Source: Opitutaceae bacterium (GTDB lineage Bacteria > Verrucomicrobiota > Verrucomicrobiia > Opitutales > Opitutaceae). From it: a DNA stretch of 64,000 bases. The stretch lies in contig JAEUGX010000092.1 of assembly GCA_016795545.1 (NCBI GenBank), positions 1 through 64,000 of the forward strand. The letters are read 5' to 3'. The notes under the pieces were generated by a model. That model was not told where the DNA came from and made no database searches. It was given only the letters and a program-made list of their open reading frames with translations. Positions within the stretch are counted from its first letter, which is position 1, and every line of letters begins with the position of its first letter. This document shows, in pieces, positions 1 to 64,000 of this stretch. The position numbers were made by a program, and so were the translations under genes.

Positions 1-996
1 GAGGATGTGCATCAGCGACGTGCGCTCGAGGAGGCGGCGGCTGACGTTCTTGTCGTCCGCCGGCGGCTGCAGCCCGTGCACTATCCATTCCCCGAAGAAG
101 TCCGGCAGCCGGGTGAGGGTCGGAGGCGGGGCCTTCTGTTCCCAGTATTTCTCGCGCATCTCCGTCTTGCCGTTGTGCAGCACCGCGAGGGTCGCGAAGG
201 CCACGGCGATGGTCAGCCACGGGACCCGCTTGCCGCCGGACAGGTAGCCGAGGAGCGCGATGCCGATCAGGCTGAGCACGCCGATGAGGATGAGGCTGAC
301 CGCCATCGCCGCCATCTGCAGCAGCAGCATCACGAGCAGCACGAATTTCTCGGACTGGTTCAGGTCGCCGCGGCCCCAGCGCTGGGCGCTGACGAAGGTG
401 CAGAGGATGCCGGCGCCGTAGAAGATCGCGCGCAGGATGCTGACCAGCTCGGCCGGGATCCAGTTGGTGAACGCGCTCACCCACACGTAGGCGGTGGAGA
501 GCACGAGGCCGTAGACGAGAAACTTCTCCATCCGTTGCGTGACGAGCGCCTCCCGCCAGAACCGGGAGCGGCCCGGGAACCCGCGGGTCTGGGTGTACAC
601 GAGCAGCCCCGCGACCTGGTGGAGGATGACCGCCCATCCGGCCCGCGTGACGACCTCGGGCGGGTAGCCCGCGAGCTGCTCGGACGAGTTCAGCATCGGG
701 ATCGCATAGGCGTTGGCGCACAGCAGCATGATCGGCTCGAAGACCGGGAAGCGGCTCCCGCCCGAGCGGGCCCACAGGAGGCACGGCACGACGGCCAGCG
801 TGAAGATCGTCAGGCCGAGGTAGAGGTGGAAGGGATCCTGGACGCGCGCGGAGTAAGCCAGGTAGCCCAGCGCGCCGAACAGCAGCGCGAGCCCGGTGCG
901 GAAGAGCCGGCGGCCGCGTTCGGCGTGGGCGCCGCCCAGCAGGGAATAGTCGACGGCGGTCTCATGCGGCAGGGGCGTGGGACTGGCGAATTCCAT
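1..996 (-). CDS. Multi-spanning membrane protein of the glycan locus, 3' end cut off
   Basis: This frame is open from an ATG at 996 to the window edge, giving 332 codons without a stop. I see about eight or nine hydrophobic segments in the first 250 residues, then a hydrophilic stretch containing GKTEMREKYW and ending ERTSLMHIL at the edge. A multi-TM core with a long polar loop fits membrane proteins of polysaccharide loci, such as Wzy-like polymerases, ligases or exosortase-linked proteins. I recognise no diagnostic motif and do not assign a family. It is the last visible gene of the minus-strand glycan operon, 34 bp after the GT4 gene that ends at 1031. Its C-terminus lies outside the window. 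Confidence 0.75.
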   Translation of the reverse strand, partial: MEFASPTPLPHETAVDYSLLGGAHAERGRRLFRTGLALLFGALGYLAYSARVQDPFHLYLGLTIFTLAVVPCLLWARSGGSRFPVFEPIMLLCANAYAIPMLNSSEQLAGYPPEVVTRAGWAVILHQVAGLLVYTQTRGFPGRSRFWREALVTQRMEKFLVYGLVLSTAYVWVSAFTNWIPAELVSILRAIFYGAGILCTFVSAQRWGRGDLNQSEKFVLLVMLLLQMAAMAVSLILIGVLSLIGIALLGYLSGGKRVPWLTIAVAFATLAVLHNGKTEMREKYWEQKAPPPTLTRLPDFFGEWIVHGLQPPADDKNVSRRLLERTSLMHIL

Positions 997-1030
997 CGGC
1001 GGGCTCAGGCGGGCGGGCGGGTCGGGGCGG

Positions 1031-2371
1031 TCACGGGGCGGGGGCGGCGGGCGGCGCCCGGAAATCTGGCGGGCGGTCTTCCGCACTCAACGTCCAAGTG
1101 CAGGCCGATTCCAGGATGGCGAGCTGCCGGTCGGCGACGGCGTCGCCGGACTGGGCGGCGAGTCCGGCCGAGGCGGGCAGGGGGGCGAGGCGGCCGGCGG
1201 CGAGCTCCTGCAGCAGCCGCGCGGCCGCGAACACCGCGGCGCCGTCGTCGGGCCCGCTGAAGGTCACCAGGTGCGCGCCGCCCAGCTCGGCGAGCCGGTG
1301 CGCGAGCTGGCTGCCGCGGGGCGCGAGCGCGAGCACCGGCCGGCCGGCCGCGAGGGCCGGCAGGATCTTGGAGGGCACGTAGGCGGCGTCGTCGGAGCCG
1401 AAGATGAGGTTGGCGTCGGCCTGCAGCAGGACCTGGAGCGCGGCGAAGTACGGGATGCGATCGGGCGACTCCCGGACGAGGGCCCCGACGCCGGCGGCCT
1501 CGGCCAGCGCCGTGGCCGAGGGCCGGCCGGTGCCGGCCGGCGCGTAGCTGGTCCCGAGCAGGTGCACCGTCGGGGCCGGGCCCGGCGTGCGCGCGCGCGC
1601 CAGTCCGGCGAACAGCACGGCCAGGGCGGGGCCCATGTCCGCGCCCAGCCGGCCGACGTACGCGAGCCGGGCCGGGCCGCCGCCGGGGAGCACCGGCGGC
1701 CGGCGGTCGAGCGTGGCGCGCACCCGGGCGAGGTCGCGGTCGGGCGAACCGAACGGCAGCACCGTGGCCGGTCGCGCGGCGAACCAGGGATAGCGGCGGC
1801 GCAGGGTTTCGACGTAGCCGGCCGAGACGCTGACGAGGTGGGCGGCGCGGCGGAGGGTCCAGCCCTCGAGCAGCCGGGCCAGGCCCTGCGCCACGCGGTA
1901 TTTCCAGCCGCCGGGCGGCGGCGGCGCCCCGGCGACGGCGTGGAAGTCGCTCAGCCAGGGGTCCTGGAGGTCGATGACGTAGGGCACCCCGTGGAGCGCG
2001 CGCCAGAGGCGGCCGAGCGGCAGGACGGCGAACATGGTTGTGGAGAAGTAGACCACGTCGAACCGGCGGCCGCGCAGCAGGCGCCGGCCGCCGGCGAGGA
2101 GGAAAGGAAAGGCGCGCCAGGCGACGTTATTGACCCCGAGGCGGCCGGTCCAGCGTCGGGACAGGCAGCGGACGCGGACGACCCGCACGGCCGCGGGGAT
2201 CGTGGCCGCCAGCTCCGGGTCGAGCGGTGCGACGGGCGTGGGGTCGTCGACCGTGAGCACGGTCACCTCCCAGCCCCGCTCGACGAAGCGCGGCAGGCTC
2301 ATGCGCACGCGCTGCAGGTCGGGGGCGTTGACCGGCGGGAAATGGGGGCTGACGATGAGCAGGCGTTTCAT
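1031..2371 (-). CDS. GT4-like (GT-B fold) glycosyltransferase
   Basis: 446 residues. The N-terminus reads KRLLIVSPHFPPVNAPD, with Q and R residues just after it, which is the usual start of WcaI-like family 4 glycosyltransferases. A YVIDLQDPW motif near residue 130 and a C-terminal nucleotide-sugar half (SKILPALAAGRPVLAL) support a two-domain GT-B enzyme. It should transfer a sugar from a nucleotide donor to the growing surface glycan on the cytoplasmic side of the membrane. I chose the ATG at 2371 because it overlaps the preceding stop as ATGA and places the Rossmann strand at the N-terminus. An upstream in-frame start at 2401 would add ten low-complexity residues. Donor and acceptor cannot be read from the sequence. 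Confidence 0.88.
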   Translation of the reverse strand: MKRLLIVSPHFPPVNAPDLQRVRMSLPRFVERGWEVTVLTVDDPTPVAPLDPELAATIPAAVRVVRVRCLSRRWTGRLGVNNVAWRAFPFLLAGGRRLLRGRRFDVVYFSTTMFAVLPLGRLWRALHGVPYVIDLQDPWLSDFHAVAGAPPPPGGWKYRVAQGLARLLEGWTLRRAAHLVSVSAGYVETLRRRYPWFAARPATVLPFGSPDRDLARVRATLDRRPPVLPGGGPARLAYVGRLGADMGPALAVLFAGLARARTPGPAPTVHLLGTSYAPAGTGRPSATALAEAAGVGALVRESPDRIPYFAALQVLLQADANLIFGSDDAAYVPSKILPALAAGRPVLALAPRGSQLAHRLAELGGAHLVTFSGPDDGAAVFAAARLLQELAAGRLAPLPASAGLAAQSGDAVADRQLAILESACTWTLSAEDRPPDFRAPPAAPAP

Positions 2372-3342
2372 CGGGAGGCGCGCCGCAGGAGCCGGCGCCA
2401 CCAGCGGTTGCGGCGGAGCGCGGCCTCGGCCTCGCTCCAGTCGACGAGGCTCGAGTTGAGGTCGTGGTCGCCGAGCTGGTCCGGGGGCAGGTCGCCGGTC
2501 TCGACGCGGCGCACCAGCTCGGGCAGCCGTGCGTAGAAGTCGGCCGTGCGGTAAGGCGGGTGCAGGGTGAAGCGGCCGGGGGGGGCGCCCAGGAACTCGC
2601 GCCGCACGAGGCCGCGGGCGCGCATGGCGTCGCTGAGCAGGTGTTCGGGCAGGTCCTGCGCCGGGTTGCCGTCCAGGAGCGCCAGCAGCGCGCGGCGCAG
2701 GCCGGGCGGCCGGCGCGGCCGGAGCGGGCCCACGGCCGCCTGGAGCCGGCTCCGGCGGCAGAGGAAGACGCGCGTGCTCATGTCGGCGAAGCGGAAGGCG
2801 TGGGGGGTGCCCGGCTCGGGGAGGCCGGGGAGGTGGAGCAGCCGGCCGTCGGGCCGCGGCGGGCCCGAGAGCGGGGCGGCAAACAGCACCTCGGGGTGCG
2901 CGGCGAGGTGGGTGAGCGCCTCGCCGATCCAGGTGCGGCTGTCGCCGCCGAAGAACATGTCGGAATCCGCGTGCAGCACGTGGTCGTGCGCGGCCGCGGC
3001 GAGGCCGAAGAAATAGGAATAGAAGGGTCCGCCCCGGAAATCCTTGGTCGGCACGGGCGCGCCGCCGAAGAACGCGGCGCCCACCCGGGCCCGGGCGGCC
3101 GGCGCGTAGTCGACGGGCACCACGCGCGCTCCGGGAATCGAGGCGGCGAGCGCGGTGATGCCGGCCTTGCCCTCCTCCCAGCCGGCGGCGAACCGGCCCG
3201 CGCTGCGGTGGAAATCGATCGTCAGGAGCACCTCCGCGACCTGTCCGGCCCAGGCCCGCACCTGGTGCGGCAGCAGCACGGAGGCATGCCGCAGGTCGGA
3301 AGGCGCGAGGCTGATCTGGAGGGTGACCGGCGGAGGCGTCAT
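2368..3342 (-). CDS. Putative DxD-type glycosyltransferase of unclear family
   Basis: 324 residues. The central HADSDMFFGGD has the look of a metal-binding DxD motif of a nucleotide-diphospho-sugar transferase (GT-A fold). It is followed by a region resembling the acceptor half of such enzymes. There is no signal peptide or membrane segment, so it probably acts in the cytoplasm. It lies inside the glycan operon, 16 bp after the GT4-like gene ending at 3359, and its stop overlaps the next ATG (ATGA). The glycosyltransferase role is inferred from the DxD motif and context. I could not place it in a named GT family. Confidence 0.75.
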   Translation of the reverse strand: MTPPPVTLQISLAPSDLRHASVLLPHQVRAWAGQVAEVLLTIDFHRSAGRFAAGWEEGKAGITALAASIPGARVVPVDYAPAARARVGAAFFGGAPVPTKDFRGGPFYSYFFGLAAAAHDHVLHADSDMFFGGDSRTWIGEALTHLAAHPEVLFAAPLSGPPRPDGRLLHLPGLPEPGTPHAFRFADMSTRVFLCRRSRLQAAVGPLRPRRPPGLRRALLALLDGNPAQDLPEHLLSDAMRARGLVRREFLGAPPGRFTLHPPYRTADFYARLPELVRRVETGDLPPDQLGDHDLNSSLVDWSEAEAALRRNRWWRRLLRRASR

Positions 3343-3358
3343 GCGGCAGGGGAAGGGG

Positions 3359-4579
3359 TCAGGCCAGCGCCCGGGCCACGGCGTCCCGCAGGCGCCCGGA
3401 CTCGCGTTCCCAGCAGTAGGTTTGTTCGGCGGCCCGGCGCGCCGCCCGGCCGAGGGCGGCCAGGCGCGCGGGGTCGGCCAGCAGCTCGTCGAGCTGCGCG
3501 GCGAGCGCCGCGGGGTCGGCCAGGCTCACCAGGAGTCCGGCCGCGGGCGCGGCGGCGAGGACTTCGCGCTGGCCGGCGGTGTCGGTGGCCAGCACGCCGA
3601 GGCCGGCGCCGAGGTACTGGAGGATCTTGTTGCTGATGGTGAGATTCCGGCTGTCGGGCGTGGCGTCCTCCAGCGCGAGGCCCAGGTCGTGGCGGGCGAT
3701 GACCGCGGGCAGCTCCGCGGGCGGCACGAGCGGGAGGAACTCCAGCCGGTCGCGGTGGGTGGCCGGAACGCGCGCGGCCAGCCGCGCCCGGAACTCCGGC
3801 TCGGCGTCGCCCAGCAGCGCCAGTCGGCTGGGGGCGCGCGTGCGGCCCCAGGCGTCGAGAACCTCCTCCAGGCCGCGGCGCGGGCCGAGGGTCTGGGAAA
3901 ACCAGAAGAGCGCGGGCGGCGCCGCGGGCCGGGGCCGCGCCGGCAGGTCGGGCAGGGGGAAGGAGTTGGTGATCACGACCGGAACGGGGCCGCCGGCCGA
4001 CGCGGCCAGGGCGGCGGCGAGCGCGTGCGAGGGCGCGCTGGCGTAGGCGGCGTGACGGAGGAGGCTCGTCTCGACCGCGGCCAGGAGCCGGAGCGGACGG
4101 GCCGCCCGCGCCGCGGGCAGGAGGTCGCGCGAGTGCCAGTCCTCGAAGTCGACGGCGACGCGCCGGCCGGCTTGGCGGAGTTGTTCGCCGATGACGAGGC
4201 CCAGCTCGGTGTGGACGATGGTGAGGTCGGCGGGATGGGCGCGGGCCAGCGCGGCGAGGCCGCCCGCGGCCGGTCCGAGGGCGCGGGCGGATTCGATCCC
4301 GGCGCGGACGGCCCGGCGGGCCAGCCAGGTCGCGGCGCGGGCCGCGAAGCGGCGGAGGCGGGCGCCGGCCGAGGGCGAGAGGAGGTCGACCGCCACCTTG
4401 CGGAACGGGGCGTCGCGGAGGAGCCCGGCGTCGACCGCCTCGAACTGGGGCTGGCTGGCGACGGTCACGACGGTCACTGCGTGGCCCGCCGCGCCGAGGG
4501 TGAGGGCCTCCTTGTAGGCGCGGGGGTTCCGGCAGAGCGGGCCGGTGGTGAGGATGACGATACGTGCGGGGGCGGCCAC
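3359..4579 (-). CDS. GT4-like glycosyltransferase with GTG start
   Basis: The real coding part of a longer open frame begins at the GTG at 4579 (V-A-A-P-A-R-I-V-I-L), giving 406 residues. No ATG lies near the natural N-terminus. The reading frame continues upstream to 5935, but that extension is an arginine/proline-rich shadow of the neighbouring genes. The N-terminal Rossmann strand RIVILTTGPLCRNPRAYKEA and the C-terminal NKILQYLGAGLGVLATDTAG followed by QREVL fit a GT-B enzyme of the family 4 type. ILTNSF-like and LGDAEPEF segments mark the second Rossmann domain. It starts 8 bp after the GT2 gene ending at 4588. Substrates are unknown. Confidence 0.82.
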   Translation of the reverse strand: MAAPARIVILTTGPLCRNPRAYKEALTLGAAGHAVTVVTVASQPQFEAVDAGLLRDAPFRKVAVDLLSPSAGARLRRFAARAATWLARRAVRAGIESARALGPAAGGLAALARAHPADLTIVHTELGLVIGEQLRQAGRRVAVDFEDWHSRDLLPAARAARPLRLLAAVETSLLRHAAYASAPSHALAAALAASAGGPVPVVITNSFPLPDLPARPRPAAPPALFWFSQTLGPRRGLEEVLDAWGRTRAPSRLALLGDAEPEFRARLAARVPATHRDRLEFLPLVPPAELPAVIARHDLGLALEDATPDSRNLTISNKILQYLGAGLGVLATDTAGQREVLAAAPAAGLLVSLADPAALAAQLDELLADPARLAALGRAARRAAEQTYCWERESGRLRDAVARALA

Positions 4580-4587
4580 GGGGCGGG

Positions 4588-5523
4588 TCAGCGGAGGAGG
4601 GCGAGCCGCTTGGCGAGGCGCCAGCCCAGCAGGCGGCAGGCCAGGCGGAACTTGGGTCCGCCCGGCGGCGGCAGGTCCGATCCGCCCAGCGCGGCGACGC
4701 GCGCGGCGGCGGCGCGGCGGCAGGCGGCGGCCCGCGGGTAGGACTCGTAGATGAAGAGCTGCAGCGCGGTCGCGCAGGCGCGGCGGGCGCGCGGGGTGTC
4801 GGCGCGGGCGAGCACGCGGCGGGTGGACAGGTCCAGCGAGCGGTAGGCGGAGGCGTAGGCGGCCTCGGACTTGGAGCCGCTGAGGCTGCCGGCGAGGCCC
4901 GAGCGGTAGTAAGAGACGGCGTCCGGCACGTAGCGCACGGCCCGGGCGGCGAGGACGACGCGCAGGAAGTATTCGCCGTCGTCGTCGAGGCTCAGCGCCT
5001 CGTCCCAGGGCCCGGCCCGCTCCGCGAGCGGGCGCGGCACGAGCCAGGCCGCCGGGTGCATCATGGCGTTGCGCTCGAATTTCCGGAGGGCGAACTCGAG
5101 CGGGTCGAGGTCGGCGCACAGGGGCTGCGGGGTCTGGTCGGCCTCGGCGGGCGTGCGCGTGAACCGGTGCCAGGCGGCGCTGTAGGCGCAGTCGGCGCCG
5201 CCGGCGGCTGCGGCTTCGACCTGGCGGGCGATCTTGTCCGGGGCCAGCAGGTCGTCGGCGTCGAGGAACTGCAGGAAATCGCCGCGGGCCTCGCGCCAGC
5301 CGCGGTTGCGCGCGGCGGCGGCGCCGGCGTTGGGCTGGGAGACGAGCCGCACGCCGCGGGGGGCGAACCCGCGGACGACGGCGGCGCTGTCGTCGGTCGA
5401 ACCGTCGTCGACGACGATGATCTCCTTCTGCGGCCAGGTCTGCGCCAGCGCCGAGGCCAGGGTCTCGGCCAGCCAGGGCGCCGCGTTGTGGCAGGGAATG
5501 ATGATGGAGACGAGCGGAGGCAA
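4588..5523 (-). CDS. GT2 family glycosyltransferase
   Basis: 311 residues. The N-terminus PLVSIIIPCHNAAPWLAETL, then EIIVVDDGSTDDS and FLQFLDADDLL (the DxD metal site near residue 90), is the standard signature of family 2 inverting glycosyltransferases. An LSLDDDGEYFLRV segment near residue 190 matches the usual acceptor-side acidic motif. It is soluble and should act on the cytoplasmic face, adding one sugar to the exported glycan. It starts 9 bp downstream of the gene ending at 5533 and ends 8 bp before the next GTG, so it sits within the operon. Confidence 0.93.
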   Translation of the reverse strand: MPPLVSIIIPCHNAAPWLAETLASALAQTWPQKEIIVVDDGSTDDSAAVVRGFAPRGVRLVSQPNAGAAAARNRGWREARGDFLQFLDADDLLAPDKIARQVEAAAAGGADCAYSAAWHRFTRTPAEADQTPQPLCADLDPLEFALRKFERNAMMHPAAWLVPRPLAERAGPWDEALSLDDDGEYFLRVVLAARAVRYVPDAVSYYRSGLAGSLSGSKSEAAYASAYRSLDLSTRRVLARADTPRARRACATALQLFIYESYPRAAACRRAAAARVAALGGSDLPPPGGPKFRLACRLLGWRLAKRLALLR

Positions 5524-5532
5524 GGGAGGGGG

Positions 5533-6495
5533 TCAGGCGTCCGGGGTGGCGAAGCGCCGCCAGTTGCGCTGGAAGTACCAGCGCTTGGACTCGGCGACGT
5601 AATGGTGCATGACGGCGCGGCAGTCGAGGGCTTCGGGCGGCCGGGGCAGGGTGACGTAGTCGGCGGCGGGCGCCACGGTGCACGGCCGGCCGGCCACGAG
5701 CAGAGCGACCAGCGCCTGCTCGAGGTAGTAGTTGGTGCCGTGCCGCTCCAGCAGGAGACGGCAGGCCCGCTCCAGGAGTTCCCAGTCGAGCGCGCCGGAG
5801 TCGAGACCGCAGAGCCCGACGTTGACCTTGGGCGCCAGCGGCGCGCCGGCGAGCTCGGCCAGCAGGGGGCGCGGGTAGCCGTAGGATTCCTCGATGTCGA
5901 CCGCGTGCAGGGGGCGGCTCGGCTGGTCGAGCCACGCGAGCAGGACGTCGGGACGGCGGAAAAAGAGCAGGTCGGAGTCGAGGACCAGCTTCCAGCCGGT
6001 GGTGCCGGCGTGGACGTCGGTCAGCTTGCGGATGTTCGGGTAGTGGCGCCAGCGCTCGCGCAGCACGGGGAAGCGGGACTCCGGCAGGTGGCGCTCCAGG
6101 CGGGCCAGTGTCTCCGGCTGGGCGACGAAGCGCGCGTCCGGGAAGAGGCGGGCGAGTCCGTCGCGCGGCGGGCCGGCGAGCGTGCCGTCGTCGTAGATCA
6201 CGGGGTGCACGGGCCGCCCCGCCTGGCGCGCGAAGCTGGCGAGGCAGAATGCGGTCTGGTACCAGAAGCGGCGTCCGGTGAGCAGGTGAAGCTCGACGGG
6301 GGGGCCGGCCGGGGCGGGCACCGGGGTCAGCCGGGCGGCGGCCTGTTCCATCTCCAGGCGGCCGCGCTCGGTGCGGCGCTGGGCGAGCGGGCCGCCCTCG
6401 CGGATGCAGGTGCGCAGCCGCGCCGCGGGCTGATGCCAGAGGGCCAGGGCGAGGCGGCCGAAGCCGAGGCGGCGGACGGTGTCCCGGAGGCTCAT
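5533..6495 (-). CDS. Putative nucleotide-diphospho-sugar transferase
   Basis: 320 residues from the ATG at 6495, which overlaps the previous stop as ATGA. A longer frame reaching 6666 is only a shadow. The segment VELHLLTGRRFWYQTAFCL followed by the DxD-like WKLVLDSDLLFFRRPD near residue 165 suggests a GT-A enzyme of the GT8/GT32 type. A later NYYLEQALVALL and a conserved MHHYV segment are consistent with that. A transferase role is well supported by motif and context; the donor is unknown. It resembles the other DxD-type protein of this locus (2368-3342) in general layout only. Confidence 0.8.
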   Translation of the reverse strand: MSLRDTVRRLGFGRLALALWHQPAARLRTCIREGGPLAQRRTERGRLEMEQAAARLTPVPAPAGPPVELHLLTGRRFWYQTAFCLASFARQAGRPVHPVIYDDGTLAGPPRDGLARLFPDARFVAQPETLARLERHLPESRFPVLRERWRHYPNIRKLTDVHAGTTGWKLVLDSDLLFFRRPDVLLAWLDQPSRPLHAVDIEESYGYPRPLLAELAGAPLAPKVNVGLCGLDSGALDWELLERACRLLLERHGTNYYLEQALVALLVAGRPCTVAPAADYVTLPRPPEALDCRAVMHHYVAESKRWYFQRNWRRFATPDA

Positions 6496-7421
6496 GGGCG
6501 CGCGCGTCCGGTGAAATGCCCGCAGGCTCCCTGCCAGCGGACGTAGGCGGCGGGAGAGCTCCAGGCCCGGTAGGTGAACCACGCGCGGAGCCGCCGGAGG
6601 GCGGCGCCGGCGGGCGAGAGCGGCGGCCAGGGATTGGCGTCGTGGCGGCGCAGCACCTGCATCCACGACTGCTGGATGCCGCGGTTGAGCCGCGCCAGGT
6701 AGTCGCGCGTGGTGCGGGTTGCGGGAATCAGGTGGGTCAGGCGCAGCGAGGGAAAGTAGGCCGCCTCCCAGCCCGCCGCCATCAAGGTCAGGATGATGTC
6801 GTTGTCGCCGCCGGAAGTCAGGTCCTCGCCGCGGCGGTCCGGCAGGGCGGCGTGGCCGCCGTGCCGGAGCCAGGCCTGGGCGGCGGCGCGGCGCAGGACC
6901 ATGCCGGCGCCGACGGGCGCGAACGCGGGGTAGGCGTTGCGGCCGGTCGCGGGGTGGGCCAGCCCGGTGGAAATCAGCGGCGCGTCACCCGGGTCGCGGC
7001 AGGCCAGCAGGCCGTCGAATTCGCGGACCCACGGCGGCGGCGCCACCTCGAATTCCGGCGCGATCCTGCCGCCGAGCGCGCCGACGCGCGGATGGGCGGC
7101 GAGCAGGCGGACGGCCTCGGCCAGGTAGTCGGAGGCGAGCTCGTTGTCGTCGTCGACCAGCACCACGGCGTCCCCCGCGGCCGCCAGCAGCCCGCGGCGC
7201 CGGGCGTGGCTGAGGCCCGGCTCCGGCTCCGGCACCAGCCGCAGGTTGGCCGGACCGTGGGGGGACCAGTCGGCCAGGCGCAGCGCGGGGGAGGAAGCGT
7301 TGTCGATGAGCAGGGTTTCCCACTCGGCCGGCGGCAGGGACTGGGCCCGGAGCGCGCGCAGGGTCCGGGCGAGCCGGCCCGGGTGCGGATTGCGGGTGGG
7401 AATGAGGACGGAGACGGTCAT
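6492..7421 (-). CDS. GT2 family glycosyltransferase
   Basis: 309 residues from the ATG at 7421, which overlaps the preceding stop (ATGA); the upstream extension of the frame to 8210 is a shadow. MTVSVLIPTRNPHPGRLA and AVVLVDDDNELASDYL (a triple Asp at the DxD site, near residue 92) are characteristic of GT2 enzymes. A GGDNDIILTLMAAGWEAAY segment around residue 218 matches the acceptor-side ED-like region. There are no membrane segments. It is flanked by two other transferases with stop/start overlaps on both sides, so production is probably coupled to theirs. Confidence 0.92.
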   Translation of the reverse strand: MTVSVLIPTRNPHPGRLARTLRALRAQSLPPAEWETLLIDNASSPALRLADWSPHGPANLRLVPEPEPGLSHARRRGLLAAAGDAVVLVDDDNELASDYLAEAVRLLAAHPRVGALGGRIAPEFEVAPPPWVREFDGLLACRDPGDAPLISTGLAHPATGRNAYPAFAPVGAGMVLRRAAAQAWLRHGGHAALPDRRGEDLTSGGDNDIILTLMAAGWEAAYFPSLRLTHLIPATRTTRDYLARLNRGIQQSWMQVLRRHDANPWPPLSPAGAALRRLRAWFTYRAWSSPAAYVRWQGACGHFTGRARP

Positions 7422-8275
7422 GGGCGCGGGGCGTCGCGGCGGCACGCGGCCGTGGCGCGGTCGAGGAGGCGCGACAGGCGCCAGCGCCAGGGGGTGTGCC
7501 AGGGCTGGGCGCGGCTCCAGGCTTCCGTCTCGGCCCGGGCGACGTCGAGCAGCTGCGCGGTCTTGGCGTCGGCGTGCCGGCGGAAGACCCCCAGCGCCTG
7601 CGGAATGTGCCGGGGCCGGAGGCCGGAGGCGGCGAGCCGCTTGAAGAGGTCGGCGTCGAGGGTGAAGCGCAGCGACTCGTCGACCGGCAGGTGGGCGGCG
7701 CGCGGCCAGAAGGTGGCGTGGCTCGGGAGGTGGCGTCCGCCGACGGCCACCTGGAAGCGGAAGGCCGGCCGCTCGCGGTGGTGCACGAGTTCGGGCGCCT
7801 CGTCCTGGCGCTCGGCCCAGTCGCCGTAGAGGAGTCCGCGGGGGCAGGCGCGGAAGGCGCGGCCCACGGCGGCGAACGCGCCGGGCAGGTAGTAGTCGTC
7901 GCTGTTGATCCAGCCGAGGACCTCGCCGGTGGCGCGGGCGCAGCCGAGGTTGATGGCGTGGCTCTGGCCGCCGTCGGGCCGCGAATGCCAGTAGGCGATC
8001 CAGGGGGAGTATTGCTCGAGCAAGGCGACGGACGCGTCGCGGCTGCCGCCGTCGATCACGATCAGCTCCAGGTCGGGGTAGCCCTGCAGCAGGACGGAGC
8101 GCAGCGTCTCCTCGAGGAAGCGCCCCTGGTTGAACGAAGGGCAGACGATGCTGAGCCGCGGCCAGCCGCCCGGCGGCGCGTCCGCCGGCGGCGCGCCGGC
8201 CACGGTCCACGGCCAGCCGGAGCGGCCCGGCGGCGGCGGGGGAAGGGCGGTCGCGCGGGCGGGCGGAGGGGTCAT
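7418..8275 (-). CDS. GT2 family glycosyltransferase
   Basis: 285 residues from the ATG at 8275, again an ATGA overlap. A proline-rich N-terminal stretch of about 40 residues precedes the fold, which starts at RLSIVCPSFNQGRFLEETL. LELIVIDGGSRDAS and GWINSDDYYLPGAF (SDD in place of DxD) follow. This version of GT2, with the INSDD motif, is common in polysaccharide loci. A C-terminal FTLDADLFKRL segment is also typical. It is cytoplasmic and of unknown sugar specificity. Confidence 0.92.
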   Translation of the reverse strand: MTPPPARATALPPPPPGRSGWPWTVAGAPPADAPPGGWPRLSIVCPSFNQGRFLEETLRSVLLQGYPDLELIVIDGGSRDASVALLEQYSPWIAYWHSRPDGGQSHAINLGCARATGEVLGWINSDDYYLPGAFAAVGRAFRACPRGLLYGDWAERQDEAPELVHHRERPAFRFQVAVGGRHLPSHATFWPRAAHLPVDESLRFTLDADLFKRLAASGLRPRHIPQALGVFRRHADAKTAQLLDVARAETEAWSRAQPWHTPWRWRLSRLLDRATAACRRDAPRP

Positions 8276-9495
8276 GCGACGGGAGCCCGCGCCAGGCGGG
8301 CGAACTCGGCGTACAGGCGGGCCTGCTGGCGCTCGAGCGGGAATTCGCGCTCGGCGAGGGCCCGGGCCCGCGTGCCGAGCCGGGCGCGCAGGGGCTGGTC
8401 GCGCACGAGGGTCTCGAGCAGGTCCGCCGCGGCGGCGGTCGCCGCGGCCGGGGCGCAGCGGCCGATGTCGCGGCCCGACAGGTATTCGTGGAGCGGGGTG
8501 CCGGGGCCGGTGAGCCCGGCGATGGGGAGGCCCGCGGCGGCGAGCTCGGTGATGCGCGAGGGCAGCGAGTAGCGCTCGTAGTCGGTGGTCGCGCGCGCGT
8601 GGCGGCTGAACGGGATGACGGCCAGGTCGGCGGCCTGCAGCCGGGCGAAGAGGTCGGCGCCGGTGAGAAACGGGGCGGGTTCGACCTCGGGCCCGGGTTC
8701 GCAGCCGGCGGCGCGCACGCGCTCGACTCCGGCCGGGTGGCAGTGCCAGCGGACCGGGCCGAGCCCGGGCAGGCGCGCCTGCACCCGGCCCCACGCGGCC
8801 TTGAGGTCGGCGAGCAGCACCGGCTGCCAGAAGTTGCCCAGCACGACGGTGTCGAAGCCCGGGTTGAAGGCGCGGTGGTTGCGCTTGGTGGCGGCGGGGA
8901 GCTCCAGGTTGAACAGCGGGTCGACCTGCACGGGCCGGCCGAGGGCGGGGCCGGCGTAGCGGGCGATGGCGTCCGACACGGCCCAGACCGCCGCCACGTG
9001 CGGGCGCAGCCGGCGCAAGGCGCGGCGAAAGCCCAGGTGCGCGGACGGGAAGAAATCCTGGAGCTGGAGGATCACGGGGACAGGCCGGCCCAGGCCGGCG
9101 AGGGCGGCGGCGAGGACGTCGAGCCCCGGTCGCGAATACACGATGGCGTACACCAGCGCGGCACGGCTGCCGCGGGCGCGGGCGGCGGCCGCCACGGCGG
9201 CGCGGTCGACCGGCACGGACCACTGGCGGCCGACGAGCGGCGCCAGGAGGCGGTTCCACAGCTTGGCGAGCGCGATGGTCGGCGGGAAGCAGTTGCCGGC
9301 GGGCCAGCGGGCGGCATTGAAGCTGAAGGTGCGGGCCAGGAGCGGGTCGCCGGACTGGCCCACGAACCAATTCTCGAGGCGATCCGCGGGATAGGCGGCG
9401 AAGTTGCGGCTGAAGATGGCGCCGGTGCCGTGAGCCGCGGTCAGCAGGCCCTCGGAGAACACCAGGATTGCGGGCGGTTCCGGGCCGGGAGTCAT
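8272..9495 (-). CDS. GT-B glycosyltransferase-like protein
   Basis: 407 residues. It begins TPGPEPPAILVFSEGLLTA, has a hydrophobic strand VPVILQLQDFFPSAH near residue 143, and a C-terminal SRITELAAAGLPIAGLTGPG segment where GT4 enzymes bind the nucleotide sugar. These fit a divergent two-Rossmann-domain glycosyltransferase. The canonical E-x7-E motif is not obvious, so family membership is less certain than for the gene at 13249-14322. It follows the membrane protein gene by 22 bp and overlaps the next gene by ATGA. Confidence 0.82.
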   Translation of the reverse strand: MTPGPEPPAILVFSEGLLTAAHGTGAIFSRNFAAYPADRLENWFVGQSGDPLLARTFSFNAARWPAGNCFPPTIALAKLWNRLLAPLVGRQWSVPVDRAAVAAAARARGSRAALVYAIVYSRPGLDVLAAALAGLGRPVPVILQLQDFFPSAHLGFRRALRRLRPHVAAVWAVSDAIARYAGPALGRPVQVDPLFNLELPAATKRNHRAFNPGFDTVVLGNFWQPVLLADLKAAWGRVQARLPGLGPVRWHCHPAGVERVRAAGCEPGPEVEPAPFLTGADLFARLQAADLAVIPFSRHARATTDYERYSLPSRITELAAAGLPIAGLTGPGTPLHEYLSGRDIGRCAPAAATAAAADLLETLVRDQPLRARLGTRARALAEREFPLERQQARLYAEFARLARAPVA

Positions 9496-9517
9496 CGGGC
9501 GGGCGGGCGCGCGGCGT

Positions 9518-10633
9518 TCAGGTGCCGGCCGGCACCGCCCGCAGGCAGCGCCAGAGCTCGACGGGCAGCGCGTTGATGAAGTCCACGTTCCGGTAGGTCA
9601 CGTGCATGGCGGGCAGCAGCAGGTTGGCCGCGAGCAGGCCGGCCGCGAGCCGGTGTGCGCGGCCGGCCGGCCCGGTGGCGGCCAGCTGGGCGCAGCCCAG
9701 GAAGGCCAGCGGCAGCAGCAGCGACGGCGCGCGGCCGGTGTCGGCGGCGACCAGCGTCAGCGCCGCCAGCGGCGCCAGCGCTAGGGAGGCGAGGAGCAGC
9801 CCCTCGCGGCGGTCGGCGCGGAAGGCGGCGACGATCGGGCGGACGGTGAAGTACCAGGCGGCGCGCTGGCCCATGAGCCAGCCGAGCGCGGCGAACGGCA
9901 GCCAGTCGGGGAAATGCCGGAGGGAGTGCCGCAGGTAGGTCCGGACGCCGGCCTGGGGCAGGCCGGGGGCGTTGGTGAGGCGCAGGGCGAGGTAGGCGCC
10001 GACGGCCGCCGCGGCTGCGAGCAGGGCGGGGCGCAGGGAGCCCGGCGGCGCGGTGCGCGCCCGGAGCCAGAGCGCGAGCGGCAGCCCGAAGAGGAAGCGT
10101 TCGTCGATCCACGGGCCGAGGAACAGGGCCGGCAGCCACGCGGCGGTGGGCCGGGCGTACGCGGCGGCGAGGAGGGCGAGCACGTACCAGGCGTCGTTCA
10201 TGCCGAGCCAGCCGGTGACGGTGAGCGTGGCCGAGGTGGTGGCGAGCAGGCCGGTGAAGAGCCCGGCCAGGCGCCAGTCGCCGGTGAGGCGCAGGGCGAG
10301 GTGGGCGCCGTACCAGAGCAGGGCGGCGAGGCCGGCCCAGGGCACGGCGAGGGCGGCGGTGCCGCGGAGCCCGAGGCCGTGGGCGAGGAGCGCCGGCGCC
10401 AGGCGCCAGGTCAGGCCCGGGTCGCGCAGCTCCACGCGCAGCGGCTGCTCGACCTGGCGCATGAACTCGAGGCCCCGGTCCCAGTAGGCCGAGCCCGGCA
10501 GCGGGCGGGCGAAGGCCCAGAGGCGCGGGCTGTGGCAGCACAGGCTGAGCAGGAGCGCGGCGAGGGCGAGCCCGGGAGCGAGCAGCGGCGAGAAGCGGCG
10601 GGCGGGCGCGGAGGCGGGTGCGGCCAAGGTCAC
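9518..10633 (-). CDS. Integral membrane protein of the glycan locus
   Basis: 371 residues, starting with GTG at 10633, which overlaps the upstream stop as GTGA. I see about nine hydrophobic segments spread along the whole length. Between them lie polar loops including a DRGLEFMRQVEQPLRVEL region after the first segment and an LGPWIDERFLFG motif near the middle. The overall shape resembles GT-C type transferases or polysaccharide membrane proteins, but I recognise no signature. By position it probably takes part in assembly or transfer of the glycan. No function is assigned. Confidence 0.78.
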   Translation of the reverse strand: MTLAAPASAPARRFSPLLAPGLALAALLLSLCCHSPRLWAFARPLPGSAYWDRGLEFMRQVEQPLRVELRDPGLTWRLAPALLAHGLGLRGTAALAVPWAGLAALLWYGAHLALRLTGDWRLAGLFTGLLATTSATLTVTGWLGMNDAWYVLALLAAAYARPTAAWLPALFLGPWIDERFLFGLPLALWLRARTAPPGSLRPALLAAAAAVGAYLALRLTNAPGLPQAGVRTYLRHSLRHFPDWLPFAALGWLMGQRAAWYFTVRPIVAAFRADRREGLLLASLALAPLAALTLVAADTGRAPSLLLPLAFLGCAQLAATGPAGRAHRLAAGLLAANLLLPAMHVTYRNVDFINALPVELWRCLRAVPAGT

Positions 10634-11178
10634 GGTCCGGGTCGGGCGCCCTCGCGCCAGCCGCGGACGACCGCGGGCACGCCGTGGGCGATGGCCCCGG
10701 GCGGCAGGTCCTTGGTCACGACGGCCCCGGCGCCGACGATGCAGCCGTCGCCGATGGTGACGCCGCCCAGGACGGTGACGCCGGCGCCGAGCCAGACGTC
10801 GCGGCCGATGCGGGTGGGCAGGAGGATGTCGGGCTGCGAGCGGATCTCCGTGCCGAGCGGCGGCACGGTGTGGTTCGAGGACAGGATCCGGCAGTGCATG
10901 GAGACCAGCGTGCCCGCGCCGATGGCGACGCCGCCGTGGCCGTAGACGACGGTGTAGGGGCCGACAAAGACGCGGGGGCCGAGCTCGATCGCGCCGTCGC
11001 CGTAGGTGTCGAGGATCACGCCGGCGTCGAGGGTGCAGCCGTCGCCGACGGCGATGCGGCCCTGCCGCGGCCGGAGCTGGACGAGCCGGCTGACCAGGCA
11101 GCCGGCGCCGAGCTGCACGCCGCGCGCGCGGAGGCGCCAGCGGCGCCAGGCGAGGACGAGGGCGGAGGCGAGGGCCAT
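10630..11178 (-). CDS. Left-handed beta-helix O-acetyltransferase
   Basis: 182 residues from the ATG at 11178, 2 bp after the Wzt stop. Imperfect hexapeptide repeats (for example IELGPRVFVGPYTVV and VAIGAGTLVSMH) and the catalytic-type SSNHTVPP segment place it in the maltose/galactoside acetyltransferase family, which uses acetyl-CoA. The C-terminal GVTIGDGCIVGAGAVVTKD and PAVVRGW are also standard. In this context it probably O-acetylates a sugar of the surface glycan. A much longer frame running to 12972 is a shadow of wzt. Confidence 0.9.
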   Translation of the reverse strand: MALASALVLAWRRWRLRARGVQLGAGCLVSRLVQLRPRQGRIAVGDGCTLDAGVILDTYGDGAIELGPRVFVGPYTVVYGHGGVAIGAGTLVSMHCRILSSNHTVPPLGTEIRSQPDILLPTRIGRDVWLGAGVTVLGGVTIGDGCIVGAGAVVTKDLPPGAIAHGVPAVVRGWREGARPGP

Positions 11179-11180
11179 GG

Positions 11181-12410
11181 TCAGGATGCCCGCGGGCCGT
11201 CCGGGGCGAGACTCCACTGCCAGGGCAGGTCGACCTGGCCGATGACGTCGACGCGCGGCGCCTGCGGGTAGAAGCGGGGGGAGACGAAGTCGAACTCGAC
11301 CGCCTCGCGTTTCTCGTCGTAGTCCTGCGCGGCGTCGCCCAGGTAGACCGAGGCGCGGTAGGTGTCGCTGTGCAGCGGGAGGGGGTTGATCTCGGCGGTG
11401 ACGACGCCGGCGGCGGCGGCCGGCGGGGCCCAGCGCTCGCCGAGCATGCGGCCGTTGGAGCCGGCGAGGGGCTGGCCGAACTTGTTGTGGAGGATGATGC
11501 CGACGACGGGCCGGCCGAGCGGGAAGGGGGACTTGAAGCCGACGCTGATGCGGAGGCGGCCGGCCGCGAGCGCCTCGCGGTCGACGGTCACGGCGGTGAT
11601 GTGCGGCCGGCCCGGGTCGGCCGGGGCGAAGACGGCCGACTCGGCGCCGGCGGCGAGGTAAGCGGAGAGACAGTCGTTGATCGGGCCCTGCCGCACGAGG
11701 CGGCCCTGCTGCAGCCAGAGGCCGGTGCGGCAGATCGCCTGGAGGGCGGCGGTGTTGTGGCTGACGAAGAGCACGGTGCGGCCCGAGTCGCGGGCGACCT
11801 CCCCCATCTTCCCGAGGCACTTTTTCTGGAAGGCGGCGTCGCCCACGGCGAGCACCTCGTCGACGATGAGGATCTCCGGCTCGAGGTGGGCCGCCACCGC
11901 GAAGGCCAGGCGCACGTACATGCCGCTGGAGTAGTGCTTCACCTGCGTGTCGAGGAAGCGCTCCACCTCGGCGAAGGCGACGATCTCGTCGAACTTGCGG
12001 CGGATCTCCTCGCGGGGCATGCCGAGGATCGCGCCGTTGAGGTAGATGTTCTCGCGGCCCGAGAGCTCCGGGTGGAAGCCGGTGCCGACCTCGAGGAGGC
12101 TGGCCACGCGGCCGCGGATGACGGCGCGGCCGGCGGTCGGCTCGGTGATGCGGGAGAGGACCTTGAGGAGGGTGGACTTGCCGGCGCCGTTGCGCCCGAT
12201 GATCCCGATGACATCGCCCTGGGCGACCTCGAAGGAGACGTCGCGCAGCGCCCAGAACTCCTCGCGGGCGGCCGGGTCCGCCCGGCGGGACAGGCGGCGC
12301 CAGAGGCCGCGCGCGCCCAGGGCGAGCGAGTCGCGCAGGGTGTCGCCCTTCCGCTCGTGGGAGAGGAAGTAGCGCTTGCCGAGGTCGGTGACGGAGATGA
12401 CCGGGGGCAT
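11181..12410 (-). CDS. wzt: Polysaccharide ABC exporter ATPase, Wzt type
   Basis: 409 residues. The nucleotide-binding domain has Walker A GRNGAGKST at 72-80, signature YSSGM at 160-164, Walker B ILIVDE at 180-185 and the switch His at 218. The C-terminal part (about 245-409) is a separate beta-rich region at the position of the Wzt carbohydrate-binding domain. In the known O9a and O8 systems that domain recognises the finished, end-modified glycan. With the permease just upstream (3 bp gap) it would export the lipid-linked glycan across the inner membrane. The presence of the C-terminal domain suggests export depends on a terminal modification. Confidence 0.93.
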   Translation of the reverse strand: MPPVISVTDLGKRYFLSHERKGDTLRDSLALGARGLWRRLSRRADPAAREEFWALRDVSFEVAQGDVIGIIGRNGAGKSTLLKVLSRITEPTAGRAVIRGRVASLLEVGTGFHPELSGRENIYLNGAILGMPREEIRRKFDEIVAFAEVERFLDTQVKHYSSGMYVRLAFAVAAHLEPEILIVDEVLAVGDAAFQKKCLGKMGEVARDSGRTVLFVSHNTAALQAICRTGLWLQQGRLVRQGPINDCLSAYLAAGAESAVFAPADPGRPHITAVTVDREALAAGRLRISVGFKSPFPLGRPVVGIILHNKFGQPLAGSNGRMLGERWAPPAAAAGVVTAEINPLPLHSDTYRASVYLGDAAQDYDEKREAVEFDFVSPRFYPQAPRVDVIGQVDLPWQWSLAPDGPRAS

Positions 12411-12413
12411 GCG

Positions 12414-13244
12414 TCAGATCACGTCGGCGAACGTTCTTTCCATGCGGCGGAAATACCACAGGCCGCTGGCCAGCAGGCCGGCGCTCATGACCACGGAGAG
12501 CCCGAGGTGGACGGGATCCAGCGCCGGCTCCCCGCGCAGCAGGCACCAGCGGAAGCCGTCGATGGCGCCGACCATCGGGTTGAGCGAGTACAGGAAGCGC
12601 CAGTTCGGCAGGTTGGTGGTGCTGAAGCCGACCGGGGAGAGGAAGAGCCCGACCTGGAGGAGGAAGGGCACGACGAAGCGGAAGTCGCGGTAGCGGACGG
12701 TCAGCGCGGTGAGCCAGAGGCCGGTGCCCAGGGCGGTCACGAGGGTGAGGAGGATGAAGGCGGGCAGGAACACGAGCCGCCAGTCGGGGACGAACCGCCA
12801 CCAGGAGCAGAGGGCCACGAGCAGGATGAGCACGACGGCGAAGTCGATGAGGGCGACGGCCACCGACGACAGCGGCACGATCAGGCGCGGGAAGTAGACC
12901 TTGGAGATGAGGTGGGTGTTGGCGACGAGGCTGCCGCTGGCGTTGGCGAAGGCGGCGGCGAACAGCTGCCACGGCAGGAGCCCGGCGAGCACGAGCAGCG
13001 GGTAGGGCGCGTGGCCCGCCGGCATGCCCGCGAGCCGCCCGAAGATGAAGGTGAACACGGCCAGGGTGACCGCGGGCTGGACCAGGGCCCAGGCGACGCC
13101 CAGGGCGGCCTGCTTGTAGCGGACCTTGATGTCGCGCCAGGCGAGGAAGCCGAGGAGCTCGCGGTATCGCCAGAGGTCCGCCCAGTAGTGCCGGCTGGAG
13201 CGGCCGGCCTCGAGGATCGACACGGGGACTGCGGAGTTGGCCAT
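12414..13244 (-). CDS. wzm: Polysaccharide ABC exporter permease, Wzm type
   Basis: 276 residues from the ATG at 13244. The frame extends further upstream, but that part is a shadow. It has about six membrane segments. The amphipathic N-terminal LLGFLAWRDIKVRYKQ, AALGVAWALVQPAVTL and the later LFLSPVGFSTTNLP and NPMVGAIDGFRW motifs are typical of ABC-2 permeases for lipopolysaccharide or teichoic acid. It pairs with the adjacent ATPase. It lies 4 bp after the GT4 gene and 3 bp before wzt, so the three are surely co-transcribed. Confidence 0.94.
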   Translation of the reverse strand: MANSAVPVSILEAGRSSRHYWADLWRYRELLGFLAWRDIKVRYKQAALGVAWALVQPAVTLAVFTFIFGRLAGMPAGHAPYPLLVLAGLLPWQLFAAAFANASGSLVANTHLISKVYFPRLIVPLSSVAVALIDFAVVLILLVALCSWWRFVPDWRLVFLPAFILLTLVTALGTGLWLTALTVRYRDFRFVVPFLLQVGLFLSPVGFSTTNLPNWRFLYSLNPMVGAIDGFRWCLLRGEPALDPVHLGLSVVMSAGLLASGLWYFRRMERTFADVI

Positions 13245-13248
13245 GGGG

Positions 13249-14322
13249 TCAGGCAAGGGCGGCGGCGACGCGGGTGGCGAACGCCGGGAAAGCAAAGGCG
13301 GCGGCGTGGCGGCGCACAATCTCCGAATCGCGCGGCCGGCGGGCGAGGGCGACGACCGCGGCGGCGAGCGCGGGCACGTCGCCGTAGTCGACCAGTTCGC
13401 CGACGGCGTCGTGGATGACCTCCGGGGCGCCGCCGGCGCGGGCCCCGATGCAGGGCTTCCCGTAGGCCATGGCCTCGAGGTACACGAGGCCGAAGCCCTC
13501 GCGGCGGCTCGGCAGGGCAAAGCAGTCGCAGGCCGCGTAGGCCGCGCGCAGGGTGTCGTCGTCGACCGCGCCGAGGAAGGTCACGGCGGACGCGACGCCC
13601 AGGCGCTCGGCCAGGGCCCGGAGCCGGGGCCGATCGTCGCCGTCGCCGACGATGCGCAGGCGGGCGCCGGGCAGGTCGCGGAGCACGAGCGGCATCGCCT
13701 CGATGAGGGTGTCGATGCCCTTGTAGCTGTCGGACGCCGTCAGCCGCGAGACGGTGAGCAGGCGGGGGCCGTCCGGCGCCGCCGCGGGGGGCGCCGGGTC
13801 GGGAGTGAAGAGGGGGTCGAGCGTGTTGGGCACGACCACCAGCCGGGACGGCGGCAGCGCGGGCAGGAAGCGCCGGAGCTGGCGGCGCGTGTAGTCGCTG
13901 ACGCACAGGATGCGGCGGGCGCCGAGGAGGGCTCGGCGTTCGGCGGGCCCGTAGGGCCGCCAGACCTCGATGCCGTGGGCGACGAGGTAGTAGTCGAGCC
14001 GGGGATGGAGGCGTTGCGCCAGCCAGGCGGCGGGCAGGAGGTGGAGGTGGCCGCACACGATCGCGTCGGCGCGCCGGCCCAGGCGGACGGTCTCGCGGAG
14101 GAAGCGGAGCTTGCCGCGGGCGCAGCCGACGTGCTCGCCCAGCCGGGCGGAGGCGTAGCGGCCCAGCCGGGGGTCGCGTCCGGGCGGGTCGTTGAGCACC
14201 AGCGAATCGACGTGCCCCGCTGGTTCGGCGCGGGCGCAGAGCGCCTGCAGGTAGAGGCGCAGGATGCGGGCGACGCCGCCGTCGGCCAGGAAGAGCTCGG
14301 GCGAGAGCAGCAGCGTGTTCAT
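13249..14322 (-). CDS. GT4 family glycosyltransferase
   Basis: 357 residues from the ATG at 14322, which overlaps the asnB stop as ATGA. It is a clear family 4 retaining glycosyltransferase. It carries a glycine-rich N-terminal loop (ELFLADGGVARILRLYL), LLTVSRLTASDSYKGIDTLI at the start of the C-terminal domain, and the E-x7-E site within REGFGLVYLEAMAYGKP near residue 275. It is soluble and acts on a nucleotide-sugar donor. Its place directly before wzm suggests a role in an early or capping step of glycan synthesis, but specificity cannot be read. Confidence 0.94.
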   Translation of the reverse strand: MNTLLLSPELFLADGGVARILRLYLQALCARAEPAGHVDSLVLNDPPGRDPRLGRYASARLGEHVGCARGKLRFLRETVRLGRRADAIVCGHLHLLPAAWLAQRLHPRLDYYLVAHGIEVWRPYGPAERRALLGARRILCVSDYTRRQLRRFLPALPPSRLVVVPNTLDPLFTPDPAPPAAAPDGPRLLTVSRLTASDSYKGIDTLIEAMPLVLRDLPGARLRIVGDGDDRPRLRALAERLGVASAVTFLGAVDDDTLRAAYAACDCFALPSRREGFGLVYLEAMAYGKPCIGARAGGAPEVIHDAVGELVDYGDVPALAAAVVALARRPRDSEIVRRHAAAFAFPAFATRVAAALA

Positions 14323-16217
14323 GGGCCGGCGTCCCGGCGGTTGGCGAACGCGACGAGCATGGCGATGGTCCAGACGCGCGACCAGGCGCGCGGGTCGCGG
14401 GTCGCGGTGTAGGCCTGCCAGAGGCCGCGGACCGCGGCGGGCTCGAGCCACGGGCACGCGGCGAGGGAGGCGGGCGCGAAGGTGTCCTCGAGGAAGGGGC
14501 GCAGCTCGGCGAGCATCCAGCGGGCGAACGGCAGGGTGAAGCCCTGCTTGGGCCGGTGGCGCAGCGCGGCGGGCAGCAGGTCGGCGGTGGCGTCGGCGAG
14601 CGCCCGCTTCGGCTGGCGCGGGTCGTGCTTGAAGTAGTCGGGCTGGGGCCAGAGCCACTCGAGCAGCGGGCGGTCGACGAAGGGAACGCGCAGCTCGAGC
14701 GAGTGGGCCATGCTGAACACGTCGCTGTCGCGCAGGAGCACGTCGGCCATGTAGGTGCGCAGCTCCCACGCGCTGATCACCTGGAACGGATCGGCGCCGA
14801 TGAGCTCGGCGGCGAACTCGTCGAGCCGCGGGTGCAGCGGGCCCAGCCGCTCCGCCGTCGCGCGGGCCTCCGGGGCGAGCAGGGGCAGGCGGGACGATTC
14901 GGGCAGCACCCGCCGCTGGAGCGCGGCCAGCTCGTGCAGGTCGCGGGCGTGGGCGAGGAAGTCGGCCAGCTTGCGCGCCCGGGTTCCCGGGCGCGCCGCG
15001 AGGCCGCGCACGACGCGGGCGCGCAGGCCGGCGGGCAGCCGGCGCCAGAGGGGCAGCAGGCGCTGCAGCCGCGGCAGGTCGCGGAACGAGGGGTAGCCGC
15101 CGAAGAGCTCGTCGCCGCCGAGGCCCGAGAGCGCGACGGTCACGCCGCCGCGGCGGGCGGTCGCGCTGGCGTAGTAGGTGTTGATGCCGTCGCCCGTCGG
15201 CTGGTCGAGGGCGGCGAGGATGCGAGGCAGGTCGGCGGCCACCCGCGCGCCCGTGATGCGTTCCTCGTGGTGTTCGGTGCCGAATGCCTGCGCGGCGGCG
15301 CGGGCGCCGGCCTCCTCGGAATAGCCGGCCTCGCCGAAGGTGAGGGTGAAGGTCCGCAGGCGCCGCGCGCCCCCGCGGGCCATCAGCCCGACGACCGCGG
15401 CGGAGTCCATGCCGCCGGAAAGGAACGCGCCGACGGGGACGTCCGCGACCCGGTGCGCGCGGATGCTGTCCTCGAGCTGGTGCCGCAGGCCCTGGATGAA
15501 GTCGTGGTAGCTGCCGGCGGGGGCGGCGCCCTGGGGCGCCGGCAGCCGCCACCACGCCTGGATGCCGATCCGGCCGGCGGCGTCGCGCGTCAGGCTGTGC
15601 CCGGGCAGGAGGCTGGAGATGCCCTGGTAGATGGTGCGAGGCGCGGGGACGCTGAACCACGCCAGGAATTCCCCGGCCGACTGCGGATCGAGCGTGCGGG
15701 GAACCTGGCCGGCGGCGAGCAGCGCGTGGATCTCCGAGGCGAAGGCCACGCCGGTGCCGGGCAGGCGCGCGTAGTAGAGCGGCTTGATGCCGAGCGGATC
15801 ACGGGCCGCGAACAAGGTGCGTTCCCGCGCGTCCCAGACGGCGAAGGCGAACATCCCGCGGAGCTGGTGGAGGCACGCGGCGCCGTGGCGGGCGTAGGCG
15901 GCGAGCAGCACTTCCGTGTCGCACTGGGTGCGGAAGACCCAGCCCGCTGCGGCGAGGGCGGGCTGCAGCTCGCGGTAGTTGTAGATCGCGCCGTTGAAGA
16001 CCACGGTGAAGCGGCCGTCGGGGCTCGTCATCGGCTGCCGTCCGTTGGCCGGATCGATGATGGCCAGCCGGCACATCCCGAGCGTCGCCGGGCCGTCGCT
16101 GACGAGGCCGCGATCGTCGGGTCCGCGGTGGCGCTGGCGGTCCACCATGCGTCCGACCGCCTCCGCACGGGACTCCGGGGAGAGCGCTTCGCTGACCAGG
16201 CCCGCTATGCCGCACAT
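14319..16217 (-). CDS. asnB: Glutamine-hydrolysing asparagine synthase-like amidotransferase
   Basis: 632 residues from the ATG at 16217. The protein begins MCGIAG, so Cys2 becomes the N-terminal nucleophile of the class II glutaminase domain. The synthetase domain has the PP-loop SGGMDS near residue 267. Both halves are complete and the length is normal for AsnB. As first gene of a glycan operon it may amidate a sugar acid, as reported for AsnB-like proteins in O-antigen loci, rather than make asparagine. That reading is contextual. The upstream continuation of the frame to 16445 lacks protein-like character. Confidence 0.93.
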   Translation of the reverse strand: MCGIAGLVSEALSPESRAEAVGRMVDRQRHRGPDDRGLVSDGPATLGMCRLAIIDPANGRQPMTSPDGRFTVVFNGAIYNYRELQPALAAAGWVFRTQCDTEVLLAAYARHGAACLHQLRGMFAFAVWDARERTLFAARDPLGIKPLYYARLPGTGVAFASEIHALLAAGQVPRTLDPQSAGEFLAWFSVPAPRTIYQGISSLLPGHSLTRDAAGRIGIQAWWRLPAPQGAAPAGSYHDFIQGLRHQLEDSIRAHRVADVPVGAFLSGGMDSAAVVGLMARGGARRLRTFTLTFGEAGYSEEAGARAAAQAFGTEHHEERITGARVAADLPRILAALDQPTGDGINTYYASATARRGGVTVALSGLGGDELFGGYPSFRDLPRLQRLLPLWRRLPAGLRARVVRGLAARPGTRARKLADFLAHARDLHELAALQRRVLPESSRLPLLAPEARATAERLGPLHPRLDEFAAELIGADPFQVISAWELRTYMADVLLRDSDVFSMAHSLELRVPFVDRPLLEWLWPQPDYFKHDPRQPKRALADATADLLPAALRHRPKQGFTLPFARWMLAELRPFLEDTFAPASLAACPWLEPAAVRGLWQAYTATRDPRAWSRVWTIAMLVAFANRRDAGP

Positions 16218-16449
16218 GGGGTGAGGAAGCGGCTGCGGCCGCGGGGCCGGGACGGCTGGGCTTGTCGCTTCGCCGGGTCGCGGGCCGAGGCGTCGCCGGT
16301 TGCGGAGAAAGCTTCGCAGGGTCGCTTCCGGGCATCGAAGGCGGCCTTGGCGGTGGAAATACGGCCTGAACGCACGAGGTGGCCCCGAGGGGCCGAAAAA
16401 AGCCAAGAGCAACGCCTGCGGCGTAGCAATGCCCATTTTACGCAAAGCC
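16218..16449. other. 232-bp gap: probable promoter region of the glycan operon
   Basis: No gene is visible here. It must hold the promoter for the minus-strand operon starting at 16217, but I find no convincing -35/-10 pair. A weak hairpin (ACGCC, TGC loop, GGCGT at 16412-16424) is followed on the minus strand, seven bases later, by a run of six T. It could end transcription from the DJ-1 gene, which stops at 16450. The AT-rich patch at 16435-16475 overlaps the end of that gene. Confidence 0.4.
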
Positions 16450-16989
16450 TTAAAGGCAAATGGCTTTGCTTATTTCATCCGCCTTGGCCGGCGAAGTGAG
16501 CAAGGAGGAGAGATGGAGGCCGAAGGCGAGGGCGGTGCCGGCGCCGCGGGAGGTCGTGATATTTCCGTCCGTGACGACGGTTTCGCCGGCCAGGATGGCG
16601 GGCAGTTCATCGGCCACGGAGAAGTGCGCGGTGTAGCGGCGGCCGTGGAGCAGCCCGCAGTCGTGGAGCACGGTCGGCGCCGCGCAGATGGCGGCGAGCC
16701 AGCGGCCGGCGGCGTGGTGGCGCAGCACCAGTTCGCGCACGCGCGGGTCGGCGCGCAGCAGCTTGACGCCGGCGCCTCCGGGCAGGAACAGCAGGTCGAA
16801 CAAGTCGGGCGGCAGCGCGGACAGGGCGGTGTCGGCGTGCGCGGTGATGCCGCTGCGGCCGGTGGCGTGGCGGTGGTCGTTCAGGGAGGCGGTGGTCACG
16901 GTGACTCCGGCGCGGCGGAGCAGGTCGACCGGGGCGAACGCCTCGATCTCCTCGAATCCGTCGGCCAGCAGCGCGAGCACGGTGGGCAT
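16450..16989 (-). CDS. DJ-1/PfpI family protein
   Basis: 179 residues, the usual length of the DJ-1/YajL group. The nucleophile elbow AAICAAPTVL carries Cys102 and the partner acidic residue lies in GFEEIEAF (Glu13/Glu14). A PGGAG motif follows strand three. Family members have been assigned glyoxalase, chaperone or oxidative-stress functions, and the true role is debated. It is a cytoplasmic single-domain protein, transcribed toward the glycan operon but separated from it by 232 bp. It stops with TAA. Confidence 0.9.
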   Translation of the reverse strand: MPTVLALLADGFEEIEAFAPVDLLRRAGVTVTTASLNDHRHATGRSGITAHADTALSALPPDLFDLLFLPGGAGVKLLRADPRVRELVLRHHAAGRWLAAICAAPTVLHDCGLLHGRRYTAHFSVADELPAILAGETVVTDGNITTSRGAGTALAFGLHLSSLLTSPAKADEISKAICL

Positions 16990-17108
16990 GCCTCCAACCT
17001 AGCCGGGCCGGCGGAGGGAGGAAGCGCAAATTGACCGCCCGTCCCGGCGTCCCGCTTGTATTTTCATCCGCGTTGGCGGACATTCCTCCCATGCACGGCG
17101 GCGGTCCC

Positions 17109-18008
17109 ATGGAATTCCTCAAAGGCAAACGGCTGGTGGTGTTCGGCTGCGGCTATGTCGGCGGCGCGCTCGCCCGGGCGGCGGCGGCGGCGGGCGCGAC
17201 GGTCGAGGCGCTGACGCGCAATCCCGCCACGGCGGCGGCGCTGGAGGCGGACGGGGTGGGCCGGGTGCTTGTGGCGGACCTGGCGACGGATGCCTGGCAC
17301 GGGCGGGTCGCGCCGGGGCCGGAGTTCCTGGTCAACTGCGTCAGCTCGGGCGGCGGCGGGATCGAGGGTTACCGGCACTCCTACCTGGAGGGGCAGCGCT
17401 CGATCCTGGCGTGGGCGGAGCGGGGCGGGGTGCCGGTCGGGACCTTCGTGTACACCAGCAGCACGTCGGTTTACGCGCAGGACCACGGGGCGCGGGTGGA
17501 CGAGGCCTCGCCGGCGGAGGGCGGCACGCCGAACGGCCGGGTGATCCGCGAGTCGGAGCTGCTGCTGCAGGCCGCGGCGGCGGCATGCCGGCGCTGGTTC
17601 ATCCTGAGGCTGGCCGGGATCTACGGTCCGGGCCGGCATCACCTGCTGGATCAGCTGCGGTCGGGGGCCGGGGAGCTGGGGGGCGACGGCGCGCATCGTT
17701 TGAACCTTGCGCACCGGGATGACATCGTGGCTGCGATCGTGCGGTGCCTGGGGGCTCCGGGGGCGGTGGGCAACGAGGTCTTCAACGTGGCCGATTCGGG
17801 GCCGGCGACCCGGGAGGAGGTGGTGCGCTGGCTGGCGGGCAGGCTGGGGCGTCCGGTGCCCGGGTTCAGCGGGGCGGCGACGGCGCGGCGCGGGGGGCTG
17901 CCGGTGCCCGACCGCGTGATCCGGAACGAGAAGCTCCAGCGGACGCTGGGCTGGCGGCCCGCCTACCCGGACTTCCGCAGCGGCTTCGCCGCGATCCTCG
18001 GCGGCTGA
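17109..18008 (+). CDS. Atypical NAD-dependent epimerase/SDR family protein
   Basis: 299 residues from the ATG at 17109. Other in-frame starts at 17091 and 17031 would add non-conserved residues. The Rossmann motif is GCGYVG at 13-18, and YTSSTSVY at 115-122 marks the usual active-site strand. The YxxxK pair of extended SDRs seems to be missing, since the expected place reads NGRVIRESE. This places it with YeeZ-like proteins of uncertain catalysis. A C-terminal EKLQRTLGWRPAYPDFRSGF is typical of epimerase-like proteins. It is followed 95 bp later by the FAD oxidoreductase, on the same strand. Confidence 0.85.
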   Translation: MEFLKGKRLVVFGCGYVGGALARAAAAAGATVEALTRNPATAAALEADGVGRVLVADLATDAWHGRVAPGPEFLVNCVSSGGGGIEGYRHSYLEGQRSILAWAERGGVPVGTFVYTSSTSVYAQDHGARVDEASPAEGGTPNGRVIRESELLLQAAAAACRRWFILRLAGIYGPGRHHLLDQLRSGAGELGGDGAHRLNLAHRDDIVAAIVRCLGAPGAVGNEVFNVADSGPATREEVVRWLAGRLGRPVPGFSGAATARRGGLPVPDRVIRNEKLQRTLGWRPAYPDFRSGFAAILGG

Positions 18009-18103
18009 CGGCGGCGGCGCTTATGCCGCGCTTGGGATTTGCCTCCCCCGGGGTCGCGGCGCTGAATGCCCCATCCCGCGTTCGGGAGGAAACGCAGAAT
18101 CTC

Positions 18104-20584
18104 ATGGCACACTCGTCGCAACCAACGGCAGGCCCGGCGTCCCTGCCGGCCTCAGCTCGCATCGTGATCATCGGAGGCGGCATCGTCGGCTGCAGCACGG
18201 CCTACCACCTCACCCGGCTCGGCTGGCGCGACCTCGTGCTGATCGACCAGGGGCCGCTGTTCCAGAACTGGGGCTCCACCTCGCACGCGCCCGGCCTGAT
18301 CTTCCAGCACAACAATTCCCAGACCGTCTGCCAGCTCGCCCGCTGGACGATCGAGACGTATCGCGAGGTGGCGCCGCACGCCCGGCAGCCCGCCTTCTTC
18401 CCGGTGGGCAGCCTGGAGATCGCCGCGACGGCGGCCCGGGCGCGGGAGCTGAAGCGCAAGCTGGGCAACGCCCTCGCCTGGGGGCTCGAGGCCGCGCTGA
18501 TCGACAACGACGCGATCCGGCGGCTGTCGCCGCTGATGCGGACCGACGACCTGCACGGGGCCTTTCACGTTCCCAGCGACGCGAACGTGAACGCCGCGGC
18601 GCTGTGCGAGGCCATGGCCGGGTATTGCCGTTCGCGGGGCACGCTCTCGATCCATGAACACACGCCGGTCAGCGGCTTCGGCCGCGCGCACGGCCGGGTG
18701 AACGCCGTCCACACGCCGCGCGGCACGATCCAGGCCGACCTGGTGCTGTGCGCGGCCGGGCTGTGGGGCCCGGAGGTCGGCCGGCTGGCCGGCGTCCCGA
18801 TCCCGCTGCTGCCCATGCAGCATCTCTATGCGCGGACGGCGCCGCTGCCGGAGCTCCGGGGCGAGACGCAGATCCTCCGGCACCCGATCATCCGCGACCA
18901 GGACCACGACATGTACTACCGGCAGCACGGCGAGGCCTACGGCTTCGGCAGCTACGGGCACGACCCGCTGCCGGTGAACCTGGCGGACATCCCGAAGCGG
19001 GACGGGGCGACGATCTTCCCCTTCACCCCGGAGCACATGGCGTCCGCGCAGCGCGCGGCGGAGCACCGGATGCCGTGCCTGCGGTCGGCGCCGATCGCGC
19101 ACAGCTTCAACGGCGTGTTCTCCTTCACCGCGGACGCCCAGTCGCTGCTCGGCGAGTGGCCGGAGCTGCGCGGCTTCTGGATCGCGGAAGCCGTGTGGGT
19201 CACGCACGGCGGCGGCGTCGGCCGGGCGATGGCGCAATGGCTGTCGCACGGCAACCCCGGCCTCGACTTGCGCGAGGTCGACGTCAACCGCATCGCCCCG
19301 CACGCACGGTCGCCGCGTTTCGTGCGCGAGCGCTCGTGCCGGCAGTACATCGAGGTCTACGACATCATCCACCCGCTCGAGCAGCCGACGGTCGCGCGCA
19401 ACCTGCGGCTCAGCCCCTTCCACGCGCGCCAGCGGGAGCTGCAGGCGCACTGCTTCGAGGTGGCCGGCTGGGAACGGCCGCAGTGGTACGAGTCGAACCG
19501 CGCCCTGCTGAGCGCGGCGGAGGCGCCGGCGCGGGACGACTGGACGGGGCGCAACTGGTCGCCCGTGATCGCGGCCGAGCACCGGGCCTGCCGGGAGCGG
19601 GTGGCGCTGGTCGACGTGTCCGCGCTCGCCAAGATCGAGGTCGCGGGTCCGGGAGCCTTGGCCTTGCTCGAGCGGTTGGCCGCGGCCGACATGAACAAGC
19701 CGGTGGGCAAGGTGATCTACACGACCTTCCTCAACGCGCAGGGCGGCATCCAGACCGACGTGGCCGTGATCCGGCGGGCGGAGGACCGCTTCTGGGTGGT
19801 GACCGGGGCGCGGCAGGTGGGGCTCGACGTCGCCTGGATGAAGCGGAACCTGCGCGAAAGCGAGGCGGTGCAGCTGACCGACCTCAGTTCCGCCTACTGC
19901 GGCGTGGCCGTCTGGGGGCCGCGGGCGCGCGAGCTGCTGGCCAGCGTGTGCGAAGACGACGTGAGCCACGCCGCGTTTCCGTTCCTGACCGCGCGGGACT
20001 TGGTGGTGGCGCAGGTGCCGGTGGTGGCGGTGCGGGTCTCCTACGTGGGCGAGCTGGGCTGGGAGCTGTACGCACCGACGGAGTTCGGGCTCGCGCTCTG
20101 GGACGGGCTCTGGGCGGCCGGGCGCCGGTTCGGCGCCGCCGCGGTCGGGCACGGGGCGGTCGATTCGCTGCGGCTCGAGAAGGGTTTCCGGGCGTGGGGC
20201 TCGGACATCCACACGGAACACAATCCGCTCGAGGCCGGCCTCGGGTTCGCGGTCTCGCGCACCAAGGCGGACTTCATCGGCCAGGCCGCGCTGGCGGCCG
20301 TCGGCGACCGGCCCGCGCGGCGGCTCTGCTGCCTGGTGCTGGCCGACCCGAAGGTCGCGCTGATGGGCAAGGAGCCGGTGTTCGACGGCGACCGGGTGGT
20401 CGGGCACGTCACGAGCGCCAATTACGGCTACACGGTCGGCCAGAGCATCGCCTACGCCTACCTTCCGAGCGAACGCGCCGCCGTGGGCACCAAGCTCGAG
20501 ATCTATTTCTTCGGCCAGCGGCACGCCGCCACCGTCAGCGCGGAGCCCCTGTACGACCCCAAGCACGCGAAGCTCCGGTCCTGA
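18104..20584 (+). CDS. Dimethylglycine/sarcosine dehydrogenase-like FAD-GcvT protein
   Basis: 826 residues from the ATG at 18104, with GGAGGA about 14 bp upstream. The DAO-type FAD domain opens with VIIGGGIVGCSTAYHL (Gly24-26). STSHAPGL contains His61, at the position of the His that covalently holds FAD in dimethylglycine and sarcosine dehydrogenases. The C-terminal half, from about residue 430, is a GcvT-like folate-binding domain (SYVGELGWELY, then LRLEKGFRAWGSDI). The layout matches enzymes that oxidise N-methyl groups and pass formaldehyde to tetrahydrofolate. With the Rieske oxygenase at 22204 it suggests stepwise N-demethylation of a betaine. The true substrate is unknown. Confidence 0.9.
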   Translation: MAHSSQPTAGPASLPASARIVIIGGGIVGCSTAYHLTRLGWRDLVLIDQGPLFQNWGSTSHAPGLIFQHNNSQTVCQLARWTIETYREVAPHARQPAFFPVGSLEIAATAARARELKRKLGNALAWGLEAALIDNDAIRRLSPLMRTDDLHGAFHVPSDANVNAAALCEAMAGYCRSRGTLSIHEHTPVSGFGRAHGRVNAVHTPRGTIQADLVLCAAGLWGPEVGRLAGVPIPLLPMQHLYARTAPLPELRGETQILRHPIIRDQDHDMYYRQHGEAYGFGSYGHDPLPVNLADIPKRDGATIFPFTPEHMASAQRAAEHRMPCLRSAPIAHSFNGVFSFTADAQSLLGEWPELRGFWIAEAVWVTHGGGVGRAMAQWLSHGNPGLDLREVDVNRIAPHARSPRFVRERSCRQYIEVYDIIHPLEQPTVARNLRLSPFHARQRELQAHCFEVAGWERPQWYESNRALLSAAEAPARDDWTGRNWSPVIAAEHRACRERVALVDVSALAKIEVAGPGALALLERLAAADMNKPVGKVIYTTFLNAQGGIQTDVAVIRRAEDRFWVVTGARQVGLDVAWMKRNLRESEAVQLTDLSSAYCGVAVWGPRARELLASVCEDDVSHAAFPFLTARDLVVAQVPVVAVRVSYVGELGWELYAPTEFGLALWDGLWAAGRRFGAAAVGHGAVDSLRLEKGFRAWGSDIHTEHNPLEAGLGFAVSRTKADFIGQAALAAVGDRPARRLCCLVLADPKVALMGKEPVFDGDRVVGHVTSANYGYTVGQSIAYAYLPSERAAVGTKLEIYFFGQRHAATVSAEPLYDPKHAKLRS

Positions 20585-20605
20585 GGAGCTTCGGGTGGCC
20601 CGGGC

Positions 20606-21892
20606 TCAGGCGCCGCCCGGCGCCGGCGCGGCGGGCGGGGTGGACGGGCGGAAGTAGCGGTAGGCGACGAGGGGGGCGGAGCCGGCGACGAGCATGACGA
20701 CGGAGACGCCGGCGAAGACGCCGCCGAGGCCGAAGGTATTCTTGAGGTATCCGGCGGCCATGATGCCCAGGCCGCCGGCCATGCAGTTGCCCACGTTGAT
20801 CAGGGCGATGCCGCGCGCGCGCAGGTGGTCGGGCAGGAGCTCGCAGACGATGGTGATCTGGTTGACGCTGCCGATCGAGCGCAGCAGGGCGAAGAGGAAG
20901 CAGCCCGTGGCGATCCGCGCCACGGTCGGGTCGCCGAGGAAGACCAGGAGGAACGGCGCCGCCGCCAGGTAGCCGAAGCCGTCGAGCAGGAGGCGGCGCT
21001 CGACGCGGTCGCGGCAGAGGTAGTCCGACAGCCAGCCGTTCAGCAGCACGCCCACGAGGGCAGCCACCTGCAGCGTGGCGGTGCCGGAGAAACCGGCCAG
21101 GGCCAGGCTCATGCCGAACGTCTCGGAAAAATAGAGCGGGAGCCAGTTGTAGAAGATCCAGGTGCCGATCGAGACCACCATCATCGAGACCAGCATGCAC
21201 AGGTAGGCGGGCATGCGCAGCAGGATCCCGAGGCTCTGGAGGGCGGAGACGGACGGCGGCGCGGCGCGGCGCGCGCCGCCGTCCGCCGGTGCGCGGGCGT
21301 CGCGCAGCACCAGCTGGGCGACCACGGCCACGGCGATGCCGAGGAAACCGAGGAGGAGGAAGCTGGCGCGCCAGCCGAACTCCGCCCCCACGAACCCGGC
21401 GAGCGTGCCGCCGGCGACCGGCCCCAGGTCCATCCCCGCCAGGTGAATGCCCATGGCCGTGGCGCGGGTGCGGCTCGGGTGGTGGCCGGAGAGCAGGGCG
21501 AAGGCGGCGGGCAGGTAGGCGGCCTCGGAGGCCCCGAGCAGGACGCGGGCGATGAGCAGCTCGGTGGTGTTGCGGGCGAAGGCCGTGAGGGCCGTGGCCA
21601 CGCTCCACGCCACCAGGCTGACCACCACCACCCGGGTGCGGGCGAAACGGTCGGCGAGGACGCCGCAGAGCGGGGAAGCCAGCGCGTAGGACCAGAGGAA
21701 GAAGGAGCCGGTGGCGGCCAGCGCCACGTTCGACATGTCGAAGTCGTGCCGGAGCAGCGGCAGCACCGCCGACACGGCCGAGCGGTCGGCGTAGTTGAGC
21801 AAGGCGATGACGCCGAGCATCGCGGCAACCTTCCACTTGTAGCCGGGCGAGTCGTCCTCCGGGGGGTCCGGCACGGCCCCAGTCGCGGGCAT
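20606..21892 (-). CDS. MFS transporter, anion:cation symporter-like
   Basis: 428 residues from the ATG at 21892. A frame opening at 22105 would add a polar, non-conserved leader. Twelve hydrophobic segments are visible. The N-terminal LLNYADRSAVSAVLPLL and GVLADRFARTRV motif, and SEAAYLPAAFALLSGHHPS, match the anion:cation symporter branch of MFS, whose members carry organic acids such as hexuronates and phthalate. It converges on the FAD-GcvT gene (21 bp gap) and diverges from the Rieske gene, so it likely imports the substrate of that pathway. Confidence 0.9.
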   Translation of the reverse strand: MPATGAVPDPPEDDSPGYKWKVAAMLGVIALLNYADRSAVSAVLPLLRHDFDMSNVALAATGSFFLWSYALASPLCGVLADRFARTRVVVVSLVAWSVATALTAFARNTTELLIARVLLGASEAAYLPAAFALLSGHHPSRTRATAMGIHLAGMDLGPVAGGTLAGFVGAEFGWRASFLLLGFLGIAVAVVAQLVLRDARAPADGGARRAAPPSVSALQSLGILLRMPAYLCMLVSMMVVSIGTWIFYNWLPLYFSETFGMSLALAGFSGTATLQVAALVGVLLNGWLSDYLCRDRVERRLLLDGFGYLAAAPFLLVFLGDPTVARIATGCFLFALLRSIGSVNQITIVCELLPDHLRARGIALINVGNCMAGGLGIMAAGYLKNTFGLGGVFAGVSVVMLVAGSAPLVAYRYFRPSTPPAAPAPGGA

Positions 21893-22203
21893 CACGGGAA
21901 GAAAAGACGGGCTTTCCCCGCGCGGGCCGGCCGAGGGCCGGGGTGCGCCCGCCGTTCCGCCCAGGTGCGGCGGGTTTGCGGAGATGGCAGGCGGACCATG
22001 CCGCAGCCTGGGGACCGCCGGCGGGGCGGTAAACCGGATTGCGTGGTCAAAACACTTGCCACGTCCTGGCCGGAGGCGGGAGGACAAGGCAATTATTTTG
22101 TCCAAGCCCCGTCATTGCTCTGCGGCGCTGCCTGGACAGGCTGGCGGCCAACTTCCCCCCCCCGGTCCGGAGCTTTCCGCCATGTCCAACCCGATTTCCT
22201 GCC
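21893..22203. promoter_or_regulatory. Divergent control region between MFS and Rieske genes
   Basis: 311 bp without a gene. Both flanking genes read outward, so at least two promoters lie here. I see two inverted repeats in the Rieske-proximal half: CGTGG-N12-CCACG at 22042-22063 and GGACAA-N10-TTGTCC at 22082-22103, the second around an AT-rich centre. Either could be a regulator site. No clear -35/-10 pairs were found, and the rest is GC-rich without recognisable structure. Confidence 0.5.
22082..22103. repeat. Inverted repeat GGACAA-N10-TTGTCC
   Basis: Perfect six-base arms separated by ten mostly A/T bases, located about 100 bp before the Rieske start at 22204. Such a dyad in a GC-rich divergent promoter is a reasonable operator candidate. 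No regulator gene lies beside it. Confidence 0.55.
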
Positions 22204-23421
22204 ATGATCACAGACCCAGCCACCGGTGATCTCGTCAAGCTGCTGGCCTCCCATCGTCCGGGCTTCTCGCTGGCCCGGGAATTCTACGAGGATCCGGCGG
22301 TCTTCGCGGCGGACGTCGACCGGGTGATCGCCCGACGCTGGCACTATGCCGGGCACGTGAGCGAGTGTCCGGTCCCGGGCAGTTATTTCCTCGATGAGAT
22401 CGCGGGAGAATCGGTCATCGTGATCCGCGGGCGCGACCAGGCTATCCGGGCAGTGCACAACGTCTGCCGTCACCGCGGTTCGCGGATCTGCACCGAGCCT
22501 GCCGGCAGCGTCAAGGCGCTCGTCTGCCCCTACCATGCGTGGAACTACGGTCTCGACGGCAGACTGGCGTCGGCGCCGGCGATGGGGGAGGACTTCGATC
22601 CGTCCCGGTACCGCCTGAAGCCGTGCGCGGTGCGCGTGCTGGCCGGCTTGATCTTCGTTTGCCTGGGTGAACCGCTGGGGGACATCGACCAACTGATCAG
22701 CGACGCCACGCCCTTCCTCGTCCCGCATGGGCTCGAGCAGGCCAGGGTGGCGAAGACCCTGCGCTGGCCGACGCGCGCCAACTGGAAGCTGGTGGTGGAG
22801 AATTTCACCGAGTGCTACCATTGCCGGCCGGCGCATCCGGAGTTCTGCTCCGTGATGGACATCGCGCTTCCGGCCACCACCGGGAATCCCGTGTTGAAGG
22901 CGAAGCACCAGGCCTTCTTGCGGGAGTGGGAAGAGAGGGTCAGGCAGCAGGGGTTTGTCACCGGCGACATCAACCGCATCGAGGACGCCGGCTACCGGGT
23001 GCACCGCCACCCGATCGGCCGGGGCAAGCTATCGCAGTCGCGCGAGGGGCGCCCGGTGGCGCCGCTGCTGGGCCGATACAGCGAATACGACGGCGGGATC
23101 ACCGGCCTCGCGCTCCGGCCTTTGTTCAGCCTGTACGTGTCCAACGACCATGCGGTGGTCATCCGATTCGTCCCGCATGGGCCCACGCAGACGGACACGG
23201 TGATCTCCTGGCTGGTGCGGTCGGATGCGGAGGAGGGGCGTGACTATGATCTCCACCAGCTCACCTGGCTGTGGCGGGTCACGACCGACCAGGACAAGGT
23301 CATCGTGGAGGACAATCAGGCCGGCGTTTCCTCCCGGGCCTACGAGCCGGGGCCTTACTCCCCGCTGGTGGAGCCGAATCCGCCCGTTTTCCACCGCTGG
23401 TATTTCGGGCATCTGCGCTAA
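22204..23421 (+). CDS. Rieske non-heme iron oxygenase, betaine demethylase type
   Basis: 405 residues from the ATG at 22204; an open stretch back to 22039 is not protein-like. The [2Fe-2S] Rieske motif is C88-x-H90-x17-C108-x2-H111. The mononuclear iron site shows E203, H206 and H211 within NFTECYHCRPAHPEF, with Asp370 as likely third ligand. The ECYHC-x3-HPE version is that of glycine-betaine monooxygenase (GbcA), choline monooxygenase and stachydrine demethylase. It would remove one N-methyl group as formaldehyde using O2 and electrons from a reductase. No reductase (GbcB-like) is in the window. The FAD-GcvT protein and MFS carrier next to it fit the same pathway. Confidence 0.9.
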   Translation: MITDPATGDLVKLLASHRPGFSLAREFYEDPAVFAADVDRVIARRWHYAGHVSECPVPGSYFLDEIAGESVIVIRGRDQAIRAVHNVCRHRGSRICTEPAGSVKALVCPYHAWNYGLDGRLASAPAMGEDFDPSRYRLKPCAVRVLAGLIFVCLGEPLGDIDQLISDATPFLVPHGLEQARVAKTLRWPTRANWKLVVENFTECYHCRPAHPEFCSVMDIALPATTGNPVLKAKHQAFLREWEERVRQQGFVTGDINRIEDAGYRVHRHPIGRGKLSQSREGRPVAPLLGRYSEYDGGITGLALRPLFSLYVSNDHAVVIRFVPHGPTQTDTVISWLVRSDAEEGRDYDLHQLTWLWRVTTDQDKVIVEDNQAGVSSRAYEPGPYSPLVEPNPPVFHRWYFGHLR

Positions 23422-23566
23422 CGTCGCGGGCAACAGCCACGAGCGTCAAGCCCGCGGCAGGCGCGGACAAAACTCCTCGATGCCTTCAGAGGTTATGCCT
23501 TGGACAATGCACGCGTTGGCATCTTGCGGCGCGTTGCCTTAGCTTGGCTCGCTTCTCGGGGGGATG

Positions 23567-23595
23567 GGGCAGGTCAGCACTTTAGTTCCCTGCCC
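23567..23595. repeat. Hairpin-forming inverted repeat near tRNA-Arg
   Basis: GGGCAGG at 23567-23573 pairs with CCTGCCC at 23589-23595 over a 15-base loop. It lies between the Rieske gene and the tRNA, 18 bp beyond the tRNA 3' end. It might help end either transcript, since CTCTTTTGG follows on the plus strand, but the U-tract is poor. Confidence 0.35.
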
Positions 23596-23613
23596 ACTCT
23601 TTTGGACGGAAAG

Positions 23614-23690
23614 TGGCGCACCCGTAGGGAGTCGAACCCCAAACCTTCTGATCCGTAGTCAGATGCTCTATCCAATTGAGCTACGGGTGC
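23614..23690 (-). tRNA. tRNA-Arg (anticodon ACG), CCA encoded
   Basis: On the minus strand the acceptor stem GCACCCG pairs with CGGGTGC. The D arm is GCTC/GAGC, and the anticodon stem TCTGA/TCAGA encloses the loop CTACGGA, giving anticodon ACG. The T arm is TGGGG-TTCGACT-CCCTA. Discriminator base G73 is followed directly by an encoded CCA (plus-strand TGG at 23614-23616). The ACG anticodon is normally edited to ICG by TadA and reads CGU, CGC and CGA. All stems are intact. Confidence 0.97.
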
Positions 23691-23703
23691 GTAAAGGAAC
23701 GGG

Positions 23704-23733
23704 GAATAAGCGGAGTTCTGCAGGTGACTTCAA
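23704..23733 (-). promoter_or_regulatory. Possible sigma-70 promoter of tRNA-Arg
   Basis: On the minus strand TTGAAG (23733-23728) and TTATTC (23709-23704) are 18 bp apart. The second ends 13 bp before the tRNA 5' end. The -10 match is poor, so this is tentative. Confidence 0.3.
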
Positions 23734-23817
23734 GCAGAAACTTGTCGGGATGCTGCGCCGTCGGACGACGGCAACAAAGGCTTGGAGCGGGGAGCTTTCC
23801 GGGTCTAGCCTCCCGGC

Positions 23818-24666
23818 ATGGCCAACTCCGATTTTCGGCTCGGTGCGTTGTTGTTCACTCCCGGCTCGAAGCTGGACCGGCTGCCGAAGGCGGTGGCGAG
23901 CGGGGCGGATGGGGTGATCGTGGATTTGGAGGACTCGGTGGGTCCGGCGGAGAAAGACAAGGTGCGTCGGGACGTGGTGGCCTATTTCAAGGAGCACGGG
24001 CGGGTGCAGGCGGAGCGGCCGTTTGCGAGCGTCATCCGCTGCAACAACCTGCGCGATGCCGCCGGGCGGGCGGACTTGGACGCGCTGAATGCCGCCCTGC
24101 TGCGGCCGGATTTTGTCATGCTGTCGAAGGTGGAGTCGGCGGCGGAGATCCAACTGGCGGCGCGGAAGCTGCCCGAAAGCGTCCGGCTGATCGGGCTGAT
24201 CGAGACGGTGCTCGGCGTGAGATTCGTCAACGAGATCGCGGCCGCCTCGCCGCGGGTGGCCGCGCTGGCGTTTGGCGGGCTGGATTTATCGGCGGAGACC
24301 GGGGGGATTCCGCATTGGGACGCGCTGCTCTGGCCGCGGACGATGCTGGTCCATGCCTGCAGTGCGGCCGGGGTGCAGCCGCTCGACCAGCCGTTCGTGG
24401 ATTTTCTCGATCCCTCCGGGCTCGAACATGAATGCCAGCGGACGCGCGCGCTCGGTTTCGTCGGCAAGCTGGCGATCCATCCGCGGCAGGTGGAGATCAT
24501 CCGCCGCGCCTACGAGCCGCTGCCGCACGAGTTGGAGCGCGCCCGCCGGGTGGTGGCCGCCTATGAGGCGGCGGCCGGCAATGTGGCCAGCCTCGACGGG
24601 CAAATGATCGACTTGCCGGTCTACAAATCCGCGCGGCGGACGCTGCAGCGCGCGTCGCGGAGCTGA
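23818..24666 (+). CDS. HpcH/HpaI aldolase family, CitE-like CoA-ester lyase
   Basis: 282 residues. The N-terminus reads LGALLFTPGSKLDRLPKA and then GVIVDLEDSV with Glu38/Asp39, as in citrate lyase beta-like proteins. GLIETVLGVRFVNEIA and LGFVGKLAIHPRQVEII complete the pattern of this Mg-dependent TIM-barrel family. Members cleave or hydrolyse malyl-, citramalyl- or similar CoA esters. No citrate lyase alpha or gamma subunit is nearby, so it is a stand-alone CitE-like enzyme of unknown substrate. It is a single-gene unit between the tRNA and hpf. Confidence 0.9.
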   Translation: MANSDFRLGALLFTPGSKLDRLPKAVASGADGVIVDLEDSVGPAEKDKVRRDVVAYFKEHGRVQAERPFASVIRCNNLRDAAGRADLDALNAALLRPDFVMLSKVESAAEIQLAARKLPESVRLIGLIETVLGVRFVNEIAAASPRVAALAFGGLDLSAETGGIPHWDALLWPRTMLVHACSAAGVQPLDQPFVDFLDPSGLEHECQRTRALGFVGKLAIHPRQVEIIRRAYEPLPHELERARRVVAAYEAAAGNVASLDGQMIDLPVYKSARRTLQRASRS

Positions 24667-24802
24667 GTGGGAGGGGCAGGCGTTACGCGCGGAGGGTTGG
24701 GTCCAGCCAGCGGGGCTCCGGCCGGCGGGATCATCCGGTTGAAAATTGAGGGAGGCGCTCGGCGGGTTCGGCCGAGGTCCCTGCCGCCGCTGCTGCCGGG
24801 GC

Positions 24803-24832
24803 AAAGAAAAAGCACGATCCGAGGATCGTGCT
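24803..24832 (-). terminator. Rho-independent terminator of hpf
   Basis: A perfect ten-base stem AGCACGATCC/GGATCGTGCT with a two-base loop lies at 24811-24832. On the minus strand it is followed by TTTTTCTTT. It lies 26 bp after the hpf stop codon and is a strong intrinsic terminator. The plus-strand lyase gene ends at 24666, about 140 bp on the other side. Confidence 0.92.
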
Positions 24833-24858
24833 TGTGCGGGCGCGGGCGGCTTCCCGGG

Positions 24859-25236
24859 TCAGATCGCCTTGGGCAGGTCGACGTCGGGAAACTCGATCGC
24901 ATGCGGGTGATTCCGCTTGTCCTTGTGCAGCCCGTGGCGCTTGCGCAGGTGCTGGTCGAGCTTGTCGACGAGCAGGTCGACCGCCTTGTAGCAGTCCTCG
25001 GCGTCGATGGTGGCGTTGATGTCGGGTCCGTGAATGATGATGTGTCCTTTGGCGATGAACTTGTGCTCCCGATCGTGCTTGCGGTCGCACTCGAGTTCGA
25101 CCTTCACCCTCACGATGCGCTCCTGGTGTCGGAACAGTCGCCCCATTTTCTCGTGCACGTAGGCCTTGAGGGCCGGCGTGAGATCGAGGTGGATACCGGA
25201 CACGATGACGTCATGGGGATGATTTGTCTTGTTCAT
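24859..25236 (-). CDS. hpf: Ribosome hibernation-promoting factor, short form
   Basis: 125 residues. It has the S30AE/HPF fold pattern: DVIVSGIHLDLTPALKAYVH, a basic helix RLFRHQERIVRVKVELE, and DINATIDAEDCYKAVDLLVD leading to DKLDQHLRKRH. The C-terminal dimerisation domain of long HPF is absent, so this is a short type, with only a small acidic tail. Short HPFs bind the 30S decoding region in stationary phase and help form 100S dimers with RMF-type partners. AGGAAA lies 3-8 bp before the ATG. It is a single gene with its own terminator. Confidence 0.93.
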   Translation of the reverse strand: MNKTNHPHDVIVSGIHLDLTPALKAYVHEKMGRLFRHQERIVRVKVELECDRKHDREHKFIAKGHIIIHGPDINATIDAEDCYKAVDLLVDKLDQHLRKRHGLHKDKRNHPHAIEFPDVDLPKAI

Positions 25237-25430
25237 GGTTTTCCTTATGGGTTTGGGAACGCAAAACCGGGTTGAATGAAAATCTCCTGCCTCGCCATTT
25301 CCTCCGCCGATGCCGTCCCGGGGTTCGGGACGCGCTTCACTGGGGACGACCGCTTCATTCGACTGCCTCTACCCCTATCCGGCGGCGGTCCGTTTGCAAC
25401 GCTTCTTGGCCGCTATTTTCATAAAAAAGA
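25237..25430. other. Divergent gap hpf / pseudouridine synthase
   Basis: 194 bp with no gene. It must contain the hpf promoter on the minus strand and that of the rluA-like gene on the plus strand. A hairpin CGTCCCG-N5-CGGGACG lies at 25314-25332. An A-rich patch (25421-25430) precedes the TTG start at 25431. I see no convincing -35/-10 pair. Confidence 0.4.
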
Positions 25431-26285
25431 TTGAACACTTCGAGCTTGAGTCCCGCCGCGGAAGACCTGCCTCCCGCCACGCCGCCGCTGGTGAACCCGG
25501 AGGAGCTGCGCCGCTGGGTCCTGCTAGACGACGAGCGGCTGCTGGTGATCGACAAGCCCGGCTGGCTGGTGGTGCACCCCTCGAAGAACGGCCCGTGGTC
25601 CAGCCTGGCCGGCGCGGTGCGCGAGGTTTTCCGGCATGACGCGATCCGGTTCGTGTACCGGCTGGACCGGGAGACCAGCGGCGTGATCGTGCTGGCCAAG
25701 ACGGAAGCCATCGGCAGCCGGCTGCAGAAGGCGGTGGGCCGGCGCCGCATCGGCAAGGCCTACGTGGCCATCCTGGAAGGCGAACTGTCGGTGACTTTGA
25801 CCGTCGACCAGCCGCTGGGGCCGGATCCGACGGCGAGCGTGACGGTGAAGCAGCGGGTGGTGGCCGGGGAGGGATCGCAGGCGGCGGTGACGAGCTTCCA
25901 TCCCTTGTTCGCTCGCGGCGGGTTCACGCTCGCCGGGGTTGAGCTGGTGACCGGACGCAAGCACCAGATCCGGGCGCATGCCGAGTGGCTCGGGCAGCGG
26001 GTGGTGGGGGACAAGCTCTACGGGCCGGATCCGGGGCTTTACCTCGAATTCGCGACCCGGGGATGGACGGCGAGGCATTCGGCGCTGCTGCCGCTGACGC
26101 GCCAAGCCTTGCACTGCGCGGCGATCGACCTGCGCGGCGCGGGGCTGGACTATGTGCTGCAGGCGCCTTGGCCGCGGGATTTGGCGAAGTTTGCCGAACG
26201 CCGGATGGGGCTGCCGGCGGGGGAGGCGCAGGCGTTGATCGACGCCTTCACCGCGCGGGTGCTGACGAAGCCCGGCGCGGCGTGA
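25431..26285 (+). CDS. RluA-family pseudouridine synthase
   Basis: 284 residues with a TTG start; an alternative TTG lies at 25446 and no ATG precedes the fold. The catalytic motif is YRLDRETSGVIVLAK with Asp79. LLVIDKPGWLVVHPSK before it and ELVTGRKHQIRAHAEWLGQ after it are standard for RluA/RluC/RluD-type enzymes that isomerise uridines in rRNA or tRNA. There is no S4 domain, so it resembles RluA or TruC more than RluC or RluD. Which RNA it modifies cannot be told. It ends 12 bp before the convergent M14-like gene. Confidence 0.93.
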   Translation: MNTSSLSPAAEDLPPATPPLVNPEELRRWVLLDDERLLVIDKPGWLVVHPSKNGPWSSLAGAVREVFRHDAIRFVYRLDRETSGVIVLAKTEAIGSRLQKAVGRRRIGKAYVAILEGELSVTLTVDQPLGPDPTASVTVKQRVVAGEGSQAAVTSFHPLFARGGFTLAGVELVTGRKHQIRAHAEWLGQRVVGDKLYGPDPGLYLEFATRGWTARHSALLPLTRQALHCAAIDLRGAGLDYVLQAPWPRDLAKFAERRMGLPAGEAQALIDAFTARVLTKPGAA

Positions 26286-26297
26286 CGCGGGGCGGCG

Positions 26298-27047
26298 TCA
26301 GCGCAGGAAGGCGTCGAGCGCCGCGCGCAGGACGGCGCAGTGGGTGTCGATCCGCTGGCCGAGCGGCCGCACCGAGGGGGTCTCCAGCGTGTACGAAAGC
26401 GTGGTATGGAAATTCCGGAGGTAGATCGCCTCCGGCCAGGTGTCGCGGAGCACGGGGTCGCTGACGGGCCGGATGACGCCGGGCTGGTCGATGGGGCGGC
26501 CGTCGATGACCGTCGCGGGCTCGATCGGGCCGAGGTGGCGGGCGGCGGCGAGCATGGTGTCGGCCAGCGTCGGGCGGCGCTCGGGGTTGAGCTCGTAGAG
26601 GTAGAAGCCGGACGCTTCCCAGTCCTCGTGCACGCACACGGCGAGGTCGAACGCCGGCTGGCGGCGGAGCCAGCCCACGTGCGCGGCGACCTCGGACGAG
26701 ATGGCGTCCTTGTAGTCGCGGTTGAGGTCGACGCGGGCGAAGTTCTCGCGGGTGCGGTGCAGGAAGCCGGTCGGATTCAGGAGGGGGCAGACGAACCAGG
26801 TGGCGCGGTCGTCGAGCAGCCCCAGCTCGACGAGGCGCAGCAGCGCGTGCGGCGGCGCGGGCTCGTCGCCGTGGATGCCCGCCGACAGGTAGACGCGCGG
26901 CCGCGCCCCGGCGGTGCGCCGGGTGAAGGCCTGCAGCGGGTGGCCGGCGACGTCCCCGAAGGCCTCGGTGCGGAAGCCGGCCGCCGCCGCGGCGGCGGCA
27001 AAGCGGGGGGAGAAGGCGGCGGGATCGAGCGGCGGAGGCTGGGACAT
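26298..27047 (-). CDS. M14-type succinylglutamate desuccinylase/aspartoacylase-like protein
   Basis: 249 residues from the ATG at 27047; a GTG at 27092 would add 15 residues. Zinc ligands fit the M14 pattern: His59 and Glu62 in SAGIHGDEP, and His140 in VCVHEDWE. Arg110 in RVDLNRDY and Glu222 in SYTLETPS occupy substrate-binding and catalytic places. The small size fits the AstE/aspartoacylase or small carboxypeptidase subgroup. It probably hydrolyses an amide or peptide bond of a small molecule. No signal peptide is visible. Confidence 0.87.
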
Positions 27048-27151
27048 GCGGGAAGACGGAGGATTCTTTGACAGAATGGACGGAATTCGCACGATGCCAA
27101 ATCCTTCGTCCGCATCACCTCCTCTCCGTCACGCCATCCGCTCCCATCCGA

Positions 27152-28546
27152 ATGTCCCAGGTACGCGTCCGCTTCGCTCCCAGCCCGACCGGCTTCTTCC
27201 ATATCGGCAGCGCCCGCACGGCGCTGTTCAACTGGCTTTACGCCCGGCACACGGGCGGGAAATTCATCCTGCGGATCGAGGACACGGACCAGGCGCGGAA
27301 CAGCGAGGAATTCCTGCGGCTGATTTATGACAGCCTGACCTGGCTGGGACTGGACTGGGACGAGGGTCCGGAGCCGAGCGGCTCGGGCGACCGCGGGTCC
27401 TGCGGTCCTTACCGGCAGAGCCAGCGCGGGGCCATCTACGAGGAGTACAAGCGGAAGCTGCTCGATGCGGGCCGGGCCTACGAGAAGGACGGGGCCATCT
27501 GGTTCCGGCTCCTGGGGGAGCGTTACGAGGCTTACGATGATCACCGCAAGAAGACGGTGACGAAGGTGCGGAACGAGAAGGTGGTGATCGACGACCGGAT
27601 CCGCGGCCGGGTCGAGCGGGTGGAGGACGAGGACTTCGTGATCTTCCGCTCGGACGGCAATCCGGTGTTCCATTTCGTGAACGTGGTCGACGACATCACG
27701 ATGCAGGTCACGCACATCATCCGCGGCGAGGACCACCTGTCCAACACGAGCAAGCACGTGCTGCTGTACGCCGGTTTCGGCGCGCAGCCCCCGGCGTTCG
27801 CGCATATTCCGCTGATCCTCAAGTCGCCCGAGATGGGCCAGGGCAAGATGAGCAAGCGGGACCAGGGCGCGCTGGTGGAGGAATATCGGCAGCGTCATTT
27901 TCTGCCGGAGGCCCTGGTGAACTACCTGGCCCTGCTCGGCTGGAATCCCGGCGACGACCGGGAGAAGATGCCGATCGCGGAGATCATCCGGCTCTTCGAC
28001 CTGCCCGGCGTGAACCAGTCGAACGCGCGGTTCGACGCAAAGAAGCTGGCCAACATGAACATGACCTACCTGCTCGAGTTGCCGCCGGACCGGTTCGTGG
28101 CGCTGGCGCAGGACTATCTCCGGGCGCACCCCGCCGGAGCGGCCGCGCGGGCGCAACCCGGCTACTTCCGCGAGGTCATGCTGCTGGCTCAGCCCAAGAT
28201 CAAGGGCATCGAGGAGCTCCCGGCGTACACGGCCTATTTCTTCACCGAGGACTATGCGGTGGACGCGAAGGTGAAGGACAAGGTGATGGCCAAGGGCGAG
28301 CCCAAGGCCCGGCTTGGCGAGCTCCTGGCCGCGCTGCCGACGCTGGATTTCGCGAGCGACGCCGCGATCGAGGAAGGCATCAAGCAGCTGGCGGCGGGGC
28401 GGGGGCTGGGCTTCGGCGACTACCAGGCCGTCACGCGCCTGGCGGTGACCGGCACGAACGCCGGCCCGAGCCTCACCGCGATCCTCCGCGTGCTCGGCGC
28501 GCCCCGGGTGCAGGCCCGGCTGGAGCGCTTCCTCGCCGGCGCGTAG
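27152..28546 (+). CDS. gltX: Glutamyl-tRNA synthetase
   Basis: 464 residues from the ATG at 27152; upstream in-frame codons to 27068 are not conserved. HIGS at 17-20 within [15 protein letters not shown] and KMSKR at 232-236 are the class I signatures. [10 protein letters not shown] and [11 protein letters not shown] are GluRS-specific. The enzyme charges tRNA-Glu with glutamate in the cytoplasm. A separate GlnRS gene converges on it with only 11 bp between the stops, so this GluRS need not be the non-discriminating kind. Length is normal. Confidence 0.96.
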
Positions 28547-28557
28547 GCGGCCGCGGC

Positions 28558-30363
28558 CTATTTTCCCCAGGTATCCTTGAGCGTGAGGGTGCGGTTGAAG
28601 ACGGTACGGCCGGGACGGGAGTCCCGGGCATCGGGAGTGAAGTAGCCGAGGCGCTCGAACTGGTAGCGCTCCCCGGGCCGGGCGTCCGCGAGGGCGGCCT
28701 CGAGCTTGGCGTTGACGACCTCGAGCGACTTCGGGTTCACGACCTTGAGGAAATCCTCGACGGCGGCCGGCTCGGGAACGGTGAAGAGGCGGTCGTAGAG
28801 GCGGACCTCGGCGTCGACGCCATGCGTGGCGCTGACCCAGTGGATCGTGCCCTTGACCTTGCGGTCCGCGTTGGCCTCGCCGGCGCGGGTCGAGAGGTCG
28901 GCGGTGCAGCGGATCTCGGTCACGGCGCCGGCGGCGTCCTTGACTACCTCCTCGCACCGGATGATGCAGGCGTACTTGAGCCGCACTTCGCCGCCCGGCT
29001 TCAGGCGGAAATACTTCGGCGGCGGCACTTCGGCGAAATCCTCGCTCTCGATGAACACCTCGCGGGTGAGCGGCACGGTGCGGGTGGAGGGATGCTCGTC
29101 CTGCGGGTTGTTGGTCGCGAGGCAGGCGACGGACTCGCCCGGGGCCAGGTTGGTGAGCACGAGCCGGAGCGGGCGCAGGACGGCGAGCCGGCGCTGGGCG
29201 GCCTGGTTGAGCTCGTCGCGGACGGTGTGCTCGAAGACGGCGATGTCGGTGAGGCTGTCGAATTTGGTCACCCCGACCCCGATGACGAAACGCCGGAGGG
29301 CCGAGGCCGGCACGCCGCGCCGGCGCAGTCCCGACAGGGTCGGCAGGCGCGGATCATCCCAGCCCTGGACGATCTTCTCGTTCACGAGCGTGAGCAGCTT
29401 GCGTTTCGACACCAGCGTGTATCCCGGGGTCAGCTTCGCGAACTCGTACTGGTGCGGCAACGGCCGGGGCAGGTCGAGGCTGGAGAGGATCCAGTCGTAG
29501 AGGGGGCGGTGGTCGACGAACTCGAGGGTGCAGATGCTGTGCGTGACGCCCTCGAGGTAGTCGCTGAGGCAGTGGGCGTAGTCGTACAGCGGGTAGATGC
29601 ACCAGCCGGCGCCCGCGTGGTGGTGCGGCACGTGGCGGATGCGGTAAAGCAGCGGGTCGCGCAGCCAGACATTGGGCGAGGCCATGTCGATGCGGGCGCG
29701 CAGGGAACGGGCGCCGTTCGGGAACTCGCCGGCCTTCATGCGCCGGAAGAGGTCGAGGTTTTCCTCGACCGAGCGATTGCGCCAGGGGCTGTCGCGTCCG
29801 GGGCGGTCGGGAGCCCCGCGGTACAGGTCGGTGTCCTCCGGGCTCAGGTCGCAGACGTAGGCCTTGCCCTGGCGGATGAGGGCGAGCGCGTACGCGTACA
29901 GCTGGTCGAAATAATCCGACGCGAAAAACGGCTCGGCGGTCGCCGGTGAGGCGGCCAGCCGGGCGTCGAGCGTGGCGGGATCGAGGGAAGGCAGGTGGGC
30001 GTCGGGCCGGCCCTCGTGGGTCGTCGCGGCCGGCTTGGCGCCCTTGGCCTTGAAGCCGAGGCAGTGGTCGGCCCAGCCGGCGATCAGCCAGCGGACATCG
30101 GCGGTGATGGAGTCGACGTATTCCGTGTCCTCCTTGACCGGGTTGGTGTCGTCGAACCGCAGGTTGCAGCGTCCGTGGTTCTCGCGCGCGATGCCGAAGT
30201 TCAGGCAGATGGACTTGGCGTGGCCGATGTGGAGATAGCCGTTGGGTTCCGGCGGGAACCGGGTGACGATCCCGGTATGGCGCCGGGCGGCGAGGTCGGC
30301 GGCGACGATATCGCGGATGAAGTCGCTGGGAGCCGACGCGGGCGGGTTGGGATCAACGGACAT
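28558..30363 (-). CDS. glnS: Glutaminyl-tRNA synthetase
   Basis: 601 residues from the ATG at 30363. The GlnRS-type opening GIVTRFPPEPNGYLHIGHAK has HIGH at 45-48, and the second class I motif is VSKRK near residue 317. NLRFDDTNP and the following KEDTEYVDSI are GlnRS-specific and distinguish it from GluRS. The C-terminal beta-barrel anticodon-binding region (ending at NRTLTLKDTW) is complete. GlnRS has a patchy distribution in bacteria. Its presence implies that Gln-tRNA can be made directly without GatCAB. It reads away from the pyrophosphatase gene 70 bp upstream on the same strand. Confidence 0.95.
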   Translation of the reverse strand: MSVDPNPPASAPSDFIRDIVAADLAARRHTGIVTRFPPEPNGYLHIGHAKSICLNFGIARENHGRCNLRFDDTNPVKEDTEYVDSITADVRWLIAGWADHCLGFKAKGAKPAATTHEGRPDAHLPSLDPATLDARLAASPATAEPFFASDYFDQLYAYALALIRQGKAYVCDLSPEDTDLYRGAPDRPGRDSPWRNRSVEENLDLFRRMKAGEFPNGARSLRARIDMASPNVWLRDPLLYRIRHVPHHHAGAGWCIYPLYDYAHCLSDYLEGVTHSICTLEFVDHRPLYDWILSSLDLPRPLPHQYEFAKLTPGYTLVSKRKLLTLVNEKIVQGWDDPRLPTLSGLRRRGVPASALRRFVIGVGVTKFDSLTDIAVFEHTVRDELNQAAQRRLAVLRPLRLVLTNLAPGESVACLATNNPQDEHPSTRTVPLTREVFIESEDFAEVPPPKYFRLKPGGEVRLKYACIIRCEEVVKDAAGAVTEIRCTADLSTRAGEANADRKVKGTIHWVSATHGVDAEVRLYDRLFTVPEPAAVEDFLKVVNPKSLEVVNAKLEAALADARPGERYQFERLGYFTPDARDSRPGRTVFNRTLTLKDTWGK

Positions 30364-30433
30364 TTCCCCAAAAAAGGGGAATCGGGGCGGGCAAGGCAAT
30401 GACGCAGTTGGGTGGGCGCGCCGGGACGGGGCG

Positions 30434-32167
30434 CTACCCGGCCTTGCTGAACGGCGTCTTGGTGCGGCCGCGGAAAGTGGGGGTGACGCCCTCGGCCGTC
30501 ATTTCCTTGAGCAGGCTGCCCAGGTAGGGGATCAGCTGTTTCTTGCGGCTGACGACGCCGGGCAGGTCGAAGATCTCGTCCTTCTCCACATGCGGGTACG
30601 AAATGCGCCGGATGAACTCGGGGTCGCCCTTGACCAGCATGAGCGAGTTCTGGGTGTTGATGTCGGTGACGAGCAGGCAGGTGAACGCCAGCCGCTCGTC
30701 GTTCCGCAGCTCGCCCAGCGCCCGGTTGAGGGTCTTGGCGTGCTGCCAGAAGTTGTCGAAGCCCAGCTCCTCGACCTGGGAGACCGAGAACCGGACGCCC
30801 TCCTCCTCGTAGATCTTGAAATCGGAGCGCACGACCTTGTCCGGCGGACTGGCGAGGATGACCGAGCCCGAGCTGAAGATGAGCTTGGCCAGCGCCTTGG
30901 CCTTGATGTCGGCGAAGCGCTCGAGCCAGGCCAGGACGTCGGCGTCCTTGGGGGTGGAGGTCGGGCTCTGCAGGAGCAGCGTGTCGGAGATCAGGCCCGA
31001 CATCATGAGCCCAGCGATGTCCGGGCTCGGCTCGACTCCGTGGCGGCGGAAGAGGTCCGCGACGATGGTGCAGGTGGAGCCGACGGGCTCGTTGATGAAG
31101 AGGATGGGCTGCGGGGTGGCGATGGGGCCGAGGCGATGGTGGTCGATGATCTCGGTGATGATCACCTCGTCGGCACCGGGGACGGCCTGGGTCAGCTCGT
31201 TGTGGTCGACGAGCACGAGGCGGGTCGGCACGGGCTTCAGGATGTCGGACTTGGTCAGGATGCCCTGCAGCTGGCCGTCCTCGCCGGTGACCATCATGGC
31301 ATGGGGCGAACCCTGGCCGAACTTCTTCCGGACCTCGGCGATGCGGGTGTCGGGGTTCAGGGCGGTGAAGTTCCGTTCGACGAGCCCCTCGACCGTGGAC
31401 GCCGTGCGCACGCACCAGGCGGTCGTCGCGGTGTCGTGCGGGCTGACGATGATGCTGACGTGGTGCTGGCGGGCCAGCGCCACGATGGCGGGATCGACCG
31501 GCAGGTTGCCGCTGACGATGAGCGCGCGGACGCCCAGTTCGATGGCCCGCTGCTGGATGTCGCGCCGGTCGCCGAGGATGATCACGGACTGGCCGGGGGT
31601 GATGTTCTCGCGTTCGGAGATCTTCCAGAACGTCCCCACGTCCATGGCACCGATGCGCACGAACAAGTCCTCAATCTTCTGCTCGTCGACGGTGTGGAGC
31701 ACCGAGGCGTTGAGCGCCTTGACGATGTAGGCGAGGCTGGTGCGGACCTGGCGCATGGCGCGCGGCTCGGCCAGGCGCGGGATGAAGAAATGGCCCAGCT
31801 GCGCCAGGGTCAGCGTGCCCACGGCGCGCTTGCGGGGGGAGACGACCGGCAGGACGGTCACGTGATGCTCGTCCAGGATCCCGAGCGCCTCGGCGCAGGT
31901 CGCGTCCTCCTGCACGACCAGAGGGTTGGAGACCATCATGTCGTTCACCCGGGGATAGACATCGTTGAGGTAGAAGGGCAGCGGGGTGTGAAAACGTTCC
32001 AGGATGACGTCGATGCGGGCGTTGGTGTTGCCGCAGCGGGCGGCCACATAGCCCCGTTCGCCCTTGGCCTCCTTGAAGGCCGCGTAGGCGATGGCCGAGC
32101 AGATGGAATCGGCGTCGGGGTTCTTATGTCCGATGACGTAGGCGAAGGTGGGTTGGGCGGCTGCCAT
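30434..32167 (-). CDS. ppaC: CBS-DRTGG manganese-dependent inorganic pyrophosphatase
   Basis: 577 residues, far longer than plain family II PPases (about 310). The DHH catalytic domain is split. The N-terminal HKNPDAD site (14-20) is followed by an inserted CBS motif (about 70-115), a DRTGG region (about 185-250), a second CBS motif (about 275-315) and then the rest of the DHH domain with VLVDHNEL and IIDHHRLG. DHHA2 ends the protein, with the SRKKQ motif near residue 545. In characterised relatives the insert binds adenine nucleotides and diadenosine polyphosphates and regulates hydrolysis of pyrophosphate. Activity is expected to need Mn or Co. Confidence 0.95.
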   Translation of the reverse strand: MAAAQPTFAYVIGHKNPDADSICSAIAYAAFKEAKGERGYVAARCGNTNARIDVILERFHTPLPFYLNDVYPRVNDMMVSNPLVVQEDATCAEALGILDEHHVTVLPVVSPRKRAVGTLTLAQLGHFFIPRLAEPRAMRQVRTSLAYIVKALNASVLHTVDEQKIEDLFVRIGAMDVGTFWKISERENITPGQSVIILGDRRDIQQRAIELGVRALIVSGNLPVDPAIVALARQHHVSIIVSPHDTATTAWCVRTASTVEGLVERNFTALNPDTRIAEVRKKFGQGSPHAMMVTGEDGQLQGILTKSDILKPVPTRLVLVDHNELTQAVPGADEVIITEIIDHHRLGPIATPQPILFINEPVGSTCTIVADLFRRHGVEPSPDIAGLMMSGLISDTLLLQSPTSTPKDADVLAWLERFADIKAKALAKLIFSSGSVILASPPDKVVRSDFKIYEEEGVRFSVSQVEELGFDNFWQHAKTLNRALGELRNDERLAFTCLLVTDINTQNSLMLVKGDPEFIRRISYPHVEKDEIFDLPGVVSRKKQLIPYLGSLLKEMTAEGVTPTFRGRTKTPFSKAG

Positions 32168-32286
32168 ATGGGAGGGCGGGGGCAGATATAGGTCGGGGAA
32201 TCGGCCGAGGGGAAGACCTATCGACGCATCGGGGGTCGATGGTGCGATTGCTTATGTGACGAAAACGCTGGCTAAAGTCGTGCTGC

Positions 32287-33051
32287 TCAAGGAGCGCGCT
32301 CCGCGGGGGTACCTTCCGGGGTGCCGAGACCGGCCGGGGGAGTGGCATAGACGCGGGGGTTGGCGGCGGCGTTCGCGCTGTAAGGTAGAGCCTGGAGCAG
32401 CGAGCCGCCCCGGCGTCCGTTGTTCAAGGTCAGCTGATTCGCGGCCTCGGCCAGGTTAGGGAAGAACTGCACATGTCCGTCGAGGAAGGCGATGTGGCCG
32501 CCGGCGTCGCGGTAGACCCCGTGCTCGGCGCTCCAGCGTCCGCCGGCCAGCAGGCCGCGGGTGAAGGCCACCGGCGTGCCGGGAGGGTCGCCCAGGCGCA
32601 GGCCGCCGACGAATTCGAAGCTCAGCACGCGGTCGTTCACGAAATCCGGATCGAGCACGCCGCGGTTGTCGGCCCTGACGATCGCGGCCGGGTAGCTGCC
32701 AGTGAAGGCAGGATCGTTCCGAGAAAAGTAGAAGGCCGGGTCGGTCAGGATCCCGCGCTGGGCCAGGATGCCCGCCCACAGGAAGGCGCCCGCGCCGCCG
32801 GTGACCGCCGGCGGGTTCTGGGCGGCGATCGCGGCCGGGTCGGGCAGCCGCTCGTGATTGTCGGTCGCGTAAAGGGTCGCCGCCTTCACGATTTCGCGCA
32901 GGTTGTTCGCGTCGACCGTGCGCTGGGCGGTTTCGCGCACCTTGCCCACGGTCGGGAAGAGCAGCGCGGCAAGGATGCCGATGAGGGCGATCACCGTGAG
33001 CAGTTCGATCAGGGTGAAGCCGCAGGAAGACGGGCGGTGGGGAATCGTCAT
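32287..33051 (-). CDS. Type II/IV pseudopilin-like protein with H-x9-DG-like end
   Basis: 254 residues. GFTLIELLTVIALIGILAALLF at residues 11-32 is a type IV prepilin signal: cleavage after Gly11, N-methylated Phe, then the hydrophobic helix. Near the C-terminus GGHIAFLDGHVQFF resembles the H-x9-DG motif of the expanded pseudopilin family of Planctomycetes, Verrucomicrobia and relatives. The globular middle is not similar to anything I recognise. It would be processed by a prepilin peptidase and inserted in the inner membrane. No secretion genes adjoin it; the GspE/PilB-like ATPase of this window is 14 kb away. Confidence 0.9.
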   Translation of the reverse strand: MTIPHRPSSCGFTLIELLTVIALIGILAALLFPTVGKVRETAQRTVDANNLREIVKAATLYATDNHERLPDPAAIAAQNPPAVTGGAGAFLWAGILAQRGILTDPAFYFSRNDPAFTGSYPAAIVRADNRGVLDPDFVNDRVLSFEFVGGLRLGDPPGTPVAFTRGLLAGGRWSAEHGVYRDAGGHIAFLDGHVQFFPNLAEAANQLTLNNGRRGGSLLQALPYSANAAANPRVYATPPAGLGTPEGTPAERAP

Positions 33052-33184
33052 GATGATGCCGGCCCGTCACACGAAAAGCAGCGGGTGTCCGGCCCGCAGG
33101 CAAGCGCGATCCCGTCTCCCGGCCATCGTGCGAAACCAAAAGCCCAAGGGGCGACCCGCCAGAGCGGGTTGCCGGGTGTCAGGC

Positions 33185-33913
33185 TCAGCGGCGGAATTCG
33201 ATGCGGACCTCGTCCAGCACGACGTGGCCGGAGGGCAGGAGGTCGGTCCGGACCGGGTAGTCCTCCCCCGCGCGCAGCCGATGCGGATCGCCGTCAATGT
33301 TGCCGGCCGGTTGGACGGTGAGGGGAAACAGAACGATGATGATGTCGCCGTTTACGTCCTTGAGCACTTCGCTCACTGGCGCGTCGCCGTAGCGTTCGAG
33401 CCGGTCAAAACGCGATCCCAGCGGTGTCCAGGATTGCGGGTCGGGATCCAGGGTGAGGGTCTGCCAGGACCAGTCGGGGGTCAGGTCGAAGCACTGCCGG
33501 CGGAAGACCAGGTTGATGTAGGTCCCCCGCACCTTCGATTGCACCAGCAGGGAGCAGCGCGCTCCCTTGAGATCGATTTCGCCTTTCCAGCGGAGGCTCA
33601 CGCGGGCGTGCGTGAAATCACGCGGATGACCGTCCAGGACAAAACGATTCACGCCGCCCAGCTGCTTCACCTTTTCGGGAAACCCCTCGCCATGAAAGGT
33701 ATGAAGCACATATAGAAGATGCAGGTAGCCGCCGCCCGGGGGCGCGTGATTGTAGTCGACCCACCAGGGGCTGCGGGAGACGAGAGCCTTGCCGTCGGTC
33801 TCCAGACGGTAGGCGCCGTCGGTTTGCCCGCGCCAGCCGATCCAGCCGCCCGGACCCTCGCGGAAGGTCTCGTGATACGTGGATTGGAGCCGGTGGGGGA
33901 GATCAAGGGACAT
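33185..33913 (-). CDS. Unknown beta-rich protein, 242 residues
   Basis: I chose the ATG at 33913; the frame upstream to 34045 is not protein-like. The protein has no signal peptide, no membrane segment and no motif I recognise. It is rich in aromatic and alternating hydrophobic stretches, such as GGWIGWRGQTDGAYRL, YINLVFRRQCFDL and VVLDEVRIEF at the end. This fits a jelly-roll or concanavalin-like fold, possibly carbohydrate-binding. It lies upstream of the pseudopilin on the same strand (133 bp gap) and diverges from ilvE. Function unknown. Confidence 0.75.
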   Translation of the reverse strand: MSLDLPHRLQSTYHETFREGPGGWIGWRGQTDGAYRLETDGKALVSRSPWWVDYNHAPPGGGYLHLLYVLHTFHGEGFPEKVKQLGGVNRFVLDGHPRDFTHARVSLRWKGEIDLKGARCSLLVQSKVRGTYINLVFRRQCFDLTPDWSWQTLTLDPDPQSWTPLGSRFDRLERYGDAPVSEVLKDVNGDIIIVLFPLTVQPAGNIDGDPHRLRAGEDYPVRTDLLPSGHVVLDEVRIEFRR

Positions 33914-34076
33914 GGCAGGAGGCGGCGACCGCGGCTTTCTCGCGCGGAAGGCGTCGCTTTTAAGCCGGAAGTCGTAGCCGAAACCGGCACAGTGGAGGCG
34001 GTGAGGGTGCGAACACAATGCCGGACTGCGGAGAGGACTGGACAACCGCGGTGGCTCCGGTTGATGTTACGTCATC

Positions 34077-34943
34077 ATGGTCGTTTACATCGATGGCAAG
34101 TATGTTGACTCCACGGAAGCCAAGGTCTCGGTCTTTGACCACGGCCTGCTCTACGGCGACGGGATTTTCGAGGGCATCCGGATTTACGGAGGCAACGTCT
34201 TTCGGCTTGAGGAGCACCTGGAGCGGCTCGAGATGTCGGCCAAGGCGATCATGCTGGCCATGCCGCTGAGCCGGGCGGAGCTTTCGGCCGCAGTGTGCGA
34301 GACCTGTCGGCGGAACAAGCTGAATGACGGCTATATCCGGCTGGTGATCACCCGCGGTGCGGGCGACCTGGGCCTGGCGCCCTGGCTGTGCGAGAAGCCG
34401 ACGATCTTCATCATCGCCAGCAAGATCTCGCTTTACCCGCAGGAGTACTACGACAACGGCCTGAGCATCGTCACGGTGCCGACCCGCCGGATTGCACCGG
34501 ACGCACTGCCGCCGACGGTCAAGTCGCTGAATTACCTCAACAACATCCTGGCCAAGATCGAGGCCCGGCAGGCTGGTGCGCTCGAGGCGATCATGCTGAA
34601 CAGCCAGGGGTACGTCGCCGAGTGCACGGCGGACAACGTCTTTATCGTGCAGAAAGGCGAGATCGTCACGCCGGCGGCTTCGGCCGGGGCCCTGAAGGGC
34701 ATCACCCGCTCGACGATCTTCGACATTGCCCGTGAAATCGGCGTGCCGATGCGCGAGGCGGACCTGACCCGTTACGATGTCTGGTGCGCTGACGAATGTT
34801 TCCTGACCGGCACCGGCGCCGAGGTCATTCCCGTGGTGAAGCTCGACGGCCGCGTGATCGGCAACGGGAAGCCCGGCGGGATCACCCAGCGCGTGCTGGC
34901 CAGCTTCCGGAAGCGGGTGCAGGCCGAAGGCACGCGCATCTGA
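34077..34943 (+). CDS. ilvE: Branched-chain-type class IV aminotransferase
   Basis: 288 residues. The PLP lysine is Lys149 in TVKSLNYLNN, Glu181 in GYVAECTADNVF matches the conserved glutamate contacting the PLP pyridine N, and TGTGAEVIPV marks the phosphate-binding turn. DHGLLYGDGIFEGIRIYGG near the N-terminus is the usual IlvE pattern. It probably interconverts branched-chain amino acids and 2-oxo acids with glutamate. D-amino-acid transaminase or aminodeoxychorismate lyase activities belong to the same fold and cannot be fully excluded. It is followed 174 bp later by mcsA. Confidence 0.87.
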   Translation: MVVYIDGKYVDSTEAKVSVFDHGLLYGDGIFEGIRIYGGNVFRLEEHLERLEMSAKAIMLAMPLSRAELSAAVCETCRRNKLNDGYIRLVITRGAGDLGLAPWLCEKPTIFIIASKISLYPQEYYDNGLSIVTVPTRRIAPDALPPTVKSLNYLNNILAKIEARQAGALEAIMLNSQGYVAECTADNVFIVQKGEIVTPAASAGALKGITRSTIFDIAREIGVPMREADLTRYDVWCADECFLTGTGAEVIPVVKLDGRVIGNGKPGGITQRVLASFRKRVQAEGTRI

Positions 34944-35024
34944 GCGGAATCGGGGTCGCGGCCGGCCGGACAAACACCGGCGGTCGATCGTCAACCGTCC
35001 GCGCTTGCCTAGCCGAGCGGACTT

Positions 35025-35040
35025 TGGCACATGAATTGCA
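35025..35040 (+). promoter_or_regulatory. Sigma-54 (-24/-12) promoter element before mcsA
   Basis: TGGCAC-N5-TTGCA with exactly twelve bases from the GG to the GC doublet, matching the RpoN consensus (YTGGCACG-N4-TTGCW) except for the G after CAC. It lies in the 174-bp gap after ilvE, and the predicted start near 35051 would give a leader of about 67 nt before the mcsA ATG. Sigma-54 promoters need an enhancer-binding protein; none is encoded nearby. Confidence 0.72.
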
Positions 35041-35117
35041 AGGGAAAGGAGGCTGGTGATCGGGAGCGATTTGCGTTTCCGGTTCCGGGCGCTATTCTCA
35101 CATCATCACTTAAATAC

Positions 35118-35621
35118 ATGGCCAATTCCCTCAAGTGCGACCTCTGTTCCAAGCCCGCGACGGTCCACCTTACCCAGATCGTCAACAGCAAGATTCATAA
35201 GGTGGACCTTTGTGAGGCCTGTGCGCAGGCCAAGGGTGTGACCGATCCCAACGGCTTTTCCCTGGCGGACTTGCTGCTGAAGGCCTCGTTGAATCCCGAG
35301 ACGGGCAGCGACGCGCGCTGCGAGTCGTGCGGATTCACGCAGCAGGATTTCAAGAAGACCGGCCGGTTCGGCTGTCCGGCCTGCTATGATCATTTTTCCG
35401 CGATGCTGGAGCCCATGCTTGAGACGATGCACAAGGGCAACAAGCACACCGGCAAGGTGCCGCAGCGGGCGCTGGAGCGGAAGTCGCTTTACGAGAAGCT
35501 GACGCAGCTCGAGACGGAGCTGGAGCAGGCGATCAAGGCCGAGCGTTACGAGGATGCGGCGCGTTGCCGCGACGAGATTCACCGGGTCCGGCAGTCGGGC
35601 GTCCGGTCTTCCAAGGCGTGA
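35118..35621 (+). CDS. mcsA: McsA, activator of protein-arginine kinase McsB
   Basis: 167 residues from the ATG at 35118; a start at 35031 would add a non-conserved leader. Four CxxC pairs (Cys7/10, 32/35, 68/71 and 86/89) form zinc-binding knuckles, and a UVR motif lies at 124-158. This is the McsA layout of the Bacillus stress operon. McsA binds and stimulates McsB. It is the first gene of mcsA-mcsB-clpC, one base before mcsB. No ctsR lies upstream; ilvE is there instead. A sigma-54-like element is at 35025. Confidence 0.94.
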   Translation: MANSLKCDLCSKPATVHLTQIVNSKIHKVDLCEACAQAKGVTDPNGFSLADLLLKASLNPETGSDARCESCGFTQQDFKKTGRFGCPACYDHFSAMLEPMLETMHKGNKHTGKVPQRALERKSLYEKLTQLETELEQAIKAERYEDAARCRDEIHRVRQSGVRSSKA

Positions 35622-35622
35622 G

Positions 35623-36705
35623 ATGAAGATCAACGAGCTCATCGAATCGCATTCCGAGCTGACCGACACGGCGGCCAGCAAGAGCGCCGTCGTGCTCATG
35701 ACCCGGATCCGGCTGGCGCGCAATCTGGCGCAGCAGCCCTTTCCGGGCTGGGCCAAGGAGGCGCAGAAGCGGGAGATCCGCGACCAGTGCATGCAGGCGG
35801 TGGCGGCGCTGCCGCAGATGAAGCGCGGGCTGGCAATCCCGGTCGAGAATCTCGACGAGCTGCAGAAGCAGATCCTGGTGGAGCGGCATCTGATCAGCCG
35901 CGAGCTCTGCCACGCCAAGTCCGGGGCCGGCATCGTCATCAGCAAGGACCAGTCCTGCGTGGTGATGGTGAACGAGGAGGATCATCTCCGCATCCAGGTG
36001 CTCCGGGCCGGATTCCAGTTCAAGAAGGTGTGGGCCACCATCAACGCTCTCGACACCGACCTCGAGGAGCACCTCGACTACGCGTTCTCGCCGCGGCTCG
36101 GCTACCTGTCGGCCTGCCCGACCAATCTCGGCACCGGCATCCGCGCCTCGGCGATGATGCACCTGCCGGCGCTGGTGATCTCGTCGCAGATGGAGAAGGT
36201 GGTGCGGGCGGTCAACCAGCTCGGCATGGCCGTCCGCGGCCTGTTCGGCGAGGGCTCGGACGCCAGCGGCAGCATCTTCCAGATCTCGAATCAGACGACG
36301 CTGGGCGAGAGCGAGGAGGAGATCATCAAGCACCTGCACGGCGTGCTGACGACCATCGTCGAGCAGGAGCAGAACGCCCGCCAGAAGCTGCTGGAGACGG
36401 ACCCGAACAAGCTGTTCGACAAGATCGGCCGCGCGTTCGGCATCCTGCAGAACGGCTACCTGCTCAATTCCGGCGAGGCGATGAACCTGCTCTCGCTGAT
36501 CCGGCTCGGCATCGACCTCGGCATCTTCGCCGACGCGCAGCGGGCCGTGATCGACCGGCTTTTCATCGAGTGCCAGCCCGGCCACGTCCAGCACGCGGCC
36601 AAGGGGGCCTTCGAGCCGGGGCAGCGCGACGTGCTGCGGGCCGAGCGCCTGCGGGTCGAATTTGCCAAAGTGACCCCGCCTGATTTTAGTAACGCCGCCC
36701 GTTAA
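35623..36705 (+). CDS. mcsB: Protein-arginine kinase McsB
   Basis: 360 residues from the ATG at 35623. Its phosphagen-kinase-like catalytic domain shows TRIRLARNL at 27-35, the NEEDH motif at 117-121 and SACPTNLGTG with Cys165, the conserved active-site positions. McsB phosphorylates arginines of unfolded proteins, marking them for ClpCP in Gram-positive bacteria. Creatine or arginine kinase specificity is unlikely because the N-terminal guanidino-substrate domain is absent. The gene sits one base after mcsA and 20 bp before clpC. Confidence 0.95.
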   Translation: MKINELIESHSELTDTAASKSAVVLMTRIRLARNLAQQPFPGWAKEAQKREIRDQCMQAVAALPQMKRGLAIPVENLDELQKQILVERHLISRELCHAKSGAGIVISKDQSCVVMVNEEDHLRIQVLRAGFQFKKVWATINALDTDLEEHLDYAFSPRLGYLSACPTNLGTGIRASAMMHLPALVISSQMEKVVRAVNQLGMAVRGLFGEGSDASGSIFQISNQTTLGESEEEIIKHLHGVLTTIVEQEQNARQKLLETDPNKLFDKIGRAFGILQNGYLLNSGEAMNLLSLIRLGIDLGIFADAQRAVIDRLFIECQPGHVQHAAKGAFEPGQRDVLRAERLRVEFAKVTPPDFSNAAR

Positions 36706-36725
36706 TCCTACACCAGTCACCTCAC

Positions 36726-39260
<2,535 letters not shown>

Positions 39261-39285
39261 GCCGGCTCCCGGCTCCGCTCCACCC

Positions 39286-39318
39286 AGGGCCGGTCGCGGG
39301 ACCGGCCCTCGTTTTTTT
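39286..39318 (+). terminator. Rho-independent terminator after clpC
   Basis: Ten-base stem AGGGCCGGTC/GACCGGCCCT with a GCGG loop at 39286-39309, then CG and seven T. It lies 26 bp after the clpC stop and ends the mcsA-mcsB-clpC transcript. Confidence 0.93.
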
Positions 39319-39332
39319 GGGGGCGGGGCCGG

Positions 39333-40430
39333 TCAGTGCGTGACCGTCCGGAAGGACTCGGCCCGCCAGAGCGGCTGCGCGGCCTCGGTGGCGAGCTCGT
39401 TGAACGCGTCGATCTCGGCCCGGGAGAAGAGCAGGCCGCCGGCCGCGGCGGTCTTGCGGGCCCACTCGGCCTCGAGCTGGCCGGGGAGCATGGCCTTCTC
39501 GTTGCCGTGGCCGAGCACGTCGGCGATGACCGCCTTGACGTTCTGAGCCTGCGTGCGGCCCCGGGCGAAGGCGCCGCCGCTGATGGCGTCGGGGTGGGTC
39601 ACCTGGAAGAAGAAGCAGCAGGTGCCCTTGTCGCCGGCGGCCTGCGTCCAGCGGTTGCGGATGGTCGGCAGCGAGCCGCCGATGAAGCCGGCGACCAGCT
39701 CGTTGATGAGCGACAGGCCGTAGCCCTTGTGCGCGCCGAAGGGCAGCAGCGAGACGGCGGCGTTGGGATCGGTGGTCGGGTTGCCGTCCTTGTCGACCGC
39801 GGCGAGCGGCGGCAGCGGCTTGCCCTCGCGCTTCAGCTGCTGGACGCGGCCCATGGCGACGACGGAGGTCGCCCAGTCGATGACGATCGGGTAGCCGACC
39901 GCCTCCACGGTCGGGAAGCCCCAGGAGTGCGGGTTGGTGCCGAGCGTGGGGAACTTGCCGCCGAACGGCACGACCTCCGCCAGGGCCGCGGTGCAGTTGG
40001 TGTAGGCGAGGTAGCCGCGGCGCGCGGCGTCCATGACGTACCCGCCGCCCCAGAGGTAGTGGAAGGCGTTGTCGACCACCACGGTGCCGACGCCGTACTG
40101 GTCCGCGAGCTTGATGGCGGCGTCCATGGCGCGGTAGGCGGTGGACTGCCCGAGCTTGCGGTTGGCGTTCCAGATGCGGGTGGCGGGGAAGCGGGAGGGC
40201 TTCTCCTCGATCTGCGCGCCGGGCACGCAGCCCTGGGAGCCGGAGCCGAAGAGGTGGTCGAGGTGCAGGGCCTTGATGCCGTTGTGGGTGCGGATGCCGT
40301 GGCGGGAGGCCTCGGCGCAGAACCGGGCGCCCTCGGCGGCCTCGTCGGCATGGAAGCCGCGATGCCGGTAGGCGGCCTCGATGAGCGCGTTGTGCAGGGA
40401 TTCGGGGACGATGTGGAAGGTTTCGGGCAT
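39333..40430 (-). CDS. Ldh family NAD(P)-dependent 2-hydroxyacid dehydrogenase
   Basis: 365 residues from the ATG at 40430. An in-frame ATG at 40469 overlaps the previous stop as ATGA and would add 13 mostly proline and threonine residues, so the true start is open. The family is the malate/L-lactate/ureidoglycolate dehydrogenase group, distinct from classical LDH. RHGIRTHNGIKAL, TVVVDNAFHYLWGG and LPFGAHKGYGLSLINELVAG are recognisable. It should oxidise a 2-hydroxyacid or reduce the 2-oxoacid in the cytoplasm. It is co-transcribed with a D-isomer-type dehydrogenase. Confidence 0.9.
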   Translation of the reverse strand: MPETFHIVPESLHNALIEAAYRHRGFHADEAAEGARFCAEASRHGIRTHNGIKALHLDHLFGSGSQGCVPGAQIEEKPSRFPATRIWNANRKLGQSTAYRAMDAAIKLADQYGVGTVVVDNAFHYLWGGGYVMDAARRGYLAYTNCTAALAEVVPFGGKFPTLGTNPHSWGFPTVEAVGYPIVIDWATSVVAMGRVQQLKREGKPLPPLAAVDKDGNPTTDPNAAVSLLPFGAHKGYGLSLINELVAGFIGGSLPTIRNRWTQAAGDKGTCCFFFQVTHPDAISGGAFARGRTQAQNVKAVIADVLGHGNEKAMLPGQLEAEWARKTAAAGGLLFSRAEIDAFNELATEAAQPLWRAESFRTVTH

Positions 40431-40465
40431 GGGCGAAGGGGGCGGAGGTGTTGTGGGGGCGCCGG

Positions 40466-41443
40466 TCATTTCCGGCCGGCGTCCACCTCGGGGTTGGCCT
40501 GGGCGATCGGCGGCTTGCCGGCGAGGTAGCGGGTGAGGTTCTCGACGGCGCAGGAGGCCTGGCGCTGGACGCTCTCGTGGGTACGGGAGCCGATGTGGGG
40601 GGTGATGATCACGTTCGGCAGCCCGAGCAGCGGGTGGTCCGGCGGGGGCGGCTCCTGGTCGAGCACGTCGGCGGCGTAGGCGAGCAGCTGCTGGGACTTG
40701 AGCGCGTGGACGAGGGCGGGCAGCTCGAGGAGTTCGCCGCGGCCGGTGTTGACGATGACCGCGCCGGGCTTGATGAGGGGGAAGTTCCGCGCGTTGATCA
40801 GGTGCTTGGTGGCCGGGGTGAGCTTGGTGTGCAGGGAGATGATGTCGGCGCGGCGCAGGACGTCCGCGAAATTCTCGACCCGCTCGACGTTGTACCAGCG
40901 GGCGAAATCCTCGTCCCAGTAGTTGCCGTAGCCGATGACCTTGAGGCCGAAGGCGGCGGCGCGCACGGCGACCTCCTTGCCGATACGGCCGAAGCCGACG
41001 ATGGCCAGGGTCTTGCCGCAGACCTCGTTGCCGGTGATGCGCGTCCAGCGGCCGGCGGCGGTGTGGTTGGCCTCGACGACGAGGTTGCGGACGGCGGCCA
41101 GCATCAGGGCGAAGGTGTGCTCCGCCACGGTCGTGTGATTGACGCCGGGGGTGAAGAGCACCGGCACCTGCAGGTCGGTGGCGGCCTTGACGTCGATCTT
41201 GTCGAGGCCGATGCCGTACTTGCTGATCACCCGGAGCCGCGGGCGCGACTTGGCGATGACCGCGCGGGTCAGGGCGTCGTCGCCGCAGAGGTAGGCGTCG
41301 AACTGGCCGGCCAGCTCGAGCATGCGGGACTCGGGGAGCGGGCCCCGTTCGCGGACGATCTCGAAGCCGGCCCGGGCCAGCATGTCGTGGTGGATGCCAG
41401 GGGTGTCCTGGAAGGAGGTGGTCGTGAGAAGGACTCGGGTCAT
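40466..41443 (-). CDS. D-isomer-specific 2-hydroxyacid dehydrogenase
   Basis: 325 residues. The NAD-binding motif GFGRIG is at 150-155, and the catalytic set is Arg235, Glu264 and His283 (NTGRGELLE, DVLDQEPP and TPHIGSRTHE). The family includes phosphoglycerate dehydrogenase, glyoxylate reductase and D-lactate dehydrogenase; there is no ACT domain, so it is not a full SerA. It reduces or oxidises a 2-oxo/2-hydroxyacid. It is divergent from the FAD-linked glcD-type gene at 41553 (109-bp gap), so both may share control. Confidence 0.92.
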   Translation of the reverse strand: MTRVLLTTTSFQDTPGIHHDMLARAGFEIVRERGPLPESRMLELAGQFDAYLCGDDALTRAVIAKSRPRLRVISKYGIGLDKIDVKAATDLQVPVLFTPGVNHTTVAEHTFALMLAAVRNLVVEANHTAAGRWTRITGNEVCGKTLAIVGFGRIGKEVAVRAAAFGLKVIGYGNYWDEDFARWYNVERVENFADVLRRADIISLHTKLTPATKHLINARNFPLIKPGAVIVNTGRGELLELPALVHALKSQQLLAYAADVLDQEPPPPDHPLLGLPNVIITPHIGSRTHESVQRQASCAVENLTRYLAGKPPIAQANPEVDAGRK

Positions 41444-41552
41444 GGCGGGAACGCCGACTCAAGCGGACCCCGGGGGCGCATTCAAAGCGAAACTTCGCGT
41501 TTCCGCAGGGCGCTTGCAGGCGGGGGCGGATCGCGTTTAGTCAGGGTTGCCC

Positions 41553-42986
41553 ATGAAACCGCACGCCGCCGCCACCGCCCTCCTCAAACGCCGCCTCGGG
41601 GCGCGCGTGGACCTGTCGGAGGACGGGCGCTGGGCCGCCTCGTTCGACAGCAGCAAGATCTCCTTCCTGCCCGCCGCGGTGGTGACGCCCCGGCAGGAGG
41701 CGGACATCGGGGTGGTGCTGGCGCTGGCCAACCGGCGGCGGGTGCCCGTCACGGTGCGCGGGCGCGGCACGACGCTGATGGGCTCGGCGGCGCCGGTGAA
41801 CGGCGGCTGGGTCATCGACATGCGCGGGCTCAACCGGATCCGGATCGACGGCGACGCCGGCCTGGCGCACGTCGGGGCCGGCGCCACGACCGCGGCGGTG
41901 CAGCGGGCAGCGGACGGGCAGGGGTGGTTCTACCCGCCGGACCCGTCGTCGAAGGAGTACTGCACGATCGGCGGCAACATCGCCTGCAACGCCGGCGGCA
42001 TGCACGGCGGAAAATACGGCGTGACCCGGGATTTTGTCGTCGCCCTGCGCGGCTTCCTGCCGACAGGCGAGTTCGTGGAGTGGGGCACGGCGACCAAGAA
42101 GTTCGCCGCCGGCTTCAACCTGCGGGACCTCTGGATCGGCAGCGAGGGCATGCTGGGCGTCGTCACCGGCGCCGTGCTCAAGCTGATCCCGCGCCCGGCG
42201 GCGCGGTGGACGCTGCTGACCTCGTTCGCCGACGAGGTCTCCGCGCTGGCGGCGGCCCGGGCCCTGTTCCGGCAGCGCGTGCAGCCGGCGATCTGCGAGT
42301 TCCTCGACCGGGAGAGCGTGCTGTGCGCCGAGCGGGCCACGGGGCGCACGGTGTTCCCGGGCCAGGCCGGGCGGCCGGTGATCCTGCTGGAGCTGGCCGG
42401 CAGCGTCGCGGAGGTTGACGACCTGAAGGTGGACGTGCTGGCCTGGGCGCAGCGGACGGCCCGGGCGCACCAGGAGGCCCGCAGCCGGGCGGAGGTGGAG
42501 CAGCTGTGGGCGGTCCGCCGCAAGTGCTCCGGTGCGATGTTCGAGCTGGGCGACGCGAAGCTCAACGAGGACATCGTGGTGCCGATGCGGCAGTACGAGA
42601 AGTTCGCGCGCTTCCTGCTGCGGCTGAAGCGGGCCTCCGGCCTGCCCATCCCGACGTTCGGGCACGTGGCGGACGGCAATCTGCACGTGAACATCATGTA
42701 TCACCGGGACAACCGCGCCGAGGCGCGGGCGGCGGAACGGGCGGTGCAGCGCCTGATGGAGACGGTGGTCGCGCTGGGCGGGGCCATCTCCGGCGAGCAC
42801 GGCATCGGCCTGGCCAAGACGCCCTTCCTGCGGCTGCAGCACCGGCCGGCGCAGGTGCGGGCGATGCAGGCCGTGAAGCACGCGCTCGACCCGCGCGGCA
42901 TCCTCAATCCCGGCAAGATGTTCGACGTGGTGCGCATCTGGCAGCACCCGCGGCTCGATCTCAAGCTGCCCTGGGACCACAAGTGA
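41553..42986 (+). CDS. glcD: FAD-linked 2-hydroxyacid oxidase/dehydrogenase, GlcD type
   Basis: 477 residues from the ATG at 41553 (a TTG two codons earlier is possible). PP-loop FAD domain: VTVRGRGTTLMGSAAP, IGGNIACNAGGMHGGKYG and GSEGMLGVVTGAVLKLIP. The C-terminal FAD-oxidase domain has FGHVADGNLHVNIMYH and SGEHGIGLAKTPFL, and ends with LDPRGILNPGKMF. These are the hallmarks of glycolate oxidase subunit D, D-lactate dehydrogenase and related flavoproteins. GlcE and GlcF are not adjacent, so it may work alone or with unlinked subunits. Its D-2-hydroxyacid substrate is unknown. Confidence 0.9.
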   Translation: MKPHAAATALLKRRLGARVDLSEDGRWAASFDSSKISFLPAAVVTPRQEADIGVVLALANRRRVPVTVRGRGTTLMGSAAPVNGGWVIDMRGLNRIRIDGDAGLAHVGAGATTAAVQRAADGQGWFYPPDPSSKEYCTIGGNIACNAGGMHGGKYGVTRDFVVALRGFLPTGEFVEWGTATKKFAAGFNLRDLWIGSEGMLGVVTGAVLKLIPRPAARWTLLTSFADEVSALAAARALFRQRVQPAICEFLDRESVLCAERATGRTVFPGQAGRPVILLELAGSVAEVDDLKVDVLAWAQRTARAHQEARSRAEVEQLWAVRRKCSGAMFELGDAKLNEDIVVPMRQYEKFARFLLRLKRASGLPIPTFGHVADGNLHVNIMYHRDNRAEARAAERAVQRLMETVVALGGAISGEHGIGLAKTPFLRLQHRPAQVRAMQAVKHALDPRGILNPGKMFDVVRIWQHPRLDLKLPWDHK

Positions 42987-43144
42987 GCGGGCGGACGGGG
43001 TCCGAGTCCGGCGCGGGGTTGCCGGTGGATTCCGGGCTTGGCCAGCCCAAAAGCGGCGGCCGGGATGAATTTTCGGAGCGAAACCGGACGCTTTTTCCAT
43101 TGCGGAGGATTGGGCCGCTCCCTCTAGTCTGCCGCTTAAGCTAA

Positions 43145-46100
43145 ATGCATCTTAAGGCGCTAAAACTCCACGGCTTCAAAAGCTTCGCCGACAACACCAC
43201 CCTCAGTTTCCAGCCCGGCGTGACGGCGATCGTCGGCCCGAACGGGTGCGGCAAGAGCAACATCGCGGACGCCATCCGGTGGGTGCTGGGCGAGCAGAGC
43301 GCGAAGGCGCTGCGCGGCGGCAAGATGCAGGACGTGATCTTCGAGGGCGCCGACACCCGCAAGCCGGCGCAGTTCTCCGAGGTCGCGCTGCTGCTGACCG
43401 ACTGCGAGAAGCAGCTGGGCAGCGAATTCCACGAGATCGAGATCATGCGCCGCGTGGCGCGCGACGGGCAGGGCGAATATTACTTCAACGGGCAGCCGTG
43501 CCGGCTGAAGGACATCCACAAGCTTTTTATGGATACCGGCGTCGGCCGGACCAGCTACTCGATCATGGCCCAGGGCCAGATCGACCAGATCCTCTCGTCG
43601 AAGCCGGAGGAGCGCCGCGTGGTGTTCGAGGAGGCGGCGGGCATCACGAAGTACAAGAGCCAGCGCCGCGAGGCCATGAACAAGCTGGCGCTCACGGAGC
43701 AGAACCTGGCGCGGGTGTCGGACGTGATCAGCGAGGTCGGCCGGCAGATCGGCAGCCTGCGCCGGCAGGCGGCGAAGGCGATGCGCTACAAGCGGCTCAG
43801 CTTCCGGCTGCGGCACCTGGCGCTCGCGCACGGCAATTTCCAACACCAGCAGTGGAGCACGCTGCTGGGCGAGCTCGACGGCCGGGTGGCGGCGCTGCGC
43901 GAGGCGGCCGACACGCGGCGCGGATCGCTTGAGGAGCGGACGCGCGCGCTGGACGCGTGCAAGTCCAGCCGGAGCGGGCTCAACCAGCGGGTGCAGGACG
44001 CGCAGCAGGCGGTGTTCGACCTGCGCTCGCAGAAGGAGCAGGCCGAGAACGCCGCGAACATGGCCCAGGTGAAGCGCACCGGCCTGGGGGAGCGCATCGA
44101 GGCGAGCCGCGACGACCTCGCCGAGCTGGAGATGCAGCTGCGAGAGCTCGCCACGCAGGTCGACACCGGCGCCCAGGACAAGCAGATGCAGCTCAGCCTG
44201 CTGGGCAGCTCCGACGCGGTGTTCCAGGACCGGAACCGCGAGTTGGCGGTGACCGAGGGCGAGCTGACCAAGGCGGAGCAGCAGCTCGGCCAGGACAAGT
44301 TTCATCTGCTCCAGCTGGAAAGCGCGGTGGCCCGCCACCGCACCGAGAGCTCCGGGCTGGAGGTGGACGCCCGCACCAGCCAGCACAAGTTCGACCAGCT
44401 CTCGACGGAGCTCGCCGAGCTGCGGCAGGCGGTCGAGACCGCGGCGCAGGCGCTGCGGCAGGTGCGCGGACGGGTGGAGGAGGCGCGCGCCGAGCAGAGC
44501 CGCTCGAACAACGAGGCGCAGGCGGCGCAGGCGGCCCTGCAGGAGGCGACCCGGCAGTTCCGCGAGGGCCAGCGCCGGCTGCAGGAGATCGATCGCAACC
44601 TGGCCCAGCGCACGGCGCGGCTCAAGCTCCTGCAGCAGCTGCAGGAGAAGTGGGAGGGCTTCGGTGAGGGCGCCAAGGCGCTCCTGTCCGGCCGGCTCGG
44701 CGGCGAGCAGAAGTTCACCCCCATCACTCAGGGCCTGGAGGTCCGCTCCGAACACGCCAAGGCGCTCGAGGCGCTGCTCGGCGCGTCGGCTGAGGCCATC
44801 GCGGTCGCCGACCTCGCCACGGCGCAGCGGATCCTGAACCAGCTGGAGACCGACCAGATCGGCAGCGTCCACCTGCAGATCGCCGAGTGCGGCGTGCGCG
44901 GGGCCGACGCGGGCGGCGAGCGCCCGGCGTTCCTCCGGCCGGCGACCGAGGCCGTGGCCAACCTCGAGCCGACCCACCCGGCGGCGAGCCTGCTGTCGGC
45001 CTGCTACCTGGCCGACGACCTGAACGGCTTCCTCGAATTCTGGCGGGCCCATCCCGCCTTCAGCTTCCTGATGGTGGCGACCGCCAAGGGCGACCTGGTC
45101 GACCGGCGCGGGCTCATCTTCGGCGGCCACCACAAGAAGCCGGCGAACAGCATCGTCCAGCGCGAGGTGGACCTGCGCGAGACCGGGCGCGCGGTCGTGG
45201 CCGAGCAGAAGGCGCACGACGACCAGCGCGCCGTGATCGACCAGCTCACCGCGGCGCTGGCCGCCGCCGAGCAGGCGCTCGAGCAGAAGCGCAAGGAGGT
45301 CCTGGCCTCGGCGCAGCTGGCCGCGGCGATCCACGCCGAGGAGAAGAACGCCCAGCGCGCCCACGACGACGCGCAGGCCCGGCTGGCGCGGATGGAGAAC
45401 GAGCTGCACAACCTCAAGCGCGACCACGACGAGGCCCTGGCGCGCCTGGCCAAGGCGCAGGCGCAGCTGGCCGAGGCCGAGGCCGGCGTCGCCGGGCAGA
45501 AGGAGCGGATCGCGGTCGCCGAGGCGGCCATCGCGGAAAAGCGCGCCGCGCGCGACCAGAAGAAGGAGATCCTGGCCCAGGCCCGGCTCGAGCTGGCCGA
45601 GCGCCGCCAGAAGGTCGAGGTGCTGGACCGAGGGCTGAACGAGATGGAGCGCCGCCGGGCGCAGCTCGACGAGCTGCTGGTCCAGCGGCAGATCGAGCTG
45701 GAGACCTGGACCGAGCAGGTGGCGCAGCTCGAGCAGGAGTCGGCGCGGGAGCGGTCGCGGGCGGAGGAGATCGCCCGCACGCTCGGCGTCGCCCAGGAGA
45801 ATGTCGAAAAGGTGCGGGGCGAGCTGGGCGCGCTCGAGCAGGAGATCACGGGCCTGGAGACCGGCCTAGCCGGCATCCGGAGCGAGGCGGAGTCCGCGCA
45901 GACGGAGCTGTCCCGCCACGAGGTCAAGGTGGCCGAGACCCGCGCCCGCGTGCAATTCCTGGCCGAGGAGGTGACCCGGGAGTTCCAGGTCGACGTCGCC
46001 CAGCAGGACTGGCGGCGGCTGCTCTGGCACGCGGACGACGAGCCCGAGGGGCTCAAGGCGCTGGACCTGGACGAGGACGACGAGGTGGCGGGCGGCGGGC

Positions 46101-46945
46101 CCGCGCCGGCGGGCGCGCCGGAGAGCACGGAGGCCCGGCCGAAGCGCAAGCCGCGGGCCCGCCAGAACAAGGGCGAGCCGGCCGAGGCCGACCTGGCGGC
46201 GCTGGACGCGACGAACTGGGAGGAGGTCCGCGCCGAGGTGGAGGGGCTGCGCCAGCGCGTGGCCGGCATGGGCGCGGTGAACCTCGTGGCGATCGAGGAA
46301 TACTCCGAACTCAAGCAGCGGTACGAATTCCTCAAGGCGCAGAGCGACGACCTGACGGGCGCGAAGGCGCAGCTGCTCAAGGCGATCGACGACATCAACC
46401 ACACCTCGCTCGAGCAGTTCAAGGTCACCTTCGAGCAGATCCGGAAGAACTTCGCCTACACGTTCCAGATCCTGTTCGGCGGCGGCCGGGCGGAGATCGA
46501 GCTGGTGACGGCGGAGGACCCGCTGGAGAGCGGCATCGAGATCGTGGCGCAGCCGCCGGGCACGAAGCTCAAGGGCATCACGCTGCTGTCCGGCGGCCAG
46601 AAGACGCTGACGGCGGTGGCGCTGCTGTTCGCGCTCTACATGGTGAAACCGTCGCCCTTCTGCCTTCTCGACGAGCTGGACGCCCCGCTGGACGAGTCGA
46701 ACATCCACCGGTTCACGAACCTCCTGAAGCAGTTTGTGCAGGAGTCGCAGTTCATCATCATCACCCACAACAAGAGCACGATCGCCGCTGCCGACGCCAT
46801 CTACGGCGTCACCATGCAGGAACGCGGCGTCTCCAAGACCGTGTCGATGCGCTTCGACCAGGCGAAGGGCGAGGCCGAGGCGCTGCCGACGACCATCGCC
46901 GACTCCGTGCGGAACGCCAAGCCGCAGGCGCCCGTGGAGGCTTGA
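43145..46945 (+). CDS. smc: Chromosome condensation protein SMC
   Basis: 1266 residues, longer than the usual 1150-1190. Walker [10 protein letters not shown] is at 31-39 and signature LLSGGQ near 1147-1152. Walker [11 protein letters not shown] near 1177 has Pro where most SMCs show Ala (LDEVDAALD). A hinge region occupies roughly 500-690 between long coiled coils. The extra length is largely an acidic then basic insert (about 971-1024) just before the conserved [16 protein letters not shown] dimerises with ScpA and ScpB to fold chromosomes; neither partner is in the window. The start follows a 158-bp gap. Confidence 0.97.
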
Positions 46946-46972
46946 GCCCGGGCCGGGGGTGAGGGCCCGGGC
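46946..46972 (+). terminator. GC-rich hairpin directly after smc
   Basis: Perfect nine-base stem GCCCGGGCC/GGCCCGGGC with a nine-base loop begins at the base after the smc stop codon. There is no T-run, so it is a terminator-like or RNA-stabilising structure rather than a canonical terminator. Confidence 0.45.
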
Positions 46973-47012
46973 GCTGCGGCCCGGGCAAAGGCAGCCGGGG
47001 TTCCCGCGCAAC

Positions 47013-47042
47013 AAAAAGGCGCGACCACGGAGGCCGCGCCTT
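47013..47042 (-). terminator. Terminator of the PilB/GspE-like gene
   Basis: On the minus strand AAGGCGCG and CGCGCCTT form an eight-base stem around an eleven-base loop (47016-47042), followed by TTTTTGT. It lies about 40 bp beyond the stop codon at 47083 and faces the convergent smc gene. Confidence 0.75.
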
Positions 47043-47082
47043 CTCGTTGCTTGGCCGGCCGGGGTAGTGGCCGGCAAAGGTT

Positions 47083-49281
47083 TCACATGATGAGGTCGGC
47101 AGGCACGTTGGCGAGCGCGTCCTCCATGGTGGTCAGGCCCATCTTGACCTTGAGCATCGAGTCCTGGTGGAGGGTCTTCATGCCGTTCTTCATCGCGACC
47201 CGCTTGAGGTCGGCGACCTCGACCTCCTCGTTGATGGCCTCGGTGAGTTCCTCGGAGTTGGTCATCAGCTCGTGGATGCCGACGCGGCCCTTGTAGCCGT
47301 TGCCGCTGCAGACGTGGCAGCCGCCGGGGGCGGCCTTGAAGATCTCGCCGCCCTTCTCGAAGCCGATGGCCTTGTGCAGGATCTCGAACTCGCGGCCCTC
47401 GGGGGAGTACTTCACCTTGCAGTTCTTGCAGACGCGGCGCAGGAGGCGCTGGGCGCAGACACAGACGAGGGAGGCGGAGATGTTGAACGGCTCGATGCCC
47501 ATCTCGCCCATGCGCGCCACCGTGGACGGGGCGTCGTTGGTGTGGAGCGTGGAAACGAGCAGGTGGCCGGTGAGGGCGGCCTCGACGGCGATGGCGGCGG
47601 TTTCCTTGTCGCGGATCTCACCCACCAGGATCACGTCGGGGTCCATACGCAGGTAGCAGCGGAGCGCGCGCTCGAAGGTGAGGCCGATCTGCCGGTTCAT
47701 CTGCATCTGGTTCAGGCCGGGCAGGGTGTACTCGATGGGATCCTCGGCGGTCTGGATGTTGATGTCCGGCGTGTTGATCTCGGACAGCGCGGAGTAGAGG
47801 GTCATGGACTTGCCGGAGCCGGTCGGGCCGCAGTGCAGGATCATGCCGTAGGGCTGGCGGACGCATTCGCGGTAGCGGGCGAGGTTCTCCTCGGAGAAGC
47901 CCAGGGCGGGCAGGGGCAGGGTGGTCTTCTGCTTGTCGAGGATACGCATGACCACTTTCTCGCCGTGGTTCATGGGCCCGGTGGCGACGCGGAGGTCGAT
48001 GTCGATGTTCTTCTTCGTGTATTTCTTGAAGACGATGCGCCCGTCCTGCGGCAGCCGCCGCTCGGAGATGTCCAGGTTGCACATGATCTTGAGGCGGGAG
48101 ACCAGGGCGTGCGTGACCTGCTTGGGCAGGCGGAGCTTCTCGGCGCACATGCCGTCGACGCGGTACCGGACCACGAGGTCCTTTTCCATCGGCTCGACGT
48201 GGATGTCGGAGGCGCCGGAGATGTAGGCGTCCTCGATGATGCGGTTCGTCAGCTGGATGATCGGGGCGGAATCCTCGCTCTCGAGGTCGGCCGCCTTGAC
48301 CTCGCCGGCGGCCCCCTCGGTCGTGTAGGCGCTGCCGATGAGGTCGGTGACCTCGTCGAGGTCGACGTCGCCGGGCTCGGCGGCCTTCTTGGCGGCGGTC
48401 TGCTCGCCGAAGAATTTCTTGAGGAGGGTCTCGAGCAGCGTGGCTGGGATGACCTTGACGTCGTCGATGGTCATCTCCGTCGCCTGCTGGAAGGCCTCGC
48501 GCTTCGCGTAGTCGAGCGGGTTGATCATCAGCACCGCGCAGCTGTTGGTGCCGGTCTTCTTGTAGGGGAAGATGCCCTCGCGGCGGATGATCGCGTCCCC
48601 CGTCACCTCGACCAGCTTGTCGTCGATCTCGACGGCGTCCGGCTTGGTGACGAGGGGAAGGTCGGTGAACTTGGAGACGAACTTGGCGGTGTCCTCGGCG
48701 CTGAGCTGGAACTTCGGGTCCAGCATGCGCTGGATGAGGGTCGAGGAGTATTCGGCGACCTCCAGGAGCGTGCTCAGGTCCTTGGGCGTGAACTGGCCGC
48801 CGGTGCCGGCGGCCGGCTCCTTGTTGAGGACCTGGATCGCGCCGATGACGATGTTGGTCTTCAGCGGGACGGTGAGCATCGAGTTCACCTCGAAACCGAC
48901 GTCCATCTTCTTGAGGCTGGCGGCATCGGCCCCCTTGCCGCTGAAGAAGAGGGGCTCGCCGGTCTGGATGACCTTGCCGACGTTGCCGGTGCCCGCGGGC
49001 AGCTTGAGGGTGAGCAGCTTCTTGCTCGTCTCGCGGAACTGGATCTCCTTGTCCTTGTCGCTGCCCCAGAGGGTCGGGGAGTAGTAGACCTGCTTGAAGG
49101 CGATCTCGCCGCCCTCGACCAGGTACAGGGTCATGGATTGGGCCTGCAGCTGCTCGACCACCTTGCTGGCGGTGAGCTCGATGACGGTGTTCACGTCCTC
49201 ACGGCTCGGTGCGGGCTTGGAGATGACCTTGATGAGGAGGGATCGCCGCAGCGTGCCGGTGAGATTGCTTGCGCTTGCCAT
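47083..49281 (-). CDS. pilB: Type II/IV secretion ATPase with N-terminal GAF domain
   Basis: 732 residues from the ATG at 49281. A GAF-like domain (about 30-190) precedes the usual MshEN-like N-terminal region (about 220-320) and the ATPase core. Walker A GPTGSGKS is near 485, with [23 protein letters not shown] and [12 protein letters not shown] following. The zinc four-Cys motif reads CKNCKVKY and CHVCSGNGY. PilB/GspE proteins power pilus assembly or type II secretion from the inner membrane. A fused GAF domain, which could bind a small ligand, is unusual. The region after the MshEN part is acidic (about 325-360). Confidence 0.9.
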
Positions 49282-49396
49282 GAGTGGGTGAGGTGTGGAC
49301 GCGGCGTCCGGGGTTCTCGGGGAGAGGCGGACGGCCAATTGAAAAACGCGCTTGCTTGTAAGGGCAATTTTCCGCGTGGTCGAGGGCGAATTGCAA

Positions 49397-49888
49397 ATGG
49401 TTAACTGGCTCAAAGGCTTCTGGCGGCGGTGCACCGGGGCGCCGGCCCCGACCGCGGCCGCGGAGGCGGGGGCCCGGGGCGAGCAGGCGGCGGCGGATTT
49501 CCTGCAGGGCCGGCACGGCTTCGGCGTCATCACGCGCAACTGGCGCAACCCGCGGGACCAGCGGGACGAGATCGACCTGGTGTGCCGCGACGGCGAGGTG
49601 CTGGTCTTCGTCGAGGTGAAGGCGCGGGCGGCGGGCGCGCTGGTGTCGGGCTTCGCGGCGGTCGACGAGCGGAAGCGGCGGGCGCTGCGGCGGGCGGTGC
49701 ACGCCTACCTGGCGCAGCTGCCGCACCCGCCGCGGACGTTCCGCTGCGACGTGGCGGAGGTGACGCTCAGCGGCCGGCTGCCGCCGCAGGTGATGCACTA
49801 CGCGAACGTGCCGCTGTTTCCCAAGGGCTACCACGTGGCGCGGCAGAGCGGCTCGCTGGGCGAGGTCGCGCCCGGACCGCGGGAATAG
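49397..49888 (+). CDS. yraN: YraN/UPF0102 nuclease-fold protein
   Basis: 163 residues from the ATG at 49397. The PD-(D/E)XK-like core is visible as [20 protein letters not shown], with Asp60 and the E73-x-K75 pair. A G-E-x2-A-A helix precedes it ([12 protein letters not shown]). YraN is a widely conserved protein whose function is not settled; a nuclease-like or Holliday-junction-linked role has been suggested. It is divergent from the PilB-like gene and 39 bp before zwf. The 16-residue extension from 49352 is unlikely. Confidence 0.9.
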
Positions 49889-49927
49889 CCTTGCCGGGGG
49901 CGGCCCGCGGGCCGAATCATCGCGCCC

Positions 49928-51469
49928 ATGGCCGATGCCACCCGCCACCCGTTCCTGCACGGACTCAGCAAACACCGCGGCTCGCCGCCGACGGTGATCG
50001 TGATCTTCGGCGCTTCCGGCGACCTGACGGCGCGCAAGCTGATTCCGGCCATCTACAACCTGGCGCACGACGGCCTGCTGCCGGCCGAGTTCTTCCTCAT
50101 CGGCTACGGCCGGAAGCCGATCCCCGACGCCGAGTTCCAGCAGGTCGCGGCCGGGGCGATCCGCGAGTTCTCGCGGCGCGAGCTGAACGCCGAGGTCTGG
50201 GCGCGGCTCGCGCGGCGGACGCTGTACGTCAGCGGCGGCTACGACGAGAAGGCGGCGTTCGACCGGCTGGCGGCGCGGATCGCGGGGCTGGAGCAGGAGA
50301 CGGGGCAGCAGCTGCAGACGCTGTTCTACATCTCGACGCCGCCCGGCGTGTTCGCCCCGATCATCCAGAACCTCGGGGCCAGCGGCCTGGCGCGCCGGTA
50401 TCTCGGGCAGCCGCACCAGTCGAAGGTGGTCATCGAGAAGCCGTTCGGCCGCGACCTCGCCAGCGCCCGGGTGCTGAACCGCGAGCTGTCCACGGTTTTC
50501 GCCGAGCCGCAGGTTTTCCGGATCGACCACTACCTCGGCAAGGAGACCGTCCAGGACCTGCTCGTGCAGCGGTTCGCCAACGCGATCTTCGAGCCGATCT
50601 GGAACCGGAACTTCATCGAGCACGTGCAGATCACCGTGGCGGAGCAGGTGGGCGTCGAGGCCCGCGCCGGCTATTACGAGCAGAGCGGCTGCCTGCGGGA
50701 CATGATCCAGAACCACACCATGCAGCTGCTGGCGCTGACGGCGATGGAGCCGCCCGTCTCGATGGACGCCGAGTCGGTGCGGGACGAGAAGGTGAAGGTG
50801 CTGAAGGCCATCGAGCCGCTGCGGCTGGACGGCGCCCGCAGCGACGTGGCCCGGGCGCAGTACGCCGAGGGCGTCATCGCCGGCCGTCCGGTGCGGGGCT
50901 ACCTGCAGGAGGCGGACGTGGCGCCGACCTCGGCGACCGAAACCTACGCGGCCCTCCGGCTGAGCATCAACAACTGGCGGTGGCACGGGGTGCCGTTCTA
51001 CCTGCGCTCGGGCAAGCACCTGGCGCGGCGGGTGAGCGAGATCGCGGTGCGCTTCAAGCGCGCCCCGGGCAGCCTGTTCGCCGAGGCGGAGCGCTTTCAG
51101 CTCGCGGCCAACACGCTGGCGTTCCAGATCCAGCCCGACGAGGGGCTGAGCCTGATCCTCAACGCCAAGATCCCCGGCCTCGAGACGCGCACGCAGCCGG
51201 TGAAGATGAACTTCAAGTACGCGACGACCTTCGGCTCGAACACGCCGGAGGCCTACGAGCGCCTGGTGCTCGACGCGATGATCGGCGACGGCACGCTCTT
51301 CATCCGCGGCGACGAGACCGAGCGCTCGTGGCAGCTGTGCACGCCGGTGCTGGCGCACTGGCAGGAGCAGGGCCGCACGGGGCTCGACACCTACGCCTCG
51401 GGCTCCTGGGGCCCGAAGTCGGCCGACGCGCTGCTGGCGGCGAACGGCGACGCCTGGCGCGAGCCGTGA
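49928..51469 (+). CDS. zwf: Glucose-6-phosphate 1-dehydrogenase
   Basis: 513 residues. GASGDLTARKL (28-38) is the NADP-binding loop, VVIEKPFGRDL the conserved proline region and RIDHYLGKE (about 198-206) the catalytic segment. It oxidises glucose 6-phosphate to 6-phosphogluconolactone, the first step of the oxidative pentose phosphate pathway. The stop overlaps a possible GTG start of the opcA-like gene (51466), so the two are surely co-translated. Length is normal. Confidence 0.96.
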   Translation: MADATRHPFLHGLSKHRGSPPTVIVIFGASGDLTARKLIPAIYNLAHDGLLPAEFFLIGYGRKPIPDAEFQQVAAGAIREFSRRELNAEVWARLARRTLYVSGGYDEKAAFDRLAARIAGLEQETGQQLQTLFYISTPPGVFAPIIQNLGASGLARRYLGQPHQSKVVIEKPFGRDLASARVLNRELSTVFAEPQVFRIDHYLGKETVQDLLVQRFANAIFEPIWNRNFIEHVQITVAEQVGVEARAGYYEQSGCLRDMIQNHTMQLLALTAMEPPVSMDAESVRDEKVKVLKAIEPLRLDGARSDVARAQYAEGVIAGRPVRGYLQEADVAPTSATETYAALRLSINNWRWHGVPFYLRSGKHLARRVSEIAVRFKRAPGSLFAEAERFQLAANTLAFQIQPDEGLSLILNAKIPGLETRTQPVKMNFKYATTFGSNTPEAYERLVLDAMIGDGTLFIRGDETERSWQLCTPVLAHWQEQGRTGLDTYASGSWGPKSADALLAANGDAWREP

Positions 51470-51483
51470 GCGACGCCCCCGCC

Positions 51484-52464
51484 ATGTCCCCAGCCGCCAC
51501 CCCTGCCGGGGTCTTCGACGCGCTGCCCGGCCTCGAGGTGCCCGTCGGCGGCATCGCGCAGGGCTTCAAGCAGCTGTGGGCCGACTCGCCGGCCAAGGAC
51601 AGCCGGGCGGTCCAGCTGAACCTCGTGCTGCACCTGGGCCGCAACTGCACGCCGGCGGACGCGCAGGAGCAGTTCCGGATCACACTGCGCTTCGCGCAGC
51701 GGTACCCCTGCCGGGTCGTGGTGTTGTGCCCCGACTTCGATGACGCCGCCCCGCCGGCGATGCGGGCGAAGGTCTACGGCGAGTGCTTCCTGGGCAAGTC
51801 GAAGACCGACACCCGCTGCGTCGAGTTCGTCCTGCTCCACTACACCGTGGCCGTGCGCCAGCACCTGGAGAACCAGGTGTCGGTGTGCCTGTCGACCGAC
51901 ATGCCGCTGTACTACTGGAGCCACCGGTTCTCGTCCGCGCGGCGTCTGGCCGACTACGGCTACCTGCTCACGCGCTCGCGGCGCGTGCTGTTCGACAGCG
52001 CCGTGGCGCCGGCCGACGCGTTCACCTACCCGTGGCCGAACCAGGCCGCCGTCCGGGACCTGGCCTACACGCGCACGCTGCCGCTGCGGCAGAACCTCGG
52101 CCAGTTTCTCAGCCGCTACGCGCCGCCGCTGATCCACGGCGGGCTGCGCCGGGTGACCCTCCAGCACCGCGCGCAGTTCGCCGCCGAGGCGGCCTGCCTG
52201 CTGGGCTGGGTCCGGAAGGGACTGGTCCGCAGCGGCGCCGAGGTCGGCGCCATCGCCTTCGAGGTGACCCCGCAGGACTGCGCCGGGTGCTTCGGCCTGG
52301 AATTCCACTATGCCGACCCCGCGAAGGTGTTCCGCTGGTCGGCCGATCTCGCCCGCGACCACGCCGAATTTCTCGGCGACCTCGGCACGGGGCGGACGAC
52401 GCTGACCGCGGGCGCGCATTTCCTGGCGCCGGACATGGCGCTGTCGGAGGCGATGTTCTTCTGA
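51484..52464 (+). CDS. opcA: Glucose-6-phosphate dehydrogenase assembly protein OpcA-like
   Basis: 326 residues from the ATG at 51484. An in-frame GTG at 51466 overlaps the zwf stop as GTGA and would add six residues; either is possible. The segment CVEFVLLHYTVAVRQHLENQ, followed by LSTDMPLYYW, resembles the core of OpcA, the allosteric partner of cyanobacterial and actinobacterial G6PDH. Direct coupling to zwf supports the call. There are no membrane segments. I assign it by layout and the central motif only. Confidence 0.8.
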   Translation: MSPAATPAGVFDALPGLEVPVGGIAQGFKQLWADSPAKDSRAVQLNLVLHLGRNCTPADAQEQFRITLRFAQRYPCRVVVLCPDFDDAAPPAMRAKVYGECFLGKSKTDTRCVEFVLLHYTVAVRQHLENQVSVCLSTDMPLYYWSHRFSSARRLADYGYLLTRSRRVLFDSAVAPADAFTYPWPNQAAVRDLAYTRTLPLRQNLGQFLSRYAPPLIHGGLRRVTLQHRAQFAAEAACLLGWVRKGLVRSGAEVGAIAFEVTPQDCAGCFGLEFHYADPAKVFRWSADLARDHAEFLGDLGTGRTTLTAGAHFLAPDMALSEAMFF

Positions 52465-52581
52465 GGCGGACTCCTGCCGGGGAACGCCGGAGGCCGAAAG
52501 TTGAGGGTCGGCGCCGTGCTGCGGAGCGGGGCGGTTCATTCCGCTTTCCCCGGGGCTCCGGCCGTGCTTCAGTGGGGGATC

Positions 52582-52896
52582 ATGCCCTGGGTCTGGCTCA
52601 TCATCGCGGGAATCCTGGAGGTCGCCTGGGCGGTCGGCCTCAAGTTCACGGAAGGTTTCACCCGGTTCTGGCCGAGCGCCGCGACCGTGGTCCTGATGCT
52701 GGGCAGCTTCTGGTGCCTGGCGCAGGCGGTGCGCGGGCTGCCGCTGGGCACGAGCTACGCGATCTGGACCGGCATCGGGGCCGTGGGCACGGGGATACTC
52801 GGCATGGTCCTGTTCAAGGAGCCGGCCACGGTCGCCCGGATCCTCTGCCTGCTGCTGATCATCGCGGGCATCGTCGGCCTGAAGCTGACCCGGTAG
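52582..52896 (+). CDS. Small multidrug resistance family exporter, Gdx/SugE-like
   Basis: 104 residues with four membrane segments, the SMR size. Glu13 in WLIIAGILEVAWAVGLKFTE is the conserved proton/substrate residue. The following WAVGLKF pattern and ALGTSYAIWTGIGAVGT-like helix are those of the guanidinium exporter (SugE/Gdx) branch rather than EmrE. It would form antiparallel dimers in the inner membrane and exchange a cation for protons. A start at 52501 adds a poorly conserved leader. I looked for a guanidine riboswitch upstream and saw none. Confidence 0.88.
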   Translation: MPWVWLIIAGILEVAWAVGLKFTEGFTRFWPSAATVVLMLGSFWCLAQAVRGLPLGTSYAIWTGIGAVGTGILGMVLFKEPATVARILCLLLIIAGIVGLKLTR

Positions 52897-52958
52897 CCCG
52901 TCCCGGGCGGCGCCCGTTTTGGCGTGAGTCCCCGTCCCGGGCCGGCTACAGCATCCGC

Positions 52959-53447
52959 ATGAAAAAATGGCTCGGCGGCTGCCTCGGTCTCGTGCTGGCA
53001 CTGGCGGCCGGAGGCGCGGATCCCGCCAGGCCGGCGCCTCCGCCGACACTCGACCGCCTGGCTTGGCTGGCGGGCAAATGGCGGTTCGAGCGTGCGGGGC
53101 GGGTGAGCGAGGAGCACTGGATGGCTCCGGCCGGCGGCCTGATGCTCGGCATGGCGCGGACCGTCAGCCGGGGGAAGGTGCTGGGGCACGAGTTCCTGCA
53201 GATTCGCGAGGGCCCGGGCGGGATGCTTTTCCTCGTGGCGCGGCCGTCGGGGCAAACCGAGGTGACCTTTCCGCTGGCGACGATGACCGACCGCCTGGCG
53301 GTCTTCGAGAACCTGCAGCATGATTTTCCGCAGCGCATCGGCTACGAGCAGCTGGCGGACGGAGGGCTGCTGGCCTACCTGGAGGGCCTGCAGCAGGATG
53401 GTGGGCGGAAGCGCGTGGAATTCTCCTACCGTCGGGTCGAACCCTGA
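52959..53447 (+). CDS. Small secreted DUF6265-like protein
   Basis: 162 residues. The first 20 (KKWLGGCLGLVLALAAGG) form a signal peptide with a possible Ala-x-Ala type cleavage near residue 20. The mature part starts with LDRLAWLAGKWRFERAGRVS, and EEHWMAPAGGLMLGM and FENLQHDFPQRIGYEQ follow. This lipocalin-like pattern matches a family I know as DUF6265. The function of the family is unknown. It is the last plus-strand gene before the convergent tyrS. Confidence 0.82.
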   Translation: MKKWLGGCLGLVLALAAGGADPARPAPPPTLDRLAWLAGKWRFERAGRVSEEHWMAPAGGLMLGMARTVSRGKVLGHEFLQIREGPGGMLFLVARPSGQTEVTFPLATMTDRLAVFENLQHDFPQRIGYEQLADGGLLAYLEGLQQDGGRKRVEFSYRRVEP

Positions 53448-53562
53448 ATTCCAGCGACGATCCGCCTTGGGCCGATCCCGGCCCTCCCGGGCAGGGATGA
53501 GGAATGGAGGTGACGTGTTCCACTCCCGGAGTCCGCATCGGCTCGGGCCTACTCCTGTGCGG

Positions 53563-54840
53563 CTAGGTTGCCGTCAGCACGGCGTAGGTGCGCTTGCCCT
53601 TCCGCAGCAGCAGGTGCCGGCCGAACAGGAGGTCCGCGCCCGTGACGGTCCGGGTGTGATCGGCGCGGACGTTGTTGAGGTAGATGCCGCCGGCGTCGAG
53701 GTCCTTGCGCGCGGCGCCCTTGGATTGGGCCAGCCCGGCCAGGACGACCAGGTCGGCGATCGCGGCGCCGGCGCCGGCGAGTTTGGAGCGTTCGAGCGGG
53801 TGGGTCGGGACCTCGCCGGCCACGTCGCGGAAAAGCTCCTCGGTGATGCCGTCGAGCGAGCCGCCGAAGAGGATCTCGCTGGCCTTGAGGGCGGCGGCGA
53901 GCGCCTCGGGGCCGTGGACAAGCGTGGTCATCTCGCGGGCCAGGGCCTTCTGCGCGGCCCGGGCGCCGGGATGGTTCTGCCTCTCCAGGTCGAGGGCGGC
54001 GATGGCCTCGCGGTCGAGGAAGGTCAGGGTGCGCAGGAGCTTGCCGACGTCGGCGTCGTCGGCGTTGACGAAGAACTGGTAGAACCGGTAGGGGCTGGTC
54101 TTTTTCGGATCGAGCCACACGGTGCCGGTGGCGGTCTTCCCGTACTTGGAGCCGTCGGCCTTGGTCAGGAGCGGGAACACGAGGCCCCAGGCCGGGACGC
54201 CGAGCTTCTTGCGAATGAGCTCGGTGCCGACGGTGATGTTGCCCCACTGGTCGGTGGCCCCGACCTGGAGCTCGCACTGGAGCGCCTGGCGCAGGTGGTA
54301 GTAGTCGAAACCTTGGAGCAGCATGTAGCTGAACTCGGTGAAGCTGATGCCGCTGCTGCGGTCTTCCATCCGGGAACGGACCGAATCCTTGGCGACCATC
54401 GAGTTGACGGTGATGTGTTTGCCGATGTCGCGGAGGAACTCCAGAAAGGTGACGTTGCCGGTCCAGTCGTAGTTGTTGACCAGCCGGGCGGGATTCTTCG
54501 CGCCGGAAAAGTCGAGGAAGCGGGCGAGCTGGGGCTTGATGCAGGCGATGTTGTGCTCGACCTGCGCGGGGGTCTGGAGATTGCGCTCGTCCGACTTGCC
54601 GGAGGGGTCGCCGACCATTCCGGTGGCGCCGCCGGCAAGGGCGATGGGGTGGTGGCCGTGCAGCTGGAAGCGCCGCAGGGCCAGGAGCGGCACGAGGTTG
54701 CCCACATGCAAGGAGTCGGCGGTCGGATCAAAGCCGCAGTAGAGCGTCAACGGACCCTCGGCCAGGCGCCGGGTGAGCGCCTCGCGGTCGGTGGAGTCGG
54801 CATAAAGCCCGCGCCAGTCCAGTTCTTCCAGGATGGTCAT
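53563..54840 (-). CDS. tyrS: Tyrosyl-tRNA synthetase
   Basis: 425 residues from the ATG at 54840. HVGN at 45-48 in FDPTADSLHVGNL is the HIGH-type motif and KYGKT near 234 corresponds to KMSKS. GATDQWGNI and GGATGMVGDPSGKSDERN are TyrRS-specific. An S4 RNA-binding domain occupies the last 70 residues or so. It charges tRNA-Tyr in the cytoplasm. It is a single-gene unit divergent from the peroxiredoxin (223-bp gap); no T-box or leader is visible in that gap. Confidence 0.96.
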   Translation of the reverse strand: MTILEELDWRGLYADSTDREALTRRLAEGPLTLYCGFDPTADSLHVGNLVPLLALRRFQLHGHHPIALAGGATGMVGDPSGKSDERNLQTPAQVEHNIACIKPQLARFLDFSGAKNPARLVNNYDWTGNVTFLEFLRDIGKHITVNSMVAKDSVRSRMEDRSSGISFTEFSYMLLQGFDYYHLRQALQCELQVGATDQWGNITVGTELIRKKLGVPAWGLVFPLLTKADGSKYGKTATGTVWLDPKKTSPYRFYQFFVNADDADVGKLLRTLTFLDREAIAALDLERQNHPGARAAQKALAREMTTLVHGPEALAAALKASEILFGGSLDGITEELFRDVAGEVPTHPLERSKLAGAGAAIADLVVLAGLAQSKGAARKDLDAGGIYLNNVRADHTRTVTGADLLFGRHLLLRKGKRTYAVLTAT

Positions 54841-55063
54841 GTATGCCCGAGTTTTATCGGCGGGGGTGGCAGGTGGTGCAAGCGTGCAGTGCGGCGCAGC
54901 GGCGGGCGGCATCTGCCCGGCTAATAGGGGTGATGGCGAATAAAGTAAGCCGTTTCATAACCGCCTGAAATGGGTTGCCGGAGCCTGCCGGGCGGCTCTA
55001 GTACTTTGCGCTCACGTGCCGGATCCTGCCGGCCTCATCCACGAACCCAAACCCAATCCTCCC

Positions 55064-55534
55064 ATGCCCCTCGCCGTTGGCACCAAAGCCCCTGATTTCA
55101 CCCTGAAAACCAAGACCGCGGACGGCCTCAAGGACGTCAAGCTGAGCGATTTCGCGGGCCGGCAGGTCGTGCTGCTGTTTTTCCCGCTGGCCTACACGGG
55201 GGTGTGCACGCAGGAGATGTGCGACCAGACCGCCGGGCTGGGCGACTACGAGAAGCTGGGGGCGGCGGTCCTGGCCGTCAGCGTGGACAGCCCCTTCGCG
55301 CAGGAGGCCTGGGCGAAGGCCAACAACATCAAGATCACGCTGCTTTCCGACCTGAACAAGGGCGTCACGAAGTCGTACGACGTGCTTTTCCCGATGCTGG
55401 CCGGCGTGGGCGACACGTCGGCCCGGGCCGCGTTCGTGGTGGGCAAGGACGGCGTCATCAAGTACGCGGAACAGACCCCCACGCCCAAGGACCTGCCCAA
55501 TTTCGCCGCGATCAAGGCGGTCCTCGCCAAGTAA
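55064..55534 (+). CDS. Peroxiredoxin (AhpC/TSA family)
   Basis: 156 residues from the ATG at 55064. The active site reads FFPLAYTGVCTQEMC: Pro41, Thr45 and peroxidatic Cys48 form the PxxxTxxC motif, with a second Cys at 53. The short form and close Cys spacing resemble the AhpE/BCP-like group. It reduces hydrogen peroxide or organic hydroperoxides. It precedes acnA by 52 bp on the same strand, and protection of the aconitase iron-sulphur centre is a plausible but unproven reason for the link. The 16 residues encoded upstream, from a GTG at 55016, are unlikely to be translated. Confidence 0.92.
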   Translation: MPLAVGTKAPDFTLKTKTADGLKDVKLSDFAGRQVVLLFFPLAYTGVCTQEMCDQTAGLGDYEKLGAAVLAVSVDSPFAQEAWAKANNIKITLLSDLNKGVTKSYDVLFPMLAGVGDTSARAAFVVGKDGVIKYAEQTPTPKDLPNFAAIKAVLAK

Positions 55535-55586
55535 GTAAGCCGCCGCGCCGCCGGGCCGGCGGTCCAATCCGTTTTCAACCACCACC

Positions 55587-58283
<2,697 letters not shown>

Positions 58284-58353
58284 CGCGCGCGACGGCGGCG
58301 CTTTTCAACTCCGGGCGGCGCACGGCGGCCCGGAGCCTTTTCCTGTCCCAATC

Positions 58354-58863
58354 ATGTCCGATCCCGCCAAACCGACCTTCCTCGTCGACGCTTACGCCGA
58401 CCCGGTCCTGGTGCGGATCGAGGGGCGCGCCTCGTTCGCGAACAGCGGCAGCCTCCGGGATTTCGTTTCCGCGATGATCCGCCAGGGGCGCCACCGTTTC
58501 GTGTTGGATTTCCAGGGCTGCACGAGCATGGACAGCACCTTCCTCGGGGTGCTGGCCGGGGCTGCGCTGGAGCTGCGCCGCCAGGTGCCGCCCGGCGCCC
58601 TGACGCTGCTGCGCGTGGGCGAGCGGAACCTGGAGCTCATCCGCAATCTCGGCCTGCACCGGCTGGCGACGGTGGATGCGGGAGGCGTGCCCCTCAGCTT
58701 CGGCGGGGGAGCCCAGGCCCTGGACCAGCGCGCGAAATCCGAGATCGAGAGCGCGCGGCTGGTGCTCGAGGCGCACGAGAGCCTGGTCTCGGCCGATTCC
58801 AGCAACGCGACCAAGTTCCAGGACGTGCTCGCGTTTCTGCGCCACCGGGTGCAGTCGCGGTGA
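58354..58863 (+). CDS. STAS-domain anti-anti-sigma-like protein
   Basis: 169 residues. The STAS domain covers about 12-110, and FQGCTSMDSTFLGVL carries Ser61 at the usual phosphorylation site of anti-sigma-factor antagonists. A C-terminal tail of about 60 residues (ESARLVLEAHESLVSADSSN and more) is not STAS. Such proteins are switched by a kinase (RsbW-like) and a PP2C phosphatase. The phosphatase gene follows 120 bp later; no kinase is seen, so it must be elsewhere. Confidence 0.9.
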   Translation: MSDPAKPTFLVDAYADPVLVRIEGRASFANSGSLRDFVSAMIRQGRHRFVLDFQGCTSMDSTFLGVLAGAALELRRQVPPGALTLLRVGERNLELIRNLGLHRLATVDAGGVPLSFGGGAQALDQRAKSEIESARLVLEAHESLVSADSSNATKFQDVLAFLRHRVQSR

Positions 58864-58983
58864 GCGCGCGCGCGGCGGGGCCGGTGGCCGGCGGCGAATC
58901 CCGGCGGCCGGGGCGCGGGCGGATTGGTCTCGGCATTTGACCGGCGGACGATCAGATTCGGAACCGCGGCGCCGGCGCCGCTC

Positions 58984-60429
58984 ATGGCCATGATGTATTT
59001 GCTGCTCGGCGGATTCCTGGGTGCGGCGGTCGTGTACGCCTTCTACTGGCGCGCGCAGCGCGAGGCGGCGCGGCTGGAGGAGGAGCGGCAGGCCCTGATG
59101 GAGGAGCGCCAGATCGTGCTCGATTACATGCACACGATGGTGGACGCCGTGGGCGAGCGGTTGCCGCGCGAGGAGCTTTTCCAGCGGATCGTGCACGCCG
59201 CCATCCTCAGCACCGGCGCGCTCAGCGCCTGCATCTTCGAGAAGGGAGAGGACGGCATGATGCGGGGGGTGGCGGTGGAGGGGCTTTTCCCGCCGCATCG
59301 GCCGATTCCGGACACGCAGCGGATGAAGATGGGCACCCGGGCGAAGTTCATCGAACAGGTCCTGAAATCGGAGTCGTTTCCGGTGGGCGAGGGCGTCGTC
59401 GGGCGGGTGGCGGCGACCGGACGCGGGGAACTGGTGCCGCGCGCGGCCGAGGATCCGCGCATCGTGAAGCACGACGACCAGGCGCTGACGGTGCGCTCGG
59501 TCATCGCGGCGCCCATCATGGTACGGAAGCACCTCATCGGCGTCCTGTGCGTCTGCAACGCGGCCGACGGGCTGTCGTTCACGCCGACGGATTACTCGCT
59601 GGTGGAGGCGCTGGCGGAGCAGGCCGGCCTGGCGGTGCACAATACCGACTTTCTGCAGCTGCAGGTGGAGAAGCAGCGGCTCGACCTCGATCTGGCGCTG
59701 GCCAGCGACGTGCAGCAGATGCTGCTGCCGCGGAGCATGCCGCAGGCGGCGGGGCTCGACCTCGACGCCCGCTACCTGGCGGCGCAGAAGGTCAGCGGGG
59801 ATCTCTACGATGTGTTCAAGCTGGGGCCGGACCGCCTGGGCGTGGCCGTGGCCGATGTTGCCGGCAAAGGCATGTCCGCCTCGCTGCTGATGGCCATCTG
59901 CCGGACCACGCTCCGCCAGGTGGCGCCGCAGCACGCGTCGCCGGCGCGGGTCCTGGCCGAGCTGAACCGGGCGCTGGCGGGCGACATGCGCGCGGGCATG
60001 TACATCACCATGATCTATGCGGTGATCGATGCGGGGCAGAACCTGCTGACCCTGGCCCGGGCCGGACACGAGCTGGCGCTGCTGTCGCGCCGCGACCTGG
60101 AGACCGGCGGCTTTGTCAGCGAATACGTCGGGTCCGAAGGCATGCCCGTCGGCCTGGTGGACGCGGAGCTGTTCGAGTCGGTGATTGAGGACAAGGTGCT
60201 TGCGTTTCCGCCGGGCTCAACGCTCGTGCTCTACACGGACGGGCTCACGGAGGCCCCGAACGCCGAGGAGAAGGAGTTCGGCGGCGCCCGCCTGGCCGAC
60301 GCGCTGCGGATGGTGCACGCCGGTTCGGCGCGGGAAATCAACGACGGGATACTCGAGGCCGTGGCGAAGTTTGGCGGCGGCACGGGACTCCGGGACGACT
60401 ATACGCTGCTCACGGTCAAGCGCGGGTGA
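58984..60429 (+). CDS. Membrane-anchored GAF-PP2C (SpoIIE/RsbU-like) phosphatase
   Basis: 481 residues from the ATG at 58984; alternative Met codons lie just after it. A hydrophobic helix (about 4-22) is followed by a coiled-coil-like stretch (27-50), a GAF domain (about 50-235) and a PP2C domain (about 250-480). The PP2C metal site is seen in VSGDLYDVF (about 270) and VADVAGKGMSASLL (about 290), and LYTDGLTEAPN and RDDYTLL follow. It would dephosphorylate a STAS protein, probably the one encoded upstream, in response to a GAF-bound signal. Confidence 0.93.
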   Translation: MAMMYLLLGGFLGAAVVYAFYWRAQREAARLEEERQALMEERQIVLDYMHTMVDAVGERLPREELFQRIVHAAILSTGALSACIFEKGEDGMMRGVAVEGLFPPHRPIPDTQRMKMGTRAKFIEQVLKSESFPVGEGVVGRVAATGRGELVPRAAEDPRIVKHDDQALTVRSVIAAPIMVRKHLIGVLCVCNAADGLSFTPTDYSLVEALAEQAGLAVHNTDFLQLQVEKQRLDLDLALASDVQQMLLPRSMPQAAGLDLDARYLAAQKVSGDLYDVFKLGPDRLGVAVADVAGKGMSASLLMAICRTTLRQVAPQHASPARVLAELNRALAGDMRAGMYITMIYAVIDAGQNLLTLARAGHELALLSRRDLETGGFVSEYVGSEGMPVGLVDAELFESVIEDKVLAFPPGSTLVLYTDGLTEAPNAEEKEFGGARLADALRMVHAGSAREINDGILEAVAKFGGGTGLRDDYTLLTVKRG

Positions 60430-60470
60430 GCGGCAGACGCGACCGGAGGCACCGCCCGAACCGCGGCCGG

Positions 60471-61034
60471 CTACCAGGTGTCCACCACCGCGTGCAGCGC
60501 TTCCTTGGCGAGTTCCTCGGCCAGGAGCGGCATCAGCTGGTATTCGGCGGGAACGAGGCCGCTGTCGGTGAAGACGCCGCGTTTCGCGGCCAGCGGCCGG
60601 TCGGCGAAATAAACCTGCGGCGAACGGTTGTCCCTCAGCGTGGCCGAGGCGCGAAGGGTCACGTCAAACCTCCGGGCGAGGCCGGTGTCGTCCTGCCGGG
60701 AGACCCCGACGGAGCGCTCGTAGCCGAGCAGCTTCACGTGCAGCACCGCATCGGCCTCGCTCGGGAAGTCGACCAGGGAGACGCGGCCGTCGCGGACAAA
60801 GGCCTCGCGGAGGGCCGTGGTCACCAGCGCCCGGGATTGCGGGACGAGGGCGTCGCTGGCCACCGGGGCGATGTAGAGGCGCGAGAACTTGAGCTCGCCC
60901 TCGTTTCCAAGCTGATAATGGGCGCAGCCGGCCAGGCCCAGCAGGATGACGGCGATTCCGCAGATGAAGCGAAGCAGGTTCAGGGGCGGCGGCGGGAAGG
61001 CGAAGCCGGCGGGACGCTGGGAATGGGCCGGCAT
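60471..61034 (-). CDS. lptE: LptE-like outer membrane lipoprotein
   Basis: 187 residues from the ATG at 61034. The lipobox is LLGLAGC with Cys37, preceded by a hydrophobic stretch. The mature part starts AHYQLGNEGELKFSRLYIAP and contains LREAFVRDGRVSLVDFPSEA, the pattern of LptE-like lipoproteins that plug LptD during LPS insertion. The N-terminal 20 residues before the hydrophobic region are unusually long for a lipoprotein signal. It overlaps no neighbour and follows the BamD-like gene by 16 bp. The LptE assignment is by pattern, not proven. Confidence 0.8.
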   Translation of the reverse strand: MPAHSQRPAGFAFPPPPLNLLRFICGIAVILLGLAGCAHYQLGNEGELKFSRLYIAPVASDALVPQSRALVTTALREAFVRDGRVSLVDFPSEADAVLHVKLLGYERSVGVSRQDDTGLARRFDVTLRASATLRDNRSPQVYFADRPLAAKRGVFTDSGLVPAEYQLMPLLAEELAKEALHAVVDTW

Positions 61035-61050
61035 GGCGGTTCCGGCCGGC

Positions 61051-62112
61051 TCAGAAGAGCCACATCTTCTTTTTCTTCTTCGGCTCGACCGGCTTCGGCG
61101 GCGGCTGGTTGAGGCTGCGGGCAGCCTGCTCCTCGAGCTTGGCATCCACGTCCACCAGCTTGGTCCGGGCCTCCGCGGCCACCTTGGAATCCGGGTAGAC
61201 TGTGATCGCCTCGTTATAGAATACTTTGGCTGCCTTGTAGTTGCGCCGATACTTGTAGTAGTAATCGGCCATGGTCAGCTTGCTTTTGGCCAAGACGGTC
61301 TTCATCTGGTCGAGGCCCTTTTCCGCGGCGGCCATGTTGGGGTCGCCGGGAAAGAGGATCATATAGTCCTCGTAGTAGGTGATCGCAAGCTTGGTCGAGG
61401 CCTGGTCGTAGTAGGGGCCATCGACGAGGGAGGTATGGGTTTCGGCAATCTTGAGGTAGGCGTCGGGTGTCAGGACATTCCGCGGGTAGGTGTTGATCAT
61501 GCGGTCGAGGGCGTCGATGGCCGCCTCGGTCTCCCCGATCTTCTTGTAGCCTCGCGACGCGTTCATGAGCGAGAGCGGGGCATAATCGCTGAACGGGGCG
61601 GTCTGCACGATGGTCTCGTAATATTCCAGGGCTTTTTCGCGGTTGCGGAAGCCCGGGATGATGCCCCAGATGCGGGTCCGCTTGCCCTCGGCCAGCTGGG
61701 AGGCGATGCGGTACTGCTCCCCGATGACCTGAATGAATTTTTCCGAATTCGGGTAACGCGCCACCATCTGCTGGAAGGCATCGAAGGCCTTGTAATATTG
61801 CTGGCGTTTCTCGCGGATGAGGCCGGTGCGGTAGAAAGCCTCCGGGGCGTAGAGCGAATTCGGGTATTTCTTGGTGACCGTTCCGTAAAGTTTGAGGGCC
61901 TCGCGTTCGCGGCCGGCTTCTTCCGCCGCGCGGGCTTTGTTCATGATATCCAAGGCATTACGGCCCTCATCACTCGAGAATCCGGCCAGGACACCTCCCT
62001 GAACTTTCCAGCCTTCGCCCGGCGTCCACACCAGGTCGGCAAGCAGCGAGCCTGGTGCGCAGAGCAAAGCCGCGCAGGCACAAAAGAGAAGGGGGGTGAG
62101 GGAGCGGCGCAT
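61051..62112 (-). CDS. BamD-like TPR protein
   Basis: 353 residues from the ATG at 62112. An ATG at 62130 would overlap fabH by seven bases. The signal peptide RRSLTPLLFCACAALLCAPG lacks a clear lipobox, unlike classical BamD. TPR-like repeats with KKYPNSLYAPEAFYRTG, ARYPNSEKFIQVIGE, NTYPRNVLTPDAYLK and VYPDSKVAAEAR motifs extend along the protein. The tail is a run of five lysines before MWLF. It is likely periplasmic and may serve outer membrane protein assembly, but a general scaffolding role is possible. Confidence 0.83.
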   Translation of the reverse strand: MRRSLTPLLFCACAALLCAPGSLLADLVWTPGEGWKVQGGVLAGFSSDEGRNALDIMNKARAAEEAGREREALKLYGTVTKKYPNSLYAPEAFYRTGLIREKRQQYYKAFDAFQQMVARYPNSEKFIQVIGEQYRIASQLAEGKRTRIWGIIPGFRNREKALEYYETIVQTAPFSDYAPLSLMNASRGYKKIGETEAAIDALDRMINTYPRNVLTPDAYLKIAETHTSLVDGPYYDQASTKLAITYYEDYMILFPGDPNMAAAEKGLDQMKTVLAKSKLTMADYYYKYRRNYKAAKVFYNEAITVYPDSKVAAEARTKLVDVDAKLEEQAARSLNQPPPKPVEPKKKKKMWLF

Positions 62113-62123
62113 GAAATTAAGGA

Positions 62124-63110
62124 TTACCATCGAATGAGGGTCGCTCCATAGGTCAAGCCGGCGCCGAAGGCGACCAACAACATCAGGTCGCCCGGTTTGA
62201 CGCGTCCGGCTCGGCGGGCCTCGTCGAGAGCCAGCGGGATCGAGGCGGAGGAGGTGTTGCCGTAGCGGTCGAGGTTCACGTAGACGCGATCCATCGGCAC
62301 CTTGAGGTTGGCAGCCAACGCCTCGATGATGCGGATGTTGGCCTGGTGGGGGATCACGAGGCTAATTTGATCCGGGGTCAGGTTGTGTTGTTCCATCATT
62401 TCCCGGGCGACGGTTTCCATGACGCGGACGGCGCTTTTGAAGACCTCGCGTCCGTTCATACGGATAAAATGGCCGCGATCCTCGACGGATTTCTGGGAGG
62501 CCGGGCATTTGCTGCCGCCGGCGGGGATGTAGAGGTTGTCGGCGAATTCGCCGTCGGCGCCCAGGTCGGAGCCGAGGATGCCGATGTTCGGCTGAGGCAC
62601 CTTGGTCAGGACGACGGCGCCGGCGGCATCGCCGAACAGGACGCAGGTGGTGCGGTCCTTCCAGTCCGTGACGGAGGAGAGCTTTTCCGCGCCGATGATG
62701 AGGGCGCGCTTGTACCGGTTGGTGAGCAGTTGGCCGTAGCCGATCTCGAGCGCGTAGAGGAAGCCGGAGCAGGCGGCGGCGATGTCGAAGCACGTGGCAT
62801 GCGCCGGCACGCCCAGCTTATGCTGGACGTAGCAGGCGGTCGAGGGCAGGGGGGTGTCGGGCGAGGCGGTGGCGACGATCAGCAGGTCGATTTCGCTCGC
62901 GTTGATCTTGGCGTCGGCGAGCGCCGACTGGGCGGCCTTCACTGCGAGGTCGGAGCACGCCTCGTCATCCGCGGCAATGCGCCGTTCCCGGATGCCCGAG
63001 CGGGTGTAGATCCATTCGTCGGACGTATCGACCATCTTGGAAAGATCGTGGTTGGTGAGCACCTTTTCCGGCGCATAGGAACCTACCCCTGCGATGATGA
63101 CGGAGGCCAT
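62124..63110 (-). CDS. fabH: 3-oxoacyl-ACP synthase III
   Basis: 328 residues from the ATG at 63110. The catalytic triad is Cys114 in AAACSGFLYA, His near 254 in VIPHQANIR and Asn near 284 in YGNTSSAS. It joins acetyl-CoA to malonyl-ACP and starts fatty-acid synthesis. It follows plsX by 10 bp, as in many bacteria, where plsX-fabH pairs link fatty acid and phospholipid synthesis. Its stop (TAA) is 11 bp before the BamD-like ATG. Confidence 0.95.
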   Translation of the reverse strand: MASVIIAGVGSYAPEKVLTNHDLSKMVDTSDEWIYTRSGIRERRIAADDEACSDLAVKAAQSALADAKINASEIDLLIVATASPDTPLPSTACYVQHKLGVPAHATCFDIAAACSGFLYALEIGYGQLLTNRYKRALIIGAEKLSSVTDWKDRTTCVLFGDAAGAVVLTKVPQPNIGILGSDLGADGEFADNLYIPAGGSKCPASQKSVEDRGHFIRMNGREVFKSAVRVMETVAREMMEQHNLTPDQISLVIPHQANIRIIEALAANLKVPMDRVYVNLDRYGNTSSASIPLALDEARRAGRVKPGDLMLLVAFGAGLTYGATLIRW

Positions 63111-63120
63111 GGGAGAAAAA

Positions 63121-64000
63121 TCAGTTGCTCGCCGCCGAGGAAGAGGCGGCGGATTGGGCGAGCTCGTTCGCGCGCGCGACATCCAGCTCGATGTGGTGGT
63201 ACAAGTCCTGGCGGATGATCTTGCTGGCAGCGCGGATTGCGCTGGCGATGGCGTGGCGGTTGGAGGAGCCGTGGGCTTTCAGGACGTTGCCCCGGACGCC
63301 CAGCAGGGGAGCGCCGCCGTAGCGGTCGGGATTCATGCGGGAACGCAGGGCGTCGAAGGCGCCTTTCGCCAGCATCGCGCCGCCCATCCGCAGCGGGTTG
63401 GCCTGCAGTTCCTCCTTGAGCATGGTGGTGATGAACTTGGCCAGCGATTCCCAGGTCTTGAGCAGCGTGTTGCCCACAAAGCCGTCGCAGACCACCACGT
63501 CGACCGTGTTGCGGAAAACCTGGAAGCCCTCAATCGGTCCGGCGTACTGGATGACCGGCGTGATCTTCTTGAGCAGCTCATGGGTCTCCGTCACGAGGGC
63601 ATTGCCCTTGCCCTCCTCGGTGCCGATCGTCATCAGGCCGACGCGGGGCGACGGAATCCCGAGTATCACCTTGGCGTAATTGGATCCGAGGATGGCGTTG
63701 TGGACCAAATGCTCGGGCTTCGCCTCCGGGTTGGCCCCGGCATCGATCAGGATGAAGTTGCCTTCGGCACGCGGGATCACGGCGGCCAATGCTGGGCGAT
63801 CAATGCCCGCCATCATGCGCAGGCGAAGCGTGCTGCCCGCCATCAAGGCGCCCGTGTTGCCACAGCTGATCGCAACGCGAGCCTCCCCATTCTTCACCAG
63901 ATCGATGGCTCGCACCATCGAGGAATCCTTCTTCCGCTTCAAAGCCTGAAGCGGCTTGTCCTCCATGGTAATGACCTCGGAGGCGTGGACCACGGAAACC
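63121..64000 (-). CDS. plsX: Phosphate acyltransferase PlsX, 5' end outside window
   Basis: At least 292 codons remain open to the right edge, where translation continues upstream. HASEVITMEDKPLQA is the typical PlsX N-terminal motif. SCGNTGALMAGSTLRL, LIDAGANPEAKPEHL and VCDGFVGNTLLKTWES further mark the family. PlsX makes acyl-phosphate from acyl-ACP for PlsY in phospholipid synthesis. The missing part is probably only 50-60 residues. The gene ends 10 bp before fabH. Confidence 0.95.
   Translation of the reverse strand, partial: VSVVHASEVITMEDKPLQALKRKKDSSMVRAIDLVKNGEARVAISCGNTGALMAGSTLRLRMMAGIDRPALAAVIPRAEGNFILIDAGANPEAKPEHLVHNAILGSNYAKVILGIPSPRVGLMTIGTEEGKGNALVTETHELLKKITPVIQYAGPIEGFQVFRNTVDVVVCDGFVGNTLLKTWESLAKFITTMLKEELQANPLRMGGAMLAKGAFDALRSRMNPDRYGGAPLLGVRGNVLKAHGSSNRHAIASAIRAASKIIRQDLYHHIELDVARANELAQSAASSSAASN

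Follow-up and report, generated by a model that had tools for sequence, protein, structure and literature searches.

A probable sigma-54 promoter and a putative sigma-70-type promoter upstream of mcsA-mcsB-clpC in an Opitutaceae bacterium

A -24/-12 element termed P1, found at 35025-35040 of the 64,000-nucleotide stretch of Opitutaceae DNA analysed here (the window), is very probably recognised by sigma-54 as a promoter of the mcsA-mcsB-clpC operon; on balance we read it as a genuine sigma-54 promoter with P2, of the sigma-70 type, as its tandem partner. Assignment of the element to sigma-54, as put forward in the original prediction, is strongly supported by its spacing, the presence of an intact rpoN and of activators, and its conservation across the order amid a variable spacer and flanks, but P2 and a further sigma-70-like pair overlapping P1 indicate that P1 is probably not the sole promoter of the operon. 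The features of the locus are as follows:

34077-34943, + strand: class IV aminotransferase gene, the upstream neighbour of mcsA
35005-35033, + strand: candidate overlapping sigma-70-like pair, TTGCCT (35005-35010), N17, CACATG (35028-35033)
35025-35040, + strand: P1, sigma-54-type -24/-12 element TGGCAC-ATGAA-TTGCA (window sequence, uniqueness, order-wide conservation)
35071-35098, + strand: P2, sigma-70-like block TTGCGT-N16-TATTCT, from which transcription would start near 35105
35118-35621, + strand: mcsA, activator of protein-arginine kinase, 167 aa (four CXXC pairs, UVR motif)
35623-36705, + strand: mcsB, protein-arginine kinase, 360 aa (PRK01059 model, solved structures)
36726-39260, + strand: clpC, AAA+ unfoldase, 844 aa (two Clp_N, AAA_2, UVR motif)

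The 174-bp gap between the aminotransferase gene and mcsA (34944-35117) contains both P1 and P2, and the nearest named records to this locus are MAGs of Opitutus, Lacunisphaera and Oleiharenicola. The mcsA product (P0001) scores 131.8 bits against the NCBIfam McsA model, under the cut-off of 210, and is McsA-like; the mcsB product (P0002) scores above the threshold set for PRK01059, the protein arginine kinase model, with the protein-arginine kinases 6fh1, 8wtb and 6tv6 as its nearest solved structures. Models, motifs and solved structures agree with the gene identities originally given to the operon. McsB-ClpC proteolysis has been studied mainly in Firmicutes, where it is under CtsR repression. 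The gene order mcsA-mcsB-clpC is shared with the Bacillus ctsR-mcsA-mcsB-clpC operon, from which the present locus differs in that no CtsR was found, no CtsR heptad operator occurs in the window even when as many as 3 mismatches are tolerated, and control would be of the activation type, not by a repressor; CIRCE boxes were also not found in the window. The absence of CtsR had been taken as given: a search for the ctsR gene returned no match in the 90.7% complete assembly, but the same search also missed the B. subtilis control, and absence from this genome is therefore probable, not proven.

The sequence at 35025-35040, TGGCACATGAATTGCA, carries the predicted TGGCAC-N5-TTGCA with exact -24/-12 spacing, at a distance of 77 bp from the mcsA ATG at 35118 (78 by the earlier count). 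Its GG (35026-35027) and GC (35038-35039) lie exactly 10 bp apart, from which a transcription start near 35051 is predicted, and the element has the -24 TGG, -12 TGC and GG-N10-GC arrangement of sigma-54 promoters. P1 is the sole perfect TGGCAC-N5-TTGCW match within the window and one of 5 in the whole 3,545,358-bp assembly, in which the reversed control pattern has 0 matches. When up to 2 mismatches to the pattern are allowed, 5 hits are observed in the window vs 12.5 expected by chance (shuffles); since relaxed matches are fewer than chance, only the perfect match is informative, and with relaxed patterns at chance level in the window the sigma-54 claim rests on conservation. One of the four other perfect sites in the genome is inside a coding sequence, and one (C99:3068, locus L012) stands 29 bp ahead of an FlgE/F/G-type gene of the flagellar rod, flagellar genes being a classical sigma-54 target class. 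Another lies upstream of an outer-membrane efflux gene of TolC type and is shared by two congeners, and one precedes a small exported-protein gene, with congener counterparts before a TonB-C protein (G093) and before an activator operon (G113). These other sites are plausible sigma-54 targets, supporting the consensus used.

Conservation was followed by footprinting of mcsA upstream regions drawn from Opitutaceae, from further families of its order and from related orders within the class, with the pattern TGGC[AG]-N(k)-TGC in the last 200 bp before mcsA, where k = 7 is the canonical -24/-12 spacing. At k = 7, matches were found in 52/69 Opitutaceae sequences (35/42 genera), 18/58 sequences from other families of the order (11/35 genera) and 0/18 sequences from other orders, vs shuffled-sequence averages of 0.8, 0.3 and 0.2, respectively, the counts spanning 46 genera with shared ancestry uncorrected. 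The matches outside Opitutaceae fall in eight families (f2, f4, f5, f10, f11, f14, f17 and f24). Spacings other than k = 7 yielded 0-3 sequences, except Opitutaceae k = 2 (6) and k = 3 (16), a side peak that may stem from the TGGCATGGTGC wording of one clade; counted by genera, other spacings yielded 0-4 genera at all but one. With one sequence taken per genus, the bases between the -24 and -12 boxes are mostly variable, whereas TGGC is preferentially followed by A, as is TGC in Opitutaceae; among relatives the element stands anywhere between about 31 and 180 bp ahead of the ATG. The strict form TGGC[AG][CT]-N6-TGC[AT] was found in 34/80 mcsA upstream regions (named loci) vs 0/80 on the opposite strand, and elsewhere in the 80 loci it occurs a single time in 1,014,450 strand-bases.

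Among the closest relatives, only 9/19 match [TCA]GGCA-N7-TGC before mcsA. The element is kept across the family and order, yet about half of these 19 have it in decayed form or lack it, so that the refuting condition originally named, loss in close relatives, is partly borne out. In families f9, f12, f21 and f22 of the order, rpoN is present and a clear element was not found before mcsA. Family f8 (L133, L135, L137, L146) has a degenerate but constant GGAA...TGCTTG before mcsA, with GG-N10-GC, which may be a diverged -24/-12 element.

An intact RpoN and enhancer-binding proteins, to which the operon had been predicted to be tied, are both encoded in the genome. The single rpoN gene is on the same contig as the window (DNA-binding domain at C38:104556-105032), and its product has activator-interacting, core-binding and DNA-binding domains and the RpoN box ARRTVAKYRE. 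Three enhancer-binding proteins were identified, every one with a receiver domain (response-regulator type): one on contig C33 with the loop GSFTGA and a Fis-type HTH, one on C6 with the loop GAFTGA, and one on C98 with the loop GAFTDA. A PAS histidine kinase gene lies ~1.2 kb upstream of the C33 activator in this genome, several other families have a homolog of that kinase immediately upstream of the C33-type activator, and C33-type activators (E <= 1e-120) occur in 75/87 order genomes. A further, L253-type activator group is present in 4/4 sampled congeners (G037, G071, G093, G113) and in many order genomes; no member of it turned up in the present assembly (90.7% complete), through either an assembly gap or loss.

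Two routes to linking the element with its regulators were set aside. The C33 ortholog, as the sole activator in family genomes G045 and G076, seemed to identify the mcsA activator, but the -12 box is lost in G076 and reads CGC in G045. Co-loss of rpoN and the element is unusable as a test with rpoN nearly universal, being present in 110/120 family genomes and 77/87 order genomes. A dyad search vs shuffles gave no convincing shared activator-binding repeats before mcsA, the dyad most above shuffles, GTGC-N9-GCAC (14 genera), appearing to be the 3'-terminal part of the preceding gene. Upstream of mcsA in L030, L031, L073, L075 and L076, a block GTCACGATTGCACC-N-TTGGCGCAnTGCGCCGCGAC is kept ~60-90 bp before TGG; it includes the short palindrome GGCGCA-N-TGCGCC and is a possible activator site.

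Downstream of P1, the TTGCGTTTCC of P2 does not vary among 10 close relatives, almost all of which also have a CTAT-like -10; the block TTGCGTTTCC...CTATCCT was recovered in 15/19 closest relatives by regular expression and in the remainder by eye, and P2 persists in close relatives where P1 is lost. A sigma-70 consensus scan found no site, P2 missing the scan's -35 rule. As P2 is strongly conserved and the -24/-12 element is matched in only nine of the 19, P1 may be partly dispensable in the genus, and P2 is probably a basal promoter. In a clade near the window's genus (L018-L024, L062-L071), the -12 box is gone and TTGCnT-N16-CAnnTT is kept, a pattern that might arise if a sigma-54 promoter were converted to sigma-70 use.

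The bases of P1 could also be assigned to an extended -10 sigma-70 promoter, with TTGCCT (35005-35010) as the -35, a spacer of 17, TGG plus CACATG as the extended -10, and TGC in the start-site region. In keeping with such a promoter, TTGC stands 16-19 bp before TGG in 27/35 P1-bearing Opitutaceae genera, the putative -10 positions have A2 in 33/35 and T6 in 25/35, and the sister clade L018-L024, which is without the -12 TGC, retains the TTGC-N16-CAnnTT arrangement. However, a TGC at exactly this distance is not required by a sigma-70 promoter, the pair is weak in the window, where the final base of CACATG is G in place of T6, and the consensus scan yields no sigma-70 site. Moreover, 11 genera of other families in the order carry TGGC-N8-TGC with no conserved TTGC before it, and the -24/-12 element is therefore the more widespread feature; a sigma-70 promoter in place of a sigma-54 one is accordingly improbable. 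From its sequence, the Opitutaceae TTGCC/CAnnnT pair looks like a sigma-70 promoter overlapping the sigma-54 one; such an arrangement would still involve sigma-54 and is one special form of its use. Sigma-54 and, in Opitutaceae, sigma-70 holoenzymes would then share bases, and sigma-54 may block transcription there until it is activated. In 27 genera the sigma-54 and sigma-70 positions are conserved together in one sequence, and a study of Chlamydia hrcA-grpE describes tandem sigma-66/sigma-54 promoters, with sigma-54 repression proposed when activator is limiting (PMC8762339). Against this stand the poor -10 in the window and the ability of P2 to supply sigma-70 transcription, and such a dual overlapping promoter is possible but doubtful.

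Recognition by some other repressor or activator, with the element as an operator instead of a promoter, would accommodate a bipartite motif of fixed spacing, but the motif lacks inverted-repeat symmetry: TGC is followed by A in 31/35 genera and by G in 4/35, never by the C of a TGGCA/TGCCA palindrome. The motif agrees with the consensus for sigma-54, rpoN is almost universal in this clade, and a perfect copy also stands before a flagellar gene, leaving an operator very improbable. As to coincidence, uniform composition alone predicts ~3.4 perfect matches per genome where 5 were seen, one of them in coding sequence; a single genome is thus not proof, and it is conservation that supplies it. 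One spacing conserved over 46 genera, with near absence elsewhere in the same loci, makes a chance match in one genome scarcely credible.

Returning to P1 as a sigma-54 promoter in tandem with P2, from the sequence-based footing of the element, its conservation, rpoN, the activators and the operon, we infer in vivo use by RpoN, the start site, the identity and signal of the activator and the role of P2, which would fit together as follows. RpoN holoenzyme would bind the TGG (-24) and TGC (-12) of P1 in a silent closed complex, to be opened with ATP by an activator of the enhancer-binding class, in all likelihood a response regulator in its phosphorylated form. The predicted transcript would run from near 35051, with a leader of ~67 nt, and cover mcsA-mcsB-clpC, with P2 as a sigma-70-type promoter in tandem probably providing basal expression. 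With the activator's signal on, more McsA/McsB kinase and ClpC would be made, and arginine-tagged proteolysis would rise. That arginine phosphorylation and ClpC form an activator-gated sigma-54 two-component output across the order, with composite sigma-54/sigma-70 bases in Opitutaceae at which RpoN silences and then fires the operon, is a tentative extension that we consider rather unlikely.

P1 is like known -24/-12 sigma-54 promoters in its TGGCAC-N5-TTGCA and GG-N10-GC and in the company of rpoN and enhancer-binding proteins in the genome, and unlike them in its target, an arginine-kinase/ClpC proteolysis operon. We take COG3880 to be McsA. A 2025 survey of sigma-54 regulons counts 'proteins with CXXC pairs (COG3880)' among the groups for which Opitutia show sigma-54 enrichment, ranks them as poorly characterised, and also names COG0577/COG1136 ABC transporters and motility, which match other sites in this genome; McsA, the mcsA-mcsB-clpC operon, a second promoter and conservation depth are not discussed in the text consulted (PMC12316311). 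The finding of P1 explains this COG3880 entry, left unassigned in the survey. In two studies of Chlamydia trachomatis, a combined sigma-28 and sigma-54 knockdown lowered mcsA (-2.71) and mcsB (-3.93) (PMC10597470), and ClpC overexpression raised atoC, atoS, mcsA and mcsB (PMC11708050). The parallel with the sigma-54 network of that organism (AtoS-AtoC) is indirect: the knockdown was a combined one, the text consulted maps no mcsA promoter, and the organism belongs to a different phylum of the same superphylum.

The control mode had been thought undescribed; the COG3880 entry and the lowered mcsA and mcsB qualify this claim, which still holds in that no description of a sigma-54 promoter of mcsA-mcsB-clpC as such was found in the open-licence literature. 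A sigma-54 promoter is silent without an ATP-burning activator, which makes for a tight, signal-gated switch, and together with the Chlamydia knockdown data P1 suggests that a link between RpoN and arginine phosphorylation may be shared within the PVC superphylum. Elsewhere, at C98:5000-15000 of this genome (locus L125), L280 and C79:13898 (L011), the features noted are a receiver-type activator with the loop GAFTDA, not GAFTGA, a histidine kinase and MacAB-like ABC genes; in congener G113 a perfect -24/-12 site precedes the GAFTDA-loop activator, and a further such site stands ahead of a TolC-like gene. The GAFTDA activator, MacAB and TolC sites look like a sigma-54 envelope/efflux regulon, matching the COG0577/COG1136 entries given for Opitutia in the survey (PMC12316311).
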